Source: Halothiobacillus neapolitanus c2 (lineage in GTDB: Bacteria > Pseudomonadota > Gammaproteobacteria > Halothiobacillales > Halothiobacillaceae). Taken from it: 64,000 nucleotides of DNA. Shown here piece by piece: positions 1-64,000 of this stretch. Position numbers and translations under genes: made by a program. Under the pieces are notes generated by a model. The model saw only the letters and a program-made list of their open reading frames with translations. It was not told where the DNA came from and ran no database searches. The DNA is taken from contig NC_013422.1 of assembly GCF_000024765.1 (NCBI RefSeq), positions 1,073,501 through 1,137,500 on the forward strand, written 5' to 3'. The first letter of the stretch is position 1; every line of letters starts with the position of its first letter.

Positions 1-676
1 CGGCATGCGAAATCTGCACATGGTCGATGAAATTGCGGTTCCACAAGGGCTCGAGCAGCAGGTTGGCGAAGCGCATCACCATGATGTTCTGCACGGTGCC
101 TTTGCCAAGATAGTGGTCGATCCGGTAAATCTGTTGCTCGCTGAAGTGGCGGTGCAGCAATGAGTCGAGCGCATGGGCGCTCTCGATGTCGTGGCCGAAA
201 GGTTTCTCGATGACCAGCCGTCGGCACCCCTTGGATTCCTCAACCAGTCCGGCTGCCGCCAGATGCTGACAAATTGACCCGAACGCATCCGGCGGAACGG
301 CGAAATAGAACATGATGCAGGCGGGGAATTCGTCATTAAACAGTCGCTGTGCCAACGAGGTAAACGAATCCTCGGTCTGATAATCGCCGTTGTGAAAGTA
401 AAGTCTGGGTAACAGTTTTTCGAGCGCCGGGTTGGGGGCGGATTCATCCTCGCTGAGCAGAACCTGCACTTCGTCGCGCCAATGCTCATCCGTCCAGTCT
501 CTGCGGCCGAAACCGATGATACGACTGCCCTGAGGAAGTTCGCCGGCCAGTTCAAGTTGGTAGAGGGCCGGAATCAGTTTCTTATGCGCCAGATTGCCTG
601 TCGCGCCGAAAATGACGATGGTCACCGGATCTTGGCGTGACTTATCCCGTTGGGCCGATCGTTTTGATGGGGGCAT
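1..676 (-). CDS. zwf: Glucose-6-phosphate 1-dehydrogenase, 3' end cut by window edge
   Basis: Oxidises glucose-6-phosphate to 6-phosphogluconolactone with NAD(P)+, the entry step of the oxidative pentose phosphate or Entner-Doudoroff route, in the cytoplasm. The first 225 codons are visible. The nucleotide-binding motif [10 protein letters not shown] lies at residues 24-33, EKPFGHD at 157-163 and the active-site motif RIDHYLGK at about 185-192, with the catalytic His at 188. The motif GATGNLA replaces the more usual GASGDLA. The start is the ATG at 676, with AGGAG eight bases upstream. The reading frame runs off the left edge at position 1, so the C-terminal half is not seen. It lies 83 bp downstream of gnd on the same strand, which suggests a gnd-zwf operon. 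Confidence 0.93.
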
Positions 677-743
677 GTGGGGGCTCCTTGCGTGGGGCAT
701 CAATCAGCGGTGCAGATGGACGAACCTACAGTGGATTGTACAA

Positions 744-771
744 ACTTATTTCTTCGTACTTATTTCTTCGT
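744..771. repeat. 14-bp perfect tandem duplication over the gnd stop codon
   Basis: The 14-mer acttatttcttcgt occurs twice back to back (744-757 and 758-771). The second copy holds the last codons and stop of gnd on the minus strand; the first copy lies just downstream and repeats the same stop. Because the duplication falls after the stop, the protein is unaffected. Confidence 0.9.
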
Positions 772-1674
772 AATGGCATGGCCACCGAAGGCGTTGCGCA
801 TCAACGAAAGCAGACGGTTGCCGTAGCCTTCTGCATCCTGACTGGCGAAGCGCATTTGCAAGGCCAACGTCATCACCGGGGCGCTGACCCCCAGATCAAT
901 CGCTTCTTTTGCCGTCCAGCGTCCTTCACCCGAATCGGAAACCACCGGGGCGATGTGCTCTAGGCCTTGACCCTGTTCTGCAAGCGCTTCGGCCGTGAGA
1001 TCAAGCAACCAGCTCTGTACGACAGAACCATCGCGCCACAACTCAGTGATTTGCGCCAGATCCAGATCGAACGCTTTCTTGGCGCGAAGCAGATCAAGCC
1101 CTTCGGCCAGTGCCTGCATCATGCCGTACTCAATGCCGTTGTGAACCATCTTGACGAAATGCCCCGAGCCGACGGGGCCGACATGCCCCCAGCCCCGGTC
1201 TGCGGCGGGCGCAAGCACCTTGATTGCCGGAGTGATCAGGGTTGCCGCTTCATCCGACCCGCCAAACATCAGGCTGTAGCCGTTTTTCAGGCCCCAGACG
1301 CCACCGGATGTACCGACATCCATGTAGTGCACACCCGATTTTTGAACGCGCGCGGCACGTGCGATGGTGTCTTGATAAAAACTGTTGCCGCCATCGATCA
1401 GCAGATCGCCTTCATCAAGCAAGGGGAGAACCTGGGAGATCGCCTCTTCGGTGACGTTTCCGGATGGCAGCATGAGCCACACGATACGCGGGGAGGGCAG
1501 GGCATCGACAAATTCGTTGAGTGTGTATGCGCCTGTGATATGGGTTTCTTCGGCGACCAGTTCATCGATGGGTGCCGTGCTGCGATTGTGCGCGACAACT
1601 TCAATGCCACCGCGTGATAAGCGTCGAGCCATATTGGCGCCCATTCGGCCTAAACCATAAATACCTAGTTTCAT
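760..1674 (-). CDS. gnd: 6-phosphogluconate dehydrogenase, short (decarboxylating) type
   Basis: Oxidatively decarboxylates 6-phosphogluconate to ribulose-5-phosphate. At 304 residues it belongs to the short YqeC/GndA-like branch and not to the ~470-residue E. coli type. The Rossmann motif GLGRMG is at residues 7-12, the substrate loop GTSGGVWGL at 121-129, and the catalytic segment with Lys175 followed by HNGIEYGMM at 178-186. An open frame continues 50 codons upstream, but the ATG at 1674 is chosen because AAGGAG stands just before it and the Rossmann strand begins at once. It is followed by zwf on the same strand. Whether it uses NAD+ or NADP+ cannot be settled here; short forms are often NAD+-dependent. 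Confidence 0.92.
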   Translation of the reverse strand: MKLGIYGLGRMGANMARRLSRGGIEVVAHNRSTAPIDELVAEETHITGAYTLNEFVDALPSPRIVWLMLPSGNVTEEAISQVLPLLDEGDLLIDGGNSFYQDTIARAARVQKSGVHYMDVGTSGGVWGLKNGYSLMFGGSDEAATLITPAIKVLAPAADRGWGHVGPVGSGHFVKMVHNGIEYGMMQALAEGLDLLRAKKAFDLDLAQITELWRDGSVVQSWLLDLTAEALAEQGQGLEHIAPVVSDSGEGRWTAKEAIDLGVSAPVMTLALQMRFASQDAEGYGNRLLSLMRNAFGGHAITKK

Positions 1675-1969
1675 TGTTTCACTCCTTAATATGCGAAAAA
1701 CCCAGTACTTGCGCTTTCCGATAACGATCGCCCGAGCTTGGCAAGCTTTGTCGGCGGATGATGAGAACACCTTACGAATTGAGTGTACCGCGTTGTGTTT
1801 GTTCCATGTTGACTTTGCGCGCAAGCAGCCGATCAGAAAAAAACGACCTTAAACGGTATACTGGCGACAACATTAAGTACTGGTGATGACAAAATTGCGT
1901 CAGTCGTGAAAGCTGGAAGAGTCAAAACCTCGGTTTCCAGCCTCTAATTCTTCAAACCTGAGTGTTGTA

Positions 1970-4786
1970 ATGAAAAAAAATTCGAAAGACAACGATAAAG
2001 CGCTGCGCGCACGGGTGCGCCTTTTCGGCAACCTTTTGGGCGAAGTGCTGAAAGAACAAACCGGCGATCACGTCTTCGATACCGTCGAAACGTTACGTCG
2101 TGGTTTTATCAAATTGCGGCTGAAGCATAATCCTAAATTGCACGCCAAATTGATGGTTCTGTTGCGCACTCTGGATCCGGATACGCTCAATTTTGTCGTG
2201 CGCGCGTACAACCTGTACTTCAGCCTGGTGAATATCGCTGAAGAAGATTTCATGCATCAGCATCGGCGCAAACAGGTTCGACTCGGCCTGCGTTTATGGC
2301 GCGGCTCGTTCTACGACACCATGCGCGAGTTTTCCAAGCAGGGCATGAGCCCGGATGATTTGCAGACGCTGCTCAACCGACTCATTTATATGCCCGTATT
2401 TACGGCGCATCCCACCGAGGCAAAACGTCGAACCGTGATGGATCTGCAGCGCAAAATCTTCTTGCTTTGCGCCGAGTTAGATCATCCGGAAGCAAAAGGG
2501 ATTGAACGGGATCGTTTGCATCAACAGGTTAAAAGCGTGATTCTTTCATTGCTTAAAACCAATGAAGTGCGCACCACCCGGCCTGAAGTCCACGATGAGA
2601 TTCGTTTGGGCCTGTATTATTTCAGCACGTCGATCTTTGATGCCGTTCCGCTGGCTTACCGCTACCTTGAGCGCGCGGTGGATGTGAATTTCAACGAAAA
2701 ATTCCCGGATGCACCGGTCACGGTGCCGAGTCTGTTCCGGTTCGGTTCTTGGATTGGTGGCGATCGCGATGGCAATCCGTATGTAACGCATGAAGTGACC
2801 ACTTTCGCGGTATGTTCGGCAACGCAGACGATCTTGCAAGAATATCTTGACCGATTGGCGGGTATGGACCGCGTGCTCACCCATTCGTGCCGTTTGTGCC
2901 CTGAGATTGACCTAGAAGGATTAGGTCTGCATCAGGATGCGGTGGAACTGGGGCTCGCATCACCAGAAAATTCAGGTGATAGTTTCTTTACGGAAGAGCC
3001 CTATCGTCTCAAGTTGCGCATCATCGGCCAGCGCCTGAAGCACAACCTGGACTACGTGACGGCCCTGCTGGACAAAAAGCCCATCAACTTGTCCGCTCAT
3101 GCCTACGCGCACAAGGATCAGTTCCTGAGCGACCTGTACCGGATTCGTGACACGTTGATTTCCACAGGCGATCAGTTGCTTGCCGATGGCGAGATCAAGG
3201 ATTTGATCCGCCTGGCGGAGACTTTCGGTTGGCATCTGTTCAAATTGGATATCCGTCAGGAATCCACACGCCATACTCAAACCGTGGCTGATATTCTCAA
3301 GCAATTGCAGCCGAAGACCGATTACATGGCATTGGACGAAGCCGGTCGTATGACGCTGCTGACCCAGCTCATCAACAAGAGCCGCCACAAGGCCATCGAC
3401 ATGGCAGCGTTATCTGCTGAATCTGCCGAAACCCTCGAAGTGTTCAAGGTCAAGCGTGAACTGATCGATACCATCAGCCGCGAATGCTTCGGTACCTACG
3501 TCATTTCAATGACGCACGCAGCCAGCCACGTGATGGAAGTCATGTTTCTGGCCGTATTGGCTGGATTGGCGGGCAAGCGTAAATCCCAGTGGTTCTGCGA
3601 TATTCAGATTTCGCCGTTGTTTGAAACCATCGAAGACTTACATCAAATCGAGAACGTATTAAGCGTATTATTCGAAAATCCGGTCTACCGTGAATTGATT
3701 CGTGTTTCCGGCGATCTGCAAGAAGCGATGCTGGGTTATTCCGATTCCTGCAAGGATGGCGGTTCGCTCGCTTCGGTCTGGAGCCTGTACAACGCTCAGA
3801 AACGTGTTCTGTCGATTACCCAGAAGAATGGTATCGAATGCCGACTGTTCCATGGCCGTGGCGGCACAGTGGCGCGGGGCGGCGGGCCTACTCACGAGTC
3901 GATTCTGTCGCTGCCGGCGGGTACCGTCGAAGGTCAGATCAAATTTACCGAACAGGGTGAGGTACTCTCATCCAAGTACAGTAATACCGAAACGGCTATT
4001 TACGAGATCACCATGGGTGCGACCGGCCTGATGAAGGCATCGGCGCATCTGGTGATGGAAAACAATCCGGCACCGGCCGAGCACGAGCAAGTCGTGGCCG
4101 AGTTGGCGACCTACGGCGAGAAGGCATACCGAGAATTGACTGACGAAACGCCATTCTTCTTCAATTACTTTTTCGAAGCGACACCGGTGCGAGAGCTTGG
4201 CTTGCTCAACATCGGCTCGCGACCGGCATCGCGCAAGGTCGGTGATTTGTCCAAGGCATCTGTCCGCGCCATTCCCTGGGTATTCGGCTGGTCGCAGTCA
4301 CGACATACCTTGCCTGCATGGTACGGAATTGGCTCGGCGCTGAGAGCCTGGCGTCAAAGCCATAAGGATCAGCCCGAGTTGCTGCACACTCTGTTCAACG
4401 AGTGGCCGTTCTTCCACAGTATGTTGCGCAATACCCAGCTTTCGCTGACCAAGGGTGAAATGACCATCGCGCGTGAGTACGCCAGTCTGGTGGCCGATCA
4501 GGCTCAGGCGCTACCGGTATATGACAAGATCAGCACCGAGTACTACCGTACGCTCGATGAATTGTTGCGGGTTGCTCGGGTCGACTCGCTGGTTGAAATT
4601 GATGAATACATCGGCACCTCGATGATGCGACGTAACCCTTATCTGGACGTGCTCAACCATATCCAGATCGTATTGCTCCGCCGCTACCGGGATGATTCCG
4701 AGCCGGAAGCCGAACGGCAGAAGTGGTTGCTGCCGCTTTTACGCTCGATCAACGCCATTGCCTCAGGGATGCGTAATACCGGCTAA
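1970..4786 (+). CDS. ppc: Phosphoenolpyruvate carboxylase
   Basis: Carboxylates PEP with bicarbonate to oxaloacetate, the anaplerotic supply for amino acid synthesis, in the cytoplasm. It is 938 residues, the usual length. The catalytic His is at about residue 147 in VFTAHPTEAKRRT, GGDRDGNP lies near 262, and the loop HGRGGTVARGGGP begins at about 628. The C-terminus ends in NTG, as is standard for the family, so the gene is intact. The ATG lacks a strong Shine-Dalgarno sequence. The 295 bp between it and gnd (divergent) hold a possible -10 TATACT at 1857-1862 but no matching -35 that I can defend. Confidence 0.97.
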   Translation: MKKNSKDNDKALRARVRLFGNLLGEVLKEQTGDHVFDTVETLRRGFIKLRLKHNPKLHAKLMVLLRTLDPDTLNFVVRAYNLYFSLVNIAEEDFMHQHRRKQVRLGLRLWRGSFYDTMREFSKQGMSPDDLQTLLNRLIYMPVFTAHPTEAKRRTVMDLQRKIFLLCAELDHPEAKGIERDRLHQQVKSVILSLLKTNEVRTTRPEVHDEIRLGLYYFSTSIFDAVPLAYRYLERAVDVNFNEKFPDAPVTVPSLFRFGSWIGGDRDGNPYVTHEVTTFAVCSATQTILQEYLDRLAGMDRVLTHSCRLCPEIDLEGLGLHQDAVELGLASPENSGDSFFTEEPYRLKLRIIGQRLKHNLDYVTALLDKKPINLSAHAYAHKDQFLSDLYRIRDTLISTGDQLLADGEIKDLIRLAETFGWHLFKLDIRQESTRHTQTVADILKQLQPKTDYMALDEAGRMTLLTQLINKSRHKAIDMAALSAESAETLEVFKVKRELIDTISRECFGTYVISMTHAASHVMEVMFLAVLAGLAGKRKSQWFCDIQISPLFETIEDLHQIENVLSVLFENPVYRELIRVSGDLQEAMLGYSDSCKDGGSLASVWSLYNAQKRVLSITQKNGIECRLFHGRGGTVARGGGPTHESILSLPAGTVEGQIKFTEQGEVLSSKYSNTETAIYEITMGATGLMKASAHLVMENNPAPAEHEQVVAELATYGEKAYRELTDETPFFFNYFFEATPVRELGLLNIGSRPASRKVGDLSKASVRAIPWVFGWSQSRHTLPAWYGIGSALRAWRQSHKDQPELLHTLFNEWPFFHSMLRNTQLSLTKGEMTIAREYASLVADQAQALPVYDKISTEYYRTLDELLRVARVDSLVEIDEYIGTSMMRRNPYLDVLNHIQIVLLRRYRDDSEPEAERQKWLLPLLRSINAIASGMRNTG

Positions 4787-4846
4787 GAAATCCGGTTACT
4801 CCGTATTCTTGCGACCGCAAGCGCGGCTTTGGCCGCCCACTTGAAT

Positions 4847-4873
4847 AATCCTCCTTCGTGGAGGATTCTTTTC
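4847..4873 (+). terminator. Probable intrinsic terminator after ppc
   Basis: Perfect 8-bp stem AATCCTCC/GGAGGATT (4847-4854 with 4860-4867) around a ttcgt loop, followed by cttttc. The T-run is short, so efficiency is uncertain. It lies 60 bp after the ppc stop. Confidence 0.55.
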
Positions 4874-4926
4874 ATATTATTAATTCCGGTCAGTACGTTC
4901 CAGACTATCCAGGTAAGGATTCAACA

Positions 4927-5877
4927 ATGAGTCACGACCACGACCACGACCACGCGCACCACCACCCGATTCCCACGAACTTCGATCGGCGTTTCGCCTT
5001 CGGCATGGCGATCAACTTGATTTTTGTGTTAATCGAAGCGTTTTACGGTTGGCAGGCCAATTCATTGGCCTTGCTTGCCGATGCCGGACACAACCTGGGC
5101 GATGTGGCCGGATTGGCGCTGGCCTGGGCGGCGCTGGCTGCTGGGCGAATTCGAGCGGATGATCGACATACCTACGGTTGGCAGCGGGGTTCGATACTCG
5201 CGAGCTTCATCAATGCCGCCGTGTTGTTGCTGTTGATGGGCGGGCTGGCCGTGGAAGCCATGCAACGCTTTACTGTGGTGACTGAGGTGCACGAATGGCC
5301 GGTGATCGTGGTGGCCACCATCGGCATTGTGATCAACAGCGCCACGGCCTGGCTGTTTTTGGCCGGTAGCAAACACGATCTCAACATTCGCGGCGCTTTT
5401 CTGCACATGGCAGCCGATGCGCTGGTTTCGCTGGGCGTTGTGATCGGTGCATTCGTCATCATGGGCACAGGCTGGTTCTGGCTCGATCCGGTCATTTCCT
5501 TGCTGATCGCCGCCGTGGTTGTCTGGGGCACGTGGTCATTGTTTCGTCAATCGCTGCACCTGTTGTTCGATGGCGTGCCCAAGGAGATCGACCTGGTATC
5601 TGTGCGCAAGCACCTGCTCGCCTTGCCCGGTGTGGCCGGGTTGCATGATTTGCATGTCTGGGCCTTGAGCACGTCCCGGAACGGATTGACGGCGCATCTG
5701 GTTCTTGCGCCCGATGCAGCCGCACCCGATCAATTGCTTGCTCAGGCTGAGCATCTGTTGCATGAGGAATTCAATATCAATCACGTAACCATCCAAATCG
5801 AAACGGCAACTTACGCCGCTCACTGCGCGTTGGCGTATACCCATGAAAACAGTGCGTGTCCCGGTGCGATGGTCTGA
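4927..5877 (+). CDS. Cation diffusion facilitator (Zn/Co/Cd exporter, CzcD/ZitB-like)
   Basis: Inner-membrane antiporter that exports divalent metal in exchange for protons. The 316-residue protein begins with a His/Asp-rich stretch (residues 3-13), a typical cytosolic metal-collecting tail. The transport-site motif LLADAGHNLGD in TM2 supplies Asp52, His55 and Asp59, and the partner motif HMAAD in TM5 supplies His160 and Asp164. A C-terminal ferredoxin-like domain follows after six hydrophobic segments. The ATG at 4927 is chosen over an upstream in-frame start because AAGGA precedes it and the His-rich tail starts there. The exact metal cannot be read from sequence; Zn2+ is most likely. Confidence 0.92.
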   Translation: MSHDHDHDHAHHHPIPTNFDRRFAFGMAINLIFVLIEAFYGWQANSLALLADAGHNLGDVAGLALAWAALAAGRIRADDRHTYGWQRGSILASFINAAVLLLLMGGLAVEAMQRFTVVTEVHEWPVIVVATIGIVINSATAWLFLAGSKHDLNIRGAFLHMAADALVSLGVVIGAFVIMGTGWFWLDPVISLLIAAVVVWGTWSLFRQSLHLLFDGVPKEIDLVSVRKHLLALPGVAGLHDLHVWALSTSRNGLTAHLVLAPDAAAPDQLLAQAEHLLHEEFNINHVTIQIETATYAAHCALAYTHENSACPGAMV

Positions 5878-5916
5878 TGGGTTCGGACTCTGACGCGCCA
5901 TGAACGGAAATCGGTC

Positions 5917-7431
5917 ATGAGTCAGTACATCGGCGCCATTGATTTGGGGACAACCAGTTCCCGGTTTATCGTCTTCGACCGCGCCGGGCAGATTGTGTCC
6001 ATGGCGCAGAAAGAACATCGGCAGATCTACCCTCAGCCGGGCTGGGTGGAGCACGACCCGATGGAGATCCTGCATAACGTGAATGAAGTGACCGGCGCCG
6101 CGCTCGCCAAAGCAGGGCTGAATGCAGGCGACCTTGCCGCGATCGGGATCACCAATCAGCGTGAAACCACCGTGCTGTGGGATAAGGCCAGCAGTAAGCC
6201 GGTGCACAATGCCTTGGTTTGGATGGATACGCGAACCGATGCCTTGGTGTCCTCGTTTGCCAAGTTCGGCGGGAAGGATCGCTTTCGTGCCCAGACGGGT
6301 TTGCCGTTGACTACCTATTTCTCCGGGCTGAAATTACGCTGGCTGCTCGATCAACTGCCCGAAGCACGTACTCGTGCCGAGAACGGTGACCTTCTGTTCG
6401 GCACGATGGATTCCTGGCTCATTTGGCACCTGACCGGCGGTACGCGAGGCGGTCGGCATATCACCGATGTCACCAATGCCAGTCGCACCCAGTTGATGAA
6501 CCTTGCGACCTGCAAGTGGGATGAGGACATACTCGAAGCGTTCGCCATTCCCAAAGCCTGTTTGCCACAAATCCTACCGTCGTCGCAAATCTATGGCGAA
6601 GTAACTACCGTTCCGTTACGTGGCACGCCGATCGCGGGCATTCTGGGCGATCAACAAGCCGCCTTGGTCGGGCAAACCTGTTTTGTGCCCGGAGAAGCCA
6701 AAAACACCTACGGTACCGGCTCATTTTTGTTGATGAATACCGGTCGCAAGATCGTGCCTTCGCAGGCGGGATTGCTAACAACCGTCGCCTACCAGTTTGG
6801 TGACGAGCCCCCATGTTATGCGCTTGAAGGCTCCATCGCGATTACGGGCGCCTTGGTGCAATGGCTGCGCGATAACCTCAATCTGATTGAAAAAGCGGCC
6901 GATATCGAGCCCCTGGCGGCCAGTGTGGAAGATAACGGTGGCGTCTACATCGTTCCGGCCTTTTCCGGGTTGTATGCGCCCTACTGGAAGGACGATGCAC
7001 GTGGCGTTATCGTCGGGCTGACACGCTATGCCAACCGGGCACATATCGCTCGAGCGGCGCTGGAGTCGGCGGCTTTCCAGGTGCGCGACGTCGTCGAGGC
7101 GATGCAGGCCGATAGCGGCATCGAGCTCAAAGCCCTAAGGGTGGATGGCGGCATGGTCTGCAATAATCTTTTGATGCAATTCCAGTCGGATATGCTCGCT
7201 GCGCCCGTTGTCCGGCCCCGGATCACCGAGACCACAGCCTTGGGCGCCGCCTATGCTGCCGGTTTGGCCGTCGGCTACTGGAAAAATACGGATGACCTGC
7301 GAGCGAACTGGTCGGTTGACCACACCTGGTCGCCCATAATGCCGAATGAACAGCGCGAAACCTACTATCGTTATTGGAAGCGTGCGGTAACTCGTTCGTT
7401 CGATTGGGTAGAAGACAAGCCCGAGACGTAA
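5917..7431 (+). CDS. glpK: Glycerol kinase
   Basis: Phosphorylates glycerol to sn-glycerol-3-phosphate with ATP. It is 504 residues, full length for the FGGY family. The N-terminal phosphate-binding loop DLGTTSSR is at residues 9-16, GITNQRET lies in the first domain, and the ATP-side motifs YGTGSF and [12 protein letters not shown] are present in the second. The start ATG has GGAA eight bases upstream. No glpF, glpD or glpR is adjacent, so the gene looks solitary, lying 39 bp after the CDF exporter and 23 bp before the ABC exporter. Its role may be scavenging glycerol from lipid turnover; that is inference. Confidence 0.95.
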
Positions 7432-7454
7432 ATTTTGGCTCTTTAGGATAATTA

Positions 7455-9236
7455 ATGCGACATTTCGGATCGAACGATAGTCCGGCGGGGCCAGCTGATT
7501 GGCGCACGCTCAAACTGCTGCTGCCCTATCTGTGGGAGTTCAAATGGCGGGTGTTGATCGCGCTTTCCTTCCTGATCGGCGCGAAATTCGCCATCGTCTC
7601 GATCCCGATCGTACTTAAACATATTGTTGATAATCTTAACCAACCCAAGGCTGTGCTTGTGGTGCCGCTGGCCTTGCTGTTCGGTTATGGCGCCTTGCGG
7701 CTGGCCAGCACAATGTTCGCCGATCTGCGCGATATTGTGTTTGCGAAGGTCACCCAGCGAGCGATTCGCCGTGTTGGCATGGATGTGTTCCGCTACCTGC
7801 ACTCGCTTTCGCTGCGTTTCCATCTGGAGCGACAAACCGGTGGTGTGGCGCGCGATATTGAACGGGGCGCGCAGGGCATTTCGTCGCTGTTGAGCATGGT
7901 GCTTTTTTCCATCCTGCCGACCCTGATTGAGATCGGTTTGGTCGCGGGCATTTTGTTCGTTAAATTCGACTGGACCTTCGCCGCTATTACGCTGACCGTG
8001 GTTGCGGTGTACGTCACGCTCACCATTGTGATTACCGAGTGGCGGACAAAACTCCGCCGTCAGATGAACGAGATGGATTCCAAGGCGAATACTCAGGCTG
8101 TGGACAGCCTGCTCAATTTCGAGACGGTCAAGTATTTCGGCAACGAAGTCTTCGAAGCCGCGCGTTACGACGAGAGCCTGCAAAACTGGGAAGTTGCTGC
8201 GGTCAAAAACCAGACATCCATCGGCGTGCTGAACGTCGCCCAGGCCTTCGTGATCGCCATCGGCATGACCATCATGCTGATTCTGGCTTCCCGCGGTGTT
8301 GTGGATGGCAAGCTGACAGTGGGGGATCTCGTGATGGTCAACGCCTTTCTCATCCAGATGTTCATTCCGCTGAATTTCATGGGCGTAATCTATCGGCAGA
8401 TCAAGCAATCGCTGACCGATATCGAGCGGCTGTTCACCCTGCTGGATGTGCCGCAGGAGATCAAGGACAAGCCGACGGCCAGGCCGCTTGAACTCAAAGG
8501 CGGCGAGGTGCGCTTTGTGAATGTGCACTTCGGGTACGATCCCGATCGCCAGATTCTGCATGGTGTGGATTTCACCGTGCCTGCCGGCCACAACGTCGCC
8601 ATCGTCGGAGCGAGCGGGGCAGGGAAGTCCACCCTGTCGCGCTTGCTGTTCCGTTTTTACGATGTAACGAGCGGCGAAATCCTGATCGATGGGCAAGATA
8701 TTCGCGACGTCACGCAAGCCAGCCTGCGCGCTGCCATCGGCATCGTTCCGCAGGATACGGTGCTGTTCAACAGCAGCATCTATTTCAATATCGCCTACGG
8801 TCGCCCGACGGCCACGCGGGAAGAAGTCATCGAAGCAGCGCGTGCGGCGCACATCTTGAGCTTCATCGAATCGCTGCCCAAAGGTTGGGAGACAACCGTG
8901 GGCGAGCGCGGGTTGAAACTGTCCGGCGGTGAAAAGCAGCGTGTGGCCATCGCGCGGACCCTGCTCAAGAATCCGCAGATTCTTATTTTCGACGAAGCCA
9001 CTTCCGCGCTCGATACCCAGACGGAAAAGAACATCCAGTTTGAATTGAAGGAAATATCGCGTAACCGCAGCACAATCACCATCGCGCACCGGCTTTCGAC
9101 CATTATCGATGTCGATGAAATTCTGGTCATGGAACGCGGGCAGATTGTGGAACGAGGAAATCACCGCTCATTGCTGGCGCATCAGGGCGTTTATGCCGAA
9201 CTGTGGGCCATGCAGCAGGAAGCTCGCGATCATTGA
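7455..9236 (+). CDS. Atm1-type ABC exporter, fused permease and ATPase
   Basis: Half-transporter that should form a homodimer in the inner membrane. The N-terminal ~330 residues carry about six membrane helices, and the motif ETVKYFGNE near residue 222 is typical of the Atm1/HMT1 group, whose members move glutathione-linked metal or persulfide compounds. The ATPase domain has Walker A GASGAGKST near 384, signature LSGGEKQRV near 488, Walker B ILIFDEATSALD near 508 and a switch His in IAHRLST. It is 593 residues, the usual length. The start has AGGA at 7445. An MsbA-like lipid flippase is the main alternative but is less likely given the KYFGNE motif. Confidence 0.9.
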   Translation: MRHFGSNDSPAGPADWRTLKLLLPYLWEFKWRVLIALSFLIGAKFAIVSIPIVLKHIVDNLNQPKAVLVVPLALLFGYGALRLASTMFADLRDIVFAKVTQRAIRRVGMDVFRYLHSLSLRFHLERQTGGVARDIERGAQGISSLLSMVLFSILPTLIEIGLVAGILFVKFDWTFAAITLTVVAVYVTLTIVITEWRTKLRRQMNEMDSKANTQAVDSLLNFETVKYFGNEVFEAARYDESLQNWEVAAVKNQTSIGVLNVAQAFVIAIGMTIMLILASRGVVDGKLTVGDLVMVNAFLIQMFIPLNFMGVIYRQIKQSLTDIERLFTLLDVPQEIKDKPTARPLELKGGEVRFVNVHFGYDPDRQILHGVDFTVPAGHNVAIVGASGAGKSTLSRLLFRFYDVTSGEILIDGQDIRDVTQASLRAAIGIVPQDTVLFNSSIYFNIAYGRPTATREEVIEAARAAHILSFIESLPKGWETTVGERGLKLSGGEKQRVAIARTLLKNPQILIFDEATSALDTQTEKNIQFELKEISRNRSTITIAHRLSTIIDVDEILVMERGQIVERGNHRSLLAHQGVYAELWAMQQEARDH

Positions 9237-9324
9237 TCTGCGCATTTTTCCCGCTACGGCGTTCCGTTATGTAATAAATTAAACTGACCAAACATCAATT
9301 CCTGCCTAAAACCGTGAGCACGCC

Positions 9325-10113
9325 ATGCCTAATACACTTTCCCCTCAAGCCCTCGATACCCTGAGTTTTGGCGTTCCACTGGCAGAAGGCGTCAGCATTC
9401 AGGATCGATTGCGTCAGCAGGGTTTCGGTTTGTTGAGTGCAGAAGCGGTATACGCGCTGATCGGCCCCGGCGCGGACTCATGCGCGGATGCAATGCCTAT
9501 GTGGGCCGACTTACCTGCCGATGAATACCTCAAGGATGGTGGGCACTATCGTTACCGACGTCATGGCAGTTTTATTCAGCATGTTTCGGTGGGCGGGAGC
9601 ACGGATGTGCTCGATCTGGTGCCCCATCGTCCGCACTGGCAGCCGACTTCCTACAATGCACTGCACGGTGGCATGTTGCGCCGGTTCGAACCACTTACTC
9701 CTGAATTTATGGCATTGCCGTTCTGGCAACCACTGGTGACCCATTTGGGGCGCCTGTTTGCCGAAATTCGCCCCGTGGCGCGCTGGTTCATCGAAACGCA
9801 TCAATTCCGCATCGATACCCGTGACGGCGTAGGCAGGCCCACACCGGAAGGCGCGCACCGCGACGGGGTTGATTTCGTGGTGGTTATCATGATCGGCCGC
9901 AGAAACATTCGCGGCGGCGAAACCCGTGTGTTTGAAGTGGATGGCGCGCGCGGCGTTCGGTTTACCTTATCCGAACCATGCAGCGCCTTGCTGATGGACG
10001 ATTGTCGAGTCATCCATGAAAGCACCCCGATCATTCCGGTAGGCAATCCGAATGACGGCTGGCGCGATACCCTGGTGCTCACCTTCCGTTCGGGCGGTTT
10101 TCTGGCCCCGTGA
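9325..10113 (+). CDS. 2OG-Fe(II) dioxygenase family protein (PF10014-like)
   Basis: Looks like the 2OG-Fe_Oxy_2 family, which includes amino-acid hydroxylases such as isoleucine dioxygenase as well as BsmA. The iron triad is recognisable: His178 and Asp180 in HRDGVDF, and His231 in VIHESTPI. An Arg in GWRDTLVLTFR is placed to bind 2-oxoglutarate. It is 262 residues, normal for the family. No cofactor or amino-acid pathway gene is adjacent, so the substrate is unknown. Family assignment comes from motif recall and not from a search. Confidence 0.75.
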   Translation: MPNTLSPQALDTLSFGVPLAEGVSIQDRLRQQGFGLLSAEAVYALIGPGADSCADAMPMWADLPADEYLKDGGHYRYRRHGSFIQHVSVGGSTDVLDLVPHRPHWQPTSYNALHGGMLRRFEPLTPEFMALPFWQPLVTHLGRLFAEIRPVARWFIETHQFRIDTRDGVGRPTPEGAHRDGVDFVVVIMIGRRNIRGGETRVFEVDGARGVRFTLSEPCSALLMDDCRVIHESTPIIPVGNPNDGWRDTLVLTFRSGGFLAP

Positions 10114-10181
10114 TGGCGTCTTTCGGTGGCCACTGAACGGTGTATCATGAGTACCCGATTTGACCCTCAAGCCGCCTATCT

Positions 10182-11603
10182 ATGACGACCGATTTTAAGC
10201 TTCCCGCACGCACGCAAAACAACACCTCATCGGTGTCTGAAGCCTTCTCCAATGTGCGTATGCCGCCGCATTCCCAAGATGCGGAGCAGGCCGTACTGGG
10301 GGGGCTGATGCTGGATCATCTCGCGCTGGAAAAAATCAGCGATGTGCTGCGTCCGGAAGATTTCTACCGCGCCGATCACCGCAAGGTGTATGAGGCCATT
10401 CTGGATCTGTCCGAAGGCAACAAGCCCTTCGATGCGGTGATGGTGGCCGAGTGGCTTTCCAAGCGCGATCAGCTTGAAGAGGCGGGCGGCGTACCTTATC
10501 TGGTCGAACTGGTTGAAGCCGTACCCACGGCAGCCAACATTCTGGCCTACGCACAGATGATCCGCGAAAGCTCGGTGCTGCGCAAACTGATCGACGTGGG
10601 TACACAGGTCGTGCAAATGGGCTATCGCCCGGAAGGTCGCGCGGCGGCCGAAGTCATGGAATTTGCCGAACGCGAGATTTTCTCGATCGCCGATGAAGGC
10701 GAGCGTCTCAAGCGCGGTTTCAGGCCCATCAAGGAACTGATGACCGGTGCCATGGATCGGGTGGCCGAACTCTTCGAGCGTGAAGAGGCGATTACCGGTC
10801 ACGCCACGGGCTTCAAGGACTTCGATGAAATGACATCCGGCCTTCAGGCGGGCGATCTGGTGATCGTTGCCGGTCGTCCATCGATGGGCAAGACCACCTT
10901 CGCCATGAATATTGCCGAACACGTCGCGATTTCCGGCAAAAAGGCGGTGGCGGTGTTTTCGATGGAAATGCCCGGCGAACAACTGGCGCTGCGTATGCTC
11001 AGCTCAATCGGCCGTGTTGATCAAACCCGAGTGCGAACAGGTCGGCTCGACGATCAGGATTGGCATCGCCTCACCTCCGCCGTGGGTATTCTGAGTCAGA
11101 CACAAATTCATATCGACGATACCCCCGCACTGTCGCCCAGTGATTTGCGTTCGCGGGCGCGGCGACTGGCGCGCACCTGTGACTTGGGGGTGATCGTGGT
11201 CGATTACCTACAGCTCATGCAGGTGCCGGGCACGAAGGAAAACCGCACCAACGAAATCTCCGAGATTTCCCGCTCGCTCAAATCCATCGCGAAAGAACTC
11301 AGCGTACCTGTGATTGCACTGTCGCAGCTCAACCGCTCCCTGGAACAGCGCCCGAACAAGCGTCCGGTCATGTCGGATCTGCGTGAATCCGGTGCCATCG
11401 AGCAGGATGCCGATTTGATTGTGTTCATCTACCGCGATGAGGTCTACGACAAGGAATCGCCACAGAAGGGCATGGCAGAAATCATTATCGGCAAGCAGCG
11501 TAACGGCCCCATCGGTAATCTATTTCTTACCTTCCGTGGGCAGAACACCCGCTTTGAAGATTACATACCCAATGACGTGCTGCCGGAGGGCTATCACTCA
11601 TGA
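10182..11603 (+). CDS. dnaB: Replicative DNA helicase DnaB
   Basis: Hexameric 5'-3' helicase that unwinds DNA at the replication fork and binds primase. It is 473 residues. The N-terminal primase-interaction domain begins with PPHSQDAEQAVLGG (residues ~28-41), then the RecA-like domain with Walker A GRPSMGKTT at 231-239, Walker B VIVVDYLQLM and the motif LSQLNRSLEQRPNKRP. No intein is present. The stop overlaps the alr start in ATGA, so the two genes are translationally coupled, a common arrangement in gammaproteobacteria. Confidence 0.97.
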   Translation: MTTDFKLPARTQNNTSSVSEAFSNVRMPPHSQDAEQAVLGGLMLDHLALEKISDVLRPEDFYRADHRKVYEAILDLSEGNKPFDAVMVAEWLSKRDQLEEAGGVPYLVELVEAVPTAANILAYAQMIRESSVLRKLIDVGTQVVQMGYRPEGRAAAEVMEFAEREIFSIADEGERLKRGFRPIKELMTGAMDRVAELFEREEAITGHATGFKDFDEMTSGLQAGDLVIVAGRPSMGKTTFAMNIAEHVAISGKKAVAVFSMEMPGEQLALRMLSSIGRVDQTRVRTGRLDDQDWHRLTSAVGILSQTQIHIDDTPALSPSDLRSRARRLARTCDLGVIVVDYLQLMQVPGTKENRTNEISEISRSLKSIAKELSVPVIALSQLNRSLEQRPNKRPVMSDLRESGAIEQDADLIVFIYRDEVYDKESPQKGMAEIIIGKQRNGPIGNLFLTFRGQNTRFEDYIPNDVLPEGYHS

Positions 11604-12736
11604 GTGACTTGCGTCCGTTGCAGGAAATCACCCATACCGAAGCGATTGATCTGCGCCGACCTGAACTCACGATTGACCTCGCCGCGTTGCGACACAATGC
11701 CGCGGTGGCACGTCAGGTCGCCAAAGGCCGTAAACTGCTCGCCGCAGTGAAGGCGGATGCCTACGGTCATGGCATGGCAACGGTTGCCCGCGCGCTGCGC
11801 GATCGGGTCGATGGCTTCATGGTCGCCACACTGGGCGAGGGCGAGGCATTGCGCCTGGCGGGCATTACTCAGCGCGTGCTTGTGCTGCAGGGCGTGATGA
11901 GTCAGGCCGAGGCCCGCCGTGCCGCCCGCCGTTTTCTCGAACCGGTATTCCACCACGCCAGCCAGATCGATGCTGTCGGCACGGTCGGTTTCGGTCTGCC
12001 GCTCACGGCCTGGCTCAAACTGGATACCGGCATGCATCGGGTCGGCTTCACGCCGGAAGAATTCGCGCAAGCCTATGCCCGCCTCAGTGCATTGCGCGGG
12101 GTGCGTCCGAATCCGAATGTGCTGACACATTTCGCCTGTGCCGACGAGCCGGATCGCGCCCCGACCGACGATCAGATCACCTTATTCAAGCAGACGACCA
12201 CCGAATGCTCCGGTGAAACCAGCCTGTGCAACTCAGCCGGGTTGCTGGCCTATCCGCACGCGGGCGGTGACTGGGTACGTCCTGGCATCATGCTGTATGG
12301 TGGTAACCCATTCATCACCGGCACGGCCGCCGATTGGGACTTGAAGCCGGTGATGACGCTTACGACGCAGTTGATTGCCGTTCGTGAAGTGCAGGCGGGT
12401 GAGCGGGTAGGGTATGGCGGTAAATTTACGGCACCGGCAACCATGCCCGTTGGCGTCGTGTCGATCGGTTATGGCGATGGCTATCCGCGCCACGCCCCGA
12501 ACGGCACGCCGATCGTCGTCAATGGGCAGCGCTCGCAAGTTATCGGTCGGGTTTCGATGGATCTGGTCACGGTCGATTTGCGCGGCATTCAAGCCCAGGT
12601 CGGCGATACCGTACAATGCTGGGGCGATCAACTGCCCATCGATGAAGTCGCACAGGCGGCGGGCACCATCAGCTACGAACTCATGTGTCAGATGAGCGGG
12701 CGCGTCACGCGGCGCGTGGTGGAAGTGTCCGAATAA
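11600..12736 (+). CDS. alr: Alanine racemase
   Basis: PLP enzyme that interconverts L- and D-alanine for peptidoglycan. The PLP lysine is Lys51 in VKADAYGHG and the second catalytic residue Tyr272 in VGYGGKF. At 378 residues it is intact and about 15 residues longer at the N-terminus than most homologues. The ATG overlaps the dnaB stop by 4 bp. Its start is retained because of this coupling; the first ~20 residues are not conserved in type. Confidence 0.95.
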   Translation: MSDLRPLQEITHTEAIDLRRPELTIDLAALRHNAAVARQVAKGRKLLAAVKADAYGHGMATVARALRDRVDGFMVATLGEGEALRLAGITQRVLVLQGVMSQAEARRAARRFLEPVFHHASQIDAVGTVGFGLPLTAWLKLDTGMHRVGFTPEEFAQAYARLSALRGVRPNPNVLTHFACADEPDRAPTDDQITLFKQTTTECSGETSLCNSAGLLAYPHAGGDWVRPGIMLYGGNPFITGTAADWDLKPVMTLTTQLIAVREVQAGERVGYGGKFTAPATMPVGVVSIGYGDGYPRHAPNGTPIVVNGQRSQVIGRVSMDLVTVDLRGIQAQVGDTVQCWGDQLPIDEVAQAAGTISYELMCQMSGRVTRRVVEVSE

Positions 12737-12777
12737 CACAACATTTGATCGTTTTGCCACTCGAACGGAGAAAACGC

Positions 12778-13512
12778 ATGCACGTACTCGTATTCCAACA
12801 CGTTCCTTTCGAAGGTTTGGGTGCGATGGCGCCGTGGCTGGATGCTCGAAACGCACAAGTGCAGGTAATCCGGCAGTACGAACCGGATTCGGGCATGCTC
12901 CCCGCGCTCTCTGCCATTGACCTGATCATCGTGCTCGGCGGCCCGATGAGCGTGCATGATACCGATCACCACCCGTGGCTTGAAGCCGAAAAGGCCTACA
13001 TTCAATCGGCCTTACGTGCCAAAACCCCGATACTCGGGCTCTGCCTCGGTGCGCAGCTCATCGCCGAGCAACTGGGTGGTGCCGTGCGCAAAAACCGCTT
13101 GCCCGAAATCGGCTGGTGGCCCATTCATTGGCATGCGGCGGCCCAGCATATCTGGCCTCAATGCCACTGTGCCGAGAGGCCAGAGCTTGAAGCCATCGAA
13201 GCGGCCGGTACGCGTGTATTCCACTGGCATGGCGAAACCTTTGATCTGCCAGCCGAGGCGCACTTGTTGGCACACAGCGCTGCCTGCGCGAATCAAGGTT
13301 TCCTATTTCGGGATCATGTGGTCGGGTTGCAATTTCATCTGGAAATGACACCCGAAACGGTCAAGCAATTGATGATGAATGCAGAGGATGAACTCGTCGA
13401 TAGCCCGTTCGTTTCAACGGCTGAAAAGATAAAGTCGGAGCCCGCCGACACCTACGCACTAAACCAGCGCCTTATAGGCGAATTGCTGACATACCTTGTC
13501 GCTCCCAGATGA
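12778..13512 (+). CDS. Class I glutamine amidotransferase-like protein
   Basis: Stand-alone class I amidotransferase domain resembling the GMP-synthase-like or gamma-glutamyl-type proteins. The nucleophile is Cys89 in GLCLGAQL, and the His/Glu pair is His187 and Glu189 in QFHLEMTPE. HWHGETFDLP lies in between. It is 244 residues from the ATG at 12778, which has CGGAG just upstream; a longer frame overlapping alr is rejected. It follows alr by 41 bp. The acceptor substrate or partner is unknown; many such proteins are annotated as GMP synthase without evidence. Confidence 0.85.
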   Translation: MHVLVFQHVPFEGLGAMAPWLDARNAQVQVIRQYEPDSGMLPALSAIDLIIVLGGPMSVHDTDHHPWLEAEKAYIQSALRAKTPILGLCLGAQLIAEQLGGAVRKNRLPEIGWWPIHWHAAAQHIWPQCHCAERPELEAIEAAGTRVFHWHGETFDLPAEAHLLAHSAACANQGFLFRDHVVGLQFHLEMTPETVKQLMMNAEDELVDSPFVSTAEKIKSEPADTYALNQRLIGELLTYLVAPR

Positions 13513-13590
13513 TCGTAGGCGTTGAAATCCCAGTAGATCCTGGTTCGTTGTTTCAAGAATGCCGTTCAAGAAATAACCCTGTAGATATTG

Positions 13591-13619
13591 ATGACATTCA
13601 GATAACGACGCGCTAGAAT
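13591..13619 (+). promoter_or_regulatory. Sigma-70 promoter for the 32-aa membrane peptide
   Basis: ATGACA at 13591-13596 and TAGAAT at 13614-13619 each match consensus at five of six positions with an exact 17-bp spacer. Transcription would start about 24 bases before the ATG at 13650. Confidence 0.6.
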
Positions 13620-13649
13620 GTCCTTATAAACTTGATTGAGGTGAAAACT

Positions 13650-13748
13650 ATGTCAGCGTTCAAATTCGAAAACTTCCCATTGACCTTCATCATCGGCCTG
13701 ATTTGCTTCGCATGGCTCTCATTCTTGAGCGTTATCACCTTCGGTTGA
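13650..13748 (+). CDS. Orphan 32-residue single-pass membrane peptide
   Basis: Too short for usual gene callers. The ATG has GAGGTG six bases upstream, a good ribosome site. The peptide starts with a short polar segment (MSAFKFENFP) followed by about 20 hydrophobic residues containing GLICFAWLSFLSV, so it should sit in the inner membrane with almost no soluble part. It is preceded by a near-consensus promoter and followed 42 bp later by a strong terminator, making a complete monocistronic unit of about 190 bases. I do not recognise the peptide. Alternatives are a type I toxin (no antisense RNA promoter was identified), a small subunit of a respiratory or transport complex, or a chance ORF in an sRNA. 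Confidence 0.6.
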   Translation: MSAFKFENFPLTFIIGLICFAWLSFLSVITFG

Positions 13749-13790
13749 TTCAATAGCTCGACCGCGCTCAAAGTTTGGTCGAAGCAACAA

Positions 13791-13812
13791 AAACCCGCCA
13801 ACAGGCGGGTTT
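13791..13812. terminator. Strong intrinsic terminator
   Basis: Perfect 9-bp stem AAACCCGCC/GGCGGGTTT with loop aaca, followed by TTTG. It ends the small membrane-peptide unit on the plus strand. The same stem recurs at 14875-14896. Confidence 0.85.
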
Positions 13813-13894
13813 TGTGGTTTAAGAGCGGGCGAAACCCTAGAAAGTCAGGCAACGCGAAGGCGTTACGATTCTGACCTTATCCAACAATCGCAGA

Positions 13895-14194
13895 TCAGCA
13901 ACCAAACCGGCACACATTCATACCCAAAAACTGATCATAAGCCTCGCCGCTACGCAACCAATGCCACATATGCGCTTCGAGTTCATTGCCCGTTAACGCC
14001 GTTTCCAACTCACAAAACGTACCATAGGGAAAACGCGGGCTACCCTTCGGTTCAGCCACCACCGTTGTATCCTCCACAAACAGACTGAAATCCGGCTCTT
14101 CAAATCTAAAAGCAGCAAAAGCACCACCTCCGTGCTCGGCAAACAGGCGCTCAACTTGTTGGTTAAAATTTGAAAGGGTTATAGGTCTGAACAT
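13895..14194 (-). CDS. Hypothetical protein, 99 aa
   Basis: I do not recognise a family. The 99-residue product is soluble-looking, acidic in the middle, Phe-rich, and contains a Gly-rich turn (EHGGGAFAAFRF) and two Trp in HMWHWLRSGEAY. It ends with two Cys (CRFGC). The start ATG at 14194 lies in FRPITLSNFN context with AGG upstream in the leader. It sits between the terminator at 13.8 kb and an AT-rich segment, so it belongs to the accessory pocket. It is probably a real gene, judging by length and lack of a competing frame. Confidence 0.55.
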   Translation of the reverse strand: MFRPITLSNFNQQVERLFAEHGGGAFAAFRFEEPDFSLFVEDTTVVAEPKGSPRFPYGTFCELETALTGNELEAHMWHWLRSGEAYDQFLGMNVCRFGC

Positions 14195-14380
14195 GGCGTA
14201 ACCTGGAAGGTTTTATCAAATGGATTAGTTACTGAGCTTATCAGGGGATGAGTCGGGTGGAAAAGTGAGATGGACCCAGCTTCATGCCCAGCATTTGCCG
14301 TGTTCAAAAGCCCGTAGGTTGGGCTAAGCGTCGCATATTAATTTTTAATCTGCTAATCATTATATTTATCTCTTATCTTA

Positions 14381-14845
14381 TTATTTTGTTATTAATTTTA
14401 TTAACTTATCATTTGTTTTTATTATCTTGCTGATGTTATCTTGGTTGAGAGTATTTATTTTGTATAAATCAAGAATTTGGTCGCTTAGAATATCTATAAA
14501 TGAAGCAAATATGTAAAACATAGCTCCAATCGATGCTAATACCAGTTTTGCTGTTTCTGGTCGATGTCTTGGTCTATAGCTTTTTAGGTAGTGATAAACT
14601 CTCACGATTAATCCGCAAGTGGCTGTGATAGCTGCGTACTCAGAGCTTTGGAAAATAGATAATTGTACTGCGGCGCTTATCCATAATGCTGCTTCAATTA
14701 AGTCTAACGAAAGATCGGTGTTTATTTTTTTTGTAGAATTCGTGTTTAAACTATTTTTTTTGATGTAAATCGATACAGCTGCAACGGCCACGATTAAGTT
14801 TAAAATTGCTGTGGTGAGTGATATGTAATTATTTACCGTGTCCAT
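14381..14845 (-). CDS. AT-rich orphan membrane protein, 154 aa
   Basis: Unrecognised protein with three to four hydrophobic segments: residues ~8-28, ~50-66, ~70-86 (weaker) and ~103-122. It is rich in Asn, Ile, Lys and Ser and ends in a polar Lys/Asn-rich tail. Its DNA is far more AT-rich than any neighbour, with runs of A and T and rare AT-ending codons, which indicates recent acquisition. The ATG at 14845 lies 30 bp after the nrdB terminator. No partner gene is adjacent except the 99-aa orphan. Function unknown; a small phage-exclusion or toxin-type membrane protein is possible but unsupported. Confidence 0.6.
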   Translation of the reverse strand: MDTVNNYISLTTAILNLIVAVAAVSIYIKKNSLNTNSTKKINTDLSLDLIEAALWISAAVQLSIFQSSEYAAITATCGLIVRVYHYLKSYRPRHRPETAKLVLASIGAMFYIFASFIDILSDQILDLYKINTLNQDNISKIIKTNDKLIKLITK

Positions 14846-14874
14846 TGTTGTTCTAATTATCTTATAGATTAAAT

Positions 14875-14896
14875 AAACCCGCCATTCGGCGGGTTT
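14875..14896. terminator. Intrinsic terminator of nrdAB
   Basis: Perfect 9-bp stem AAACCCGCC/GGCGGGTTT with a four-base loop (attc). On the minus strand it follows the nrdB stop by 10 bp. Its stem is identical to that at 13791-13812. Confidence 0.85.
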
Positions 14897-14906
14897 GTTG
14901 TTTCTC

Positions 14907-16103
14907 TTACCAGTTTAGCGCGCCACCTGTTTGGTAGTCGGTGACTCGGGTTTCGAAGAAGTTTTTCTCTTTTTTCAAATCAATGACTTCGCTCATCCAA
15001 GGGAAGGGGTTGGTCGCCCCGGGGAAGAGTTCGGCGAGACCAATCTGGTTGCAGCGGCGGTTGGCAATAAAGTGCAGGTATTCGGCGCACATTTCCGCAT
15101 TCAGACCGAGCAAGCCGTGCGGCATGGTGTCGCGAGCGTAGGCGATTTCGAGCTCCGCGGCTTCCTTGAGCATCCGGGTGACTTCGGCCTTGAAGTCTTC
15201 GGTCCACAGATGCGGGTTTTCGATCTTGATCTGGTTGATCACGTCGATACCGAAGTTCATGTGGATGGATTCGTCGCGCATGATGTACTGATACTGCTCG
15301 GCGATACCGGTCATCTTGTTGCGGCGGCCCAGAGAGAGGATTTGCGCGAAGCCAGTGTAGAACCACATGCCTTCGAACACGACGTAAAACGCGACCAGAT
15401 CACGCAGGAAGTCTTGTGCGCCTTTGGTGGTGCTGGTATCGAAGTCACCATCAGCGAGGTTTTTGGTGTACTTGAGTGCCCACTCATCTTTGGCGGTGAT
15501 GGAGGGGATTTCGCGGTACATGTTGAACAATTCGCCTTCGGCTAGACCCAAGCTTTCCACGATGTACTGGAAGGTGTGGGTGTGCACGGCCTCTTCAAAG
15601 GCTTGACGCAGCAGGTACTGGCGGCATTCGGGGTTGGTGACCTGCTTGTAGATGGCGAGCACGATGTTGTTGGCAACGAGGCTTTCAGCGGTGGCGAAAA
15701 AGCCCAAGTTACGCATGATCATGGCGCGCTCGTCGGCGGTGAGTCCGCCATCACGGCCTTTCCACAGGGCGATATCGGCTTGCATGGAGACTTCGGTCGG
15801 CATCCAGTGGTTGTTGCAACCGGCGAGATATTTTTCCCAGGCCCAGGTGTATTTCATGGGCAGGAGTTGATTGACGTCGGCGGTGGCGTTGATGATGCGC
15901 TTGGCCGATACATCGACGCGGCCCGCACCCTGCGCGATGCCTTCCAGACCGGTTTGACCGTGTGGGGACGCGTGATCGCCTGAGTCGACGGCCTGGGTGA
16001 CGTCCGTTGTGTCGTCCATCGCTGAGGTCATGTTCGACATCATTTCGGGCGTCATGCCCGCATTCGGGTTTGATTTCGCTTCCAGTTCGTTCCAATTCAA
16101 CAT
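14907..16103 (-). CDS. nrdB: Ribonucleotide reductase small subunit, R2c (Mn/Fe) type
   Basis: Small subunit of class I ribonucleotide reductase, which holds the metal cofactor that starts the radical reaction in NrdA. It is 398 residues with a low-complexity N-terminal ~65. The metal ligands can be placed: Glu140 in FFATAESL, Glu171 and His174 in [10 protein letters not shown], and the later pair in [11 protein letters not shown]. The residue where E. coli has the radical tyrosine (Tyr122) is Phe178, and the first ligand is Glu and not Asp. Both are hallmarks of the Chlamydia R2c subclass, which uses a Mn(IV)/Fe(III) centre and no tyrosyl radical. The start has AGAGGAA upstream. It lies 47 bp downstream of nrdA in one operon. 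Confidence 0.95.
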
Positions 16104-16150
16104 GTTCTGTTCCTCTCTTTCTATTATTCCAGTACGTGCAATCGAGCCGC

Positions 16151-19024
16151 TTATTGACAGGCTTCGCAGCCGGGGTCGTCGATGGCACAGGCTTTCGGTA
16201 GGGCTTCGGCAATAGGATCAGCACTCACGCCGCGCAGCTTGCCGTCCAGTTTCGTCATGGTGGTCTTCTCTACGCGCGTTTTGGATGAAGCACGCAGGTA
16301 GTAGGTGGTTTTAAGGCCAACCAACCAGGCGTTCTTGTACATCTGGTCCAGTTTCGGGCCGGAAGGATCGGCCAGATACAGATTGAGCGATTGCGCCTGA
16401 TCGATCCATTTCTGGCGACGCGAACCGGCTTCGATCAACCAGCGCGGCTCGACTTCGAACGCGGTCGCATACAGCGCCTTGAGCGAATCCGGGATACGGT
16501 CGATCTGCTGTACGCTGCCGTCGAAGTATTTGAGGTCGTTAACCATCACTTCATCCCACAGATCCAGCGCCTTGAGGTCGCGCACGAGATACGGGTTGAT
16601 GACGGTGAATTCGCCGGACAGGTTCGATTTAACGAACAGGTTCTCGAAGGTCGGTTCGATCGACTGGGCCACACCGCAGATGTTGGAGATGGTCGCAGTC
16701 GGTGCGATGGCCATGGTATTGGAGTTACGCATGCCTTGAACCTTGATTTTGGCTCGAACGGCTTCCCAATCAAGTGTGGTATCGCGGTTCATGACGAGGT
16801 ATTTGCCACGCGCTTCGGCCAGCAGGTCGATGGAGTCGATTGGCAGGATGCCACGGCTCCACAGCGAACCCTCAAAGCTCTGGTAACGGCCACGCTCGGC
16901 GGCCAGATCGCTCGACGCGCTGATGGCGTAGTAGCTCACGGTTTCCATGGAGCGATCGGCAAACTCGATGGCCTGTTCGGACGAGTAGGGGATCTTCTGG
17001 ATATGCAACGCATCCTGGAAGCCCATGATACCTAAGCCCACCGGACGGTGACGCAGATTGGAATTGCGCGCTTGCGGTACGGAGTAGTAGTTGTACTCGA
17101 TCACGTTATCCAGCATCCGCATGGCGGTCTTGATGGTGCGGGCGAGTTTTTCCTGATCCAGTCCATTTTCGGTGACGTGCTGGGCAAGGTTAACCGAACC
17201 CAGGTTACAGACGGCGATTTCCTGATCGTTGGTGTGCAGGGTGATTTCCGTGCACAGGTTCGATGAGTGAACCACACCGGCGTGTTGGTTGGTGTAACGC
17301 AGGTTGCACGGATCCTTGAACGTGATCCACGGGTGGCCTGTTTCGAACAGCATCGACAACATCTTGCGCCACAGGTTGGTGGCCTTGATGCGGCGGAAGT
17401 TCTTCATTTCGCCACGGTCAACGCGCGCTTCGTAGGCGGTGTATGCCTTTTCGAATGCCAGACCGGTCAGATCGTGCAGATCAGGGCAATCGGCCGGTGA
17501 GAAGAGGGTCCATTCGCCTTCTTCCATCACGCGCTTCATGAACAGATCGGGCACCCAGTTGGCGGTGTTCATGTCGTGGGTGCGGCGACGGTCGTCACCG
17601 GTGTTCTTGCGCAGGTCGAGGAATTCTTCGATGTCCAGATGCCAGGTTTCAAGATAGGCACACACGGCACCCTTGCGCTTGCCGCCTTGGTTGACCGCCA
17701 CGGCGGTGTCGTTGGCGACTTTCAGGAAGGGTACGACGCCTTGTGATTTGCCGTTGGTGCCTTTGATGTGGCTAGACAGGGCGCGGACGCGGCTCCAGTC
17801 GTTACCCAAGCCGCCAGCGAATTTGGAGAGCAGGGCGTTGTCCTTGATCGCGGCGAAGATGCCGTCCAGGTCGTCCGGCACTGTGGTGAGGTAGCAGGAA
17901 GACAGTTGCGGGCGCAGGGTGCCGGAGTTGAACAGGGTCGGCGTGCTGCTCATGAAGTCGAATGAGGACAACAGTTTGTAGAATTCAATCGCGTGGGTTT
18001 CGCGGTCGATTTCATTGATGGCCAACCCCATGGCGACGCGCATGAAGAAGGCTTGCGGCAGTTCGAAACGCACGCCGCCTTCATGCAGGAAGTAGCGGTC
18101 GTATAGGGTTTGCAGGCCGAGGTAGCTGAATTGCAGGTCACGGCTGGTGTCGATGGCATCGGTCAGGCGCTTGATATCGTACTGGCGCAGGGTCGGGTCG
18201 AGCAGTTCGTGCTCGATACCGGTGTTGATGTACGACTGGAAGTAATCGGCAAACAGGCCGGAAAGTTCGGATTGCGTGCAGACGGTCACCGGTTGCTTGG
18301 TGAAGCGCAGAGCTTCGGAACGAATGCCGTCGAGCAGCAAGCGGGCGGCAACAAACGAGTAGTTCGGGTCCTTTTCGATCAGGGTGCGTGCACTCATCAC
18401 CAGTGCGGTGTTGACTTCTTTTTCAGGCACGCCGTCGAAGAGATTGCGCAGCGTTTCTTGCAGCACGGCATTGGGATCGACATCGGTCAGATTACTGCAA
18501 GCCTCGCCGATCAGAGCGTTCAGCCGAACGTGATCCAGCGGGCTGCGGGTACCGTCTGCGTGGGTTACGTTCAGAACAATCTCAGGTGTGGCTTGGTCTG
18601 GCGCTTCTGCGGCACGCTTCTGGGCTTGATGTTCACGGTACAACACGTAGGCACGGGCAACTTTATGGTGGCCTTCGCGCATCAGGGCCAGTTCGACCTG
18701 ATCCTGAATGTCTTCGATATGCACGGTGCCGCCGCCCGGTGCGCGACGCTTGAGGGCGGATGAAATCTGATCCGACAAGGCATTCACGAGATCATGCACA
18801 CGCATGGAAACGGCAGCACCACTGCCTTCTACCGCCAGGAATGCCTTGGTCATGGCTACCTTGATTTTCGAATCATCGAATGCGGTCACCTTGCCGTTGC
18901 GACGAATGACACGCAGTTGACCGGGTGTGGTGGCGGCCGTGTCGATGGTCGAGTGTGCTGCGGAGGGTGCGCTGTGCGCGGTGGTGGGTTTGGTTGCGGT
19001 TTCAGTGGCGGTGCTTGCTGTCAT
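16151..19024 (-). CDS. nrdA: Ribonucleoside-diphosphate reductase large subunit
   Basis: Catalytic subunit that reduces NDPs to dNDPs. From the ATG at 19024 it is 957 residues; AGGA stands eight bases before this ATG, whereas the longer open frame to 19219 has no site. A Thr/Ala-rich leader (~40 residues) is followed by a canonical ATP-cone beginning at [13 protein letters not shown] and a second cone-like segment ending near YSFVAARLL, so two allosteric cones are in tandem. The active site includes the Cys in LSSCYLT and NLCTEI. The redox tail CEACQ at the very C-terminus passes electrons from thioredoxin or glutaredoxin. It is transcribed with nrdB from a region carrying NrdR boxes. Confidence 0.95.
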
Positions 19025-19228
19025 GTTTTCCATCCTGATTGTCCATTGTTGGGGGCGGTGGCGAGTGCAGTGGCTAAGTCGGTTCGTCTTGTGTGTTCGG
19101 TAAATCACGGGGATCAAACGCTCATTGCGTGCGCGCTGGCGCGGCTTTGGACGCGCAACAGTCGAAACCCGTGGTGATTCGATGCCAAGGATTTTTGGAC
19201 AGCGAGGGGGGAATGTCAACCGGTATTT

Positions 19229-19244
19229 ATACTAACTAAAGTGC
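19229..19244. promoter_or_regulatory. NrdR box 2 (degenerate)
   Basis: ATACTAACTAAAGTGC matches the NrdR consensus ACACWATATATWGTGT at most outer positions. Its start is exactly 32 bp from that of the better box at 19261, three helical turns, the usual spacing for NrdR pairs. The AT-rich TATAAA read on the minus strand at 19226-19231 overlaps it and could be the nrdA -10. Confidence 0.6.
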
Positions 19245-19260
19245 TTTCTTAAATTGATTA

Positions 19261-19276
19261 ACACAACATGTAGTGT
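19261..19276. promoter_or_regulatory. NrdR box 1
   Basis: ACACAACATGTAGTGT is a near-perfect palindrome and fits the NrdR consensus with two central mismatches. NrdR is the nucleotide-sensing repressor of ribonucleotide reductase genes. It lies about 235 bp upstream of the nrdA start codon. Confidence 0.8.
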
Positions 19277-19317
19277 ATATCGGTTCGTTGCCAGTGTGCT
19301 CTATTCGGAGGAGAGCC

Positions 19318-19326
19318 TGTGGATAA
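19318..19326 (-). promoter_or_regulatory. Consensus DnaA box
   Basis: TGTGGATAA, which reads TTATCCACA on the minus strand, the strongest DnaA-box sequence. It lies just upstream of the NrdR boxes. DnaA is known to regulate nrdAB in E. coli, so the position is sensible; a single box cannot exclude chance. Confidence 0.5.
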
Positions 19327-19555
19327 GTTGAGCGCAAAATTGCCAGGTAGCCGATGAAACAGTCGCTTGGACGCTACCGGGGCGAATTGGATATTCGGCG
19401 AATATCAGCAGGACGCCTACGCCAAATACAGGGGGGATTAGTGTCCATTTTTTTGCAAATTTTGAGGTTTTTCAGCTTGCGTGGTGGATGTGCTCGGCAG
19501 GATGCGCGGCAAGCCGTTACAATTCGCGGCACTCAATCAGAATCAGGGAGGGGTT

Positions 19556-20563
19556 ATGCGCGTACTTGTCACCGGAGCGGCCGGATTTATTGGTTCAAGC
19601 ACGGCTCTGCGTTTGTTGGCGCGGGGCGATACGGTATTGGGTATCGATAATCTCAACGATTACTACGACGTGAACCTTAAAAAGGCGCGTCTGGCACGTT
19701 TGGACGCGCATGAAAGGTTCGCGTTCATTGAAATGGATATCAGTGACCGACCGGCTATCGAGCGGCTGTTCGCCGAACAGAAGATCGACCGGGTCGTGCA
19801 TCTGGCCGCACAAGCTGGCGTGCGGTACTCCATCGAAAACCCGCATGCCTATGTCGAGAGTAATCTCGTCGGTTTCGTGAACATCCTTGAGGGGTGTCGC
19901 CACGCATCGGTCGGGCATTTGGTGTATGCCTCATCAAGCTCGGTCTATGGCGCGAACGAGTCATTACCCTTTTCGGTGCATGACAACATCGACCATCCAC
20001 TGTCGCTGTATGCAGCAACCAAGAAGGCCAACGAGCTGATGGCACATACTTATTCGTCGCTCTACCAGCTGCCGACCACCGGTCTGCGGTTCTTTACGGT
20101 GTATGGCCCGTGGGGGCGGCCTGATATGGCGCTGTTTAAGTTCACCAAGGCCATTCTGGCGGGTGAACCGATCGATGTGTTCAATTACGGCAAGCATCGG
20201 CGGGATTTTACCTACATCGACGATATCGTCGAAGGGGTCATCCGCACGCTGGATCATACGGCAGAGTCCAATCCGAACTGGAATGGCGCGAAGCCCGATC
20301 CGGGCACATCCCGTGCGCCGTGGCGCGTGTATAACATCGGCAACAGCCAGCCGGTGGAATTGCTGACCTACATCGAGTGCATCGAGCAGGCCATCGGCAA
20401 GAAGGCGGAACTGAATCTGTTGCCGATGCAACCAGGTGATGTGCCGGATACGTTTGCGGATGTGGCCGATCTGGTTGCCGATGTCGGCTATCAGCCCAGC
20501 ACGCCGGTGGATGTAGGTGTGCGGAATTTCGTGGATTGGTATCGCAGCTATTATTCAGTCTGA
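19556..20563 (+). CDS. NAD-dependent epimerase, UDP-glucuronate 4-epimerase type
   Basis: Short-chain dehydrogenase that converts UDP-glucuronate to UDP-galacturonate for surface polysaccharide. It is 335 residues. The NAD motif GAAGFIGSS is at residues 8-16, and the catalytic triad is Ser in SSSSVYG and Tyr/Lys in [21 protein letters not shown] and the [14 protein letters not shown] segment are typical of the Cap1J/WbnF branch. The ATG at 19556 has GGGAGGGG upstream. Its last 9 bp overlap the end of the convergent PPK2 gene. No other polysaccharide gene is adjacent. Confidence 0.88.
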
Positions 20564-21403
20564 TTTCTTGTTTTCGGTGGCCTTCACGGCAGCATGATAA
20601 TGCGCCTTGATCTCGTCAATGTTGACGCGGGTTGGCGGCAATTCCAGCCCCATTTCGTCCAGCGTTTCGGAGATGATCTGGGAAATAGCCAGGTTCCTGA
20701 ACCATTTGTGGTTGGCCGGGATGACATACCACGGCGCCGTCAGTGTGCTGGTTTTGACCAGCGCTTCTTCATACGCTTCAATATATTGCGGCCAGAACTT
20801 GCGCTCTGAGTAATCCGATTCACTGATCTTCCAATGACGCCTGGGGTCGTCCAACCGCTTCTTGAAACGTTCGAGCTGCTCTTCCGGACTGATATGCAAA
20901 AAGAACTTGAGGATGCGCGTGCCATTTTCTGCGAGCAGATGCTCGAAAGCGTTGATCTTTTCGTAGCGCTGCGACCAGACTTCTCGTGGCACCAGATCAT
21001 GCACCCGAACCACCAATACATCCTCGTAATGCGAGCGGTTGAAAATGACCACTTCGCCAGCCGCTGGCACATGGGCATGTGCGCGCCAGAGAAAATCATG
21101 CGCGGACTCCAGTGGCGTGGGCTGCTTGAAACCGTGGACACGAGTGCCCTGGGGGTTCATGGCGCTGAAGACATGGCGAATCACGCCATCCTTGCCTGCC
21201 GCATCGAGTGCCTGCAATACCACCAGCAGTGATTGTCGGCCATCGGCATAGAGGAGGAACTGATCCTCTTCCATGCGTTGAAGATAGGTTGCCGTTAGTT
21301 CGGCGGCTTTCTCCTTGTCGATGTCACCGGTGTCGTCGGGGTCGATGTCGGCCAGAGAAAGCTTCTTGAGCGGGTCGACCAGAAAGCGTGCGCGATAATC
21401 CAT
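20555..21403 (-). CDS. Polyphosphate kinase 2 family protein
   Basis: Cytoplasmic PPK2, which transfers phosphate between polyphosphate and a nucleotide. It is 282 residues, a single-domain form. Walker A-like LDAAGKDG (about residues 66-73), the lid and Walker B-like [15 protein letters not shown] and the Arg/Lys-rich lid [13 protein letters not shown] are present. Single-domain class I or III PPK2 enzymes mostly phosphorylate ADP, GDP or AMP; which one cannot be told here. It follows the metal importer genes by 34 bp on the same strand and may be co-transcribed with them. Confidence 0.88.
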
Positions 21404-21437
21404 CGGTATGGCCCAGCTGATAAGTGGAAAGTACCGA

Positions 21438-22277
21438 TTATGCCGCAGTTTTTTCCTGCCGGCGCATCAGATTCCACAGCGTCTGACCACCGGCCACAGC
21501 GAGGTAGAAGGTGCAGGCCGTGGCGATGATGCTGGCGCCGGAGCTGAGGTCGAATTGGTAGGCGACCCAGAGCCCGCCCAGACAGAACACGAAACTCCAG
21601 ATGCCGGAAGCGACCATCAATCCGGCCAGACTCTTGGTGTGCCGCTCGGCAAGGTAGGGTGGCAGGGTCAAAAGGGCGATCACCAGAATCAAGCCGACGA
21701 CCTGAATCATCATCACGACCGCCTCGGCGACCATGATCAGAATCATAAAGTAAAGCCATTGCACGGGAATGCCGCGCGAGCGGGCGAAATCCGGATCGAA
21801 GGAAAACGACAGAATATCGCGGTAAAAGTAGAGCGTGAGGCTGACGATGACGACATCGATGCCGAGCATGAGCCATAAATCACTGGCCGGGACCGTGAGG
21901 ATGCTGCCGAACAGATAACTCATCAGGCCCACGTTGTAGCCCGGTGTGAGGTTGATCATGATGATGCCGAACGCCATGCCCGCTGCCCAGATCACGCCGA
22001 TGAGGGTATCGGTTCGTTCACGCTTCTTTAATGTCAACGTGCCGAGGAGCATGGCTGCGCCCGCGGTGAAGGCGCCGGCCGTCGGCAGGACGGGTGCGCC
22101 GAGAAAGAAGGCCAAACCGACACCGCCATACGCCGTGTGTGCGATGCCGCCGGCCATGAACGTGAGCCGGTTTACCACAATCAGCGCGCCAATCACGCCA
22201 CAGGTGACGCTCACCAGCAAGCTGGCCAGCAGGGCATGCTGCATGAAGTTCTGCTGCAATAACTCAGTGAGTGTCAT
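21438..22277 (-). CDS. znuB: Metal ABC transporter permease (ZnuB-like)
   Basis: Inner-membrane permease of the ABC-3 family for Zn2+ or Mn2+ uptake. About 279 residues with seven to eight hydrophobic segments and the conserved stretch TFMAGGIAHTAYGGVGLAFF. The ATG at 22277 overlaps the end of the ATPase gene by 14 bp; a GTG two codons earlier is the alternative. It follows the ATPase and the binding protein in one operon. Confidence 0.87.
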   Translation of the reverse strand: MTLTELLQQNFMQHALLASLLVSVTCGVIGALIVVNRLTFMAGGIAHTAYGGVGLAFFLGAPVLPTAGAFTAGAAMLLGTLTLKKRERTDTLIGVIWAAGMAFGIIMINLTPGYNVGLMSYLFGSILTVPASDLWLMLGIDVVIVSLTLYFYRDILSFSFDPDFARSRGIPVQWLYFMILIMVAEAVVMMIQVVGLILVIALLTLPPYLAERHTKSLAGLMVASGIWSFVFCLGGLWVAYQFDLSSGASIIATACTFYLAVAGGQTLWNLMRRQEKTAA

Positions 22278-23100
22278 GGCCACATCCGGATGCTGTCTTG
22301 CCCTGAGTTTGAGTGAGTTTGTTCTCGGAAGGCATGGTTTCTACCATCTGTTGCAGCAGGGAATGCACCGGGCAGCCGGCCTCGTGAATGCCGTACATCA
22401 GATCAAGCATCGCCGGGGTCAGTTGGGCACCCGATGAGGCGAGGGCAAAACGGTTCACCGCAATAATGCCGGTCACCGCGTTGGCTGTAATGCCCAAATC
22501 ATGACTCACCATGACGACCGTGGTTTGAGCATCCAGCCCGGTCAGGGTTTCGAGGATGCACTGGCGGCCGTAGGGGTCGATGTTCGAGAGTGGTTCGTCG
22601 AGAATCAGCAATTCTGGCTGGGTAATCAATGCCCGAGCGATCAGAACGCGCTGGCGTTGGCCGCCGGACAGTTCATTCAAGCGGCGTTTGCCAAGATCCG
22701 ACACACCAGCCCGGCGCATGGCGTGTTCGGCCTGTGCGCGTTCTTCACGGGTATAACGAATACCACGTCGCTTTCCAAGCAGGGTATTCCCTTGGGCCAG
22801 CCCCATCAGAACCACCTGTTCGACCGAGGCGGGAAAGCCGGGCGAGGTGTTGCTATGCTGGGGCACGTAGCCGATACGGTCTGGATTGGTGCCGGGACGT
22901 TCGCCGAAGATGCGCACCTCGCCCTCGGTGGGCGTGAGTAGGCCCAAGATCAACCGCATGAGCGTGGTCTTGCCGCCGCCATTGGGCCCGATGACGGCGA
23001 TGAATTCACCCCGTGCAATGTCGATGTTGATGTCACTCAGCGCACGCGTGTTTTCAAAGTCGAAAGCCACGTTACGCAGTTGAATGATCGGCTCGGGCAT
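22264..23100 (-). CDS. znuC: Metal ABC transporter ATP-binding protein (ZnuC-like)
   Basis: Energises the metal importer. Walker A GPNGGGKTT, signature LSGGQRQRV, Walker B LLILDEPLSNID and switch HD in VMVSHDLG are all intact. The ATG at 23100 has AAAGG upstream; another in-frame ATG nine codons earlier lacks one. The C-terminal tail is longer than usual and ends GCGHDTH, a possible metal-binding motif. It lies 33 bp after the binding-protein gene. Confidence 0.88.
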   Translation of the reverse strand: MPEPIIQLRNVAFDFENTRALSDINIDIARGEFIAVIGPNGGGKTTLMRLILGLLTPTEGEVRIFGERPGTNPDRIGYVPQHSNTSPGFPASVEQVVLMGLAQGNTLLGKRRGIRYTREERAQAEHAMRRAGVSDLGKRRLNELSGGQRQRVLIARALITQPELLILDEPLSNIDPYGRQCILETLTGLDAQTTVVMVSHDLGITANAVTGIIAVNRFALASSGAQLTPAMLDLMYGIHEAGCPVHSLLQQMVETMPSENKLTQTQGKTASGCGHDTH

Positions 23101-23133
23101 GATGGCCTTTTGCGAGTGCGCGTCCATGTGCTG

Positions 23134-24015
23134 TTAACGCAGCGCCTTGTTTAATGCCGTGGCAATCGCTTCCATACCGGCAGGCCAGTCTTCTTGCAAC
23201 GGGTCGATGGTGACCACTTCTCCATTGATGGAGTCGGCAATGGTTTTGGCGGCTTTCTGTGCAAATTGGGGTTCGATGAAAACGACCTTGATATTGTTGT
23301 TCTTCGCAAAGGTGATCAACTCGCCCAGTTGTCTCGGGCCGGGTTCCTTACCTTCGATTTCGATGGGCACCTGTGTCAAGCCGTATGCTGCGGCGAAATA
23401 ACCGAATGCCGGATGAAACACGATGAATCGGGTTTGTTTGAGCGGGTGATCGACCAGAGACTGGAGAATGTCGCCATCGACTTGATCGATTTTCTGAGCG
23501 AGCTTGGCATAGCCTTGCAGATAATCGGCGGCGTGGGCGGGATCGGCCTTGATCAGCGCATCGCGAATATTCATGGCCTGAATGCGCACCAATACCGGCG
23601 ATAACCAGATATGCGGATCAAGTCCCGGCCCTTTGGCAGCACCATGATCGTGGTCGTGCCGAAGCATCGGCATCCGCTCGATGCCGCGGGCGGTATTTAC
23701 CACAACCATTTTCGGGTTGGCTGCGGTAAAACGCTTCAACCAGGCCCGTTCGAGTGGCACACCGATTTCCATGTACAGATCGGCCTTGGAAAGACGCGCA
23801 ATCTGGCGCGGCGTGGGTTCGTAGGTTTCCGGCTCCGCATTGGCGGGGACCAGAACCTCGACGGTGACGTGGTCGCCACCAATCATTTGTACGAAATATT
23901 TTTGTGGTGGAATGCTGACGGCCACATCAATGGGTGACGCTGCCCAGACCGAGGACGCAGCCAGATTGAGAGCCAGTAACAACGCAATCTGAAACGGTGC
24001 AAAGAAAATACGCAT
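23134..24015 (-). CDS. znuA: Periplasmic metal-binding protein (ZnuA/TroA family)
   Basis: Captures metal in the periplasm and delivers it to the permease. 293 residues with a clear signal peptide ending near VWAA/SPID at about 25-26. Two His ligands are visible, in DPHIWLSP and FHPAFGYFAA, and acidic residues near IEPQFAQ may complete the site. The first ligand segment, normally GxxPHxYEP, reads NAEPETYEP with Glu where His is expected. The His-rich loop is very short (HDHDHG). The ATG at 24015 has AAAGAG upstream; the longer open frame is rejected. Zn2+ is presumed, but the altered ligand leaves the metal open. Confidence 0.87.
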   Translation of the reverse strand: MRIFFAPFQIALLLALNLAASSVWAASPIDVAVSIPPQKYFVQMIGGDHVTVEVLVPANAEPETYEPTPRQIARLSKADLYMEIGVPLERAWLKRFTAANPKMVVVNTARGIERMPMLRHDHDHGAAKGPGLDPHIWLSPVLVRIQAMNIRDALIKADPAHAADYLQGYAKLAQKIDQVDGDILQSLVDHPLKQTRFIVFHPAFGYFAAAYGLTQVPIEIEGKEPGPRQLGELITFAKNNNIKVVFIEPQFAQKAAKTIADSINGEVVTIDPLQEDWPAGMEAIATALNKALR

Positions 24016-24072
24016 GGCAAACTCTTTGTTAGATGATTGAGGAACAGGGCGATGGCCCAAAGATCAATTTGG

Positions 24073-24086
24073 TACATTATAACGTA
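24073..24086. promoter_or_regulatory. Zur-like operator upstream of the metal importer
   Basis: TACATTATAACGTA is palindromic at 12 of 14 positions and resembles the TTATAA-centred core of Zur boxes. It lies 58 bp upstream of the binding-protein start, where a repressor site would be expected. Confidence 0.45.
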
Positions 24087-24178
24087 TTTATCAGCACACA
24101 AAGCGCATATATTCTTGGCCAAGATGAAAACCAGAGTGAAAACCAAGGTAAACCCATGAACGATCAGGAAGCAGAACA

Positions 24179-24763
24179 TTGAATCAGGAGCTGACATTAG
24201 CGCCGGATGCGGGAAAGCAAGCCGCACTGGCATCGCTGATCGAGGCATTGCTGCTGGCCAGCGAAGTGCCCTTGAGTCTGGCGGGTCTACAGCGGATGAT
24301 CGGTTCCGAAACACCGGTTGCCGCTTTAAGCGAAGCATTGGCGCGGTTGCAAGCCCGGTACGAAGCGCATCCGTTCATTGATCTTGAACACCGCGAAGTG
24401 GCCGGTGTATCGAGCTGGCGGTTGCTCGCCAATGATCAGATCGCCCCTTACCTCGCCCGCAGCGAAGCGCCACGGACCAGCCGCTATTCACGTGCCGTAC
24501 TCGAAACATTGGCGCTGATCGCATGGCGGCAGCCCATTACCCGTGGGGAGATCGAAGCCGTGCGCGGTGTGAGCGTCAACCCGCAGATCATCCGTACCTT
24601 GGTCGAGCGAGGCTGGATTCGGTCGGTCGGCCATAAGGATACCCCGGGCAAACCGGAACTATTGGGCACAACGCGACAGTTTCTTCAGGATTTCGGCCTT
24701 AATTCTCTGGAGTCTCTGCCAACGTTCGATGACTTCGTGCGTCAAGGTACGATGGACGTATAA
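24179..24763 (+). CDS. scpB: Segregation and condensation protein B
   Basis: Winged-helix partner of ScpA and SMC in chromosome organisation. 194 residues. The first wing region LIEALLLASEVPLSLAGL and the second with LETLALIAWRQPITRGEIE are characteristic, as is GVSVNPQIIRTLVERGWI. An in-frame stop at 24149 and no in-frame ATG make TTG at 24179 the start, with AGGAA at 24166. scpA, normally just upstream, is absent; the upstream neighbour is divergent metal uptake. Confidence 0.92.
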   Translation: MNQELTLAPDAGKQAALASLIEALLLASEVPLSLAGLQRMIGSETPVAALSEALARLQARYEAHPFIDLEHREVAGVSSWRLLANDQIAPYLARSEAPRTSRYSRAVLETLALIAWRQPITRGEIEAVRGVSVNPQIIRTLVERGWIRSVGHKDTPGKPELLGTTRQFLQDFGLNSLESLPTFDDFVRQGTMDV

Positions 24764-24846
24764 CGCTCGCTTCGATTTTGCCTTTGTCGCGTTCAGATGC
24801 ACCTGTCCGAACTGATCGAGGCGTGGCGGATAACAACAGGAAGCAC

Positions 24847-24945
24847 CTCGAAATACCCGTGATTCGTCGTTCCCGCGAAAGCGGGAACCCAGAAAAATCA
24901 AGGGCGCTGGATTCCCGCCTACGCGGGAACGACGAGTTTTTCGAG
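24847..24945 (+). repeat. MITE-like palindromic element, copy 1
   Basis: About 99 bp. The left end CTCGAAATACCCGT (24847-24860) faces a decayed right end ACGAGTTTTTCGAG (24932-24945). Between them lie two hairpins with cores of the form TTCCCGCG..GCGGGAA. The same element recurs at 52.1 kb and 59.2 kb. The rest of the 24764-25118 gap shows no gene. Confidence 0.8.
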
Positions 24946-25118
24946 CTTCCCTAGGATAAATCGTCATGCTATCCAATTTTCTACCGTCGAATGAAAGTGG
25001 CGTCTTATCGCATCACAACGCCAATTGACCGAATCTTGTCCGAAAACCCAGCGGCAAAACTTTGTCCTGAGGGGGGAATTACGGTACCGTTCGCGCCAGA
25101 TTTGCAGAGAAGATACCT

Positions 25119-26324
25119 ATGAATTTAATGAAGATATTCGTACTTGGACGGCGGGCGGCCGATGCGTTCGCCCGATCCAAGGGAACAGAGTTGGACGATG
25201 TCGGGACCTTATCCCTGCTGGATCATCTGTTGGCACGCTGGGCGTCGAATCGTCTTGCCGATGCAGCGGACCAAGCGCTGCTTTCCTATATCACCTTGCT
25301 GACGGCTCACCGCTATTATGTTCAGCCCGAAAAATTCCTGAAAACCTGCCGCAGCGCCGAGCACCGCGAAGAATACCCGCTACAGCGCTTGCCACAGTGG
25401 CTTGCAGCCTTGCGCAATACGCTGAATTTTTACGCCGGCATCGAGACGGCGCCACGCCTGCCGGAAACGGAGGATGCTTCCATTCAGTTGCTGACTAATG
25501 AACTGTTTGCCTGGATTGCCGTGAACCACCCGGAGCATCTGGGTACGTTGGAATCGACCTGGGACGAACCAACGGTGCTGGCGTTGTTGAGATCACGTGC
25601 CCGGAACCCCTTGGCTTACGAGCCGGTCTTCTCGCCGACTCATCTCGAATTCATCACGGCTATTGAAAAAACACACTGTATTTTTGCGCCCTCAGGCAAA
25701 TACTGGGGTGCGGACGACTGGCGTGGTGACGAAACATTCGAGCAGAACGCTGCACGTTTCGCTCAGGGTCTGTTTCGTTTCATGACCGTCGCGCGCAAGG
25801 AGAAATTCAAGGGTTTTGCGTTCCGCATGCCCGCGGCGTTCAGTTCCAGTGTGGACGAACTTGCTCGCACTACGGCCCGGTTGCTCGCGGCACTCAATAG
25901 CATCGACCCGGCGCATTCCAACTGCCTTGAAGGCGAGCCGGGCACACCGGGTTGGAAATTCGACTGGGCGGGTGAATCCATGTTTCTGACAACATTCGGC
26001 ACCTGCTACCCGCCGGATCACCCGCGTTATCCGCACGGGTTCGATCAGACCTATTTTTTCTTTCAGCCCGACTTTGTCCTGCGGCATCACCCGGGATTGA
26101 TCGGCGAGATGGAGGCCATTTCCCGTGAACGGATTCTGTCCAGCTTCAACAAGCACGGCATGGACTACGACAATGAAAACAAGATCGCGGAAAGCGCCCG
26201 TTACATCCGCCCAATGAATCCGAAGGACCCACCGGTCGCGTGGTGGCGGTATTTGCCAAGGGCGAGAGACGGAGCGGCGAGCGCAAACCGCAAGATACCC
26301 TCGCATTCTGCCTGCACGGCCTGA
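25119..26324 (+). CDS. YqcI/YcgG-family protein with an extra N-terminal region
   Basis: Function unknown. The C-terminal ~230 residues resemble the YqcI/YcgG family by the pattern FAPSGKYWGADDW, a GWKFDWAGESMFLTTFG block, CYPPDHPRY and FFFQPDFVLR. The N-terminal ~150 residues are helical and rich in Leu/Ala, with no recognised domain, so the protein (401 residues) is longer than the ~230-residue Bacillus members. No signal peptide or membrane segment. The start ATG has GAGAAGA upstream. The last ~25 residues (after WWRYLP) look unrelated to the family and run up to ubiA, 27 bp before its start. Alternative: a wholly separate family with a shared motif. Confidence 0.55.
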   Translation: MNLMKIFVLGRRAADAFARSKGTELDDVGTLSLLDHLLARWASNRLADAADQALLSYITLLTAHRYYVQPEKFLKTCRSAEHREEYPLQRLPQWLAALRNTLNFYAGIETAPRLPETEDASIQLLTNELFAWIAVNHPEHLGTLESTWDEPTVLALLRSRARNPLAYEPVFSPTHLEFITAIEKTHCIFAPSGKYWGADDWRGDETFEQNAARFAQGLFRFMTVARKEKFKGFAFRMPAAFSSSVDELARTTARLLAALNSIDPAHSNCLEGEPGTPGWKFDWAGESMFLTTFGTCYPPDHPRYPHGFDQTYFFFQPDFVLRHHPGLIGEMEAISRERILSSFNKHGMDYDNENKIAESARYIRPMNPKDPPVAWWRYLPRARDGAASANRKIPSHSACTA

Positions 26325-26350
26325 TTGGCTATCAACGTCTTGAGGTTGTT

Positions 26351-27223
26351 TTGAGTAACCCTTTGCAACTCATCCGGAATCGTCTGCCGCTGTATATCGC
26401 GCTGACGCGCTTGAATCGGCCAATTGGCATCTATCTTCTGCTCTGGCCGACATGGTGGGCGCTGTGGTTGGCGGCAGGCGGCGTGCCCGATTGGCGTCTG
26501 CTCTTGATTTTCACGCTGGGCGTGGTGGTGATGCGGTCGGCCGGATGTGCCATCAACGACTATGCGGATCGACATGTCGATGGGCATGTGGCGCGCACGA
26601 AAAACCGCCCTTTGGCGGCCGGGCTGATCCAGCCGAGCGAGGCGGTTGGCGTATTCGTGTTCCTGTCGCTAGTGGGTTTGGTGCTGGTGCTGCAACTCAA
26701 TACCACGACGATTCTGCTGTCGATTGTGGCATTGATTCTGGCGGCAACCTATCCCTTCGGTAAACGCTTTCATCACCTGCCACAGGTTCAACTCGGCATG
26801 GCGTTCGGCTGGGCCATACCGATGGCGTTTGCCGCCCAGACGGGAACGGTACCGCTGATTGGCTGGTTGCTGTTCATCGCCAATATGTTCTGGACGGTAG
26901 CGTATGACACACTTTACGCGATGGCCGATCGGGAAGACGATCTTAAGGTCGGCGTGAAATCGACCGCCGTACTGTTCGGCCGCTTTGACCTGCTGATTGT
27001 GAGCGCGTTGTATGTCGCCACACTGGCGACCCTGATTCTGATCTGCGTTATTCAGGGGTTCGGCCTGTTCCCGTTCATTGCGCTGTTGCTGGCCGCCATC
27101 AGCGCGGTATGGATTGTGTATTCCGCCCGGGACCGCGACCCCGCGCATTGCGTGCGCGCCTTTCTGCGGAATAACGTATTCGGCGCACTGGTGATGATCG
27201 CCTTGCTGTTGGCTTATTTCTGA
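26351..27223 (+). CDS. ubiA: 4-hydroxybenzoate octaprenyltransferase
   Basis: Membrane prenyltransferase that attaches the isoprenoid tail to 4-hydroxybenzoate in ubiquinone synthesis. The two Asp-rich motifs are NDYADRHVDGH and YAMADREDD, separated by transmembrane helices; about eight helices in all. The TTG at 26351 is chosen because GAGG lies upstream and it gives 290 residues, equal to E. coli UbiA; the open frame extends 37 codons further but overlaps the previous gene. ubiC is not adjacent. The 3' end overlaps the convergent RND gene by 10 bp. Confidence 0.93.
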   Translation: MSNPLQLIRNRLPLYIALTRLNRPIGIYLLLWPTWWALWLAAGGVPDWRLLLIFTLGVVVMRSAGCAINDYADRHVDGHVARTKNRPLAAGLIQPSEAVGVFVFLSLVGLVLVLQLNTTTILLSIVALILAATYPFGKRFHHLPQVQLGMAFGWAIPMAFAAQTGTVPLIGWLLFIANMFWTVAYDTLYAMADREDDLKVGVKSTAVLFGRFDLLIVSALYVATLATLILICVIQGFGLFPFIALLLAAISAVWIVYSARDRDPAHCVRAFLRNNVFGALVMIALLLAYF

Positions 27224-30200
27224 TCAGTCAGGGCCTGATTAGTCCGTGCCTGATTAGGCTGGGCCTGATCGGCCACGGTCGATTCATCCATGGCCCTCTT
27301 CTTTTTGCGTCCAGTTAGCCCTTCGGCCACCACGTAGAACGCCGGAGTGACGTACAGTGTTAATAGCTGGGAAAACACCAAACCACCGACAACGGCAATC
27401 CCCAGCGCCTGATGGGCTTCTGCTTGCGCCCCGAAACCGACGGCAATGGGCAGGGTGCCCAAAATGGCGGCGAGCGTGGTCATCATGATCGGCCGGAAAC
27501 GCACGGTACAGGCATCGACCATCGCATCAATCGCGCTTTCGCCTTCTCGTCGTCGATGAATGGCGAAATCCAGCATGATGATGCCGTTCTTCTTCACCAA
27601 CCCTACCAGCATGATGATGCCGACAAAGCTGAATACATCGAGCGGCTGGTTGAACAGGTACAGCGAAGCCAGCGCACCGAATCCGGCGAGGGGCAGGGCG
27701 GTGAGGATGGTGAGCGGGTGAATGAAGTGTTCGTACAGGATTGCCAGAATCACGTAGATCACGAGTATGGTGGCACCGAGCAGTAACGGTAGCGTCTTGA
27801 GTGAATCCTGGAATGCCTGTGCGGAACCGGCGAACTGGCCGCTGACATTCTGTGGCAAATGTTCCAATGCGGCTTCTTCAATGGCTCGACTGACCTGATC
27901 GAGCGAATAGCCGGGTTTGAGATCGAACGACAGGGTGATCGACGGCAGTTGACCGTAATGGGTGATGGACAGCGGCCCGACACCGGTAGAAAAGCGTGCC
28001 ACCGCGCTCAAGGGGACTAGCGTGTTATTGCTGCCGGGCACGCTGATGGCGTCCAGCGCGGAGATGTCATTCTGGTACTGCGGCGCCAATTCAGCGATGA
28101 CCTGATACTGGTCGCTCGCGCCATAAATCGTACTGACCTGAGTGCCGCCGAAGGCCAGATTCAGTGTCTGTTCGAGCGCGCTTGGGGTGACGCCAAGAGA
28201 GGCTGCCCGTTCACGCAGGATATCGACGTTGATCTGCGGATTACGGATTTGCAGGCTGGAATCGACACTCGTCACGCCGGGAACGGCACGCAGAAAGGGT
28301 AGGAATGCTTGCGCGGCCTGGTTGAGCTGATCCTGATTCGTGGATTGAAGAACAAACTGATAATTCGAATTCGAGGAGAGCGCACCGATTCGAATGGCGG
28401 GGGGCTCAATGAAGAAGGCGCGCGTCGATCCTAAACGATCGGAAAGTTTCGCCATGGTTTTGCGGAAGTCCTGAATAACCGAGTTCAATGGCGCGCGTTC
28501 GTTCGCCGGTTTGAGCTGGATCATCATGAAGCCGACATTGCTGCCACCACCGCCCGCGCCACCTTGCCCGGCATTCGACATGACGGTCAACACAGCGGGG
28601 TTTTTTTGCAATGCCTTGGAAATAATCTGTTGCTGATCTTTGAGTTGATCGAAGCTTATTCCCTCCGGATAGCTCAACATGCCCATTACCATGCCGGTAT
28701 CCGAATTCGGTATGAACGCCTTTTCAAGATGCTGAAAGAAAAAGACGGCACCAACAAGCGAACCGGCCGCCGCGAGCAGAATCAACCAGCGAAACTTCAG
28801 CGACCAGCGCAACGAACGGATATAACCCCGCGTGAGCGCATTGAAACCGCGGCCAAACAGTCCGGGTTTTGGTGGGTTAAGGGTTGCGTCGGTTTGTTTT
28901 TGCTCTCGCATTCGGGCCAGCAACATGGGCGTGAGCGAGAGTGCCACCAGCCCTGACATGAGAATCACGATGCCGATCGTGGCTCCAAATTCGAGGAATA
29001 ATCTTCCGAGCAGGCCGCCCATCAGGATCAACGGCAGGAACACGGCGGCCAGCGAGAGCGTCATCGATAGAATCGTGAATCCGATTTCCCGGCTGCCGAT
29101 CAAAGCGGCCTGCATCGGGCTTTTGCCCATTTCGCGGTGTCGGGAAATGTTTTCGAGCATGACGACGGCGTCATCCACAACAAAACCGACCGCCAGTGTC
29201 AGCGCCAACAGCGTCAGTATGTTCAGGCTGTAGCCGAGCAGATGCATGACGGCAAACGTGCCGAGAATCGAGATCGGAATGGAAATTACCGCGATGATTG
29301 TTTGTCGCCATTGACCAAGGAAGAGCCAGATCACGGCAGCAACCAGCAGGCTTGCCAGAACCAACGTGAATTCAACCTCATCGACAGCCGCCTGAACGTA
29401 GGTAGATTTGTCGTAGATGATCTGCATCTTGGCACCGCCCGGAAGCGACGCGTTGAGCTTGGGTAGTGCGGCGCGGATTGCCTTTGCGATATCGACCGTA
29501 TTGCTGTCGGGCTGACGAACGATGGCGAGAATGATGCCGCGCTCATTGTTGATCCAGGTGGCGCGCGTGTTCTGCTGCACGCCATCCACCGCGTGGCCCA
29601 TCTGGTTGAGCTCGACCGGTGCGCCATTGTTGTAGGCTACGATGAGTTTGTTGAATTGCGTCGCGTTGGTCAGTTGGCCATCGACCTTGAGGTTATAAGA
29701 GCGGCTCGGGCTTTGCAGAGTGCCCTGCGGCAGATTTGCATTATTGCTGTCGATCGCATTGACCAGATTGGTCAGGGAAAGATTGCGCGCCTGCATGGCA
29801 TATGGGTTCAGGAGAAGCCGTACAGCGTAGGTTTGCCCCCCAAAGACACGCACTTCCGAAACACCCGGAATGGACTGCAACTTCACCGCGAGTTGTTGTT
29901 CGGCAAAGGCATCGAGTTGGTACAGCGGCATGTCGGGGGCAGACAAACCGATAAAGACGATAGGGCTACTGGTCGGATTTTGTTGCCGCACGGTCGGCTG
30001 CTGCGTCATCGTGCTGGGGAAGAAGCGCGCGGCCTGTGTGACGGCGGCTTGCGTATCCTGTGTGGCGGCATTGATATCGCGACTTAAATCGAATTGTAAG
30101 GTGATGCGGGTCGTGCCCGTGCTGTTGACCGAGTTGACGGAAAGCAGACCAGGAATCCCCGAAAACGCCTGTTCCATCGGCGAGGCGACGGCACTGGCCA

Positions 30201-30390
30201 TGAGTTCGGCACTGGCTCCGGGCAGGCTGGCGGAAACGGAGACCGTCGGGAACGCGACATTCGGCAACATGGCAACCGGCAATGCTCGCCAGGCAAATAC
30301 GCCAAATAGAATCAACGCGGCAAAGAGCACGGTCGTCATGACCGGGCGCCGAATGAACGGCGCGGCCAAGTTGCTGATCGCGTTATTCAT
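27214..30390 (-). CDS. RND multidrug efflux pump, inner-membrane subunit
   Basis: AcrB/MdtBC-like HAE1 family proton-driven exporter of 1,058 residues with twelve membrane helices and two large periplasmic loops. The proton-relay Asp pair is in the TM4 motif VGFVVDDAVVMLEN (about residue 403). The C-terminal tail is a 5-residue repeat (DQAQP, NQART, NQALT, DQ) encoded by 15-bp tandem units at 27220-27270, and the last bases overlap ubiA. It is third in transcription order after the outer-membrane and adaptor genes. Exported drugs or solvents are not predictable. Confidence 0.93.
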   Translation of the reverse strand: MNNAISNLAAPFIRRPVMTTVLFAALILFGVFAWRALPVAMLPNVAFPTVSVSASLPGASAELMASAVASPMEQAFSGIPGLLSVNSVNSTGTTRITLQFDLSRDINAATQDTQAAVTQAARFFPSTMTQQPTVRQQNPTSSPIVFIGLSAPDMPLYQLDAFAEQQLAVKLQSIPGVSEVRVFGGQTYAVRLLLNPYAMQARNLSLTNLVNAIDSNNANLPQGTLQSPSRSYNLKVDGQLTNATQFNKLIVAYNNGAPVELNQMGHAVDGVQQNTRATWINNERGIILAIVRQPDSNTVDIAKAIRAALPKLNASLPGGAKMQIIYDKSTYVQAAVDEVEFTLVLASLLVAAVIWLFLGQWRQTIIAVISIPISILGTFAVMHLLGYSLNILTLLALTLAVGFVVDDAVVMLENISRHREMGKSPMQAALIGSREIGFTILSMTLSLAAVFLPLILMGGLLGRLFLEFGATIGIVILMSGLVALSLTPMLLARMREQKQTDATLNPPKPGLFGRGFNALTRGYIRSLRWSLKFRWLILLAAAGSLVGAVFFFQHLEKAFIPNSDTGMVMGMLSYPEGISFDQLKDQQQIISKALQKNPAVLTVMSNAGQGGAGGGGSNVGFMMIQLKPANERAPLNSVIQDFRKTMAKLSDRLGSTRAFFIEPPAIRIGALSSNSNYQFVLQSTNQDQLNQAAQAFLPFLRAVPGVTSVDSSLQIRNPQINVDILRERAASLGVTPSALEQTLNLAFGGTQVSTIYGASDQYQVIAELAPQYQNDISALDAISVPGSNNTLVPLSAVARFSTGVGPLSITHYGQLPSITLSFDLKPGYSLDQVSRAIEEAALEHLPQNVSGQFAGSAQAFQDSLKTLPLLLGATILVIYVILAILYEHFIHPLTILTALPLAGFGALASLYLFNQPLDVFSFVGIIMLVGLVKKNGIIMLDFAIHRRREGESAIDAMVDACTVRFRPIMMTTLAAILGTLPIAVGFGAQAEAHQALGIAVVGGLVFSQLLTLYVTPAFYVVAEGLTGRKKKRAMDESTVADQAQPNQARTNQALTDQK
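27220..27270 (-). repeat. 15-bp in-frame tandem repeat at the RND gene 3' end
   Basis: Three 15-bp units (27256-27270, 27241-27255, 27226-27240) plus a 6-bp remnant encode DQAQP, NQART, NQALT and DQ. The units differ by a few bases. Confidence 0.85.
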
Positions 30391-31696
30391 TGCGTGAACT
30401 ACCTGAGTGCGCTGCAGATTCCGCTTTTAGCTGCTCAGAACTCTGGCCTTTCTGGTTACTCGTCTTTTCAAGCGCGACCGGCATGCCTGGTGCGATTCGG
30501 GCGGGTAGGGGATAGATGACTTTTGCATCGGCAGGCAGGCTGCCTGCGGGCAAGGCGGATTCTTTCGTTGTGTTTCGGGCGGGGGAAACTGTCTGCATTT
30601 CGACTTTACCGTCTTTGTACAGATAGACAAACATGCCTTGGTCGCCAATTTGTACGGCAGCAGCGGGCAAAACCTGCGCATTGGGAATTTGACCCAAGGT
30701 GAGGCGTGCCGTTACAAACTGGCCGGGCCAGAGCGAACCGTCGTGGTTGTCGATCAACCCCTGCAGGCGGATGGTGCCGGTGCCGGCGCTGATGCTGTTG
30801 TCGATGAAGCTTAAATGCCCTTTGCCGAGTATGTGCTCGGCGTGTTCATCCAGAACCTCAACGGTGGGCGGCGGAACGCTCTTTTCTCCCGGCTTGGTTT
30901 GCCCCAGCCCCGGCCATTCCTTGCTGAGCGCATTCAAGACCGATTGCGGCAGGCTGAAATTCACCAGCAGTTCACGATTGGAAACGAGGGTAGACAATGC
31001 CGTGTTGTTGGCGACCACAAGGTTGCCGGGCTGGAGCGAAATTTCCCCCAGTCGTCCGGTAATCGGCGCCCGGATCTTGGTGTAGGCAAGATTAATTTGC
31101 GCCGTCTGAATGGCGGCCTGATCCTGAGCAATCAGCGCGTTGGCGGCCATGGCTGTAGCGACGGCCTGATCGTAGGATTGACGGGTGATGTACTCTTTTT
31201 CAACCAAGGGCTTGAGTTGCTTTACCTGTTGCGCAGCATAGCGCGCCTGTGCGCGGTCACCTTCGAGTTTGGCCCGAGCAGAAAGCAGCGCCGTTTCGAA
31301 GGGTTGTGCATCGAGCGAGAAGAGCAGTTCGCCCTTCTCGACCTGCTGACCGGATTGCACGTGCACGGCATCAATGGTGCCGCTGACCTGCGGCGTCAGT
31401 GTGACGGCGTTCGGGCTGGCCAGCGTGCCCGCTGCGGTCATGGTGATGGGCACCGTTCGTACGCTGGGCGTGATGACCGACACTTTCGTTAACATCATCC
31501 CCGGCATTCTTGATGCGGGTTTCTCCGTTTTGGCTTTTTCCTTCTCGGCCGATTTATCCGTGGCTGTCTGATTCTGGCAGCCGCCCAAGGCCAGAACGGA
31601 CAGTACGGCGAGGATGGTTAGGAGACGGCTCTTGTTTCCAGATATGGCGCAACGGGTGGCCTCTGCATGCGGTTTGAGTCGGGGGCGCATATTCAT
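30383..31696 (-). CDS. RND efflux periplasmic adaptor lipoprotein
   Basis: Membrane-fusion protein linking the RND pump to the outer-membrane channel. 437 residues. The lipobox LALGGC places the acylated Cys near residue 40. A lipoyl/barrel-sandwich half (TPQVSGTIDAVHVQSGQQVEKGE), an alpha-hairpin and a second half (YTKIRAPITGRLGEI) follow, then a beta-barrel. The C-terminal ~35 residues are polar and variable. It overlaps the pump gene by 8 bp and the upstream channel gene by 4 bp, so all three are translationally coupled. Confidence 0.92.
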   Translation of the reverse strand: MNMRPRLKPHAEATRCAISGNKSRLLTILAVLSVLALGGCQNQTATDKSAEKEKAKTEKPASRMPGMMLTKVSVITPSVRTVPITMTAAGTLASPNAVTLTPQVSGTIDAVHVQSGQQVEKGELLFSLDAQPFETALLSARAKLEGDRAQARYAAQQVKQLKPLVEKEYITRQSYDQAVATAMAANALIAQDQAAIQTAQINLAYTKIRAPITGRLGEISLQPGNLVVANNTALSTLVSNRELLVNFSLPQSVLNALSKEWPGLGQTKPGEKSVPPPTVEVLDEHAEHILGKGHLSFIDNSISAGTGTIRLQGLIDNHDGSLWPGQFVTARLTLGQIPNAQVLPAAAVQIGDQGMFVYLYKDGKVEMQTVSPARNTTKESALPAGSLPADAKVIYPLPARIAPGMPVALEKTSNQKGQSSEQLKAESAAHSGSSRNE

Positions 31697-33279
31697 GGCT
31701 GAGACTGTTCCTTGTGATCATACAAATGAGATGTCGGGACGATATCGGGCAGATGATCATTTGGTGCTGCGCCATCGCTGACGGCCGCTGTCGTCGGGTC
31801 AAGCAGGCTGTGTTCCGAGAACATGGGCGAGCCGAGTTGGCCGATGGCGGCGCCGAGTTTGGCGAGCGCGGTGTAGGCGTTCAAGGCGTTCTGGGCGAGT
31901 GTGACTTCAGCCGTTGCCAGCGTGGACTGGGCTGTCAAGAGATCCTGAATTGTGGCGTAACCGACCTTGTATTGGGCCTGCACCGCCTTGAGCGCCTCGT
32001 TGGCGTTTTCAACCTGAGCGCGCGCACTCGGAATGGCAACCATTGCACCACGGAAGGCATAATAACCCTGCCATACCGCCAGTTCGGTCGATTGGTAAGT
32101 TGTGTCGCGGTTGGCTTCGGCTTCTGCCAGTTTGGCGCGCGCCTGAGCCGTTTGGTAGTGCTGGTCAAAACCGGTGAATAGCGGCACGGAGAGCGTTAAT
32201 CCGATGCTGTTGGTTTGGGTCCGTCCCAAGCTCTGCTGAAAGCGCAGACCCTGATTGGCGCCCAGTGAAATACTGGGCAAGCCGGCTCTTTCGGTCTGAT
32301 CAAGCGTGGCTCGGGCCTGCGCTACTTGTGCCTGTGCATTCTGCAAGTTCGGATTTTGAGCAATCGCCTGTTGCAGCAGTGATTTTACATTTGCATCGAG
32401 CTTGGGATCGATGCGGGTTTGCAAAGGAGCGAGTCTTAACTGTGTGTCGACAGGCAAGCCGACGGCACTGGCCAGCGCCCCCGCGTTCTGGAGTTGGGTC
32501 TGTTCGGCCGTCGCCAGCGTTCCCTCGGCCTGCGCCAGTGCGGCTTTTGCCTGATACAGATCACTGACGGTGGCTTGCCCGGAGCGGTATCTGGCCTGTG
32601 CCGCATCCAGCGCTTTTTGGGCCGTTTCAACTGATCGCTTGTTGACCTCGATCAGTACCTGATCAGCCAACGATTGGTAATAAGCACTTGCGACGCTGGA
32701 TAGGACGGTTTGCAGGGTTTGGTCATTGGCAAATCGTGCGGCCACAAGACCGGCTTTTGCCGCTGCAATCCCTGCTTCGCGCTGGCCGAAATCGTACAGC
32801 AACCAGGACAAGCTCAGATTAGGCGCGAATATTCGTTGAGTCGGGATACTAAAACCGGTGGATGTGGTCGATTGAGATTGTTGCGCCGAGGCGTTCAACG
32901 TCAATTTGGGTAGCCAGGCCGCTTCAGAGATACCCACACTGGCCGCTTGCGCACGCAAACTGGCCCATACCGAATGGGTCTGGGGATTGTTCGACAGGGC
33001 GAGCGCGCTCAGTTCGGCAAGTGAATATTCGTGCCCCGTGACCATCTTTTGCTTCTGAACGGCCGTTGGGGCTGAAATGGTATAAAAATCCGCCCGTTGC
33101 GCGGCCTTTACGCCTGGATGCTCGGGCAGGCGCGCATTTACCCCGAACGGGTCATCAAACGAATTCGCATAAACGTTCGAAAAACCAAACAAGCCAAGTG
33201 CAATTGCCAAGCCCAAAATCGCGCTTTTGACTCTGAGCGGGTGGTTGCCTGGTGAAAATATTGCGGGCCGATTGCGCAA
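31693..33279 (-). CDS. TolC-family outer-membrane efflux channel
   Basis: Outer-membrane channel of the tripartite pump, 528 residues including a signal peptide (about residues 16-38, ending NVYA). Two OEP repeats are visible with the periodic Ala/Gln-rich coiled coils (for example YRSGQATVSDLYQA and YKVGYATIQDLLTA, one in each half). It is the first gene of the operon; the promoter should lie in the 140 bp upstream, which is AT-rich, but no clean -35/-10 pair was found. No local regulator gene is present. Confidence 0.92.
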   Translation of the reverse strand: MRNRPAIFSPGNHPLRVKSAILGLAIALGLFGFSNVYANSFDDPFGVNARLPEHPGVKAAQRADFYTISAPTAVQKQKMVTGHEYSLAELSALALSNNPQTHSVWASLRAQAASVGISEAAWLPKLTLNASAQQSQSTTSTGFSIPTQRIFAPNLSLSWLLYDFGQREAGIAAAKAGLVAARFANDQTLQTVLSSVASAYYQSLADQVLIEVNKRSVETAQKALDAAQARYRSGQATVSDLYQAKAALAQAEGTLATAEQTQLQNAGALASAVGLPVDTQLRLAPLQTRIDPKLDANVKSLLQQAIAQNPNLQNAQAQVAQARATLDQTERAGLPSISLGANQGLRFQQSLGRTQTNSIGLTLSVPLFTGFDQHYQTAQARAKLAEAEANRDTTYQSTELAVWQGYYAFRGAMVAIPSARAQVENANEALKAVQAQYKVGYATIQDLLTAQSTLATAEVTLAQNALNAYTALAKLGAAIGQLGSPMFSEHSLLDPTTAAVSDGAAPNDHLPDIVPTSHLYDHKEQSQP

Positions 33280-33421
33280 GAAAATTTCCTTTTGTTGCCG
33301 GATAACGTAGTAAAAATAATTTTCCGTAGCGACGTCGAGTTGGATTTCTAAAACGTCGCAGCGGAGTTTAGTCCGGTTTTTGCTTGATGTGGTTCAGTCT
33401 TGAGGATTGTTTCGAGATAAA

Positions 33422-33868
33422 TCAGTGACGGTAGTCGCGTCGATCATCATCATATCGATCGGGGCGGTGATCATGGCGACGCCCATCGTACCCTCGGTCA
33501 TCTCGACCCTCGCGGTACATTGGATACCGTGGCGCCCAGTACACCCGCTCACGATAGTGATGATGACGATGCCCCCACTGGCCTCGGTACCATACCCAGC
33601 GATTGCGCCATTCCCAGCGCCCCGGAACCCATATAGCGCCGTGAAATGGTGCTCGCCCGATTACTTCGTGACGTGGCGGCGGCATCTGTCGACCTTGATC
33701 AATCCCAATAAAAATTCCAGCCGGATAACCTGGTGCCAGCACGATCTCAGCCGGTGCGGCTGCGGCAAGGCCACTGATGCCTAGACCACCGAATAGCAAA
33801 CCGGCCATAAGCCCGATTTTGCGTAAACGCGGTACCAAAGTTTTGTTTTGATTGTTTGCTTGGTTCAT
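33422..33868 (-). CDS. Secreted WXXGXW-repeat protein with Arg/His/Asp-rich tail
   Basis: 148 residues from the ATG at 33868, which has AAGGAA upstream. A signal peptide (roughly residues 15-38, ending GLAAAA) is followed by a short region with WVPGRWEWRN and WVWYRGQW, the WXXGXW-type tandem motif, then a His run and a tail of Arg, Asp and Tyr. Such proteins are common in proteobacteria and have no established function; cell-envelope or metal-binding roles are suggested. It lies 51 bp after a related gene on the same strand. Confidence 0.72.
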   Translation of the reverse strand: MNQANNQNKTLVPRLRKIGLMAGLLFGGLGISGLAAAAPAEIVLAPGYPAGIFIGIDQGRQMPPPRHEVIGRAPFHGAIWVPGRWEWRNRWVWYRGQWGHRHHHYRERVYWAPRYPMYREGRDDRGYDGRRHDHRPDRYDDDRRDYRH

Positions 33869-33919
33869 TTTGCATTCCTTCCTGTTGATTGAGTGCTCAG
33901 AGGTGTCGGGCAATCAATG

Positions 33920-34276
33920 CTAGCGGCCATCTCGCCGATGCCAGCCGTCGTTATCACGATGTCTGCCTCCGTGGCCCCACCCTGCCCGGGGATGCGCCCA
34001 GTAGCCACGATGCGAATACCATCCATCACGCCAACCCCGGTGGCGGGGGGCCCATATCGCACCTGCGAAAGGAGCGACGCCTACGACTGTCACGCGTGGC
34101 GGTGGCGCTTCGTAACGAACGACCGGGCCGGTAACGACGGTTTCGCTGGTGTAGCCATAACCGTAACCTGCGGGATAAACCGCGCAGCCACCCAGTCCTG
34201 CCGTGATGCCAATAATGCCGAGCAGCGCTGCCCGTCTCAGGGCGAGTGAATGACGGATGAGGGGCAATGTGTTCAT
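33920..34276 (-). CDS. Small lipoprotein with Trp/His/Gly-rich repeats
   Basis: 118 residues. The lipobox LGGC (Cys near 31) predicts an acylated outer-membrane or periplasmic lipoprotein. The mature part begins with a GYGYGY stretch, a central PFAGAIWAPRHRGW segment that parallels PFHGAIWVPGRWEW in the next gene, and a tail rich in His, Gly, Arg and Asp. The shared block suggests the two genes arose by duplication. The start ATG has AGGAGA upstream. Confidence 0.7.
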   Translation of the reverse strand: MNTLPLIRHSLALRRAALLGIIGITAGLGGCAVYPAGYGYGYTSETVVTGPVVRYEAPPPRVTVVGVAPFAGAIWAPRHRGWRDGWYSHRGYWAHPRAGWGHGGRHRDNDGWHRRDGR

Positions 34277-34641
34277 GCTGCGTTCTCCTGCTTGAGGTAC
34301 GTACCAAGGTTAGGATGGACCGGCTGCCAAAAACAGGAACATTTGGTTAATCAAGTGTAACCAAAAGTGTACAAAGCAAACATCGCCGCAAGGTAATGAT
34401 AATAATAGGGTAATTATCTCATCATCTGTTTTCTGTTGCCGTGAATACAGGGCGCGGATGAGTGGTTTTACGACCGAGGAGCGGTTCGCTGTAAAGATTA
34501 GCGAGACCGCTTCACGGTTTAGGTGGTATCGATTGCCGATTGATGGGCCCAATCGGATTTACGTGCTCATGATTGCAGGGCGCAAATACCGTCGAGCAGG
34601 CATGCAGATCAATGGTGATCAAGTTTCAGTGGTAAGCCCGT
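34277..34641. other. 365-bp gap without a credible gene
   Basis: Open frames on both strands here are short, lack ribosome sites and do not resemble proteins. The region is AT-rich around 34380-34430 and may carry the promoter of the lipoprotein gene. No terminator or repeat found. Confidence 0.5.
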
Positions 34642-35289
34642 TTATTCAGAAAAGGTGTTCTTCTCTCCAGGCCGACCATGACGCTCGAGCAATTTTTCAA
34701 TAGGGTGGCGCGTCTTGTGTGGCCAGTTTCCGGGGGCGTTGTAACCCACGGTGATCATGATGACCGGCAGATAACGTTCAGAAATGAGAAAAGTTTCACG
34801 GAATTTGTCCTGATCGAATCCGATCATCGGGCCGGTAACCAATCCCAGTGATGTCGCCGCGTTCATAAGATTCATGGCAGCGAGCGCGCCGGAGCGAATG
34901 GCTTCGTCATGTGCTCTTGAGGCGTCCGCGTAGCCAGTTTTCACGGCGTTGGTGAAGTATTCGGCCAGTCCTTGATCGTAAATGCCTGCTTGCTTGTCTG
35001 CATTGGCGACTTCCTCGAACTGCTCGTGCGCGTTCAAATCACCCAGTACCACAATAACCAACGGTGCTTCTTCAACTTTAGCCTGATTGTAGGCAATCGC
35101 GCGCAGTACCTTGCGCGCTTCCAGATCCTGAACAGCAAAGAATCTGGTCTGTTGAAGATTGAACGCACTGGGCGCCTGCCGAGCGGCATCAATCAACTGA
35201 TCGAGCAGTTCGGCCGAAACAGGTCGATTTGGATCGAATCGGTTGGCAGAAAAGCGTTGGTGTATGGCGGTAAGTGTGTCCATATTCAT
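34642..35289 (-). CDS. Nitroreductase-family flavoprotein
   Basis: FMN-dependent NAD(P)H oxidoreductase, 215 residues. The FMN-binding N-terminus (IHQRFSANRFDPNRPV), QAPSAFNLQQTRFF and the C-terminal GYNAPGNWPHKTRHPIEKL pattern fit the family (NfsB/YdjA-like). GAGGATAA precedes the start. It is the last gene of an apparent yceI-pirin-nitroreductase operon. Substrate (quinone, nitro compound, flavin) is not predictable. Confidence 0.87.
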   Translation of the reverse strand: MNMDTLTAIHQRFSANRFDPNRPVSAELLDQLIDAARQAPSAFNLQQTRFFAVQDLEARKVLRAIAYNQAKVEEAPLVIVVLGDLNAHEQFEEVANADKQAGIYDQGLAEYFTNAVKTGYADASRAHDEAIRSGALAAMNLMNAATSLGLVTGPMIGFDQDKFRETFLISERYLPVIMITVGYNAPGNWPHKTRHPIEKLLERHGRPGEKNTFSE

Positions 35290-35358
35290 TTATCCTCAGT
35301 CTGGTTTAGGTTCATGTGTGTTGTTGATTTTTATCGTGGTCACGCCACGGGTTCAACC

Positions 35359-36210
35359 CTAGAGCCGTCCCATAGCGCCGGATTGATAATCGAGCATGGC
35401 TTGCTCAACTTCGGCCGTCGTGTTCATAACGAACGGCCCGCGATGCGCGATGGGTTCACCGATGGGCTTGCCGGATAACAGCAGCAATCCACTTGCCGTC
35501 TCGCTGTGCAACGTGACGATCTGATCGCCCCTGTCGAACACCATCAACCCGCCGTTTTCTGCCTTGCCTTGTTCGCCTGTATCTTGTCGTGCAGCCGATA
35601 CATCACCGCTATAGACATATGCCATCAATCGATAGCCCTCGGGCAGTTTGATTTCGACTGTCGCGCCTGCATCAAGGCTAAGATCGGCCATGCCAGCACC
35701 GTTACCCAGTGTGGACATCGCGCCCTCACCGCTGGTCTCGTTGAATTGCCAGTGATCGGCAATCAGGCGGGCTGAACCCCCCATGAAGGTGACCTGCGGG
35801 ATTTCGCTTGCCTGAACGTCTCGGTAAGCCGGTGCGCTCATCTTGAGCGCAGCCGGCAGGTTGATCCATACCTGAAAACCATGCAGACCATCACTGTCGG
35901 TCGTCGGCATTTCCGAGTGAACAACGCCACTACCCGCACGCATCCATTGCGCACCGCCGCGACTCACGCCGCCTTGATGGCCTTCAGAGTCACGATGGGA
36001 AAGCCCGCCATGCAGCAGATAGGTGAGTGTCTCGAAACCTCGGTGCGGGTGCGGTGGGAATCCGCCAATGTAGTCGTCCTTGATGCTGGATTTGAGCTCA
36101 TCCACCATCAAAAACGGATCAATCCTGCCGGTAAATTCACTGATGCGGCGAATTTTAACGCCAGCACCATCTTCGGTGGGTTGGGCATATCGAATGTGGA
36201 ATGTGTTCAT
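35359..36210 (-). CDS. Pirin family protein
   Basis: Bicupin protein of 283 residues. The iron site is in the first cupin: PPHPHRGFETLTYLLHG (His pair), HRDSEG and GVVHSEMP. Some pirins are quercetin dioxygenases (YhaK/YhhW), others redox sensors; the role here is unknown. The start has AGGAG upstream. It lies between yceI (53 bp) and the nitroreductase gene (69 bp), all on the minus strand and divergent from a LysR gene. Confidence 0.9.
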   Translation of the reverse strand: MNTFHIRYAQPTEDGAGVKIRRISEFTGRIDPFLMVDELKSSIKDDYIGGFPPHPHRGFETLTYLLHGGLSHRDSEGHQGGVSRGGAQWMRAGSGVVHSEMPTTDSDGLHGFQVWINLPAALKMSAPAYRDVQASEIPQVTFMGGSARLIADHWQFNETSGEGAMSTLGNGAGMADLSLDAGATVEIKLPEGYRLMAYVYSGDVSAARQDTGEQGKAENGGLMVFDRGDQIVTLHSETASGLLLLSGKPIGEPIAHRGPFVMNTTAEVEQAMLDYQSGAMGRL

Positions 36211-36263
36211 GAGAACTCCTGCTTAATGTTGTGTGTCGCGAATTTGTTGCTAAGTGAGCCCGG

Positions 36264-36941
36264 TTACGGCTTGGCTCGAATTCCTTCAATATTGACCGTG
36301 ATGTGAACGTCGTTAGAAAGGCCTTGCGGGAGATACGCCATCAGGCCGAAATCGCTGCGCTTGATCGTGGTTGTGGCAACAAAACCGCTCAGATAGCCAC
36401 CCCAAGGCTTGGGCAGATAAGCCACTTCCCCGGCACCGACCTTTTCGACATGAAATACTTCCGGGCGAGTCACACCGTGAAAACTCATGAGCCCATGCAG
36501 ATTGCCGCCACCCTGCTTGTTCGGCACAAAGCTTGTGCTGGTGAAGGTGATTTCAGGATAGTTCTTGGCATCGAAGAACTCCTTGCTGAGCAAGTGTTCA
36601 TTGCGCAAGGCCAGGTTGGTATCGATGCTGTCAACTGAAATGCTAATCTCAGCCTTGTTTTTGCCCGGATGCTTGCTATCGATGGTGTACTGGCCACTGA
36701 TTTTGTTGAATCGTCCAGTAAATGGCGCGATGCCGACATGTCCAAGCGTAAAAAACACCTGAGAATGATCCGGGTCGATTTGATACCGCCCATCCGCATT
36801 ATCGTTTAGTGGTTGATATTGCCCTTGGGCAAACACATTGGATGCAGCACCAAACATTGCTGCAATAAGTGCCAGTGCGGCCATCGACCGGGTAGTGGAT
36901 TTAACGCTTGACCATATCGGTATTAGAGAGGCGGTATACAT
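36264..36941 (-). CDS. YceI-family periplasmic lipocalin-like protein
   Basis: 225 residues with a signal peptide ending near NVFA/QGQY (about residue 39). The lipocalin-like core shows YQIDPDHSQVFFTLGHVG, FFDAKNYPEITFTST and LHGLMSFHGVTRPEV. YceI proteins bind isoprenoid or amide-type hydrophobic compounds such as polyprenyl chains. Transcribed away from the LysR gene across a 109-bp region with two palindromes. Confidence 0.88.
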   Translation of the reverse strand: MYTASLIPIWSSVKSTTRSMAALALIAAMFGAASNVFAQGQYQPLNDNADGRYQIDPDHSQVFFTLGHVGIAPFTGRFNKISGQYTIDSKHPGKNKAEISISVDSIDTNLALRNEHLLSKEFFDAKNYPEITFTSTSFVPNKQGGGNLHGLMSFHGVTRPEVFHVEKVGAGEVAYLPKPWGGYLSGFVATTTIKRSDFGLMAYLPQGLSNDVHITVNIEGIRAKP

Positions 36942-37004
36942 GATGAATCCCTCGCTTGTTGTTTGATCCTCCGGATTTTACTCAGGTATTTTTTTGTTAA
37001 TATC

Positions 37005-37039
37005 GAAATTAATTTCAAAAATACTTCGAATAATTCGAA
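37005..37039. promoter_or_regulatory. Two palindromes between yceI and the LysR gene
   Basis: GAAATTAATTTC (37005-37016) is a perfect 12-bp palindrome; TTCGAA-taa-TTCGAA (37025-37039) is a 15-bp inverted repeat. They lie directly before the LysR start, as expected for autoregulated LysR operators. Centres are 21-22 bp apart, two helical turns. Confidence 0.6.
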
Positions 37040-37050
37040 ATGAGGTGGTT

Positions 37051-37935
37051 ATGGATGATCTGCGCCCTTGGCGTTGGCTGATCGGGGTGATCGATTACGG
37101 CGGATTGCAGGCGGCGGCGGATCATTTCCACCGGACGCCATCCACACTCAGCCACGCCATCAAGCAACTTGAATCTCAGGTCGGTTTGCCCTTGGTTGCT
37201 TATCAGGGGCGGCGGCTGATACTCACAGAGATCGGGCAACTGCTGACTTGCCGAATGCGGCCGGTGCTGCGTGATCTCGATGGCGCTCAGGCACTGGCTA
37301 CCCAATTGGCACAAGGGGTGGAGCCAGTGCTCTGTGTGGCTATTGACCAAATTATTCCATTGGCACTGATTGCCGATGTTTTTTCGATCGTGTCTGAGTC
37401 CTATCCGCAAACCCGCATCGAGCTCTTTGAGACCATTCTCGGCGGTGGTCCGGCGATGATGCTGGAGGGAACCGTAGGTTTGTATCTAGGCACCCAAATG
37501 GTGACGGGGATGCCAACTATTGCTTTGGATCGCCTGAGGCTGGTTCCTTGCGCGGCACGTACGCACCCGCTTGTAACCCAAGCAGGTGCTGAGGCGGGGC
37601 AGGTTACCGAGGCGGATTTGCGCCGCTACAGGCAAATCGTGATTCGAGATTCGGCACCGAGTCGTTTAGCCAACGGAAGCTGGCTATCTGCCGAGCAGCG
37701 CTTTACGGTTGATCATTTACACACGGCGATTGACTTGATCGAATCCGGGCTGGGTTTCGCTTGGCTTCCTGAAACACTGCTTTCAAGTCATCCAGATTTA
37801 AGCATTTTGCAAATGGCTGATACCGTTGCCGACGAAGCGGATATCCATCTGGTTTTCGATGCGGGATTCGCGTCTGGCTTGGCGGGCGCACGCTTAATAG
37901 ATGAGATACGGGCCCGATTCGACACACGGGCCTAA
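37051..37935 (+). CDS. LysR-family transcriptional regulator
   Basis: 294 residues. The N-terminal winged helix-turn-helix is in GGLQAAADHFHRTPSTLSHAIKQLESQVG, followed by a substrate-binding domain. The ATG at 37051 has GAGGTGG upstream; a longer open frame is rejected because it would run through the palindromes. Probably controls the divergent yceI-pirin-nitroreductase operon, by position and by the paired palindromes. The effector is unknown. In E. coli a similar arrangement is YhaJ (LysR) next to YhaK (pirin). Confidence 0.88.
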   Translation: MDDLRPWRWLIGVIDYGGLQAAADHFHRTPSTLSHAIKQLESQVGLPLVAYQGRRLILTEIGQLLTCRMRPVLRDLDGAQALATQLAQGVEPVLCVAIDQIIPLALIADVFSIVSESYPQTRIELFETILGGGPAMMLEGTVGLYLGTQMVTGMPTIALDRLRLVPCAARTHPLVTQAGAEAGQVTEADLRRYRQIVIRDSAPSRLANGSWLSAEQRFTVDHLHTAIDLIESGLGFAWLPETLLSSHPDLSILQMADTVADEADIHLVFDAGFASGLAGARLIDEIRARFDTRA

Positions 37936-37971
37936 AGGTAGTTTTCGACGTGATTCTACCGAATCTCAGAA

Positions 37972-38685
37972 TTATTGAGGCGGCTGGACTGTCGTTAAAC
38001 CCAGATTGCTCCAAGACTGCATTCCGCCCCGATACCAGTAGATCTTGTCTGCGGGGTAACCCATGCTGACCAGCTCTTTGATATTGGTGGGCGATTGTCC
38101 GCACCAAGGGCCATTACAGAACAGGACGAGTGTTTTGGCGCCTCTGAAATCCCATATCCCGTCTTGGACTTTCGCGTTGAATGTATCTGTCAACAAAGAC
38201 TCGACGACAAGCGGTTCGTAGGTGGAGGAACCACGATAAATTTGAGTCCAGGGGATATTCACAGCGCTTGGAATTGTCCCTTTGCGGTACCAGTCCGGCG
38301 TGCGGGAATCAATGATTTCAATTGATTTATCTCCTTCGGCCTTTTTCTTCAGGAATTGCAGCATTTCCAATTCGCCGATGGTGTGCACACCTGGCAAAAG
38401 CTGCATGGGTTGAATGCAGAAGGGTGGGCAATCGCGGCTGGTCATCGCATAGTCGGGGTTGACCGTGTGGTCCGGATTCTGGTTGCGCATGATGACTACC
38501 GATTTTCCATGATCAATCACGGTGATCGATGGCAAATCGGTTGTGATGTTGACGCGTAACTCAGATTTTTCAGCGGCTGTGCACGCGGATGAGCTCAGAA
38601 GGGATGAGGCCAGAAGAGATGAGACCAAAAGAGATGAGTAAAGGCTCACCGCAAGAAAGGTCATTGATATAGTTTTCTTGACCAT
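37972..38685 (-). CDS. Exported rhodanese-domain protein with CPPFC motif
   Basis: 237 residues from the ATG at 38685 (GAGG upstream). A long signal peptide with a repeated SSLLx block is followed by a region with DCPPFCIQP (Cys86, Cys90) and then a rhodanese domain (IIDSRTPDWYRKGTIPSAVNIP) with active-site loop FCNGPWCGQSP, Cys190 being the likely catalytic Cys and Cys195 a second. The loop ends in G-x-S, not the usual R; sulfurtransferase activity is plausible in the periplasm. Might act in sulfur or copper chemistry; inference. The open frame extends 41 codons upstream but has no ribosome site. Confidence 0.78.
   Translation of the reverse strand: MVKKTISMTFLAVSLYSSLLVSSLLASSLLSSSACTAAEKSELRVNITTDLPSITVIDHGKSVVIMRNQNPDHTVNPDYAMTSRDCPPFCIQPMQLLPGVHTIGELEMLQFLKKKAEGDKSIEIIDSRTPDWYRKGTIPSAVNIPWTQIYRGSSTYEPLVVESLLTDTFNAKVQDGIWDFRGAKTLVLFCNGPWCGQSPTNIKELVSMGYPADKIYWYRGGMQSWSNLGLTTVQPPQ
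38588..38637 (-). repeat. 15-bp in-frame repeat in a signal peptide
   Basis: Three 15-bp units (38588-38602, 38603-38617, 38618-38632) plus a 5-bp remnant, encoding SSLLV, SSLLA and SSLLS in the hydrophobic core of the rhodanese signal peptide. Units differ at few bases. Confidence 0.85.
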
Positions 38686-38851
38686 GACGAACCTCGTTCT
38701 GTTTTTGTTACGATGCTCAGAATTAGCAACTAATTTTATCGACGTCAATGAAATCCGTTCTTTAGAATTTAATTGAATGCTGATTATTAGAAGCCTAAAA
38801 TGCCGCATAGGCGGTATTTTGTAGATAATCTATAGACATTAAGGAAAACTA

Positions 38852-39226
38852 ATGAGAATTTACTTATTGATTGCTTTGGGTGGCTCGATGGGCGCCATAG
38901 CGCGCTATGCAGTTATTAACTGGGTAACGCATCATCTGGGCCGCGCCTTTCCATTCGGCACCTTGACGGTGAATGTGGTCGGCTCGGCACTGATGGGGTT
39001 TCTTGGTGTTTATTTGCTGCAAAAATTCCATATTTCTGCGGAATATCGCGTGGCGATTTTGACCGGTTTTCTGGGCGCATTCACCACCATGTCTACGTTT
39101 TCAATTGATTCCCTTTCATTGATTGAGAAAAACCAGTGGTTCATGGCGAGTGTTTATATCGCTGTTACCGTGGTCGTTTGCATTGCAGCGGCTCGTGGCG
39201 GGATGATCTTGGCAGAAAGGGTCTGA
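38852..39226 (+). CDS. crcB: Fluoride exporter CrcB/Fluc
   Basis: Dual-topology fluoride channel of 124 residues with four membrane helices. Conserved GGSMGAIARY, GTLTVNVVGSALMGF (Asn of the pore) and TGFLGAFTTMSTFS are all intact. AAGGAAAA precedes the start. A hairpin AAATGCCGC/GCGGTATTT lies ~40 bp upstream, but no fluoride riboswitch consensus is present. The stop is directly followed by the queG start with no gap. Confidence 0.93.
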   Translation: MRIYLLIALGGSMGAIARYAVINWVTHHLGRAFPFGTLTVNVVGSALMGFLGVYLLQKFHISAEYRVAILTGFLGAFTTMSTFSIDSLSLIEKNQWFMASVYIAVTVVVCIAAARGGMILAERV

Positions 39227-40360
39227 TTGGATCGATCCGTGTTCAATCCCGACGAGCTCAAAGCTCAGATCAAGGTTTGGGCAATTGAACTCGGCTTTGA
39301 CGAACTCCGGGTCACGGACACTGATCTGTCCCATTACGAGGCGGGATATCTTGATTGGATAGCCCAAAAGCATCAGGGCACGATGGATTATCTGGTCACG
39401 CACGGTTTGAAGCGTTTCCGCCCGGCAGAACTTGTGCCGGGTACGCTGCGGGTGCTTGCGGTGCGCAAAAACTATTTGCCCCCCGATTCATCGGGTCCGC
39501 GCGATGTGCTGCACAACCCCGAACTGGGTTATGTGTCCCGGTATGCATTGGGGCGTGATTATCACAAAGTAATGCGAAGTAATTTGCAGAAGCTAGCGGA
39601 ACGAATCACGCAAGAAATCGGCGCGTTCGGTTTTCGCGCTTTTGTGGATTCCGCACCCGTGTACGAGACCGGGTTGGCCGAGAAGGCCGGCATCGGCTGG
39701 AAGGGCAAGCACTCCCTGATTTTAAACCGGCAGGGGGGTTCCTGGTTTTTTCTGGGTGAGTTGTTCATCGACTTCGATTTGCCGGTCGATGAGCCGGTTG
39801 AATCCCACTGCGGATCGTGCACCGCCTGCATTACGGTGTGCCCCACGCAAGCCATCGTCGCAGACGGGGTGGTCGATGCCCGCCGGTGCATCTCCTATCT
39901 TACGATTGAATCCAAGGACGACATCCCACCGGAATTTCGCGAGGCAATGGGCAATCGGATTTACGGTTGTGATGATTGCCAGCTGGTATGCCCCTGGAAT
40001 CGATTTGCCCGTGTGGCGGCCGATGCCGATTTTCGTGCGCGCCACGGTCTGGACGCACCGGGCCTGATTGAATTGTTTCTGTGGGATGAGCCGACTTTTT
40101 TGCACAAAACCGAAGGCATGGCGATTCGCCGGATCGGATGGCAGCGCTGGTTGCGTAACGTGGCCGTGGCACTGGGGAACCTCTTGCGAAACCAACCAGA
40201 TAACACCTCGGCTGTGGCGGCGTTACAGGCACGATGTGGACAGGTGGGTGATCAACTGGATCGGCACATCCAATGGGCATTGGCTCAGCGGGAAGGATTG
40301 CCTAACGGGGAATCTAAAACCGCCAAAATGTTTGAAGATGCTTTATCAATGCCAGAATAG
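39227..40360 (+). CDS. queG: Epoxyqueuosine reductase
   Basis: Last step of queuosine synthesis in tRNA; a cobalamin and iron-sulfur enzyme. 377 residues. Two [4Fe-4S] motifs, CGSCTACITVCPTQA and CDDCQLVCPWN, are complete, and the catalytic Asp is probably in FVDSAPVYE. The likely start is TTG at 39227, abutting the crcB stop, with AAAGGG upstream; GTG at 39239 is the alternative. The 3' end overlaps the convergent HDOD gene by 47 bp. Confidence 0.93.
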   Translation: MDRSVFNPDELKAQIKVWAIELGFDELRVTDTDLSHYEAGYLDWIAQKHQGTMDYLVTHGLKRFRPAELVPGTLRVLAVRKNYLPPDSSGPRDVLHNPELGYVSRYALGRDYHKVMRSNLQKLAERITQEIGAFGFRAFVDSAPVYETGLAEKAGIGWKGKHSLILNRQGGSWFFLGELFIDFDLPVDEPVESHCGSCTACITVCPTQAIVADGVVDARRCISYLTIESKDDIPPEFREAMGNRIYGCDDCQLVCPWNRFARVAADADFRARHGLDAPGLIELFLWDEPTFLHKTEGMAIRRIGWQRWLRNVAVALGNLLRNQPDNTSAVAALQARCGQVGDQLDRHIQWALAQREGLPNGESKTAKMFEDALSMPE

Positions 40361-41705
40361 GCGCGATGTCCTGTTCTGATGGTGTGTCGATTACAAGCAG
40401 GACAAATGGCTCGTTTTTGAGGCTCAAAGATTGCAGGAAACAATCCTTTTCAATCAGCGTTTGGCCATTCACATCAAGCAGAGGCTTTAACTTGTAACGG
40501 TTTTCCCTTGAAATAACCAAACCTTTCATCCCGGTCATTAATCGCGCAAGCAGTGGGTTTTCAGCCAACGTGACGTCTTTGGGTATGGCTGAACCCGACA
40601 CCCGTTTGTTGATCTTGACCTGAAGCCTGGAAGCAGACGGCGTTCTGCTAAGAACGACGAATTCAACCAGTTTCAAATCCTCGATTAGAGAGGACATGAG
40701 CGACTTGATGAGGTTGTTCGGCGTGCGTGTCTGCGATGTCGCTCGGCGCGAGAAGTTTAGCAGGGCCTGTTCTTGTGTGTTTGGCGGCAGTCCGTATTGC
40801 GCAGGGAGCGGCCAGTGCCCTGGTGCCGAGGCACTATCGATCAGCAGTGCTGCGGTGCTGTAAAAGCCCATAGGCTCGAATTCACGTGCGGTTTGAACCG
40901 CAACTTGATGAATTAATTGATTAGTGGCTGCGCAGTCACGTTTCAGTAAATCGGAAATTTCCTTTTGTGTCGCAATGATTTCCGGGTGATACCAACCCAT
41001 CTCACTGAAAAAGCTGATGCGTCTGGCCAAAAGTACGATGGTTTGATGTTGACGCGCGAGAATGGGCGTGGAGGCTTCATCCTCAAATAACTGCGTCGGC
41101 AGATAATAAAAATCATTGAGTGATTTTTCTAGTAATTTCAGCGTGATGCCTTCGGTTTGCAAAGCAGACTTAATGGCGTGCCCCAGTGTGCTGATCTTTT
41201 TATCCCGAACCTGAGTCAAGGCCATGCGCATCAATTCAGGAGCATCACGCCACAGGGCAAGTTCAATGAAATTATGGAGCAGGGTGGCGACAACTACGAT
41301 TTCGTAGCTGGTATCACGCAGTTCGACCAGCCAGCTTTCCGCATGGCGCGCGGCATGCAGACTACGTGCAACGGCCACGAGATAACCTGCCAGTTGCTGT
41401 TCGTCTGTAATGGTTTCTTCGAGGATGGGCAATTTGGGAATCTGTTGCCGGCTCCACGTGTCGCCCAGCAAAGACAATGCATGATCCAGACTGTGCGGCG
41501 CATCGCGTTGTTTTGCCCGTTGTGCTCGGGCGGCAGACCCCATGACAAAGCCACAGGCGGCCGGATCGCGTCGCAGCCACCCCACCAACTCGCCCTGATC
41601 GATTTCATCCCGTCGCAACACCGTCGTCAGCTGTCGGTGCACCTCAGCGCGCACAGGTAGTGGCGTTTTTTTAAGATGGGCGATCCAGTCGGCGGGTAGC
41701 GTCAT
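40314..41705 (-). CDS. HDOD-domain protein
   Basis: 463 residues. The central ~200 residues resemble an HDOD domain, a non-hydrolytic HD-related fold used in signalling, with TSYEIVVVATLLHNFIELAL and GHAIKSALQ. The C-terminal third has no recognised domain. No HD, GGDEF or EAL catalytic motif. It is downstream of purB by 13 bp and probably in the rdgC-purB operon. HDOD proteins often act in stress or motility signalling; the role here is unknown. Its 3' end runs into queG by 47 bp. Confidence 0.7.
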   Translation of the reverse strand: MTLPADWIAHLKKTPLPVRAEVHRQLTTVLRRDEIDQGELVGWLRRDPAACGFVMGSAARAQRAKQRDAPHSLDHALSLLGDTWSRQQIPKLPILEETITDEQQLAGYLVAVARSLHAARHAESWLVELRDTSYEIVVVATLLHNFIELALWRDAPELMRMALTQVRDKKISTLGHAIKSALQTEGITLKLLEKSLNDFYYLPTQLFEDEASTPILARQHQTIVLLARRISFFSEMGWYHPEIIATQKEISDLLKRDCAATNQLIHQVAVQTAREFEPMGFYSTAALLIDSASAPGHWPLPAQYGLPPNTQEQALLNFSRRATSQTRTPNNLIKSLMSSLIEDLKLVEFVVLSRTPSASRLQVKINKRVSGSAIPKDVTLAENPLLARLMTGMKGLVISRENRYKLKPLLDVNGQTLIEKDCFLQSLSLKNEPFVLLVIDTPSEQDIAPILALIKHLQTFWRF

Positions 41706-41718
41706 GGCTTCATATCAT

Positions 41719-44024
<2,306 letters not shown>

Positions 44025-44402
44025 GATTTCCTCCACAAACGAGCCGACATTATGCCGTAAGGTTCAATGCTCTGCCTTAACGAAACAGTAATGTTGCCGA
44101 GATGTATTCATGGGCATGTCTTGGGCTTGCTTGAACATGATCTTCAGAGGCACGGCACTGTATAAAGGTTGGGTTGTTGGAATTGTGATTGGTTGGTTGC
44201 ATTTCGAGCGTTTATTGCGTTTATACTCTCGAGCAAGCCTTGCACGACGTGGGTGCTATGTTACGTGTTATGACTGTCGCGTCTTGTGTCCTGATGACCT
44301 CGGTCTTCGGAGCTGGCGGCACATCAGTTGTGCCAAAGAACCTGAGCGTCAAACCATGGGTTCTTTTATTCGATTTTAATTCAATCTCTGCTGGAACTTT
44401 TT
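44025..44402. other. 378-bp divergent gap, rdgC / pepN
   Basis: No supported gene. A reading frame beginning at ATG 44258 looks like a short secreted peptide but overlaps the pepN start and has no ribosome site. The region should hold both promoters; no clean hexamers were found. Confidence 0.5.
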
Positions 44403-47033
44403 ATGCCCTCTGCCGAGCAATCCGCTGTTGAAATTCGCCTTGAAGACTACACCCCACCGGATTTTTTGATTGATACGGTTGATTTGACGTTTGATCTCTC
44501 GCCCAGCCAGACCCATGTGCGCTCGCAGATGAAAATCCATCGCAATGGCGTTCATGATCGTGCTTTGGTACTTAATGGTGAGCACATGACTCTGCTGAGC
44601 GTGCAGGTCGATGGACGTGCGCTGACGGAAAATCAATATGTTCTCACCGAGACGACGCTCACCATCTTCGATGTGCCAGATCAGGCCCATGTCGTGATCG
44701 AAAACCGGATTGATCCTGCTTCCAATACGGCTTTGGAAGGTCTGTATCAATCGGCCGGGAATTTCTGCACCCAATGCGAGCCGGAAGGTTTCCGCCGAAT
44801 CACCTATTTTATTGACCGTCCGGATGTGCTTTCCCGTTACACCGTGACCTTGATCGCCGAAGCCGATCTTTACCCCATTCTGTTGTCGAACGGTAATCCC
44901 GTCGCTGCTGAAAAATGTGTGGACGGCAAGCACATGGCACGCTGGGTGGACCCACACCCCAAGCCGTCTTATCTGTTTGCACTGGTGGCCGGTAATCTGA
45001 CACGGATCACAGATGAATTCGTCACTCAGTCGGGCAAAACCGTTGAACTGGGTATTTATGTCGAGGCGCATAATGCTGACCGCTGCGACCACGCCATGGC
45101 GTCGCTCAAGCATGCGATGCGTTGGGATGAGCAGGTTTATGGTCGCGAATACGACCTTGATGTCTTCAACATTGTGGCTGTTGACGACTTCAATATGGGC
45201 GCGATGGAAAACAAGGGGTTGAATGTCTTCAACTCGCGTTACGTTCTGGCAAAACCGGATACCGCCACCGATGGCGATTACGCCGGGATCGAATCCGTGG
45301 TGGCGCACGAATATTTCCACAACTGGTCGGGTAATCGCGTCACCTGTCGGGACTGGTTCCAGCTTTCACTCAAGGAAGGCTTCACCGTGTTCCGCGATCA
45401 GGAGTTCTCTGCCGATATGGGTTCGCGCGCGGTCAAGCGTATCGCCGATGTCAATTTACTGCGGCAAGTTCAGTTCGCCGAGGATGCGGGGCCGCAGGCG
45501 CATCCGGTGCAGCCCAAGGCCTATCGTGAAATCAATAACTTCTATACTTCAACGGTATATAACAAGGGCGCAGAAGTCGTGCGGATGCTGCGCAATTTGC
45601 TGGGTGCAGACACCTTCCGTCAGGGTACGGATCTGTATTTTGATCGTTTTGATGGTCAGGCAGTCACCATCGAGGATTTTGTTTCCTGCATGGCCGAAGT
45701 CAGTGATCTCGATCTGGCCGAATTCCGGCAGTGGTACGACGTGGCGGGTACGCCCAAACTGCTTGTGCGCGATGAATACCTTGAAGGCCAATACATTCTG
45801 AATATCGATCAGATGGTGCCAGAGTCCGCCAAAGGGCACCCCTACATGCTGCCCTTTGGTTTTGCCTTGTTTGACGAGGCGGGGCAACCCGTATTGCTCG
45901 ATGGCAAGGCTGAGCACATCTTGATTGTCGAACAATTGTCCCAGTCCTGGACGTTTTCGATCGAGAAAAACCACGCCGATTTGCTCGTGCCTTCACTCAA
46001 TCGTGGCTTCACCGCGCCGGTGGAGGTTCAGTACGATTACTCCGATGAGGCGCTCGGCGTGCTGAGCCGTGCCGATACCGATGCATTCAACCGCTGGGAT
46101 GCTTTCCAGCGGCGTATCCAGCGTTGCCTGTTGGGCCGTATCAGAATGGCTATGGATGTCGGTTCGGTCGGCGAGGATGCCTTGCCCGAAGATCTCTCGA
46201 AGGCGTTCGGGCAGTTATTGCTTGAGGCGGCTCAGGATCCGATGTTCGTGGCTGAATGCATCGCATTACCCAGCGAGAATTATCTGGCTGATCAGTTCGA
46301 TCACGACACGCCCGTCGAATGGATACACCATGAGCGTGCGCGGCTGCGTCAGCAACTGGCGGCGGAATGGGAGTCGACGTTGCAGTTGATTTATCAAAGC
46401 CACGATCAGGATGGCGTGTATCGCTTCGAATCCCGCGCGGCAGGCCAGCGGCAGTTGCGGCGACAGGTTTTATCCTATCTGTGCAGCTTGAAACGCTCGG
46501 CATGGACACAATTGGCTAAAGAACAATTCGAACGTGCCGATAACATGACCGAATCCTTTAACGCCTTAGTTGCTTTAAATGTGAGCGATTCTGCCGAGTT
46601 TGAGCACGTGTTGACCGCGTTCGAGGCGCGTTGGCGGCATGATCCACTGGTCATGGATAAATGGTTTGCGCTACAGGCGCAACGCAGTGATGAGAATGCA
46701 TTGGCTCGCGTGCAGGGCTTGATGGAACATCCAACGTTCTCCATCAAGAATCCAAATCGAGTTCGTGCCCTGATTGGTAGTTTTGCGCGAATCAATCCGT
46801 TGCGTTTCCATGATAGTAGCGGCTCGGGTTACCAATGGTTGGCAGATCGCATCATTGAGCTCGATGCCATGAATCCGCAGATTGCCGCGCGCATGGCTTC
46901 GGTATTCAATACGTGGAAACGTTTTGACGGTAATCGTGCGGCGTTGATGCGTGCGGCATTGAAAAAAATCCATGATCGACCGGATTGCTCGGCTGATCTG
47001 GCGGAAATTACCGGAAAAGCGCTGGGTCATTGA
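44403..47033 (+). CDS. pepN: Aminopeptidase N
   Basis: Cytoplasmic M1 zinc aminopeptidase, 876 residues. The zinc motif HEYFHNWSGNR begins at about residue 302, with the distal Glu in LKEGFTVFRDQEFS; the exopeptidase motif GAMENKG lies before it. The C-terminal helical domain is complete. The ribosome site is weak. No operon partner: motA follows by 64 bp. Confidence 0.96.
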   Translation: MPSAEQSAVEIRLEDYTPPDFLIDTVDLTFDLSPSQTHVRSQMKIHRNGVHDRALVLNGEHMTLLSVQVDGRALTENQYVLTETTLTIFDVPDQAHVVIENRIDPASNTALEGLYQSAGNFCTQCEPEGFRRITYFIDRPDVLSRYTVTLIAEADLYPILLSNGNPVAAEKCVDGKHMARWVDPHPKPSYLFALVAGNLTRITDEFVTQSGKTVELGIYVEAHNADRCDHAMASLKHAMRWDEQVYGREYDLDVFNIVAVDDFNMGAMENKGLNVFNSRYVLAKPDTATDGDYAGIESVVAHEYFHNWSGNRVTCRDWFQLSLKEGFTVFRDQEFSADMGSRAVKRIADVNLLRQVQFAEDAGPQAHPVQPKAYREINNFYTSTVYNKGAEVVRMLRNLLGADTFRQGTDLYFDRFDGQAVTIEDFVSCMAEVSDLDLAEFRQWYDVAGTPKLLVRDEYLEGQYILNIDQMVPESAKGHPYMLPFGFALFDEAGQPVLLDGKAEHILIVEQLSQSWTFSIEKNHADLLVPSLNRGFTAPVEVQYDYSDEALGVLSRADTDAFNRWDAFQRRIQRCLLGRIRMAMDVGSVGEDALPEDLSKAFGQLLLEAAQDPMFVAECIALPSENYLADQFDHDTPVEWIHHERARLRQQLAAEWESTLQLIYQSHDQDGVYRFESRAAGQRQLRRQVLSYLCSLKRSAWTQLAKEQFERADNMTESFNALVALNVSDSAEFEHVLTAFEARWRHDPLVMDKWFALQAQRSDENALARVQGLMEHPTFSIKNPNRVRALIGSFARINPLRFHDSSGSGYQWLADRIIELDAMNPQIAARMASVFNTWKRFDGNRAALMRAALKKIHDRPDCSADLAEITGKALGH

Positions 47034-47097
47034 CTCAATTGGATGAACACAAACGGTATGCGTCGCGATCAGCCGCACGGTTAAAGACAGGAAAAGC

Positions 47098-47949
47098 ATG
47101 AACGTAATCATTGGATGGGTCTTGTTGTTTGGTGCCGTGCTGGGTGGTTTTGCGCTTGCAGGCGGCCACCTCATCGTGCTGGTACAACCCGTTGAATACA
47201 TCATCATCATCGGTGCTGCTCTGGCTGCTTTCGTTGCAGGCAATTCCGGTAAAACCATGAAGGCGACGATGGGCGGTTTCGCGACAGCGCTCAAAGGGTC
47301 AAAATACAAAAAAGCCCTGTACATGGAGACGCTAGCCCTGCTGTATCACATCTTCACCCGTGCGCGTAAAGAAGGTTTGATGGCCATTGAGGAAGACATC
47401 GAGGATCCGCAGAATAGTGCGCTCTTCAAGGAAGCACCCAGCGTATTGGCCGATCACCATGCATTGGATTTTATTACCGATTACTTGCGACTGATGGTGT
47501 CGAGCACGCTTGATGTGCATCAGATCGATAACCTTATGGATATCGATATCGACACGCACCACCAGGAGGCTTCGCTGCCCGGTACTAATATCGCGAAAAT
47601 TGCCGATGGTCTGCCAGCGTTCGGTATTGTTGCCGCAGTTTTGGGCGTGGTGCACACCATGGAATCAGTTGCCGAGCCACCTGCCGTGCTCGGCGGGCTT
47701 ATTGCGGCTGCATTGGTGGGTACCTTTCTGGGTATTCTGGTATCGTATGGCTTGGTAGCGCCCGTTGCAGCCAATCTTGAGCACAAGGTGAACGATTCCA
47801 CCAAGTACTACCAGAGCATCAAGGCGGCAATGATTGCCTTTATGAATGGTTACCCGCCTCAAGTAGCCGCCGAATTTGGCCGCAAGGTGCTGTTTTCTTC
47901 TGATCGCCCCGGCTTCCAGGAGCTCGAAGAGTTCCTCAAGAAAAAATAA
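47098..47949 (+). CDS. motA: Flagellar motor stator protein MotA
   Basis: Ion-channel stator subunit, 283 residues, four membrane helices. The long cytoplasmic loop carries the charged residues that contact FliG (KALYMETLALLYHIFTRARKEG), and the last two helices hold LPAFGIVAAVLGVVHTM and the conserved Pro. AGGAAAAG precedes the start. Paired with motB 39 bp downstream; no other flagellar gene is near. Confidence 0.96.
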   Translation: MNVIIGWVLLFGAVLGGFALAGGHLIVLVQPVEYIIIIGAALAAFVAGNSGKTMKATMGGFATALKGSKYKKALYMETLALLYHIFTRARKEGLMAIEEDIEDPQNSALFKEAPSVLADHHALDFITDYLRLMVSSTLDVHQIDNLMDIDIDTHHQEASLPGTNIAKIADGLPAFGIVAAVLGVVHTMESVAEPPAVLGGLIAAALVGTFLGILVSYGLVAPVAANLEHKVNDSTKYYQSIKAAMIAFMNGYPPQVAAEFGRKVLFSSDRPGFQELEEFLKKK

Positions 47950-47988
47950 CGTGCCGATGCCCGCTCATTTCTCTTCGAGATCATTCTG

Positions 47989-49065
47989 ATGGCCGAACAG
48001 CCGGATCAATCCAAACCGATCATCATCAAGAAGGTCAGCAAAGGTCATGGCGGCCATCATGGTGGGGCGTGGAAGATTGCCTACGCCGACTTCGTGACTG
48101 CGATGATGGCCTTCTTCCTGTTGATGTGGCTGTTGGGTTCGGTTGGTGAAGTTAAACTCAAAGGCATCGCGGATTACTTCAATAATCCGGTCAAGGTAAC
48201 CTTGGAAGGTGGCCCCAGTGCCGGTATGTCGGTCAGTTTGATCGATGCAGGTGGTGAGGATCTGACGCGCAAAGAAGGGCAGGTTCGCAATGGGAGCGAG
48301 CCCCCTGCGAAGATCGAGACCGATCAGAAGAAGATGACCGAGGAAGAGGCACGGAAGAAAATTGAGGAAGAAGACAAGAAGCGGATCGAAAATCTGAAAA
48401 AGGAGCTTGAGTCCCTGATCAATGTCGATCCAGCCCTCAAGGCTTACAAAGATCAGATCAAGCTGGATATGACGCGGGATGGTTTGCGCATCCAGATCAT
48501 CGATCAGGCCAATCGCCCCATGTTCAAGATCAGTTCGTCTCGACTTGAACCCTATGCTGCCGAGATTCTGAAAAAACTGGCGCCGGTCATCAACAAATTG
48601 CCCAATCGTCTAAGTATCACCGGCCATACCGATTCGCTTCCCTACAACGGTGTGGATCGTACCAACTGGGAGCTTTCGGCCGATCGAGCCAATGCCGCCC
48701 GGCGCGAGTTGGTTCAGGATGGTTATGATGAGTCGAAATTGTTACGCGTGGTCGGCATGGCAGCCGCCTTGCCATTCATTCCATCGGATCCAGCCGATCC
48801 ACGGAATCGACGGATTTCAATCATCGTCATGAACGACAGCGCCGCTGAACGTGTTCTGCACCCCATGGATTTCGGTGCGGATAAAACCACGGATAAACCA
48901 GAATCCAACGCTTCCGCAACGACAGCACCTGCCGATCTTATTCAAACCCCGGCAACGCCGACAACAAGCACGCCTGAAACAACAATCGAGGGAATAACAG
49001 GCACGATCACCAATCCCGGCATTGTGCCCCCAGCGCCCGCTCAGCCTGCAACAGCCAAACCATAA
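47989..49065 (+). CDS. motB: Flagellar motor stator protein MotB
   Basis: Peptidoglycan-anchored stator subunit, 358 residues. A single membrane helix follows the His-rich N-terminus, with the ion-carrying Asp at residue 34 in AYADFVTAMMAFF. The OmpA-like domain begins near residue 160 with the peptidoglycan motif ITGHTDSLPY. The last ~70 residues are low-complexity Thr/Ala/Pro. A charged Glu/Lys coiled coil (~110-150) follows the helix. Confidence 0.96.
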   Translation: MAEQPDQSKPIIIKKVSKGHGGHHGGAWKIAYADFVTAMMAFFLLMWLLGSVGEVKLKGIADYFNNPVKVTLEGGPSAGMSVSLIDAGGEDLTRKEGQVRNGSEPPAKIETDQKKMTEEEARKKIEEEDKKRIENLKKELESLINVDPALKAYKDQIKLDMTRDGLRIQIIDQANRPMFKISSSRLEPYAAEILKKLAPVINKLPNRLSITGHTDSLPYNGVDRTNWELSADRANAARRELVQDGYDESKLLRVVGMAAALPFIPSDPADPRNRRISIIVMNDSAAERVLHPMDFGADKTTDKPESNASATTAPADLIQTPATPTTSTPETTIEGITGTITNPGIVPPAPAQPATAKP

Positions 49066-49074
49066 TCTGCCTCA

Positions 49075-49836
49075 ATGCCTCGCTTACTCGGCTTTGTTCT
49101 CGCCTTGATTGTATTGAGCCTTGGCGTCGCCATTACCGCTGGTCTGCTCTATTTACTTCGTGATAAGGGTTTGCCACATCTGCCATTGTGGTTGGCTGCC
49201 ATCGTGGCAGGCGTACTGGCGATGAGTTTCGGTTGGCGGCTCCTTCCTTCCTGGTGGCGTCCTGTCTTGCTTGCTATGCCACTGGCCGCATTGCTTTCAT
49301 TGACGATTAATCCAGTTTGGTTTCTTGTTGCCGCTGTGATTTTGATGGCTTTGCAATGGAATGCCATTTTCAACCGAATTCCACTCTACCGCTCTGATGC
49401 CATGGTCAGTCGCGTTCTTGCCGATTTCATGCTTGAGGAAAAGCACCACTCCCTGCTGGATATCGGTTGTGGCGATGGTCGTTTATTGCTTCGATTGTCA
49501 CAAGCGCTGCCTGATGCGCAATTCGTCGGGATTGAAAGTGCGCCGGTGTTGTACCTGATCGCACGCTGGCGCTGCCGCAAGCAAAGCAATTGCACGATTC
49601 AATATGGCGATTTCTGGAAAATGGATTGGTCGCCATACGATGTGGTATTCGCATTTTTGTCTCCGGAACCCATGCTTCAGGTCTGGAGAAAGGCGGGGCG
49701 CGAGATGAAGGCAAATGCCGTGTTACTCAGTTTGGCATTTTCGGTGCCGGGAATAGAGGAGAGTCGTCTCGTGCCCGCACAACATTTTGATATGTATCTA
49801 TATGTTCTGCCGGTTTTGCAAGATTTTGACCGCTGA
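49075..49836 (+). CDS. Membrane-anchored class I SAM methyltransferase
   Basis: 253 residues. Three or four hydrophobic segments in the first ~95 residues anchor a methyltransferase domain with the SAM motif LLDIGCGDGRLL and post-motif GIESAPVL. It starts 9 bp after the motB stop, so it is probably co-transcribed with motAB. Substrate unknown; a conserved partner of motAB is possible. Confidence 0.75.
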   Translation: MPRLLGFVLALIVLSLGVAITAGLLYLLRDKGLPHLPLWLAAIVAGVLAMSFGWRLLPSWWRPVLLAMPLAALLSLTINPVWFLVAAVILMALQWNAIFNRIPLYRSDAMVSRVLADFMLEEKHHSLLDIGCGDGRLLLRLSQALPDAQFVGIESAPVLYLIARWRCRKQSNCTIQYGDFWKMDWSPYDVVFAFLSPEPMLQVWRKAGREMKANAVLLSLAFSVPGIEESRLVPAQHFDMYLYVLPVLQDFDR

Positions 49837-49875
49837 CAGATGTGGTTAAGCTTCGGGTTTCATAAATTGCAGGCG

Positions 49876-49899
49876 AAAAAAAAGACCCTTCCGAGTCTT
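49876..49899 (-). terminator. Intrinsic terminator of the RRM gene
   Basis: On the minus strand: AAGACTC, GNRA-type loop GGAA, GGGTCTT and then a run of eight T. Seven paired bases, one of them G-U. Confidence 0.85.
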
Positions 49900-49986
49900 C
49901 TGTAAATTCTGATTCACACCAGAGCCAAGGGCGGTAAACCGATGGCTCGTACTGTATCTAAGCGTATTACCTAAAAGGTTTTAGAC

Positions 49987-50283
49987 TTAGTGGCGTGAAC
50001 GGAATTCACCACGATCGCCGCCGCGATCATTGGTACGCTCGCGAGGACGGGCTTCGTTGACACGAATGTTGCGACCGTTCAGGTCGGTATTGTCCAGTTG
50101 CTCGATGGCAGTCATGCCAGCAGCTTTGTCTGCCATTTCAACAAACGCGAAACCCTTAGAGCGACCTGTCGCCATGTCTTGGATTACTTTGGCGGATTTA
50201 ACTTCGCCGAAAGCTTCGAAAGCAGAACGAACGTCTGCATCGCCAGATTGATAGGACAGGTTGCCAACATAGATATTAATCAT
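49987..50283 (-). CDS. RRM-type RNA-binding protein
   Basis: 98 residues: one RNA-recognition motif with RNP2 IYVGNL (residues 4-9) and RNP1 KGFAFVEM (43-50), then a short Arg/Gly/Asp-rich tail. Similar bacterial proteins are small, cold- or stress-induced RNA chaperones. It is monocistronic, with a structured leader upstream and a strong terminator downstream. The ATG lacks a strong ribosome site (GAGAG, distant), so translation may depend on leader structure. Confidence 0.88.
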   Translation of the reverse strand: MINIYVGNLSYQSGDADVRSAFEAFGEVKSAKVIQDMATGRSKGFAFVEMADKAAGMTAIEQLDNTDLNGRNIRVNEARPRERTNDRGGDRGEFRSRH

Positions 50284-50305
50284 CGGAAAAAATACTCTCG
50301 TACAC

Positions 50306-50360
50306 GTGCTATCGTTTCAACCAAAGGGTTTGTATAGCACTAAAACGCACCCTTCGGGTG
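50306..50360 (-). promoter_or_regulatory. Two-hairpin 5' leader of the RRM gene
   Basis: Read on the minus strand, CACCC/GGGTG (50348-50360) forms a first hairpin followed by GTTTTAG, and a second perfect 7-bp stem GTGCTAT/ATAGCAC (50306-50312 with 50334-50340) encloses a second inner stem AACCC/GGTT. The start codon is 23 bases after. No known riboswitch class is recognised. Confidence 0.6.
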
Positions 50361-50536
50361 TTTATGGTGGGGCACAATTATTTGCGCCTTGATAAACACA
50401 CTACTGACATTAAAGCAAACGTCATCAATTACAAGCAGTTTTTCACCCTGAGGTTTGAAATGAACCGAAGGTGTTGTTAATTAGATAATTTTTGTTTCAT
50501 TCTTTTGTCATTTAAAGATGGGTTTATCCGTTGTGC

Positions 50537-51427
50537 TCAAATGTCTGTCAGTTTTTCTGCGAGCCAGTAACGCACAAACTGTTGCGCAACGCGTCCACTT
50601 CGTGACCCGCGCAGGCGTGCGAACATCAGCGCCTCTTTTTGCCAATTTGTTTCATCACGGATTTCGCGGGTTTGTTCTGGTGTTGCTGCCTCGAAGGTTT
50701 CGATCTGCGCCCGCACGATATCCAGATATTGATCTTGATTGAAAGGATGGAATGCCAGCCATAACCCAAACCGCTCTGATAATGACACTTTCTCGTCGAT
50801 CGCATCGCCTTCGTGAAGCTCGCCTTCAACCACTTGCGCGGTGAGATTGTCCTGCATGGATTCCGGGAGCAGGTGCCTGCGGTTGGAGCTGGCGTAAACA
50901 AGCACGTTATCCGGTGGCGCCATCAGGGAGCCATCCAGCAGGGCCTTCAAGCCCTTGTAACTGGCATCGTTTGCTTCAAACGACAGATCATCAATGAATA
51001 GAATGTATTTTCGATCCTGATCGCCCAAGATTTGAATCAGATCGCCCAGAGCCGCCAGACCTCCGCGATCCAGTTCGATCATCCCAAGCTCTTTTCCTCC
51101 GTGACGGGTGAGGATTGCTCGGATGATCGAACTCTTTCCAGTGCCGCGAGCACCCCAAAGGAGCACATGATTGGCTGGCCTGCCACTCAGAAACAGACGT
51201 GTATTTCGTTCGATCTGTTCAAGCTGTTTCTCTCGATGGAGAAGTTCTTCAACCGGGATCAGCGCAGGATGGTGAATGACTTTGAAGCCCGTTTCTGGGT
51301 GCCATCGCTGGGCCAGAGCGCGCGCATCCGGTTTTTCTCTGAAGCCCTGTTTGCGCTTGCTTTCCACTTGTGAGAGCAGTTCAATCAGGCCGGCGATTGA
51401 TGATTTGTTAGAATGGTTGAAACGCAT
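50537..51427 (-). CDS. DUF815-type AAA+ ATPase
   Basis: About 296 residues. Walker A LLWGARGTGKSS, Walker B KYILFIDDLSFE and sensor ASSNRRHLLPE are intact, as in the conserved DUF815 family of unknown role. The ATG at 51427 is favoured because GAGG precedes it by six bases; an ATG four codons earlier is possible. No partner gene is linked: the RRM gene is downstream across 250 bp. Confidence 0.88.
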   Translation of the reverse strand: MRFNHSNKSSIAGLIELLSQVESKRKQGFREKPDARALAQRWHPETGFKVIHHPALIPVEELLHREKQLEQIERNTRLFLSGRPANHVLLWGARGTGKSSIIRAILTRHGGKELGMIELDRGGLAALGDLIQILGDQDRKYILFIDDLSFEANDASYKGLKALLDGSLMAPPDNVLVYASSNRRHLLPESMQDNLTAQVVEGELHEGDAIDEKVSLSERFGLWLAFHPFNQDQYLDIVRAQIETFEAATPEQTREIRDETNWQKEALMFARLRGSRSGRVAQQFVRYWLAEKLTDI

Positions 51428-51586
51428 GTCATGCCTCATGGCGGGTTGTCGAGTAATAAACGAGACCGTGGCTGATGAATTTGGTTCTGTATTATTCTAC
51501 GTTCTGACTGCTTGCATAGGGCGTTTCCTGCCCACCGATAGGCCGCTGCGAGCAAAACTGATTCGATAACACACGGATACAAGACC

Positions 51587-52090
51587 ATGCCCGATATGAC
51601 CGTCCCCGCTGTATTGTTTGCCTTGGTGCTCTTGATCCTTTTGGGGCAGTGGTTGGTGGTGCGGCGAGCAAAATCAATGCGGGGGCAAACGGTACCTGAG
51701 CAATTAGTGCATGCCTGTCAGTCCGTGGAAGGATCCGACCATTCGGTAAATTCGTTCGAAGATCGGTCGGATATGAATGTTCTGGTAGCTTTCGATGCGC
51801 CAAATTGTGGTGCGTGTCGCAAAATGGCTCCAGCTCTGGCAAATATCGCCGAGCGTTATCCGGGTAGGGTCTTTTGCTTATCGGTGGTGGAGCATAGAAC
51901 GCTGGCACAAACGCTGCGCATTATGGGAACGCCGACGATGTTGCTTGTTCGAAATGGTCAAATCGTGGGGGTGTTTGTCGGCATTACCCCCTTGTCTCGT
52001 TTGTTTCAGCGCTTGCAGTTCACATGGCCCGAGATTGTTCCGGTTGATACATCTTCGGGGAAGCTCGAAAAACCAGTCATTCCCCTGTAG
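51587..52090 (+). CDS. Membrane-anchored thioredoxin-like protein
   Basis: 167 residues. One N-terminal membrane helix (about residues 6-25) then a thioredoxin fold with CGAC active site (Cys74, Cys77) and the cis-Pro in GTPTMLL. Orientation by the positive-inside rule (VVRRAKSMR after the helix) would put the domain in the cytoplasm, unusual for such anchors. Redox partner unknown. Confidence 0.75.
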   Translation: MPDMTVPAVLFALVLLILLGQWLVVRRAKSMRGQTVPEQLVHACQSVEGSDHSVNSFEDRSDMNVLVAFDAPNCGACRKMAPALANIAERYPGRVFCLSVVEHRTLAQTLRIMGTPTMLLVRNGQIVGVFVGITPLSRLFQRLQFTWPEIVPVDTSSGKLEKPVIPL

Positions 52091-52133
52091 TAGGCAATCC
52101 AGCCTCACCGCGCTGCTGCGCGATGCAACTGAA

Positions 52134-52225
52134 GCCGTCATTCCCGCGCAGGCGGGAATTCAGCGCCTTGATTTTCCTGGGTTCCCGCTTTCGTGGGAAT
52201 GACGAATCACGGGAATTTCGAAGTG
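52134..52225 (-). repeat. MITE-like palindromic element, copy 2 (truncated)
   Basis: Reverse-oriented copy. The end ACGGGAATTTCGAA at 52209-52222 matches one terminal repeat with few changes; the other end at ~52134 is lost apart from CCGT. The core ATTCCC-8-GGGAAT (52140-52159) matches the dRS3 consensus known from Neisseria. It fills the gap between the thioredoxin gene and the glycosyltransferase. Confidence 0.8.
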
Positions 52226-52372
52226 CCCTTCGGTTCATTAACTTGTCGCAGGCAGTCGTGATAACTTCCCGAGGGCGCATTTAAGCTCGAAATGGCTTAA
52301 AATCAGCCACCTTTTGTCTAAAGACCACTATTTTCGGACCGCATTTAACGGTTCCGTTCAGGATATTCGCTC

Positions 52373-53479
52373 ATGCCGCATGCAGAATCCCCAAAGTCTT
52401 CCACTCCGAACACTACAGAGCCAATGGGCTCTGCGCCATTGGATTCGTCTGCGTCGAAAGCTCATCAATCAGCCAGTCTGTCCCTGGTGATCCCCGTATT
52501 CAATGAGCAGGAAAATATCGCGCAGTTAATCAAGCGTGTGCATGAGGCCTTGGCGAATTACACCGCACCATGGGAATTGCTGCTGGTGGATGATGGCTCG
52601 AGTGATCGCACTGTGAAAATGATCGAGCAGGGTAGAGCAGAGTATGGTTCGCATGTCCGATTGGTCCCGCTGGCGCGCAACTTCGGCCAGACGGCGGCCA
52701 TGCAGGCGGGTATCGACTTTGCCCGTGGCGAGGTGATTGCTACCTTGGATGGCGACTTGCAAAATGATCCCATCGATATTCCGCGCATGGTGGATCGCCT
52801 GTTGCGTGAAGACCTTGACTTGGTGGCTGGCTGGCGCAAGAACCGGCAGGATAACCTCTGGCTGCGCAAAGTCCCTTCCAAAATTGCCAATCGATTGATT
52901 CGACGAATTACGGGCGTCACGCTGCATGATTACGGTTGCAGCCTGAAAGTGTTTCGTGCCGAAATCATCAAAGGTGTCCGTCTGTACGGTGAGATGCATC
53001 GTTTTATCCCTGCCTGGTTGGCAACGCAAACCTCGCCCAGTCGGATTCAGGAGGAGGTGGTTGCGCATCATCCGCGCACGGCCGGTACGTCAAAATATGG
53101 TTTGTCGCGCACGTTCCGGGTCATCATCGATCTGATTTCCGTGTATTTCTTTATGCGTTTTTCTGCCCGCCCCGCGCATTTTTTCGGGATGCTGGGTATG
53201 GGGTTCGGCACGCTGGGGGGTCTGGTTTTAGCCTATCTTCTGGTTTTGAAAATAATGGGCGAGCAAATTGGTGATCGGCCATTATTCATGGTCGGCATCA
53301 TGCTGGTGTTGATTGCGGTTCAGATTTTGACCACGGGTGTTCTTTCCGAAATGTTGTCGCGCACATACTACGAATCCAAGGAAGTGAAATCCTATCATGT
53401 GCGTCCGTCCGCGCTGACTGAACTTGAGGATGCCAATTGGTGTCAATCGAAATCACAACCTGATGAGCCTGCACTATGA
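52373..53479 (+). CDS. Family 2 glycosyltransferase, DPMS/ArnC-like
   Basis: 368 residues. A GT2 domain with SLVIPVFNEQENI, the DDGSSD nucleotide motif and TLDGDLQNDP, then two C-terminal membrane helices. Members transfer a sugar from a nucleotide donor to undecaprenyl or dolichyl phosphate. AGGA precedes the start. The next gene, a PAP2 phosphatase, overlaps by 4 bp, suggesting a lipid-linked sugar step with carrier recycling. Confidence 0.88.
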   Translation: MPHAESPKSSTPNTTEPMGSAPLDSSASKAHQSASLSLVIPVFNEQENIAQLIKRVHEALANYTAPWELLLVDDGSSDRTVKMIEQGRAEYGSHVRLVPLARNFGQTAAMQAGIDFARGEVIATLDGDLQNDPIDIPRMVDRLLREDLDLVAGWRKNRQDNLWLRKVPSKIANRLIRRITGVTLHDYGCSLKVFRAEIIKGVRLYGEMHRFIPAWLATQTSPSRIQEEVVAHHPRTAGTSKYGLSRTFRVIIDLISVYFFMRFSARPAHFFGMLGMGFGTLGGLVLAYLLVLKIMGEQIGDRPLFMVGIMLVLIAVQILTTGVLSEMLSRTYYESKEVKSYHVRPSALTELEDANWCQSKSQPDEPAL

Positions 53480-54324
53480 ACCTTTCTGAGCACCACGTGA
53501 CTTCGAACATGAGTTTCACTCAATTGCCGGGTGTTCGTCTGGCCTGTGGTTTCAGTATGACGGCATCGTTGGCCTTGATTCTTGTTGAGGCTCTACCGGG
53601 TGCCCGTGTGGCCATCTTCCATGCGTTCAATAATCTCGGGCCTTTGGCGCCGGGTTTCTGGTCGGGGATGACCGCTATGGCCGACACTTATTTGGCTCTG
53701 GGCTTGTTGTTGCCGTTCATGCTATGGCGACCGCGCCTCGGTGCATTGCTGCTGCTTTCCGCACTTATTGCGACCGCCATCACCCACTCGATAAAACCGA
53801 TTCTCGATGTGCCTCGACCGCCCGCCGTTCTGGTGGCGGACGCGATGCATCTCATCGGGCACAGGCTCGATCACGGTAGTTTCCCCTCAGGCCATGCCGT
53901 TACTGCGTTCACGCTGGCTGGACTATTGATTGTCGGCCTTCGTTTATCGGTCGGATGGTCTGCTTTGGTGCTGCTCGCAGCCGCGGTGCTGGGTGTCTCT
54001 CGAATGGCGGTGGGCGTGCATTGGCCGACCGACGTGCTGGCGGGGGCAGTTATTGGTTTAATTTCTGTCATGTTGGCGCAGCTTTGGTTGAATCGATGGT
54101 CAAGTCTGAACCATGCGCGATGGCCGCTACCCGCAGGCATCGTTGTTACTGCAATCTGTGCACTATCTTCGCCCTGGTTCAATGCCGGTTATCCCTTGGG
54201 CCAATGGGCCAATTGGTCGGTCGCTGCATTGGGCCTGGTCGCACTATTCTGGGCTTCGTTGCGCTACTGGCCGCAATACCGCAATCGGCAGCGCCTGCCC
54301 TTGAATGACTTGGGTCGGAAATAA
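53476..54324 (+). CDS. PAP2-superfamily membrane phosphatase
   Basis: 282 residues with six hydrophobic segments. The phosphatase signature is complete: KPILDVPRP (Lys and Arg), PSGHAV (Ser-Gly-His) and SRMAVGVHWPTD (Arg, His, Asp). It may dephosphorylate undecaprenyl pyrophosphate or phosphatidyl substrates. Its start overlaps the glycosyltransferase stop (ATGA), so the two act together. Confidence 0.87.
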   Translation: MNLSEHHVTSNMSFTQLPGVRLACGFSMTASLALILVEALPGARVAIFHAFNNLGPLAPGFWSGMTAMADTYLALGLLLPFMLWRPRLGALLLLSALIATAITHSIKPILDVPRPPAVLVADAMHLIGHRLDHGSFPSGHAVTAFTLAGLLIVGLRLSVGWSALVLLAAAVLGVSRMAVGVHWPTDVLAGAVIGLISVMLAQLWLNRWSSLNHARWPLPAGIVVTAICALSSPWFNAGYPLGQWANWSVAALGLVALFWASLRYWPQYRNRQRLPLNDLGRK

Positions 54325-54420
54325 TTAACCATGCAAATTTTCCCGGTCATATTTCAGTGTTTACTTATATAATCGACGGCTTGCTGTATCGTGCGGCTGC
54401 TCAATACGACTCCGACAGGC

Positions 54421-54426
54421 TATAAT
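54421..54426 (+). promoter_or_regulatory. Consensus -10 immediately before hemA
   Basis: TATAAT lies only eight bases before the hemA ATG, so transcription would begin within a few bases of the start codon. The -35 region is poor. No ribosome site stands before this ATG. Confidence 0.45.
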
Positions 54427-54434
54427 TCGCATCT

Positions 54435-55700
54435 ATGTCACTCATTGCGTTTGGATTGAATCATAAAACGGCCCCGGTGGATGTGCGCGAGCGCATCGCC
54501 TTCGGGCCGGAGCGCATGTCGTCTGCGCTTGAGGGGCTGATTCATGGTTGTGGGGCGAAAGAAGCGGCCATCGTTTCTACCTGCAATCGAACGGAAATTT
54601 ATACCCGTTCGGAATGTGTGCGTGAGAATCTGGTGGAATGGCTGGCTGCGTTTCACAAGTTGCCGCCGGAAGCCATCGCCCCGTACGTGTACGACCATCG
54701 AGATGAACTGGCCATTCGACACCTGATGCGCGTTGCCTGCGGTTTGGACTCCATGGTCCTGGGCGAGCCGCAAATTCTTGGCCAGATCAAGGATGCCTTC
54801 ACCATCGCACAAGACGCTCAGGCATTGGGGCCTGTTTTGAGTCGGTTATTCCAGCACACGTTCTCGGTGGCAAAGCAGGTCCGTACAGATACACAGATTG
54901 GCGCCAGCCCAGTGTCCGTGGCATTTGCAGCCGTGAGTCTCGCCAAGCAGATTTTCGGTGATCTATCCCAAAAGACTGCCTTGTTGATCGGCGCAGGCGA
55001 AACAATCGAACTGTGCGCCCGTCACCTTCAGGGCAGTGGGCTCAAGCAGGTCATTGTGGCCAACCGGTCGATCGACCGGGCCCACCACCTCGCCGAACAG
55101 TTTGGCGGGCTCGCCATTGGTCTTACCGACATTCCTGCTCATTTGCACAAGGCCGATGTGGTTATTTCCTCAACCGCCAGCCCACTACCTGTGTTGGGTA
55201 AAGGGGCGGTAGAACAGGCACTCAAGCAGCGTAAGCGCCGCCCGATTTTTATGGTGGATATTGCTGTTCCTCGTGATATCGAACCGCAAGTGAGCGATTT
55301 GCAGGATGTGTACCTGTATACCGTTGATGATCTAAAAACTGTCATCGATGAGGGTCAAAAATCCCGTGCCGCCGCAGCAGAGCAGGCGGAAGAAATCATC
55401 AGCCTGCAAGTTGGTCATTTCCTCGAATGGGTGCAATTGCAGACGGGCGCGGAACTGATCAAGTCCTATCGACGCCAATCAGAGCAAAGCCGGGATGATG
55501 TGTTGTTCAGGGCAAAGGCATTGCTTGCGGCGGGTAAATCTCCCGAGGAAACCTTGGATTACCTTGCGCACACCCTGACCAATCGGCTCATTCATCACCC
55601 CACCGTCGTGCTGCGTGAAGCCTGTGCTACGGGTGATTTAACCGCCGTTCATGCGGTTCAGAACGTACTCGGTCTGGGTGGCGATTCCCCGTCGTCTTAG
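54435..55700 (+). CDS. hemA: Glutamyl-tRNA reductase
   Basis: First committed step of tetrapyrrole synthesis: reduces glutamyl-tRNA to glutamate-1-semialdehyde with NADPH. 421 residues. The catalytic Cys is Cys50 in STCNRTEIY, the nucleotide motif is LIGAGETIELCARH, and ANRSIDRA follows. Its order hemA-prfA-prmC matches E. coli. The mRNA may be leaderless (see -10 element). No HemL or HemB adjacent. Confidence 0.96.
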   Translation: MSLIAFGLNHKTAPVDVRERIAFGPERMSSALEGLIHGCGAKEAAIVSTCNRTEIYTRSECVRENLVEWLAAFHKLPPEAIAPYVYDHRDELAIRHLMRVACGLDSMVLGEPQILGQIKDAFTIAQDAQALGPVLSRLFQHTFSVAKQVRTDTQIGASPVSVAFAAVSLAKQIFGDLSQKTALLIGAGETIELCARHLQGSGLKQVIVANRSIDRAHHLAEQFGGLAIGLTDIPAHLHKADVVISSTASPLPVLGKGAVEQALKQRKRRPIFMVDIAVPRDIEPQVSDLQDVYLYTVDDLKTVIDEGQKSRAAAAEQAEEIISLQVGHFLEWVQLQTGAELIKSYRRQSEQSRDDVLFRAKALLAAGKSPEETLDYLAHTLTNRLIHHPTVVLREACATGDLTAVHAVQNVLGLGGDSPSS

Positions 55701-55775
55701 CTGGGTCGTATTTACGGTTTTAATCCTTCATCCTGCTTGTCGGGATCTTGTTCCCCCTCTCTTGTTGAATGCTCC

Positions 55776-56870
55776 ATGCTCCCATCTGCTCTGTTGAATC
55801 GGTTATTCGCCCTGTCCGAACGGTATGACGAACTCAATGCGTTGTTGTCCGATCCGGAGGTAATCAACAATCAGGATCGATTCCGCAGCCTGTCGAAAGA
55901 GCACGCGCGTCTGCATGATCTCGTTGTGGTGCTCGATCGCTATCAAAAGGCGAAAGCCGACTTGCAGGCGGCCGAACACATGAGCAAAGAGCCTGATCGC
56001 GAGATGGCCGCACTGGCCCTCGAAGAAATGAAGGAATTGCAGACTGAAATCGAATCGCTGGATGAGGCGCTCAAAGTTCATCTATTGCCGCATGATCCGG
56101 CCGATGACGGTGATGTCATCCTTGAAATTCGAGCCGGCACCGGAGGGGATGAAGCTGCCATCTTCGCGGGTGATTTGTTGCGGATGTATTTGAAATACGC
56201 CGATACCCAAGGATGGCGTACCGAAATTCTTTCCGAACAACCGGGAGAGCATGGTGGATACCGCGAAGTCATCGCCCAGATCAGCGGCGATGGTGTGTAC
56301 GCAGCGCTTAAGTTCGAATCCGGCGCGCACCGCGTACAGCGTGTGCCGACCACGGAAACCCAAGGCCGCGTCCATACCTCCGCTGCCACGGTCGCCGTGA
56401 TGCCGGTCGTGCCGGAATCGGAGGCCATCACGCTCGATCCTTCTACCTTGAGAATCGATACGTTTCGCGCGTCGGGTGCCGGTGGGCAGCACATCAACAA
56501 AACCGACTCGGCGATTCGCGTGACCCACCTGCCGACCGGGATGGTGGTGGAATGTCAGGACGAGCGATCACAGCACAAAAACAAAGCCCGCGCTTTGAGT
56601 GTGCTGGCCGCACGACTGGCTGATGCCGAGCGGCAGAAAGCTCATGCGGAACAAGCGGCCACGCGCAAGGCACTCGTGGGATCGGGCGACCGTTCCGAAC
56701 GTATTCGCACGTATAACTTCCCGCAGGGTCGTGTAACCGATCACCGCATCAATCTGACGTTATACCAGCTCGATCGTGTGCTGTTGGGTGATCTTGATCC
56801 GATCATTCACCCGTTACGACAGACCGATCAGGCCGACCAACTGGCGGCGCTGGCTCAGGCGCCGCTCTGA
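55776..56870 (+). CDS. prfA: Peptide chain release factor 1
   Basis: Recognises UAA and UAG stop codons. 364 residues from the ATG at 55776; a TTG 13 codons earlier also opens the frame. GGQ, the hydrolysis motif, is at 236-238 in [20 protein letters not shown]. No strong ribosome site. Followed at 17 bp by prmC, whose product methylates this GGQ glutamine. Confidence 0.96.
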
Positions 56871-56887
56871 TTGATAGTGTGGTTCAC

Positions 56888-57748
56888 ATGACCCACGAAC
56901 CGGGCACACCGCTTGCCGAATTGATCGACGAAGCCAGATGCTTGCTCGGCGGTGATGCCGATGCGATGGTCGATATCCGCAGCCTGGTGTCACAATTGGC
57001 CGGACTCGATCGAGCCCGTCAACTGATGGAACTGGAACGACTATTGCCGTCAGCGACGGCTGCGCGATTGCGGAGCGCGTTCGAGCGCCGTGCGGCTGGT
57101 GAACCGGTTGCCTATATCACGGGATTCAAACCGTTTTGGCGCCATGAATTCTTGGTTACGCCCGCCACGTTGATTCCTCGCCCTGAAACCGAACACCTTC
57201 TGGAATGGGCGCTGGAAAAAATTCCTCCGCAACAGGCGTTAACGGTCGCTGATCTCGGTACCGGCTCTGGCGTGCTTGCCATTAGTCTGGCGATTGAGCG
57301 ACCGCAGATACAGGTTTTCGGTTGTGATCTGAGTCGTGATGCTTTATTGGTTGCGCGTGAAAACGAAAGCCGATTGAGAGCCGACGCGGCTTTGCCGATC
57401 AGGTGGCTTCAAGGTTCGTGGTTGGGGATGTTTAAACCAGAGAGCCTGGACGTGATTGTCAGCAATCCACCGTATATCCGCCCGGATGATCCTCATCTCG
57501 CTATCGGTGACCTGCGTTTTGAGCCACAATCCGCGCTGGTTGCGCAAGATGAGGGGATGGCCGATTACCGACAGATCATCGAGCAGGCGTCAACCCGGTT
57601 GAAGCCGGGCGGCTGGATTCTGTTCGAACATGGCTACGATCAGGCAAATGCCGTAGCTGAGTGTCTGGCTCAAAAGGGGTTCCAGACTATTTCGCACCGA
57701 ACCGATCTTGCCGGTCAAGTGCGAAACACCGCTGCACAGAGAGTTTGA
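56888..57748 (+). CDS. prmC: Release factor glutamine methyltransferase
   Basis: N5-methylates the GGQ Gln of release factors with SAM. 286 residues. SAM motif VADLGTGSGVLAISLA and the catalytic NPPYI at 193-197. The ATG at 56888 is preferred to a GTG three codons earlier. Positioned as usual behind prfA. Confidence 0.93.
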   Translation: MTHEPGTPLAELIDEARCLLGGDADAMVDIRSLVSQLAGLDRARQLMELERLLPSATAARLRSAFERRAAGEPVAYITGFKPFWRHEFLVTPATLIPRPETEHLLEWALEKIPPQQALTVADLGTGSGVLAISLAIERPQIQVFGCDLSRDALLVARENESRLRADAALPIRWLQGSWLGMFKPESLDVIVSNPPYIRPDDPHLAIGDLRFEPQSALVAQDEGMADYRQIIEQASTRLKPGGWILFEHGYDQANAVAECLAQKGFQTISHRTDLAGQVRNTAAQRV

Positions 57749-57919
57749 GTCGAGTTTTCTATTGGTTAATGCCAACGTGGTGGATACTTTCCGTCATTAA
57801 AGTTCGGCATCCTGCCACTTGTACTGTTACTTGTAGCGCACAAAACACTCAAATTACGTTAATCTGAACTTATGTGTGCAGCGCACCCCCATAATATTTC
57901 CGGGGCGCAGGAGTGGATG

Positions 57920-58342
57920 ATGGACAGTTCCGAACGAATCAAACATCGTGAGATCACCTTTCGCGGGCCTCATCACAACGGGGATCAGGCGGCGGGTGCC
58001 TGCGCTTTTGCCGTTCATCTGGACGGTGTGCAGGATGCACAACCCAAAAACCCCGCCTGCATGTGGGTTGCATATGACTTGCAGATGATCTGCCTCAAAG
58101 TTTTGCGGCGCCATCTACAACTCGCGGGTTTTCATCTGGATGCTTCCCTGATGAACAAGCTCAAAATCGCACTCATCGAATATTCAGAAGAGAATCAGCG
58201 CGAAGCCATGGGTTTGGGAAACTGCCCCATGCCTAATCAGGCATTCAAGCCAACAGCGGAGCAGCTTTCCGCGTGCCAGCGTTTCTCTCGTCACCAAGGC
58301 TCGACAGAGCGAGGCGATGATCCTTGGCAGCATTACCTTTAA
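57920..58342 (+). CDS. Hypothetical protein, ~140 aa
   Basis: Unrecognised. From the second of two adjacent ATGs (AGGAG six bases upstream) about 140 residues, soluble, with His-rich start (KHREITFRGPHHNG), a central HLQLAGFHLDASLMNKLK helix and several Cys (ACMW, QMICLKV, GNCPMPNQ, SACQRF), possibly metal- or redox-related. Lies between prmC and moeB with good coding spacing. No paralog seen here. Confidence 0.6.
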   Translation: MDSSERIKHREITFRGPHHNGDQAAGACAFAVHLDGVQDAQPKNPACMWVAYDLQMICLKVLRRHLQLAGFHLDASLMNKLKIALIEYSEENQREAMGLGNCPMPNQAFKPTAEQLSACQRFSRHQGSTERGDDPWQHYL

Positions 58343-58378
58343 GCCCATCTCAATTCCGTTAAACTTTTGAAACTATTA

Positions 58379-59140
58379 ATGAACGACGAGCAATTACTGC
58401 GCTACAGCCGCCACATCATGCTGCCTGAAATCGACTATGAGGGGCAAGAGCGTATTCGTGGCGCCCGGGTATTGATAGCTGGCTTGGGCGGCTTGGGTTC
58501 ACCCGTAGCCTTGTATCTTGCGGCTGCGGGCGTGGGCGAATTGGTGCTGGCCGATTTTGATACGGTTGATTTGAGCAATCTGCAACGACAGGTGATTCAT
58601 GACACCGCTTCTGTGGGCTTACCTAAGATCGATTCGGCGGCTCGGCGAATTGCCGCTATCAATCCTGATGTAAAACTCAGGTTAGTTCACGACAAGCTCA
58701 CAAATGAAAACCTGCCGAAATTGCTGACCGATGTCGATCTGGTTTGTGACTGTTCGGATAATTTTGCACTGCGTTTTTCGCTCAATGCGGCCTGTGTTGA
58801 TGCTCAAAAGCCGCTGGTTTCTGGTGCGGCGATCCGTATGGAAGGGCAGGTGACCGTGTTCGATACGCGACAGCCCGAGTCACCATGCTATCGCTGTTTG
58901 TATCAGGAAGAGGGTGAGGATGCGTTGAGTTGCAGTGAAACAGGTGTGCTTTCACCGCTGGTCGGGATGATTGGTAGCCTGCAGGCCAGTGAGGCCATTA
59001 AGATGTTGTCAGGCTTTGGTGACCCTCTGGTTGGGCGACTCGCCCTCTTCGATCTCAAGCGGGCCGAGTTCAGAACGATTCGGTACCGCCGTGATCCCGA
59101 TTGCCCGGTTTGCACTAATCGTCCCGATTCTTCCCGTTAA
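58379..59140 (+). CDS. moeB: HesA/MoeB/ThiF-family adenylyltransferase
   Basis: E1-like enzyme that adenylates the C-terminus of MoaD or ThiS. 253 residues. The ATP motif GLGGLGSPVALYLAAAGVG, the catalytic-Cys segment CSETGVLSPLVG and the zinc Cys pairs CYRC and CPVC are intact. The ATG at 58379 lacks a clear ribosome site. Position after prfA-prmC is usual for moeB; ThiF cannot be excluded. Confidence 0.85.
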   Translation: MNDEQLLRYSRHIMLPEIDYEGQERIRGARVLIAGLGGLGSPVALYLAAAGVGELVLADFDTVDLSNLQRQVIHDTASVGLPKIDSAARRIAAINPDVKLRLVHDKLTNENLPKLLTDVDLVCDCSDNFALRFSLNAACVDAQKPLVSGAAIRMEGQVTVFDTRQPESPCYRCLYQEEGEDALSCSETGVLSPLVGMIGSLQASEAIKMLSGFGDPLVGRLALFDLKRAEFRTIRYRRDPDCPVCTNRPDSSR

Positions 59141-59212
59141 GGAACCTTTGATTAATTCAGAGGTTCCTTGCGGCATAAGGACGTGCCGCCATCTTCAATC
59201 AAAAATCGGCAC

Positions 59213-59310
59213 CTCGAAATACCCGTGATTCGTCATTCCCGCGAAAGCGTGAACCCAGAAAAATCAAGGCGCTGGATTCCCGCCTACGCGGGAATGACGG
59301 GTATTTCGAG
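59213..59310 (+). repeat. MITE-like palindromic element, copy 3 (complete)
   Basis: 98 bp with perfect 14-bp terminal inverted repeats, CTCGAAATACCCGT at 59213-59226 and ACGGGTATTTCGAG at 59297-59310. Two dRS3-like cores lie inside, the right one ATTCCC-8-GGGAAT at 59276-59295. Fills most of the moeB-pyrD gap (convergent). It could also serve as a transcript-ending hairpin. Confidence 0.85.
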
Positions 59311-59419
59311 CTTCCCAAATGTGATTGAAAATGAAGCAAAAAAAAAGTCACGCCTTTTGCTTTGCGTGTTCTGAGGATTCCAGGATGGAATTATTCAGAG
59401 CTTCCTTAAGTTTTTTTTT

Positions 59420-60460
59420 CTAAAACTGCTGGCTACGATCCGCAGACGCCAACGCCTGTGCAATTTCCCGAATCAGCCCCGGCCCGCGATAAATGAAACC
59501 CGTATAGAGCTGCAGCAGGTCCGCGCCGGCCTCGATCTTCTCCAAAGCCGCAGCGGCGCTGTCGATGCCACCGACGCCAATGATTGGGAAATCAGCGGGC
59601 AGTGTGGCGCGAAGATGGCGGATAACTTCAGTCGAGGCCTTGCGAACAGGACGACCGCTCAGGCCACCAGCCTCGTCGGCGTGCGGCAGGCCCGACACCA
59701 TGGCGCGATCAATCGTGGTGTTGGTGGCAATCACCCCATCCATGCCTTCATCAAGGAGAAGGCGTGCCATGGATTCGATTTCCTCACCACTCAGATCGGG
59801 CGCAATCTTGACGACGATCGGGACTTGGCGTTCATTCTGCCGGTCAAGTTCATCCTTTTGTTTCTTCAATGCGGCGAGCAATGGGCCGAACTGATCCGAT
59901 GCCTGTAACTGGCGTAAATTTTTTGTGTTTGGGGATGAAATATTGATCGTGACGTAGTCGGCGAAGCGATGGACTTCTCTCAACCCGATCAAATAGTCAT
60001 CCAGAGCCCGTTCGATGGGCGTGTCAAAGTTCTTACCGATATTCAGGCCCAAAATGCCTTTGCTGTTTCGATTTTGAACATTATCAAGAAAGCTTTCGAG
60101 GCCATCGTTGTTAAAACCCATGCGGTTGATCAGCGCTTCGGCATCGGCCAGTCGGAACAACCGTGGCCGCGGGTTGCCGGGTTGGGCACGGGGCGTAACA
60201 GTGCCGATTTCGATAAATCCGAACCCGAGGCAGGACAGGGCATCGATATGATCGCCGTTCTTGTCGAGCCCAGCCGCCAGGCCGATTCGGTTAGGAAAGG
60301 TTAACCCCATGACGTCCACCGGACTCGACGTTACCTTTCCGCGCGCGTAGGTGCACCAGGGCGTTTTGGCCGCCATGTCGAGAAGGGCAAACGTCAGTCG
60401 ATGAGCCGTTTCTGGTTCGAATCGGAACAGCAAGGCGCGTATCAACGGGTATAGATTCAT
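59420..60460 (-). CDS. pyrD: Dihydroorotate dehydrogenase (quinone), class 2
   Basis: Membrane-associated flavoprotein oxidising dihydroorotate to orotate with ubiquinone. 346 residues from the ATG at 60460. N-terminal amphipathic region LIRALLFRFEPETAHRLTF (class 2 only), then FPNRIGLAAGLDKNGD, INRMGFNNDG, the catalytic-Ser segment VNISSPNTKNLR and FMN motifs. An open frame extends upstream to 60553 but carries no ribosome site. Confidence 0.95.
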   Translation of the reverse strand: MNLYPLIRALLFRFEPETAHRLTFALLDMAAKTPWCTYARGKVTSSPVDVMGLTFPNRIGLAAGLDKNGDHIDALSCLGFGFIEIGTVTPRAQPGNPRPRLFRLADAEALINRMGFNNDGLESFLDNVQNRNSKGILGLNIGKNFDTPIERALDDYLIGLREVHRFADYVTINISSPNTKNLRQLQASDQFGPLLAALKKQKDELDRQNERQVPIVVKIAPDLSGEEIESMARLLLDEGMDGVIATNTTIDRAMVSGLPHADEAGGLSGRPVRKASTEVIRHLRATLPADFPIIGVGGIDSAAAALEKIEAGADLLQLYTGFIYRGPGLIREIAQALASADRSQQF

Positions 60461-60658
60461 AAAGGTGTGATCACTTGGCGTCAGTTTGGTCGTGTAGTTT
60501 GCCGTGACCGCTGTCAGGGCGCAATCCGATCCCCCGAACTTCCTTTCGTGCATTCATCAAAATTTCACGATCTTGTCAGTACGCTGAAACAAACCGAACA
60601 CAGTAATGACATATCCGTCAATTAACTTCACCCCATATCAATTTGGGTGTGCTGTGTA

Positions 60659-61492
60659 ATGAATTTAGATCGCGACACGACTTCTCGAAGCAATAAGCCA
60701 AAAATCAAAACCGATTCAGATCGCCGATTACAAGTCGAGTTGGCGCTGAGCCAAGAGCAGATCGATGCCTGCTTTCGTCTGCGTTATCGGATCTTTGTTG
60801 AAGAATTAGGTGCAAAAATCGATTGCGCGTTGCCTTTGGGGCTGGAAAGTGATCATTTTGACGAATATTGCCACCACATGTTGGTGCGAGATCTCGATTC
60901 GGGTGAAGCGGTGGCGTGTACACGCATTCTCACAGATACCCAGGCTCAGGTTGCGGGCGGATATTATTCGGCAAAAGAGTTTGATCTCTCTTGTCTGCGT
61001 GATATCGATGGTCGTGTGATGGAAATTGGTCGAACCTGTGTCGACCCGGCTTACCGCAATGGTGCCACCATCGGCTGTCTTTGGTCTGGTCTGGCGCAAT
61101 TCATGGAAAATAACCGCTTCATGTACCTGATGGGATGCGCGAGCATTTCTCTGGATGATGGCGGTGTTAAGGCCAATCTCATCATGGATCAATTACGTGA
61201 TCGGTATCTCACGCCGGATTCGTTACGGGTCAATTCTCTGCGAATGCTTCCTCCCAAGAATGAGGACAAAGTATTACGCGAACAAGATGTTCGCATGCCC
61301 CCTTTATTGAAGGCATATCTTCGTCTTGGTGCCCAGATTGGCGGTGAACCGTTTTGGGATGAGGATTTCAATACAGCCGATGTTTTTATATGGCTGGAAC
61401 GGGCAAATCTTCAACGTCGTTATGTTCGGCATTTTGTTCAGCGAAAACAGGAAGGTCTGCTCGATTCGCTCAAATCACGTCAGGCGGCCTGA
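60659..61492 (+). CDS. OlsB-like GNAT acyltransferase
   Basis: 277 residues. Resembles the Acetyltransf_5/OlsB family, which N-acylates ornithine with 3-hydroxyacyl-ACP for ornithine lipids: RLRYRIFVEELGA, DEYCHHMLVRD, GGYYSAKEFDL, MEIGRTCVDPAYRNG and MGCASISLDDGG are characteristic. No OlsA partner is adjacent, so lyso-ornithine-lipid acylation would need another locus. The ATG at 60659 lacks a clear ribosome site. Confidence 0.75.
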   Translation: MNLDRDTTSRSNKPKIKTDSDRRLQVELALSQEQIDACFRLRYRIFVEELGAKIDCALPLGLESDHFDEYCHHMLVRDLDSGEAVACTRILTDTQAQVAGGYYSAKEFDLSCLRDIDGRVMEIGRTCVDPAYRNGATIGCLWSGLAQFMENNRFMYLMGCASISLDDGGVKANLIMDQLRDRYLTPDSLRVNSLRMLPPKNEDKVLREQDVRMPPLLKAYLRLGAQIGGEPFWDEDFNTADVFIWLERANLQRRYVRHFVQRKQEGLLDSLKSRQAA

Positions 61493-61546
61493 ATCGCTGA
61501 AAGAGCTGCCTGCTGTTTAGCGATCTTCCGCAAAATGGCGCTAAAC

Positions 61547-61575
61547 TGAGCCGCTATTCATAACAGAGCGGCTCA
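61547..61575. repeat. Perfect 9-bp inverted repeat at a start codon
   Basis: TGAGCCGCT at 61547-61555 and AGCGGCTCA at 61567-61575 enclose 11 bases, ending three bases before the GTG of the next gene. No T-run follows, so it is not a clear terminator. Confidence 0.7.
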
Positions 61576-61578
61576 CTT

Positions 61579-61989
61579 GTGGACGAAGCGCTGATTTTGC
61601 CGATCAAATCCGAAATCGATCCGCAATTTGAGCGACAAGTGCGGAAGTTTTTGGCGGATGCGCAATTAAAAATGCCGAATGTCAGCGAAGCCGAACTGCT
61701 GCGCGCGGCGGCGGGTCGGCGCGAAGACCATCGGTTGGTGGCCGAATATCTCATCGGCATGCTCTGGTTGAGTTGGCGTTTCGATCGCGCGATTCAAATG
61801 TTGGATTCTGCCTTGGCTGTTGCCCCCGCATACATATCAAGCACTGAATATCTGAATCGTTTGCAAAAGATTACTCTCTTGAAAAACCTCCCGTTGTTCT
61901 CGCAGCCACGATCCGAACGACAAACATGGGCTGATCTTGAGCAAGAGGCAAGATTGGTCGTCTATCTCAAAACCGGACGACTGTCTTGA
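61579..61989 (+). CDS. Hypothetical protein, 136 aa, TPR-like
   Basis: Unrecognised small protein, GTG start. Leu/Ala-rich helical segments (FERQVRKFLADAQLKM, EYLIGMLWLSWRFDRAIQML) resemble one or two tetratricopeptide-type helical pairs; no signal peptide. A perfect inverted repeat adjoins the start. Lies between the OlsB-like gene and htpX. Confidence 0.5.
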   Translation: MDEALILPIKSEIDPQFERQVRKFLADAQLKMPNVSEAELLRAAAGRREDHRLVAEYLIGMLWLSWRFDRAIQMLDSALAVAPAYISSTEYLNRLQKITLLKNLPLFSQPRSERQTWADLEQEARLVVYLKTGRLS

Positions 61990-62159
61990 GACGCCCGAAA
62001 CACTTGGCCCGTGCCCCAGTTGCTGCATCAGAAGATGATATGCAAAGCTACTTGAAAAAAATCAAATGAACCAAACTTTAAGTTAGAGTATTGATCATAA
62101 GCATCAGGTTCTGAATGAACCGAACTTGCTTTAACTTTTTTGGAGAACGAATTCCTGCC

Positions 62160-63089
62160 ATGAAACGAATTATTCTGTTTTTACTGACCAACCTGGCTGT
62201 CATGGTGATCCTGTCCGTCGCCTGGTTTGTAATTTCCAAGGTATTCGGCCTTGGCGTGACGATGGATAAGAATGGCATCAATTATGGCTCCACTCTTGTA
62301 CTGGCCGCGGTATTCGGTTTTGGGGGTTCCCTGATTTCGCTGATGATGTCCAAGTGGATGGCTAAGCGCAGTGTAGGAGCCGAGGTGATTGAGCAACCGC
62401 GCAATGAGGCTGAACGCTGGTTAATGCAAACCGTTGAGCGCCAAGCAAAGATGGCTGGAATCGGTATGCCGGAAGTCGCGATTTACGACTCACCGGAGAT
62501 CAACGCATTCGCCACGGGTGCGAGCAGAAACAACGCGCTGGTCGCAGTGTCCACCGGCTTGCTTGCCAACATGACGCGTGATGAGGCAGAAGCCGTATTG
62601 GGCCATGAGATTGGCCACGTGGCAAATGGCGATATGATTACCTTGACCCTCATTCAAGGTGTGGTGAACACGTTTGTTATCTTCTTCGCGCGTATCGTCG
62701 GTTATTTTGTCGATCGCGTTCTGCTCAAGAATCAGGGTGATGGTCCGGGTATCGGCTTTTATGTGACCACGATCGTGGCTGAGATCATCTTCGGGATTCT
62801 GGCAAGTATCATTGTGATGTGGTTCTCCCGCCAGCGTGAGTTCCGTGCAGATGAGGCAGGCGCTCGCTTTGCCAGCCGTCAGAAGATGATCTCGGCGCTT
62901 GAGCGATTAAAGTTGAATTACGACACGCCTGCTCAATTGCCCTCGCAGATGACTGCGTTCGGCATTTCAGGTCACCGCGGTTCATTTGGGCGCTTGTTCA
63001 TGTCGCATCCACCGCTTGACGAACGCATCGCCGCCTTACGTCACGGTCAATCCTCAGGCTTTGGCGCGCGTACCGGTACGGTGCAGTAA
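62160..63089 (+). CDS. htpX: Heat-shock membrane zinc protease HtpX
   Basis: M48 metalloprotease that degrades misfolded membrane proteins with FtsH. 309 residues from the ATG at 62160 (GGAGAA upstream). Zinc motif HEIGH at 149-153 and the third ligand Glu in [10 protein letters not shown]. Membrane helices at ~5-25, ~45-63, ~165-185 and ~205-225. A CpxR or sigma-32 site was not recognised. Confidence 0.95.
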
Positions 63090-63144
63090 TAACGGATGAC
63101 GATCTTCGGGTGGTTTGGGTCGATCCCAAAGCCCTAATAGCTGA

Positions 63145-63190
63145 AGCCTGCTTATTGCAGGCTTTTGTTTGCAGGCTTTTTGTTTGCAGG
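63145..63190 (+). terminator. Terminator after htpX with a duplicated right arm
   Basis: AGCCTGC (63145-63151), loop ttatt, GCAGGCT (63157-63163) and TTTG. The right arm repeats as GCAGGCTTTTGTTT, GCAGGCTTTTTGTTT and GCAGG at 63157-63190. Confidence 0.8.
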
Positions 63191-63280
63191 ATGCGGAACT
63201 TGTCTTTTTAGCGTAGGCTCAAACGTAAAAGCAGGCAGTAAGCACAAACTATTGCCGTGATCGTGTTCAGAGGTTTCCTG

Positions 63281-63496
63281 ATGACTGTTTTATATTTATT
63301 TGTTCCGTTGAGTATGGTGGTTGCCGGGATCTTGGTCTGGGCTGCATTCTGGGCGATCAAGAACAATCAATACGAAGATTTGGAAGGTCCCGCCCACCGT
63401 ATTCTGATGGATGACGATGATCCTCGTATTCCGACACAGCCTCATTCACCTGAGGATACCAAGTTGGAATCAAAGTCACCTCAAAGTAAGAGCTAA
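63281..63496 (+). CDS. ccoS: cbb3-type cytochrome oxidase assembly protein CcoS
   Basis: 71 residues from the ATG at 63281 (GAGG upstream). One membrane helix (LFVPLSMVVAGILVWAAFWAI), then the family hallmark YEDLEGPAHRILMDDDD and a polar tail. CcoS is needed to insert heme and copper into cbb3 oxidase. The ccoNOPQ and ccoGHI genes are not in the window; here the gene stands alone, followed by a terminator. Confidence 0.88.
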   Translation: MTVLYLFVPLSMVVAGILVWAAFWAIKNNQYEDLEGPAHRILMDDDDPRIPTQPHSPEDTKLESKSPQSKS

Positions 63497-63516
63497 CAGA
63501 TTCGTTCTTCCAAAAA

Positions 63517-63538
63517 AAAACCGCCAATTGGCGGTTTT
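63517..63538. terminator. Bidirectional terminator between ccoS and metG
   Basis: AAAACCGCC, loop aatt, GGCGGTTTT. Poly-A before and T after allow use by both convergent genes. Confidence 0.85.
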
Positions 63539-63559
63539 CTCGTGCCTACAACTTGAGAA

Positions 63560-64000
63560 CTATTTCACACGCATGCCTGCGGTCGCGCCTTCGTCGGGTG
63601 ACAAAATGAATAGCCCGCCTTTGCCATCGCCCGCGGCCAGTACCATGCCTTCCGACAGGCCGAATTTCATCTGGCGGGGTTTCAGGTTGGCGACCATGAC
63701 GGTATGGCGGCCAACGAGGGTGGCAGGATCATAAGCGGATTTGATTCCGGCGAACACCTGGCGGGTTTTCTCCTCATCGATATCCAGCGTCAATCGTAAC
63801 AATTTCGCTGCACCTTCGACGTGCTCGGCATTGACGATTCGCGCCACGCGCAAATCCACGGCCGTGAATTGGTCGATGGTGATTTCTTCCGCAATCGGTT
63901 CAATTTCGGCACGCGGTGCTTTCACTTCTGTGAGCGGCGTGGTGTTCGCTTGGTTCATTGCTTGAGCTTCTTCTTGCGTCGCTTTGATCAGCGCATCGAT
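63560..64000 (-). CDS. metG: Methionyl-tRNA synthetase, C-terminal domain only in window
   Basis: The frame enters from the right edge ([15 protein letters not shown]) and ends at 63560, so only ~146 residues are seen. They form the EMAP/Trbp-type tRNA-binding OB fold: [53 protein letters not shown]. That domain makes MetG dimeric. An internal ATG at 63958 could be misread as a separate small gene, but the frame is open to the edge. Confidence 0.88.

Follow-up and report, generated by a model that had tools for sequence, protein, structure and literature searches.

Cytochrome cbb3 is a high-affinity oxidase of microaerophiles, and annotation readily overlooks the small subunits of terminal oxidases. 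According to published accounts, some of these subunits came to light late, through structures or mass spectra (PMC9264385); the cbb3 subunit CcoM has 36 residues (PMC10433244) and is needed for stability of the oxidase, not for its activity (PMC8267372), while CydX is a small transmembrane accessory protein of cytochrome bd oxidase (PMC6134056). The 64,000-nucleotide stretch of the Halothiobacillus neapolitanus c2 chromosome analysed here (the window) holds a 32-codon gene whose product we regard, with moderate confidence, as a small single-helix accessory subunit of cbb3-type cytochrome c oxidase (or an assembly factor for it). Tiny accessory proteins of terminal oxidases are a known kind; a description of this one was not found in the open-licence papers searched.

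The locus has the parts of a free-standing gene (Table 1). A complete, self-contained tiny gene encoding an unrecognised peptide had been proposed from the letters alone, and so it proved: searches of the peptide and its relatives against Pfam and NCBIfam (FixQ, FixS and CydX models included), and against PDB chains, returned no match beyond chance. Matches of the family profiles to the mineralocorticoid receptor and to other PDB entries were discarded as chance (E 0.2 or worse). The two promoter hexamers, -35 ATGACA (13591–13596) and -10 TAGAAT (13614–13619), each agree at five of six positions across a 17-bp spacer, exactly as predicted, and the GAGGTG site six bases from the ATG and the hydrophobic 32-residue frame lie where they had been placed. 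The perfect terminator hairpin is likewise there, but its stem is 10 bp and the predicted 9 bp one short; the scan gave this hairpin on the minus strand only, the plus-strand T run presumably having been counted into the stem. The gene is single-copy in its own genome, and neither Rfam matches (at gathering score) nor tRNA genes were found within the 64-kb window. Further along the window, two minus-strand ORFs of 99 and 154 residues (13895–14845) separate the peptide gene from ribonucleotide-reductase-like genes, and a second terminator-like hairpin (14872–14899), with the same ACCCGCC/GGCGGGT core as that of the minigene, lies just beyond the minus-strand ribonucleotide-reductase-like gene at 14907–16103, on its 3′ side.

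Table 1. Positions of the minigene and of the ccoS region within the window.
Feature	Position	Strand	Basis or remark
Sigma-70-type promoter, ATGACA-N17-TAGAAT	13591..13619	+	Motif scan
Ribosome-binding site, GAGGTG	13638..13643	+	Sequence reading; 6 bases 5′ of ATG 13650
ORF, 32 codons, single-helix hydrophobic peptide MSAFKFENFPLTFIIGLICFAWLSFLSVITFG	13650..13748	+	Conservation, pN/pS, fold, hydropathy
Intrinsic-terminator-like hairpin, perfect 10-bp stem, AAAACCCGCC-AACA-GGCGGGTTTT	13790..13813	+	Hairpin scan
htpX-like protease gene, 5′ of ccoS	62115..63089	+	Named by eye
ccoS, cbb3-oxidase assembly gene	63281..63496	+	PF03597, E 3.2e-20; TIGR00847 above cut-off (L118:12782-12994)

The original prediction held that chance agreement of these signals was unlikely. 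Taken alone, the promoter match is not significant, judged by the counts of promoter-like sites against those expected from shuffled sequence (one found against 0.4 expected in a 401-bp stretch; 8 against 12.3 in 20 kb). Chance is expected to yield a promoter this good in a stretch of this kind, as would suit a chance ORF; conservation and synonymous bias contradict this reading, which we consider scarcely credible. The agreement of the signals taken together does go beyond chance, because the peptide is conserved, its codons show synonymous bias and the position of the promoter is kept.

Conservation of the frame in close relatives, one of the two findings on which the prediction had been staked, is nearly complete. 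In a search of 40 genomes, 24 of the 25 from the same family (the window's own among them) gave the peptide, each with E no higher than 2.5e-6; the remaining one, G004 (270 contigs), has ccoS and gave no peptide match. It belongs to g1, the genus of the window; some genomes of the family's genera g3 and g4 also bear the name Halothiobacillus. Among the 15 genomes outside the family, G033 is the sole one with a relative (E 0.0165; E 3.0e-5 with a profile), and weak second matches inside long frames of G005, G007 and G034 were dismissed as chance. The suggested check for synonymous bias also came out in favour of a gene: over a core of 27 codons, mean pS and pN among the nine g1 genomes with the peptide are 0.741 and 0.101, a ratio of 0.136, with pS near saturation in the genus; the ratio is 0.204 in nine g4 genomes and 0.234 across all 24. 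When the same number of substitutions was placed at random on this core, all being weighted alike, none of 2000 trials was equally conservative for five of eight pairs, and the other three gave P values of 0.001, 0.002 and 0.008. Each of the 24 family loci has a start codon preceded by GAGG or GGAG, and a perfect hairpin of at least 6 bp stands within 130 bases of the stop in 22 of them (none in G010 or G022); that of G013, 107 bases from the stop and with no T tail, is not terminator-like. The frame is under purifying selection, and the 32-amino-acid gene is real.

Folded from its single sequence, the peptide is predicted to form one helix over residues 4–31 (mean pLDDT 87.9), and its highest 19-residue mean hydropathy is 2.45; by prediction and hydropathy it has the short single transmembrane helix that characterizes CcoM. 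In the alignment, the N-terminal stretch is aromatic (FxFxNF) and the other end, W-L-S-F-L-S-V, is conserved.

The distribution of the peptide ties it to cbb3 genes. A first profile (A1), made from 15 peptides of the family, was matched at E ≤ 1e-3 to a class sample of 369 genomes, 190 of which are positive for the FixS/CcoS marker PF03597. The peptide occurs in 49 of the 369, spread over 24 families, and every one of these 49 has FixS/CcoS; it occurs in none of the 179 ccoS-less genomes (Fisher p 2e-16, related genomes being counted as independent and the marker being ccoS, not ccoN). The match in G077, one of the 49, falls within a frame of 475 residues (E 8.6e-4); it is probably due to chance but was kept in the count. 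A wider 38-row profile (A2) was built largely from class matches of A1, so that its search is partly circular; at the same threshold it gave 53 of 53 peptide genomes FixS-positive (p 9e-18), and at E ≤ 0.01 55 of 56, the exception, G129, being a 10-codon match with E 0.005. Among the FixS-positive genomes, 141 of 190 have no copy detectable with A1 (137 with A2), and thus the oxidase has no general need of the peptide. In a phylum-wide sample, matches at E ≤ 1e-3 appeared in 4 of 398 genomes; three, the own genome included, belong to the same class, and the fourth is a partial match in a 200-residue frame.

Where the peptide is present, its gene usually adjoins ccoS. It lies directly 3′ of ccoS in 40 of the 49 genomes, a count that includes G059 and G130, where ccoS adjoins the peptide gene; in at least 38 of the 49, from at least 18 of the 24 families, the start of the peptide match is 93–377 bp past the FixS match, on the strand they share. 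The same order is seen in all 15 family genomes outside g1. The ccoS gene is often itself 3′ of a P-type ATPase gene: ATPase, ccoS and peptide genes are consecutive in the Solemya velum gill symbiont (L095) and Thioalkalivibrio sulfidiphilus ALJ17 (L099), where the ATPase was named by eye, ccoS stands between ATPase and peptide genes in L132 and L136, and two such ATPases were tested as copper-type (L128, L133). Since this assembly gene is the commonest neighbour, the peptide could instead be a transient cbb3 assembly factor, absent from the finished enzyme, which would assist CcoS and the copper ATPase CcoI in supplying CcoN with cofactors. Adjacency to ccoS suits such a factor no less than a subunit. 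The promoter that stands between ccoS and the peptide gene in g4 and the linkage to ccoN in five genomes suit a subunit somewhat better, but are also compatible with an assembly role; on balance we regard a transient factor as possible and rather unlikely.

The nine genomes of the 49 in which the peptide is not beside ccoS are G000 (H. neapolitanus c2), G113, G091, G098, G327, G067, G207, G079 and G077. The gap is ~50 kb in G000, 7.4–7.5 kb in G067 and G207 and ~1.5 kb in G079, and the two genes are on different contigs in G091, G098 and G327. In G113, the peptide gene is present as two diverged tandem copies (L131:4536-4863), on a contig other than that of ccoS. Loci apart from ccoS bear on the proposal that the peptide is a small membrane regulator with no tie to respiration, found near ccoS by happenstance. 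The gene lies apart from oxidase genes, and 3′ of an amidotransferase-like one, in G001, G002 and the window; in G067, G207, G098, G327 and G091 its neighbour is an rpoH-like gene (profile-tested in G067), with no adjoining ccoS. However, the absence of the peptide from every ccoS-less class genome speaks against happenstance, and the rpoH-like gene also stands 3′ of a ccoS-peptide pair in other genomes (e.g. L095, L099), so that the rpoH-only cases look like leftovers of the ccoS-peptide arrangement. We therefore consider such a regulator improbable.

The original prediction had likened the peptide to small membrane regulators or type I toxins. A regulator is conceivable to the extent just given, though an accessory protein of respiration is the better fit; the toxin likeness was not supported. 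Small size, hydrophobicity and a compact transcription unit are what a toxin of a type I toxin-antitoxin pair would show, but the gene is present once in its own genome, is conserved across 24 class families, is in fixed association with ccoS and has cbb3-oxidase genes as neighbours in most relatives. Nor was an opposite-strand promoter-like site, or an Rfam match, found near it: the strand opposite has none in 13500–13900, and the nearest among those listed is downstream, at 14517. Copy number, context, conservation and the lack of a nearby opposite-strand promoter led us to reject a toxin, which is very improbable. Because relatives keep the peptide, usually beside oxidase genes, it is likelier to be an undescribed part or helper of the enzyme.

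In H. neapolitanus c2, linkage to cbb3 genes is lacking, the peptide gene being ~50 kb from ccoS and ~0.9 Mb from ccoNOQP. The ccoN, ccoO-, ccoQ- and ccoP-like set is near 2.01 Mb, with ccoO, ccoQ and ccoP assigned by position and likeness, and an extra ccoN lies at 1217027–1218412 with no peptide gene in front. Its ccoS lies 3′ of the htpX-like gene (the two spanning window positions 62115–63496) and not of ccoI; a P-type ATPase gene resembling ccoI sits with ccoNOQP (L149). A similar htpX-like gene precedes the ccoS-peptide pair in at least three g4 genomes (L051–L053).

Elsewhere in g1 the link is to ccoN. In five genomes of the genus (G003, G005, G006, G007 and G008), an extra ccoN is the next gene 3′ of the peptide on the same strand; this ccoN passes the TIGR00780 cut-off in L033, L034 and L038 and is assigned by likeness only in L035 and L037. 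A hairpin stands between the two genes in all five, which are therefore probably separate transcripts rather than one. In six g1 genomes, namely that of H. neapolitanus c2 (L148:4950-6452) and those of L033, L034, L035, L037 and L038, the extra ccoN is seen with no ccoO or ccoP alongside and is followed by a helicase-like gene; the peptide is 5′ of it in five.

The promoter accompanies the gene at these differing sites. A motif [A/G]TGAC[A/T]-N17-TAxxAT starts 55–61 bases before the start codon in 17 of the 18 genomes of g1 and g4: as [A/G]TGACA-N17-TAxxAT in eight of the nine peptide-bearing g1 genomes, whether 3′ of the amidotransferase-like gene or 5′ of ccoN, and as GTGAC[A/T]-N17-TAxxAT in all nine of g4. 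The g1 exception is G009, where the peptide gene adjoins ubiB and the conserved promoter is absent; nor was the promoter seen at that place in the six family genomes of g2 and g3. Since the promoter is kept at differing g1 sites, promoter, ORF and terminator appear to have changed place together within the genus, and the peptide family thus includes a unit that has kept its parts at different sites within one genus.

These observations can be joined in a working model of a cbb3 accessory peptide. The free-standing minigene would produce a single-helix peptide that acts with the cbb3-type (C-type haem-copper) oxidase; it would insert in the inner membrane and pack on the enzyme, CcoN being the obvious candidate, and may help its assembly or stability, as CcoM does in Pseudomonas stutzeri and CydX in cytochrome bd. 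The membrane location is our inference; binding to the oxidase, and any effect on it, is suggested by analogy with CcoM. Its own promoter may yield more of the peptide than of the assembly factor CcoS. In support of an accessory role we count the co-occurrence with ccoS, the position beside ccoS or ccoN, the purifying selection, the one predicted helix and the CcoM precedent; against it stand the FixS genomes with no copy, the unlinked locus of H. neapolitanus c2, the hairpin that parts the peptide from ccoN, the lack of likeness to CcoM and the absence of the promoter in g2 and g3. Two properties expected of an accessory protein were found, occurrence only with cbb3 genes (by the ccoS marker, in the 369 class genomes) and linkage to them. 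The broader proposal is that of an unnamed cbb3 subunit that takes the part played by CcoM in Pseudomonas and is encoded, in two genera, by a promoter-gene-terminator cassette able to leave the oxidase genes. Such a subunit would be present in 13 to 14% of the sampled class genomes (49 or 53 of 369), amounting to over a quarter of the 190 that bear ccoS; we hold this to be an evenly balanced proposition.

Set beside the small proteins of known oxidases, the peptide is like CcoM in form and shows no sequence relation to it or to any family model. CydX is likewise a small accessory protein of a terminal oxidase, but serves another enzyme, and no model in Pfam or NCBIfam recognises the peptide. 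CcoQ (FixQ) is a small membrane subunit of the cbb3 oxidase itself; the H. neapolitanus c2 genome, however, has a separate CcoQ-like ORF of 77 residues (L149:6515-6748), assigned by position and likeness between the ccoO-like and ccoP-like ORFs. CcoS (FixS), a small cbb3-related protein and the usual neighbour, is encoded by a separate gene, and this genome has both. Membership of the CcoM family was considered and rejected, as neither hhalign (probability 0.1) nor the A2 profile search detected a sequence relation. The comparison used chain N of PDB 5djq, named an uncharacterized protein in the entry, which we take to be P. stutzeri CcoM from its length and organism; searches of the PDB with A1 and A2 did not list 5djq at E ≤ 10. 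A single-sequence search with CcoM gave a strong match in one of the 369 class genomes, G185, which is FixS-positive and is not among the peptide matches. A conserved candidate subunit outside Pseudomonas would show structural biologists which extra helix to seek, and help explain how cbb3 is put together there. What the peptide shares with CcoM is a length of ~30–36 residues, a single helix, predicted in the case of the peptide, and a tie to the cbb3 oxidase.
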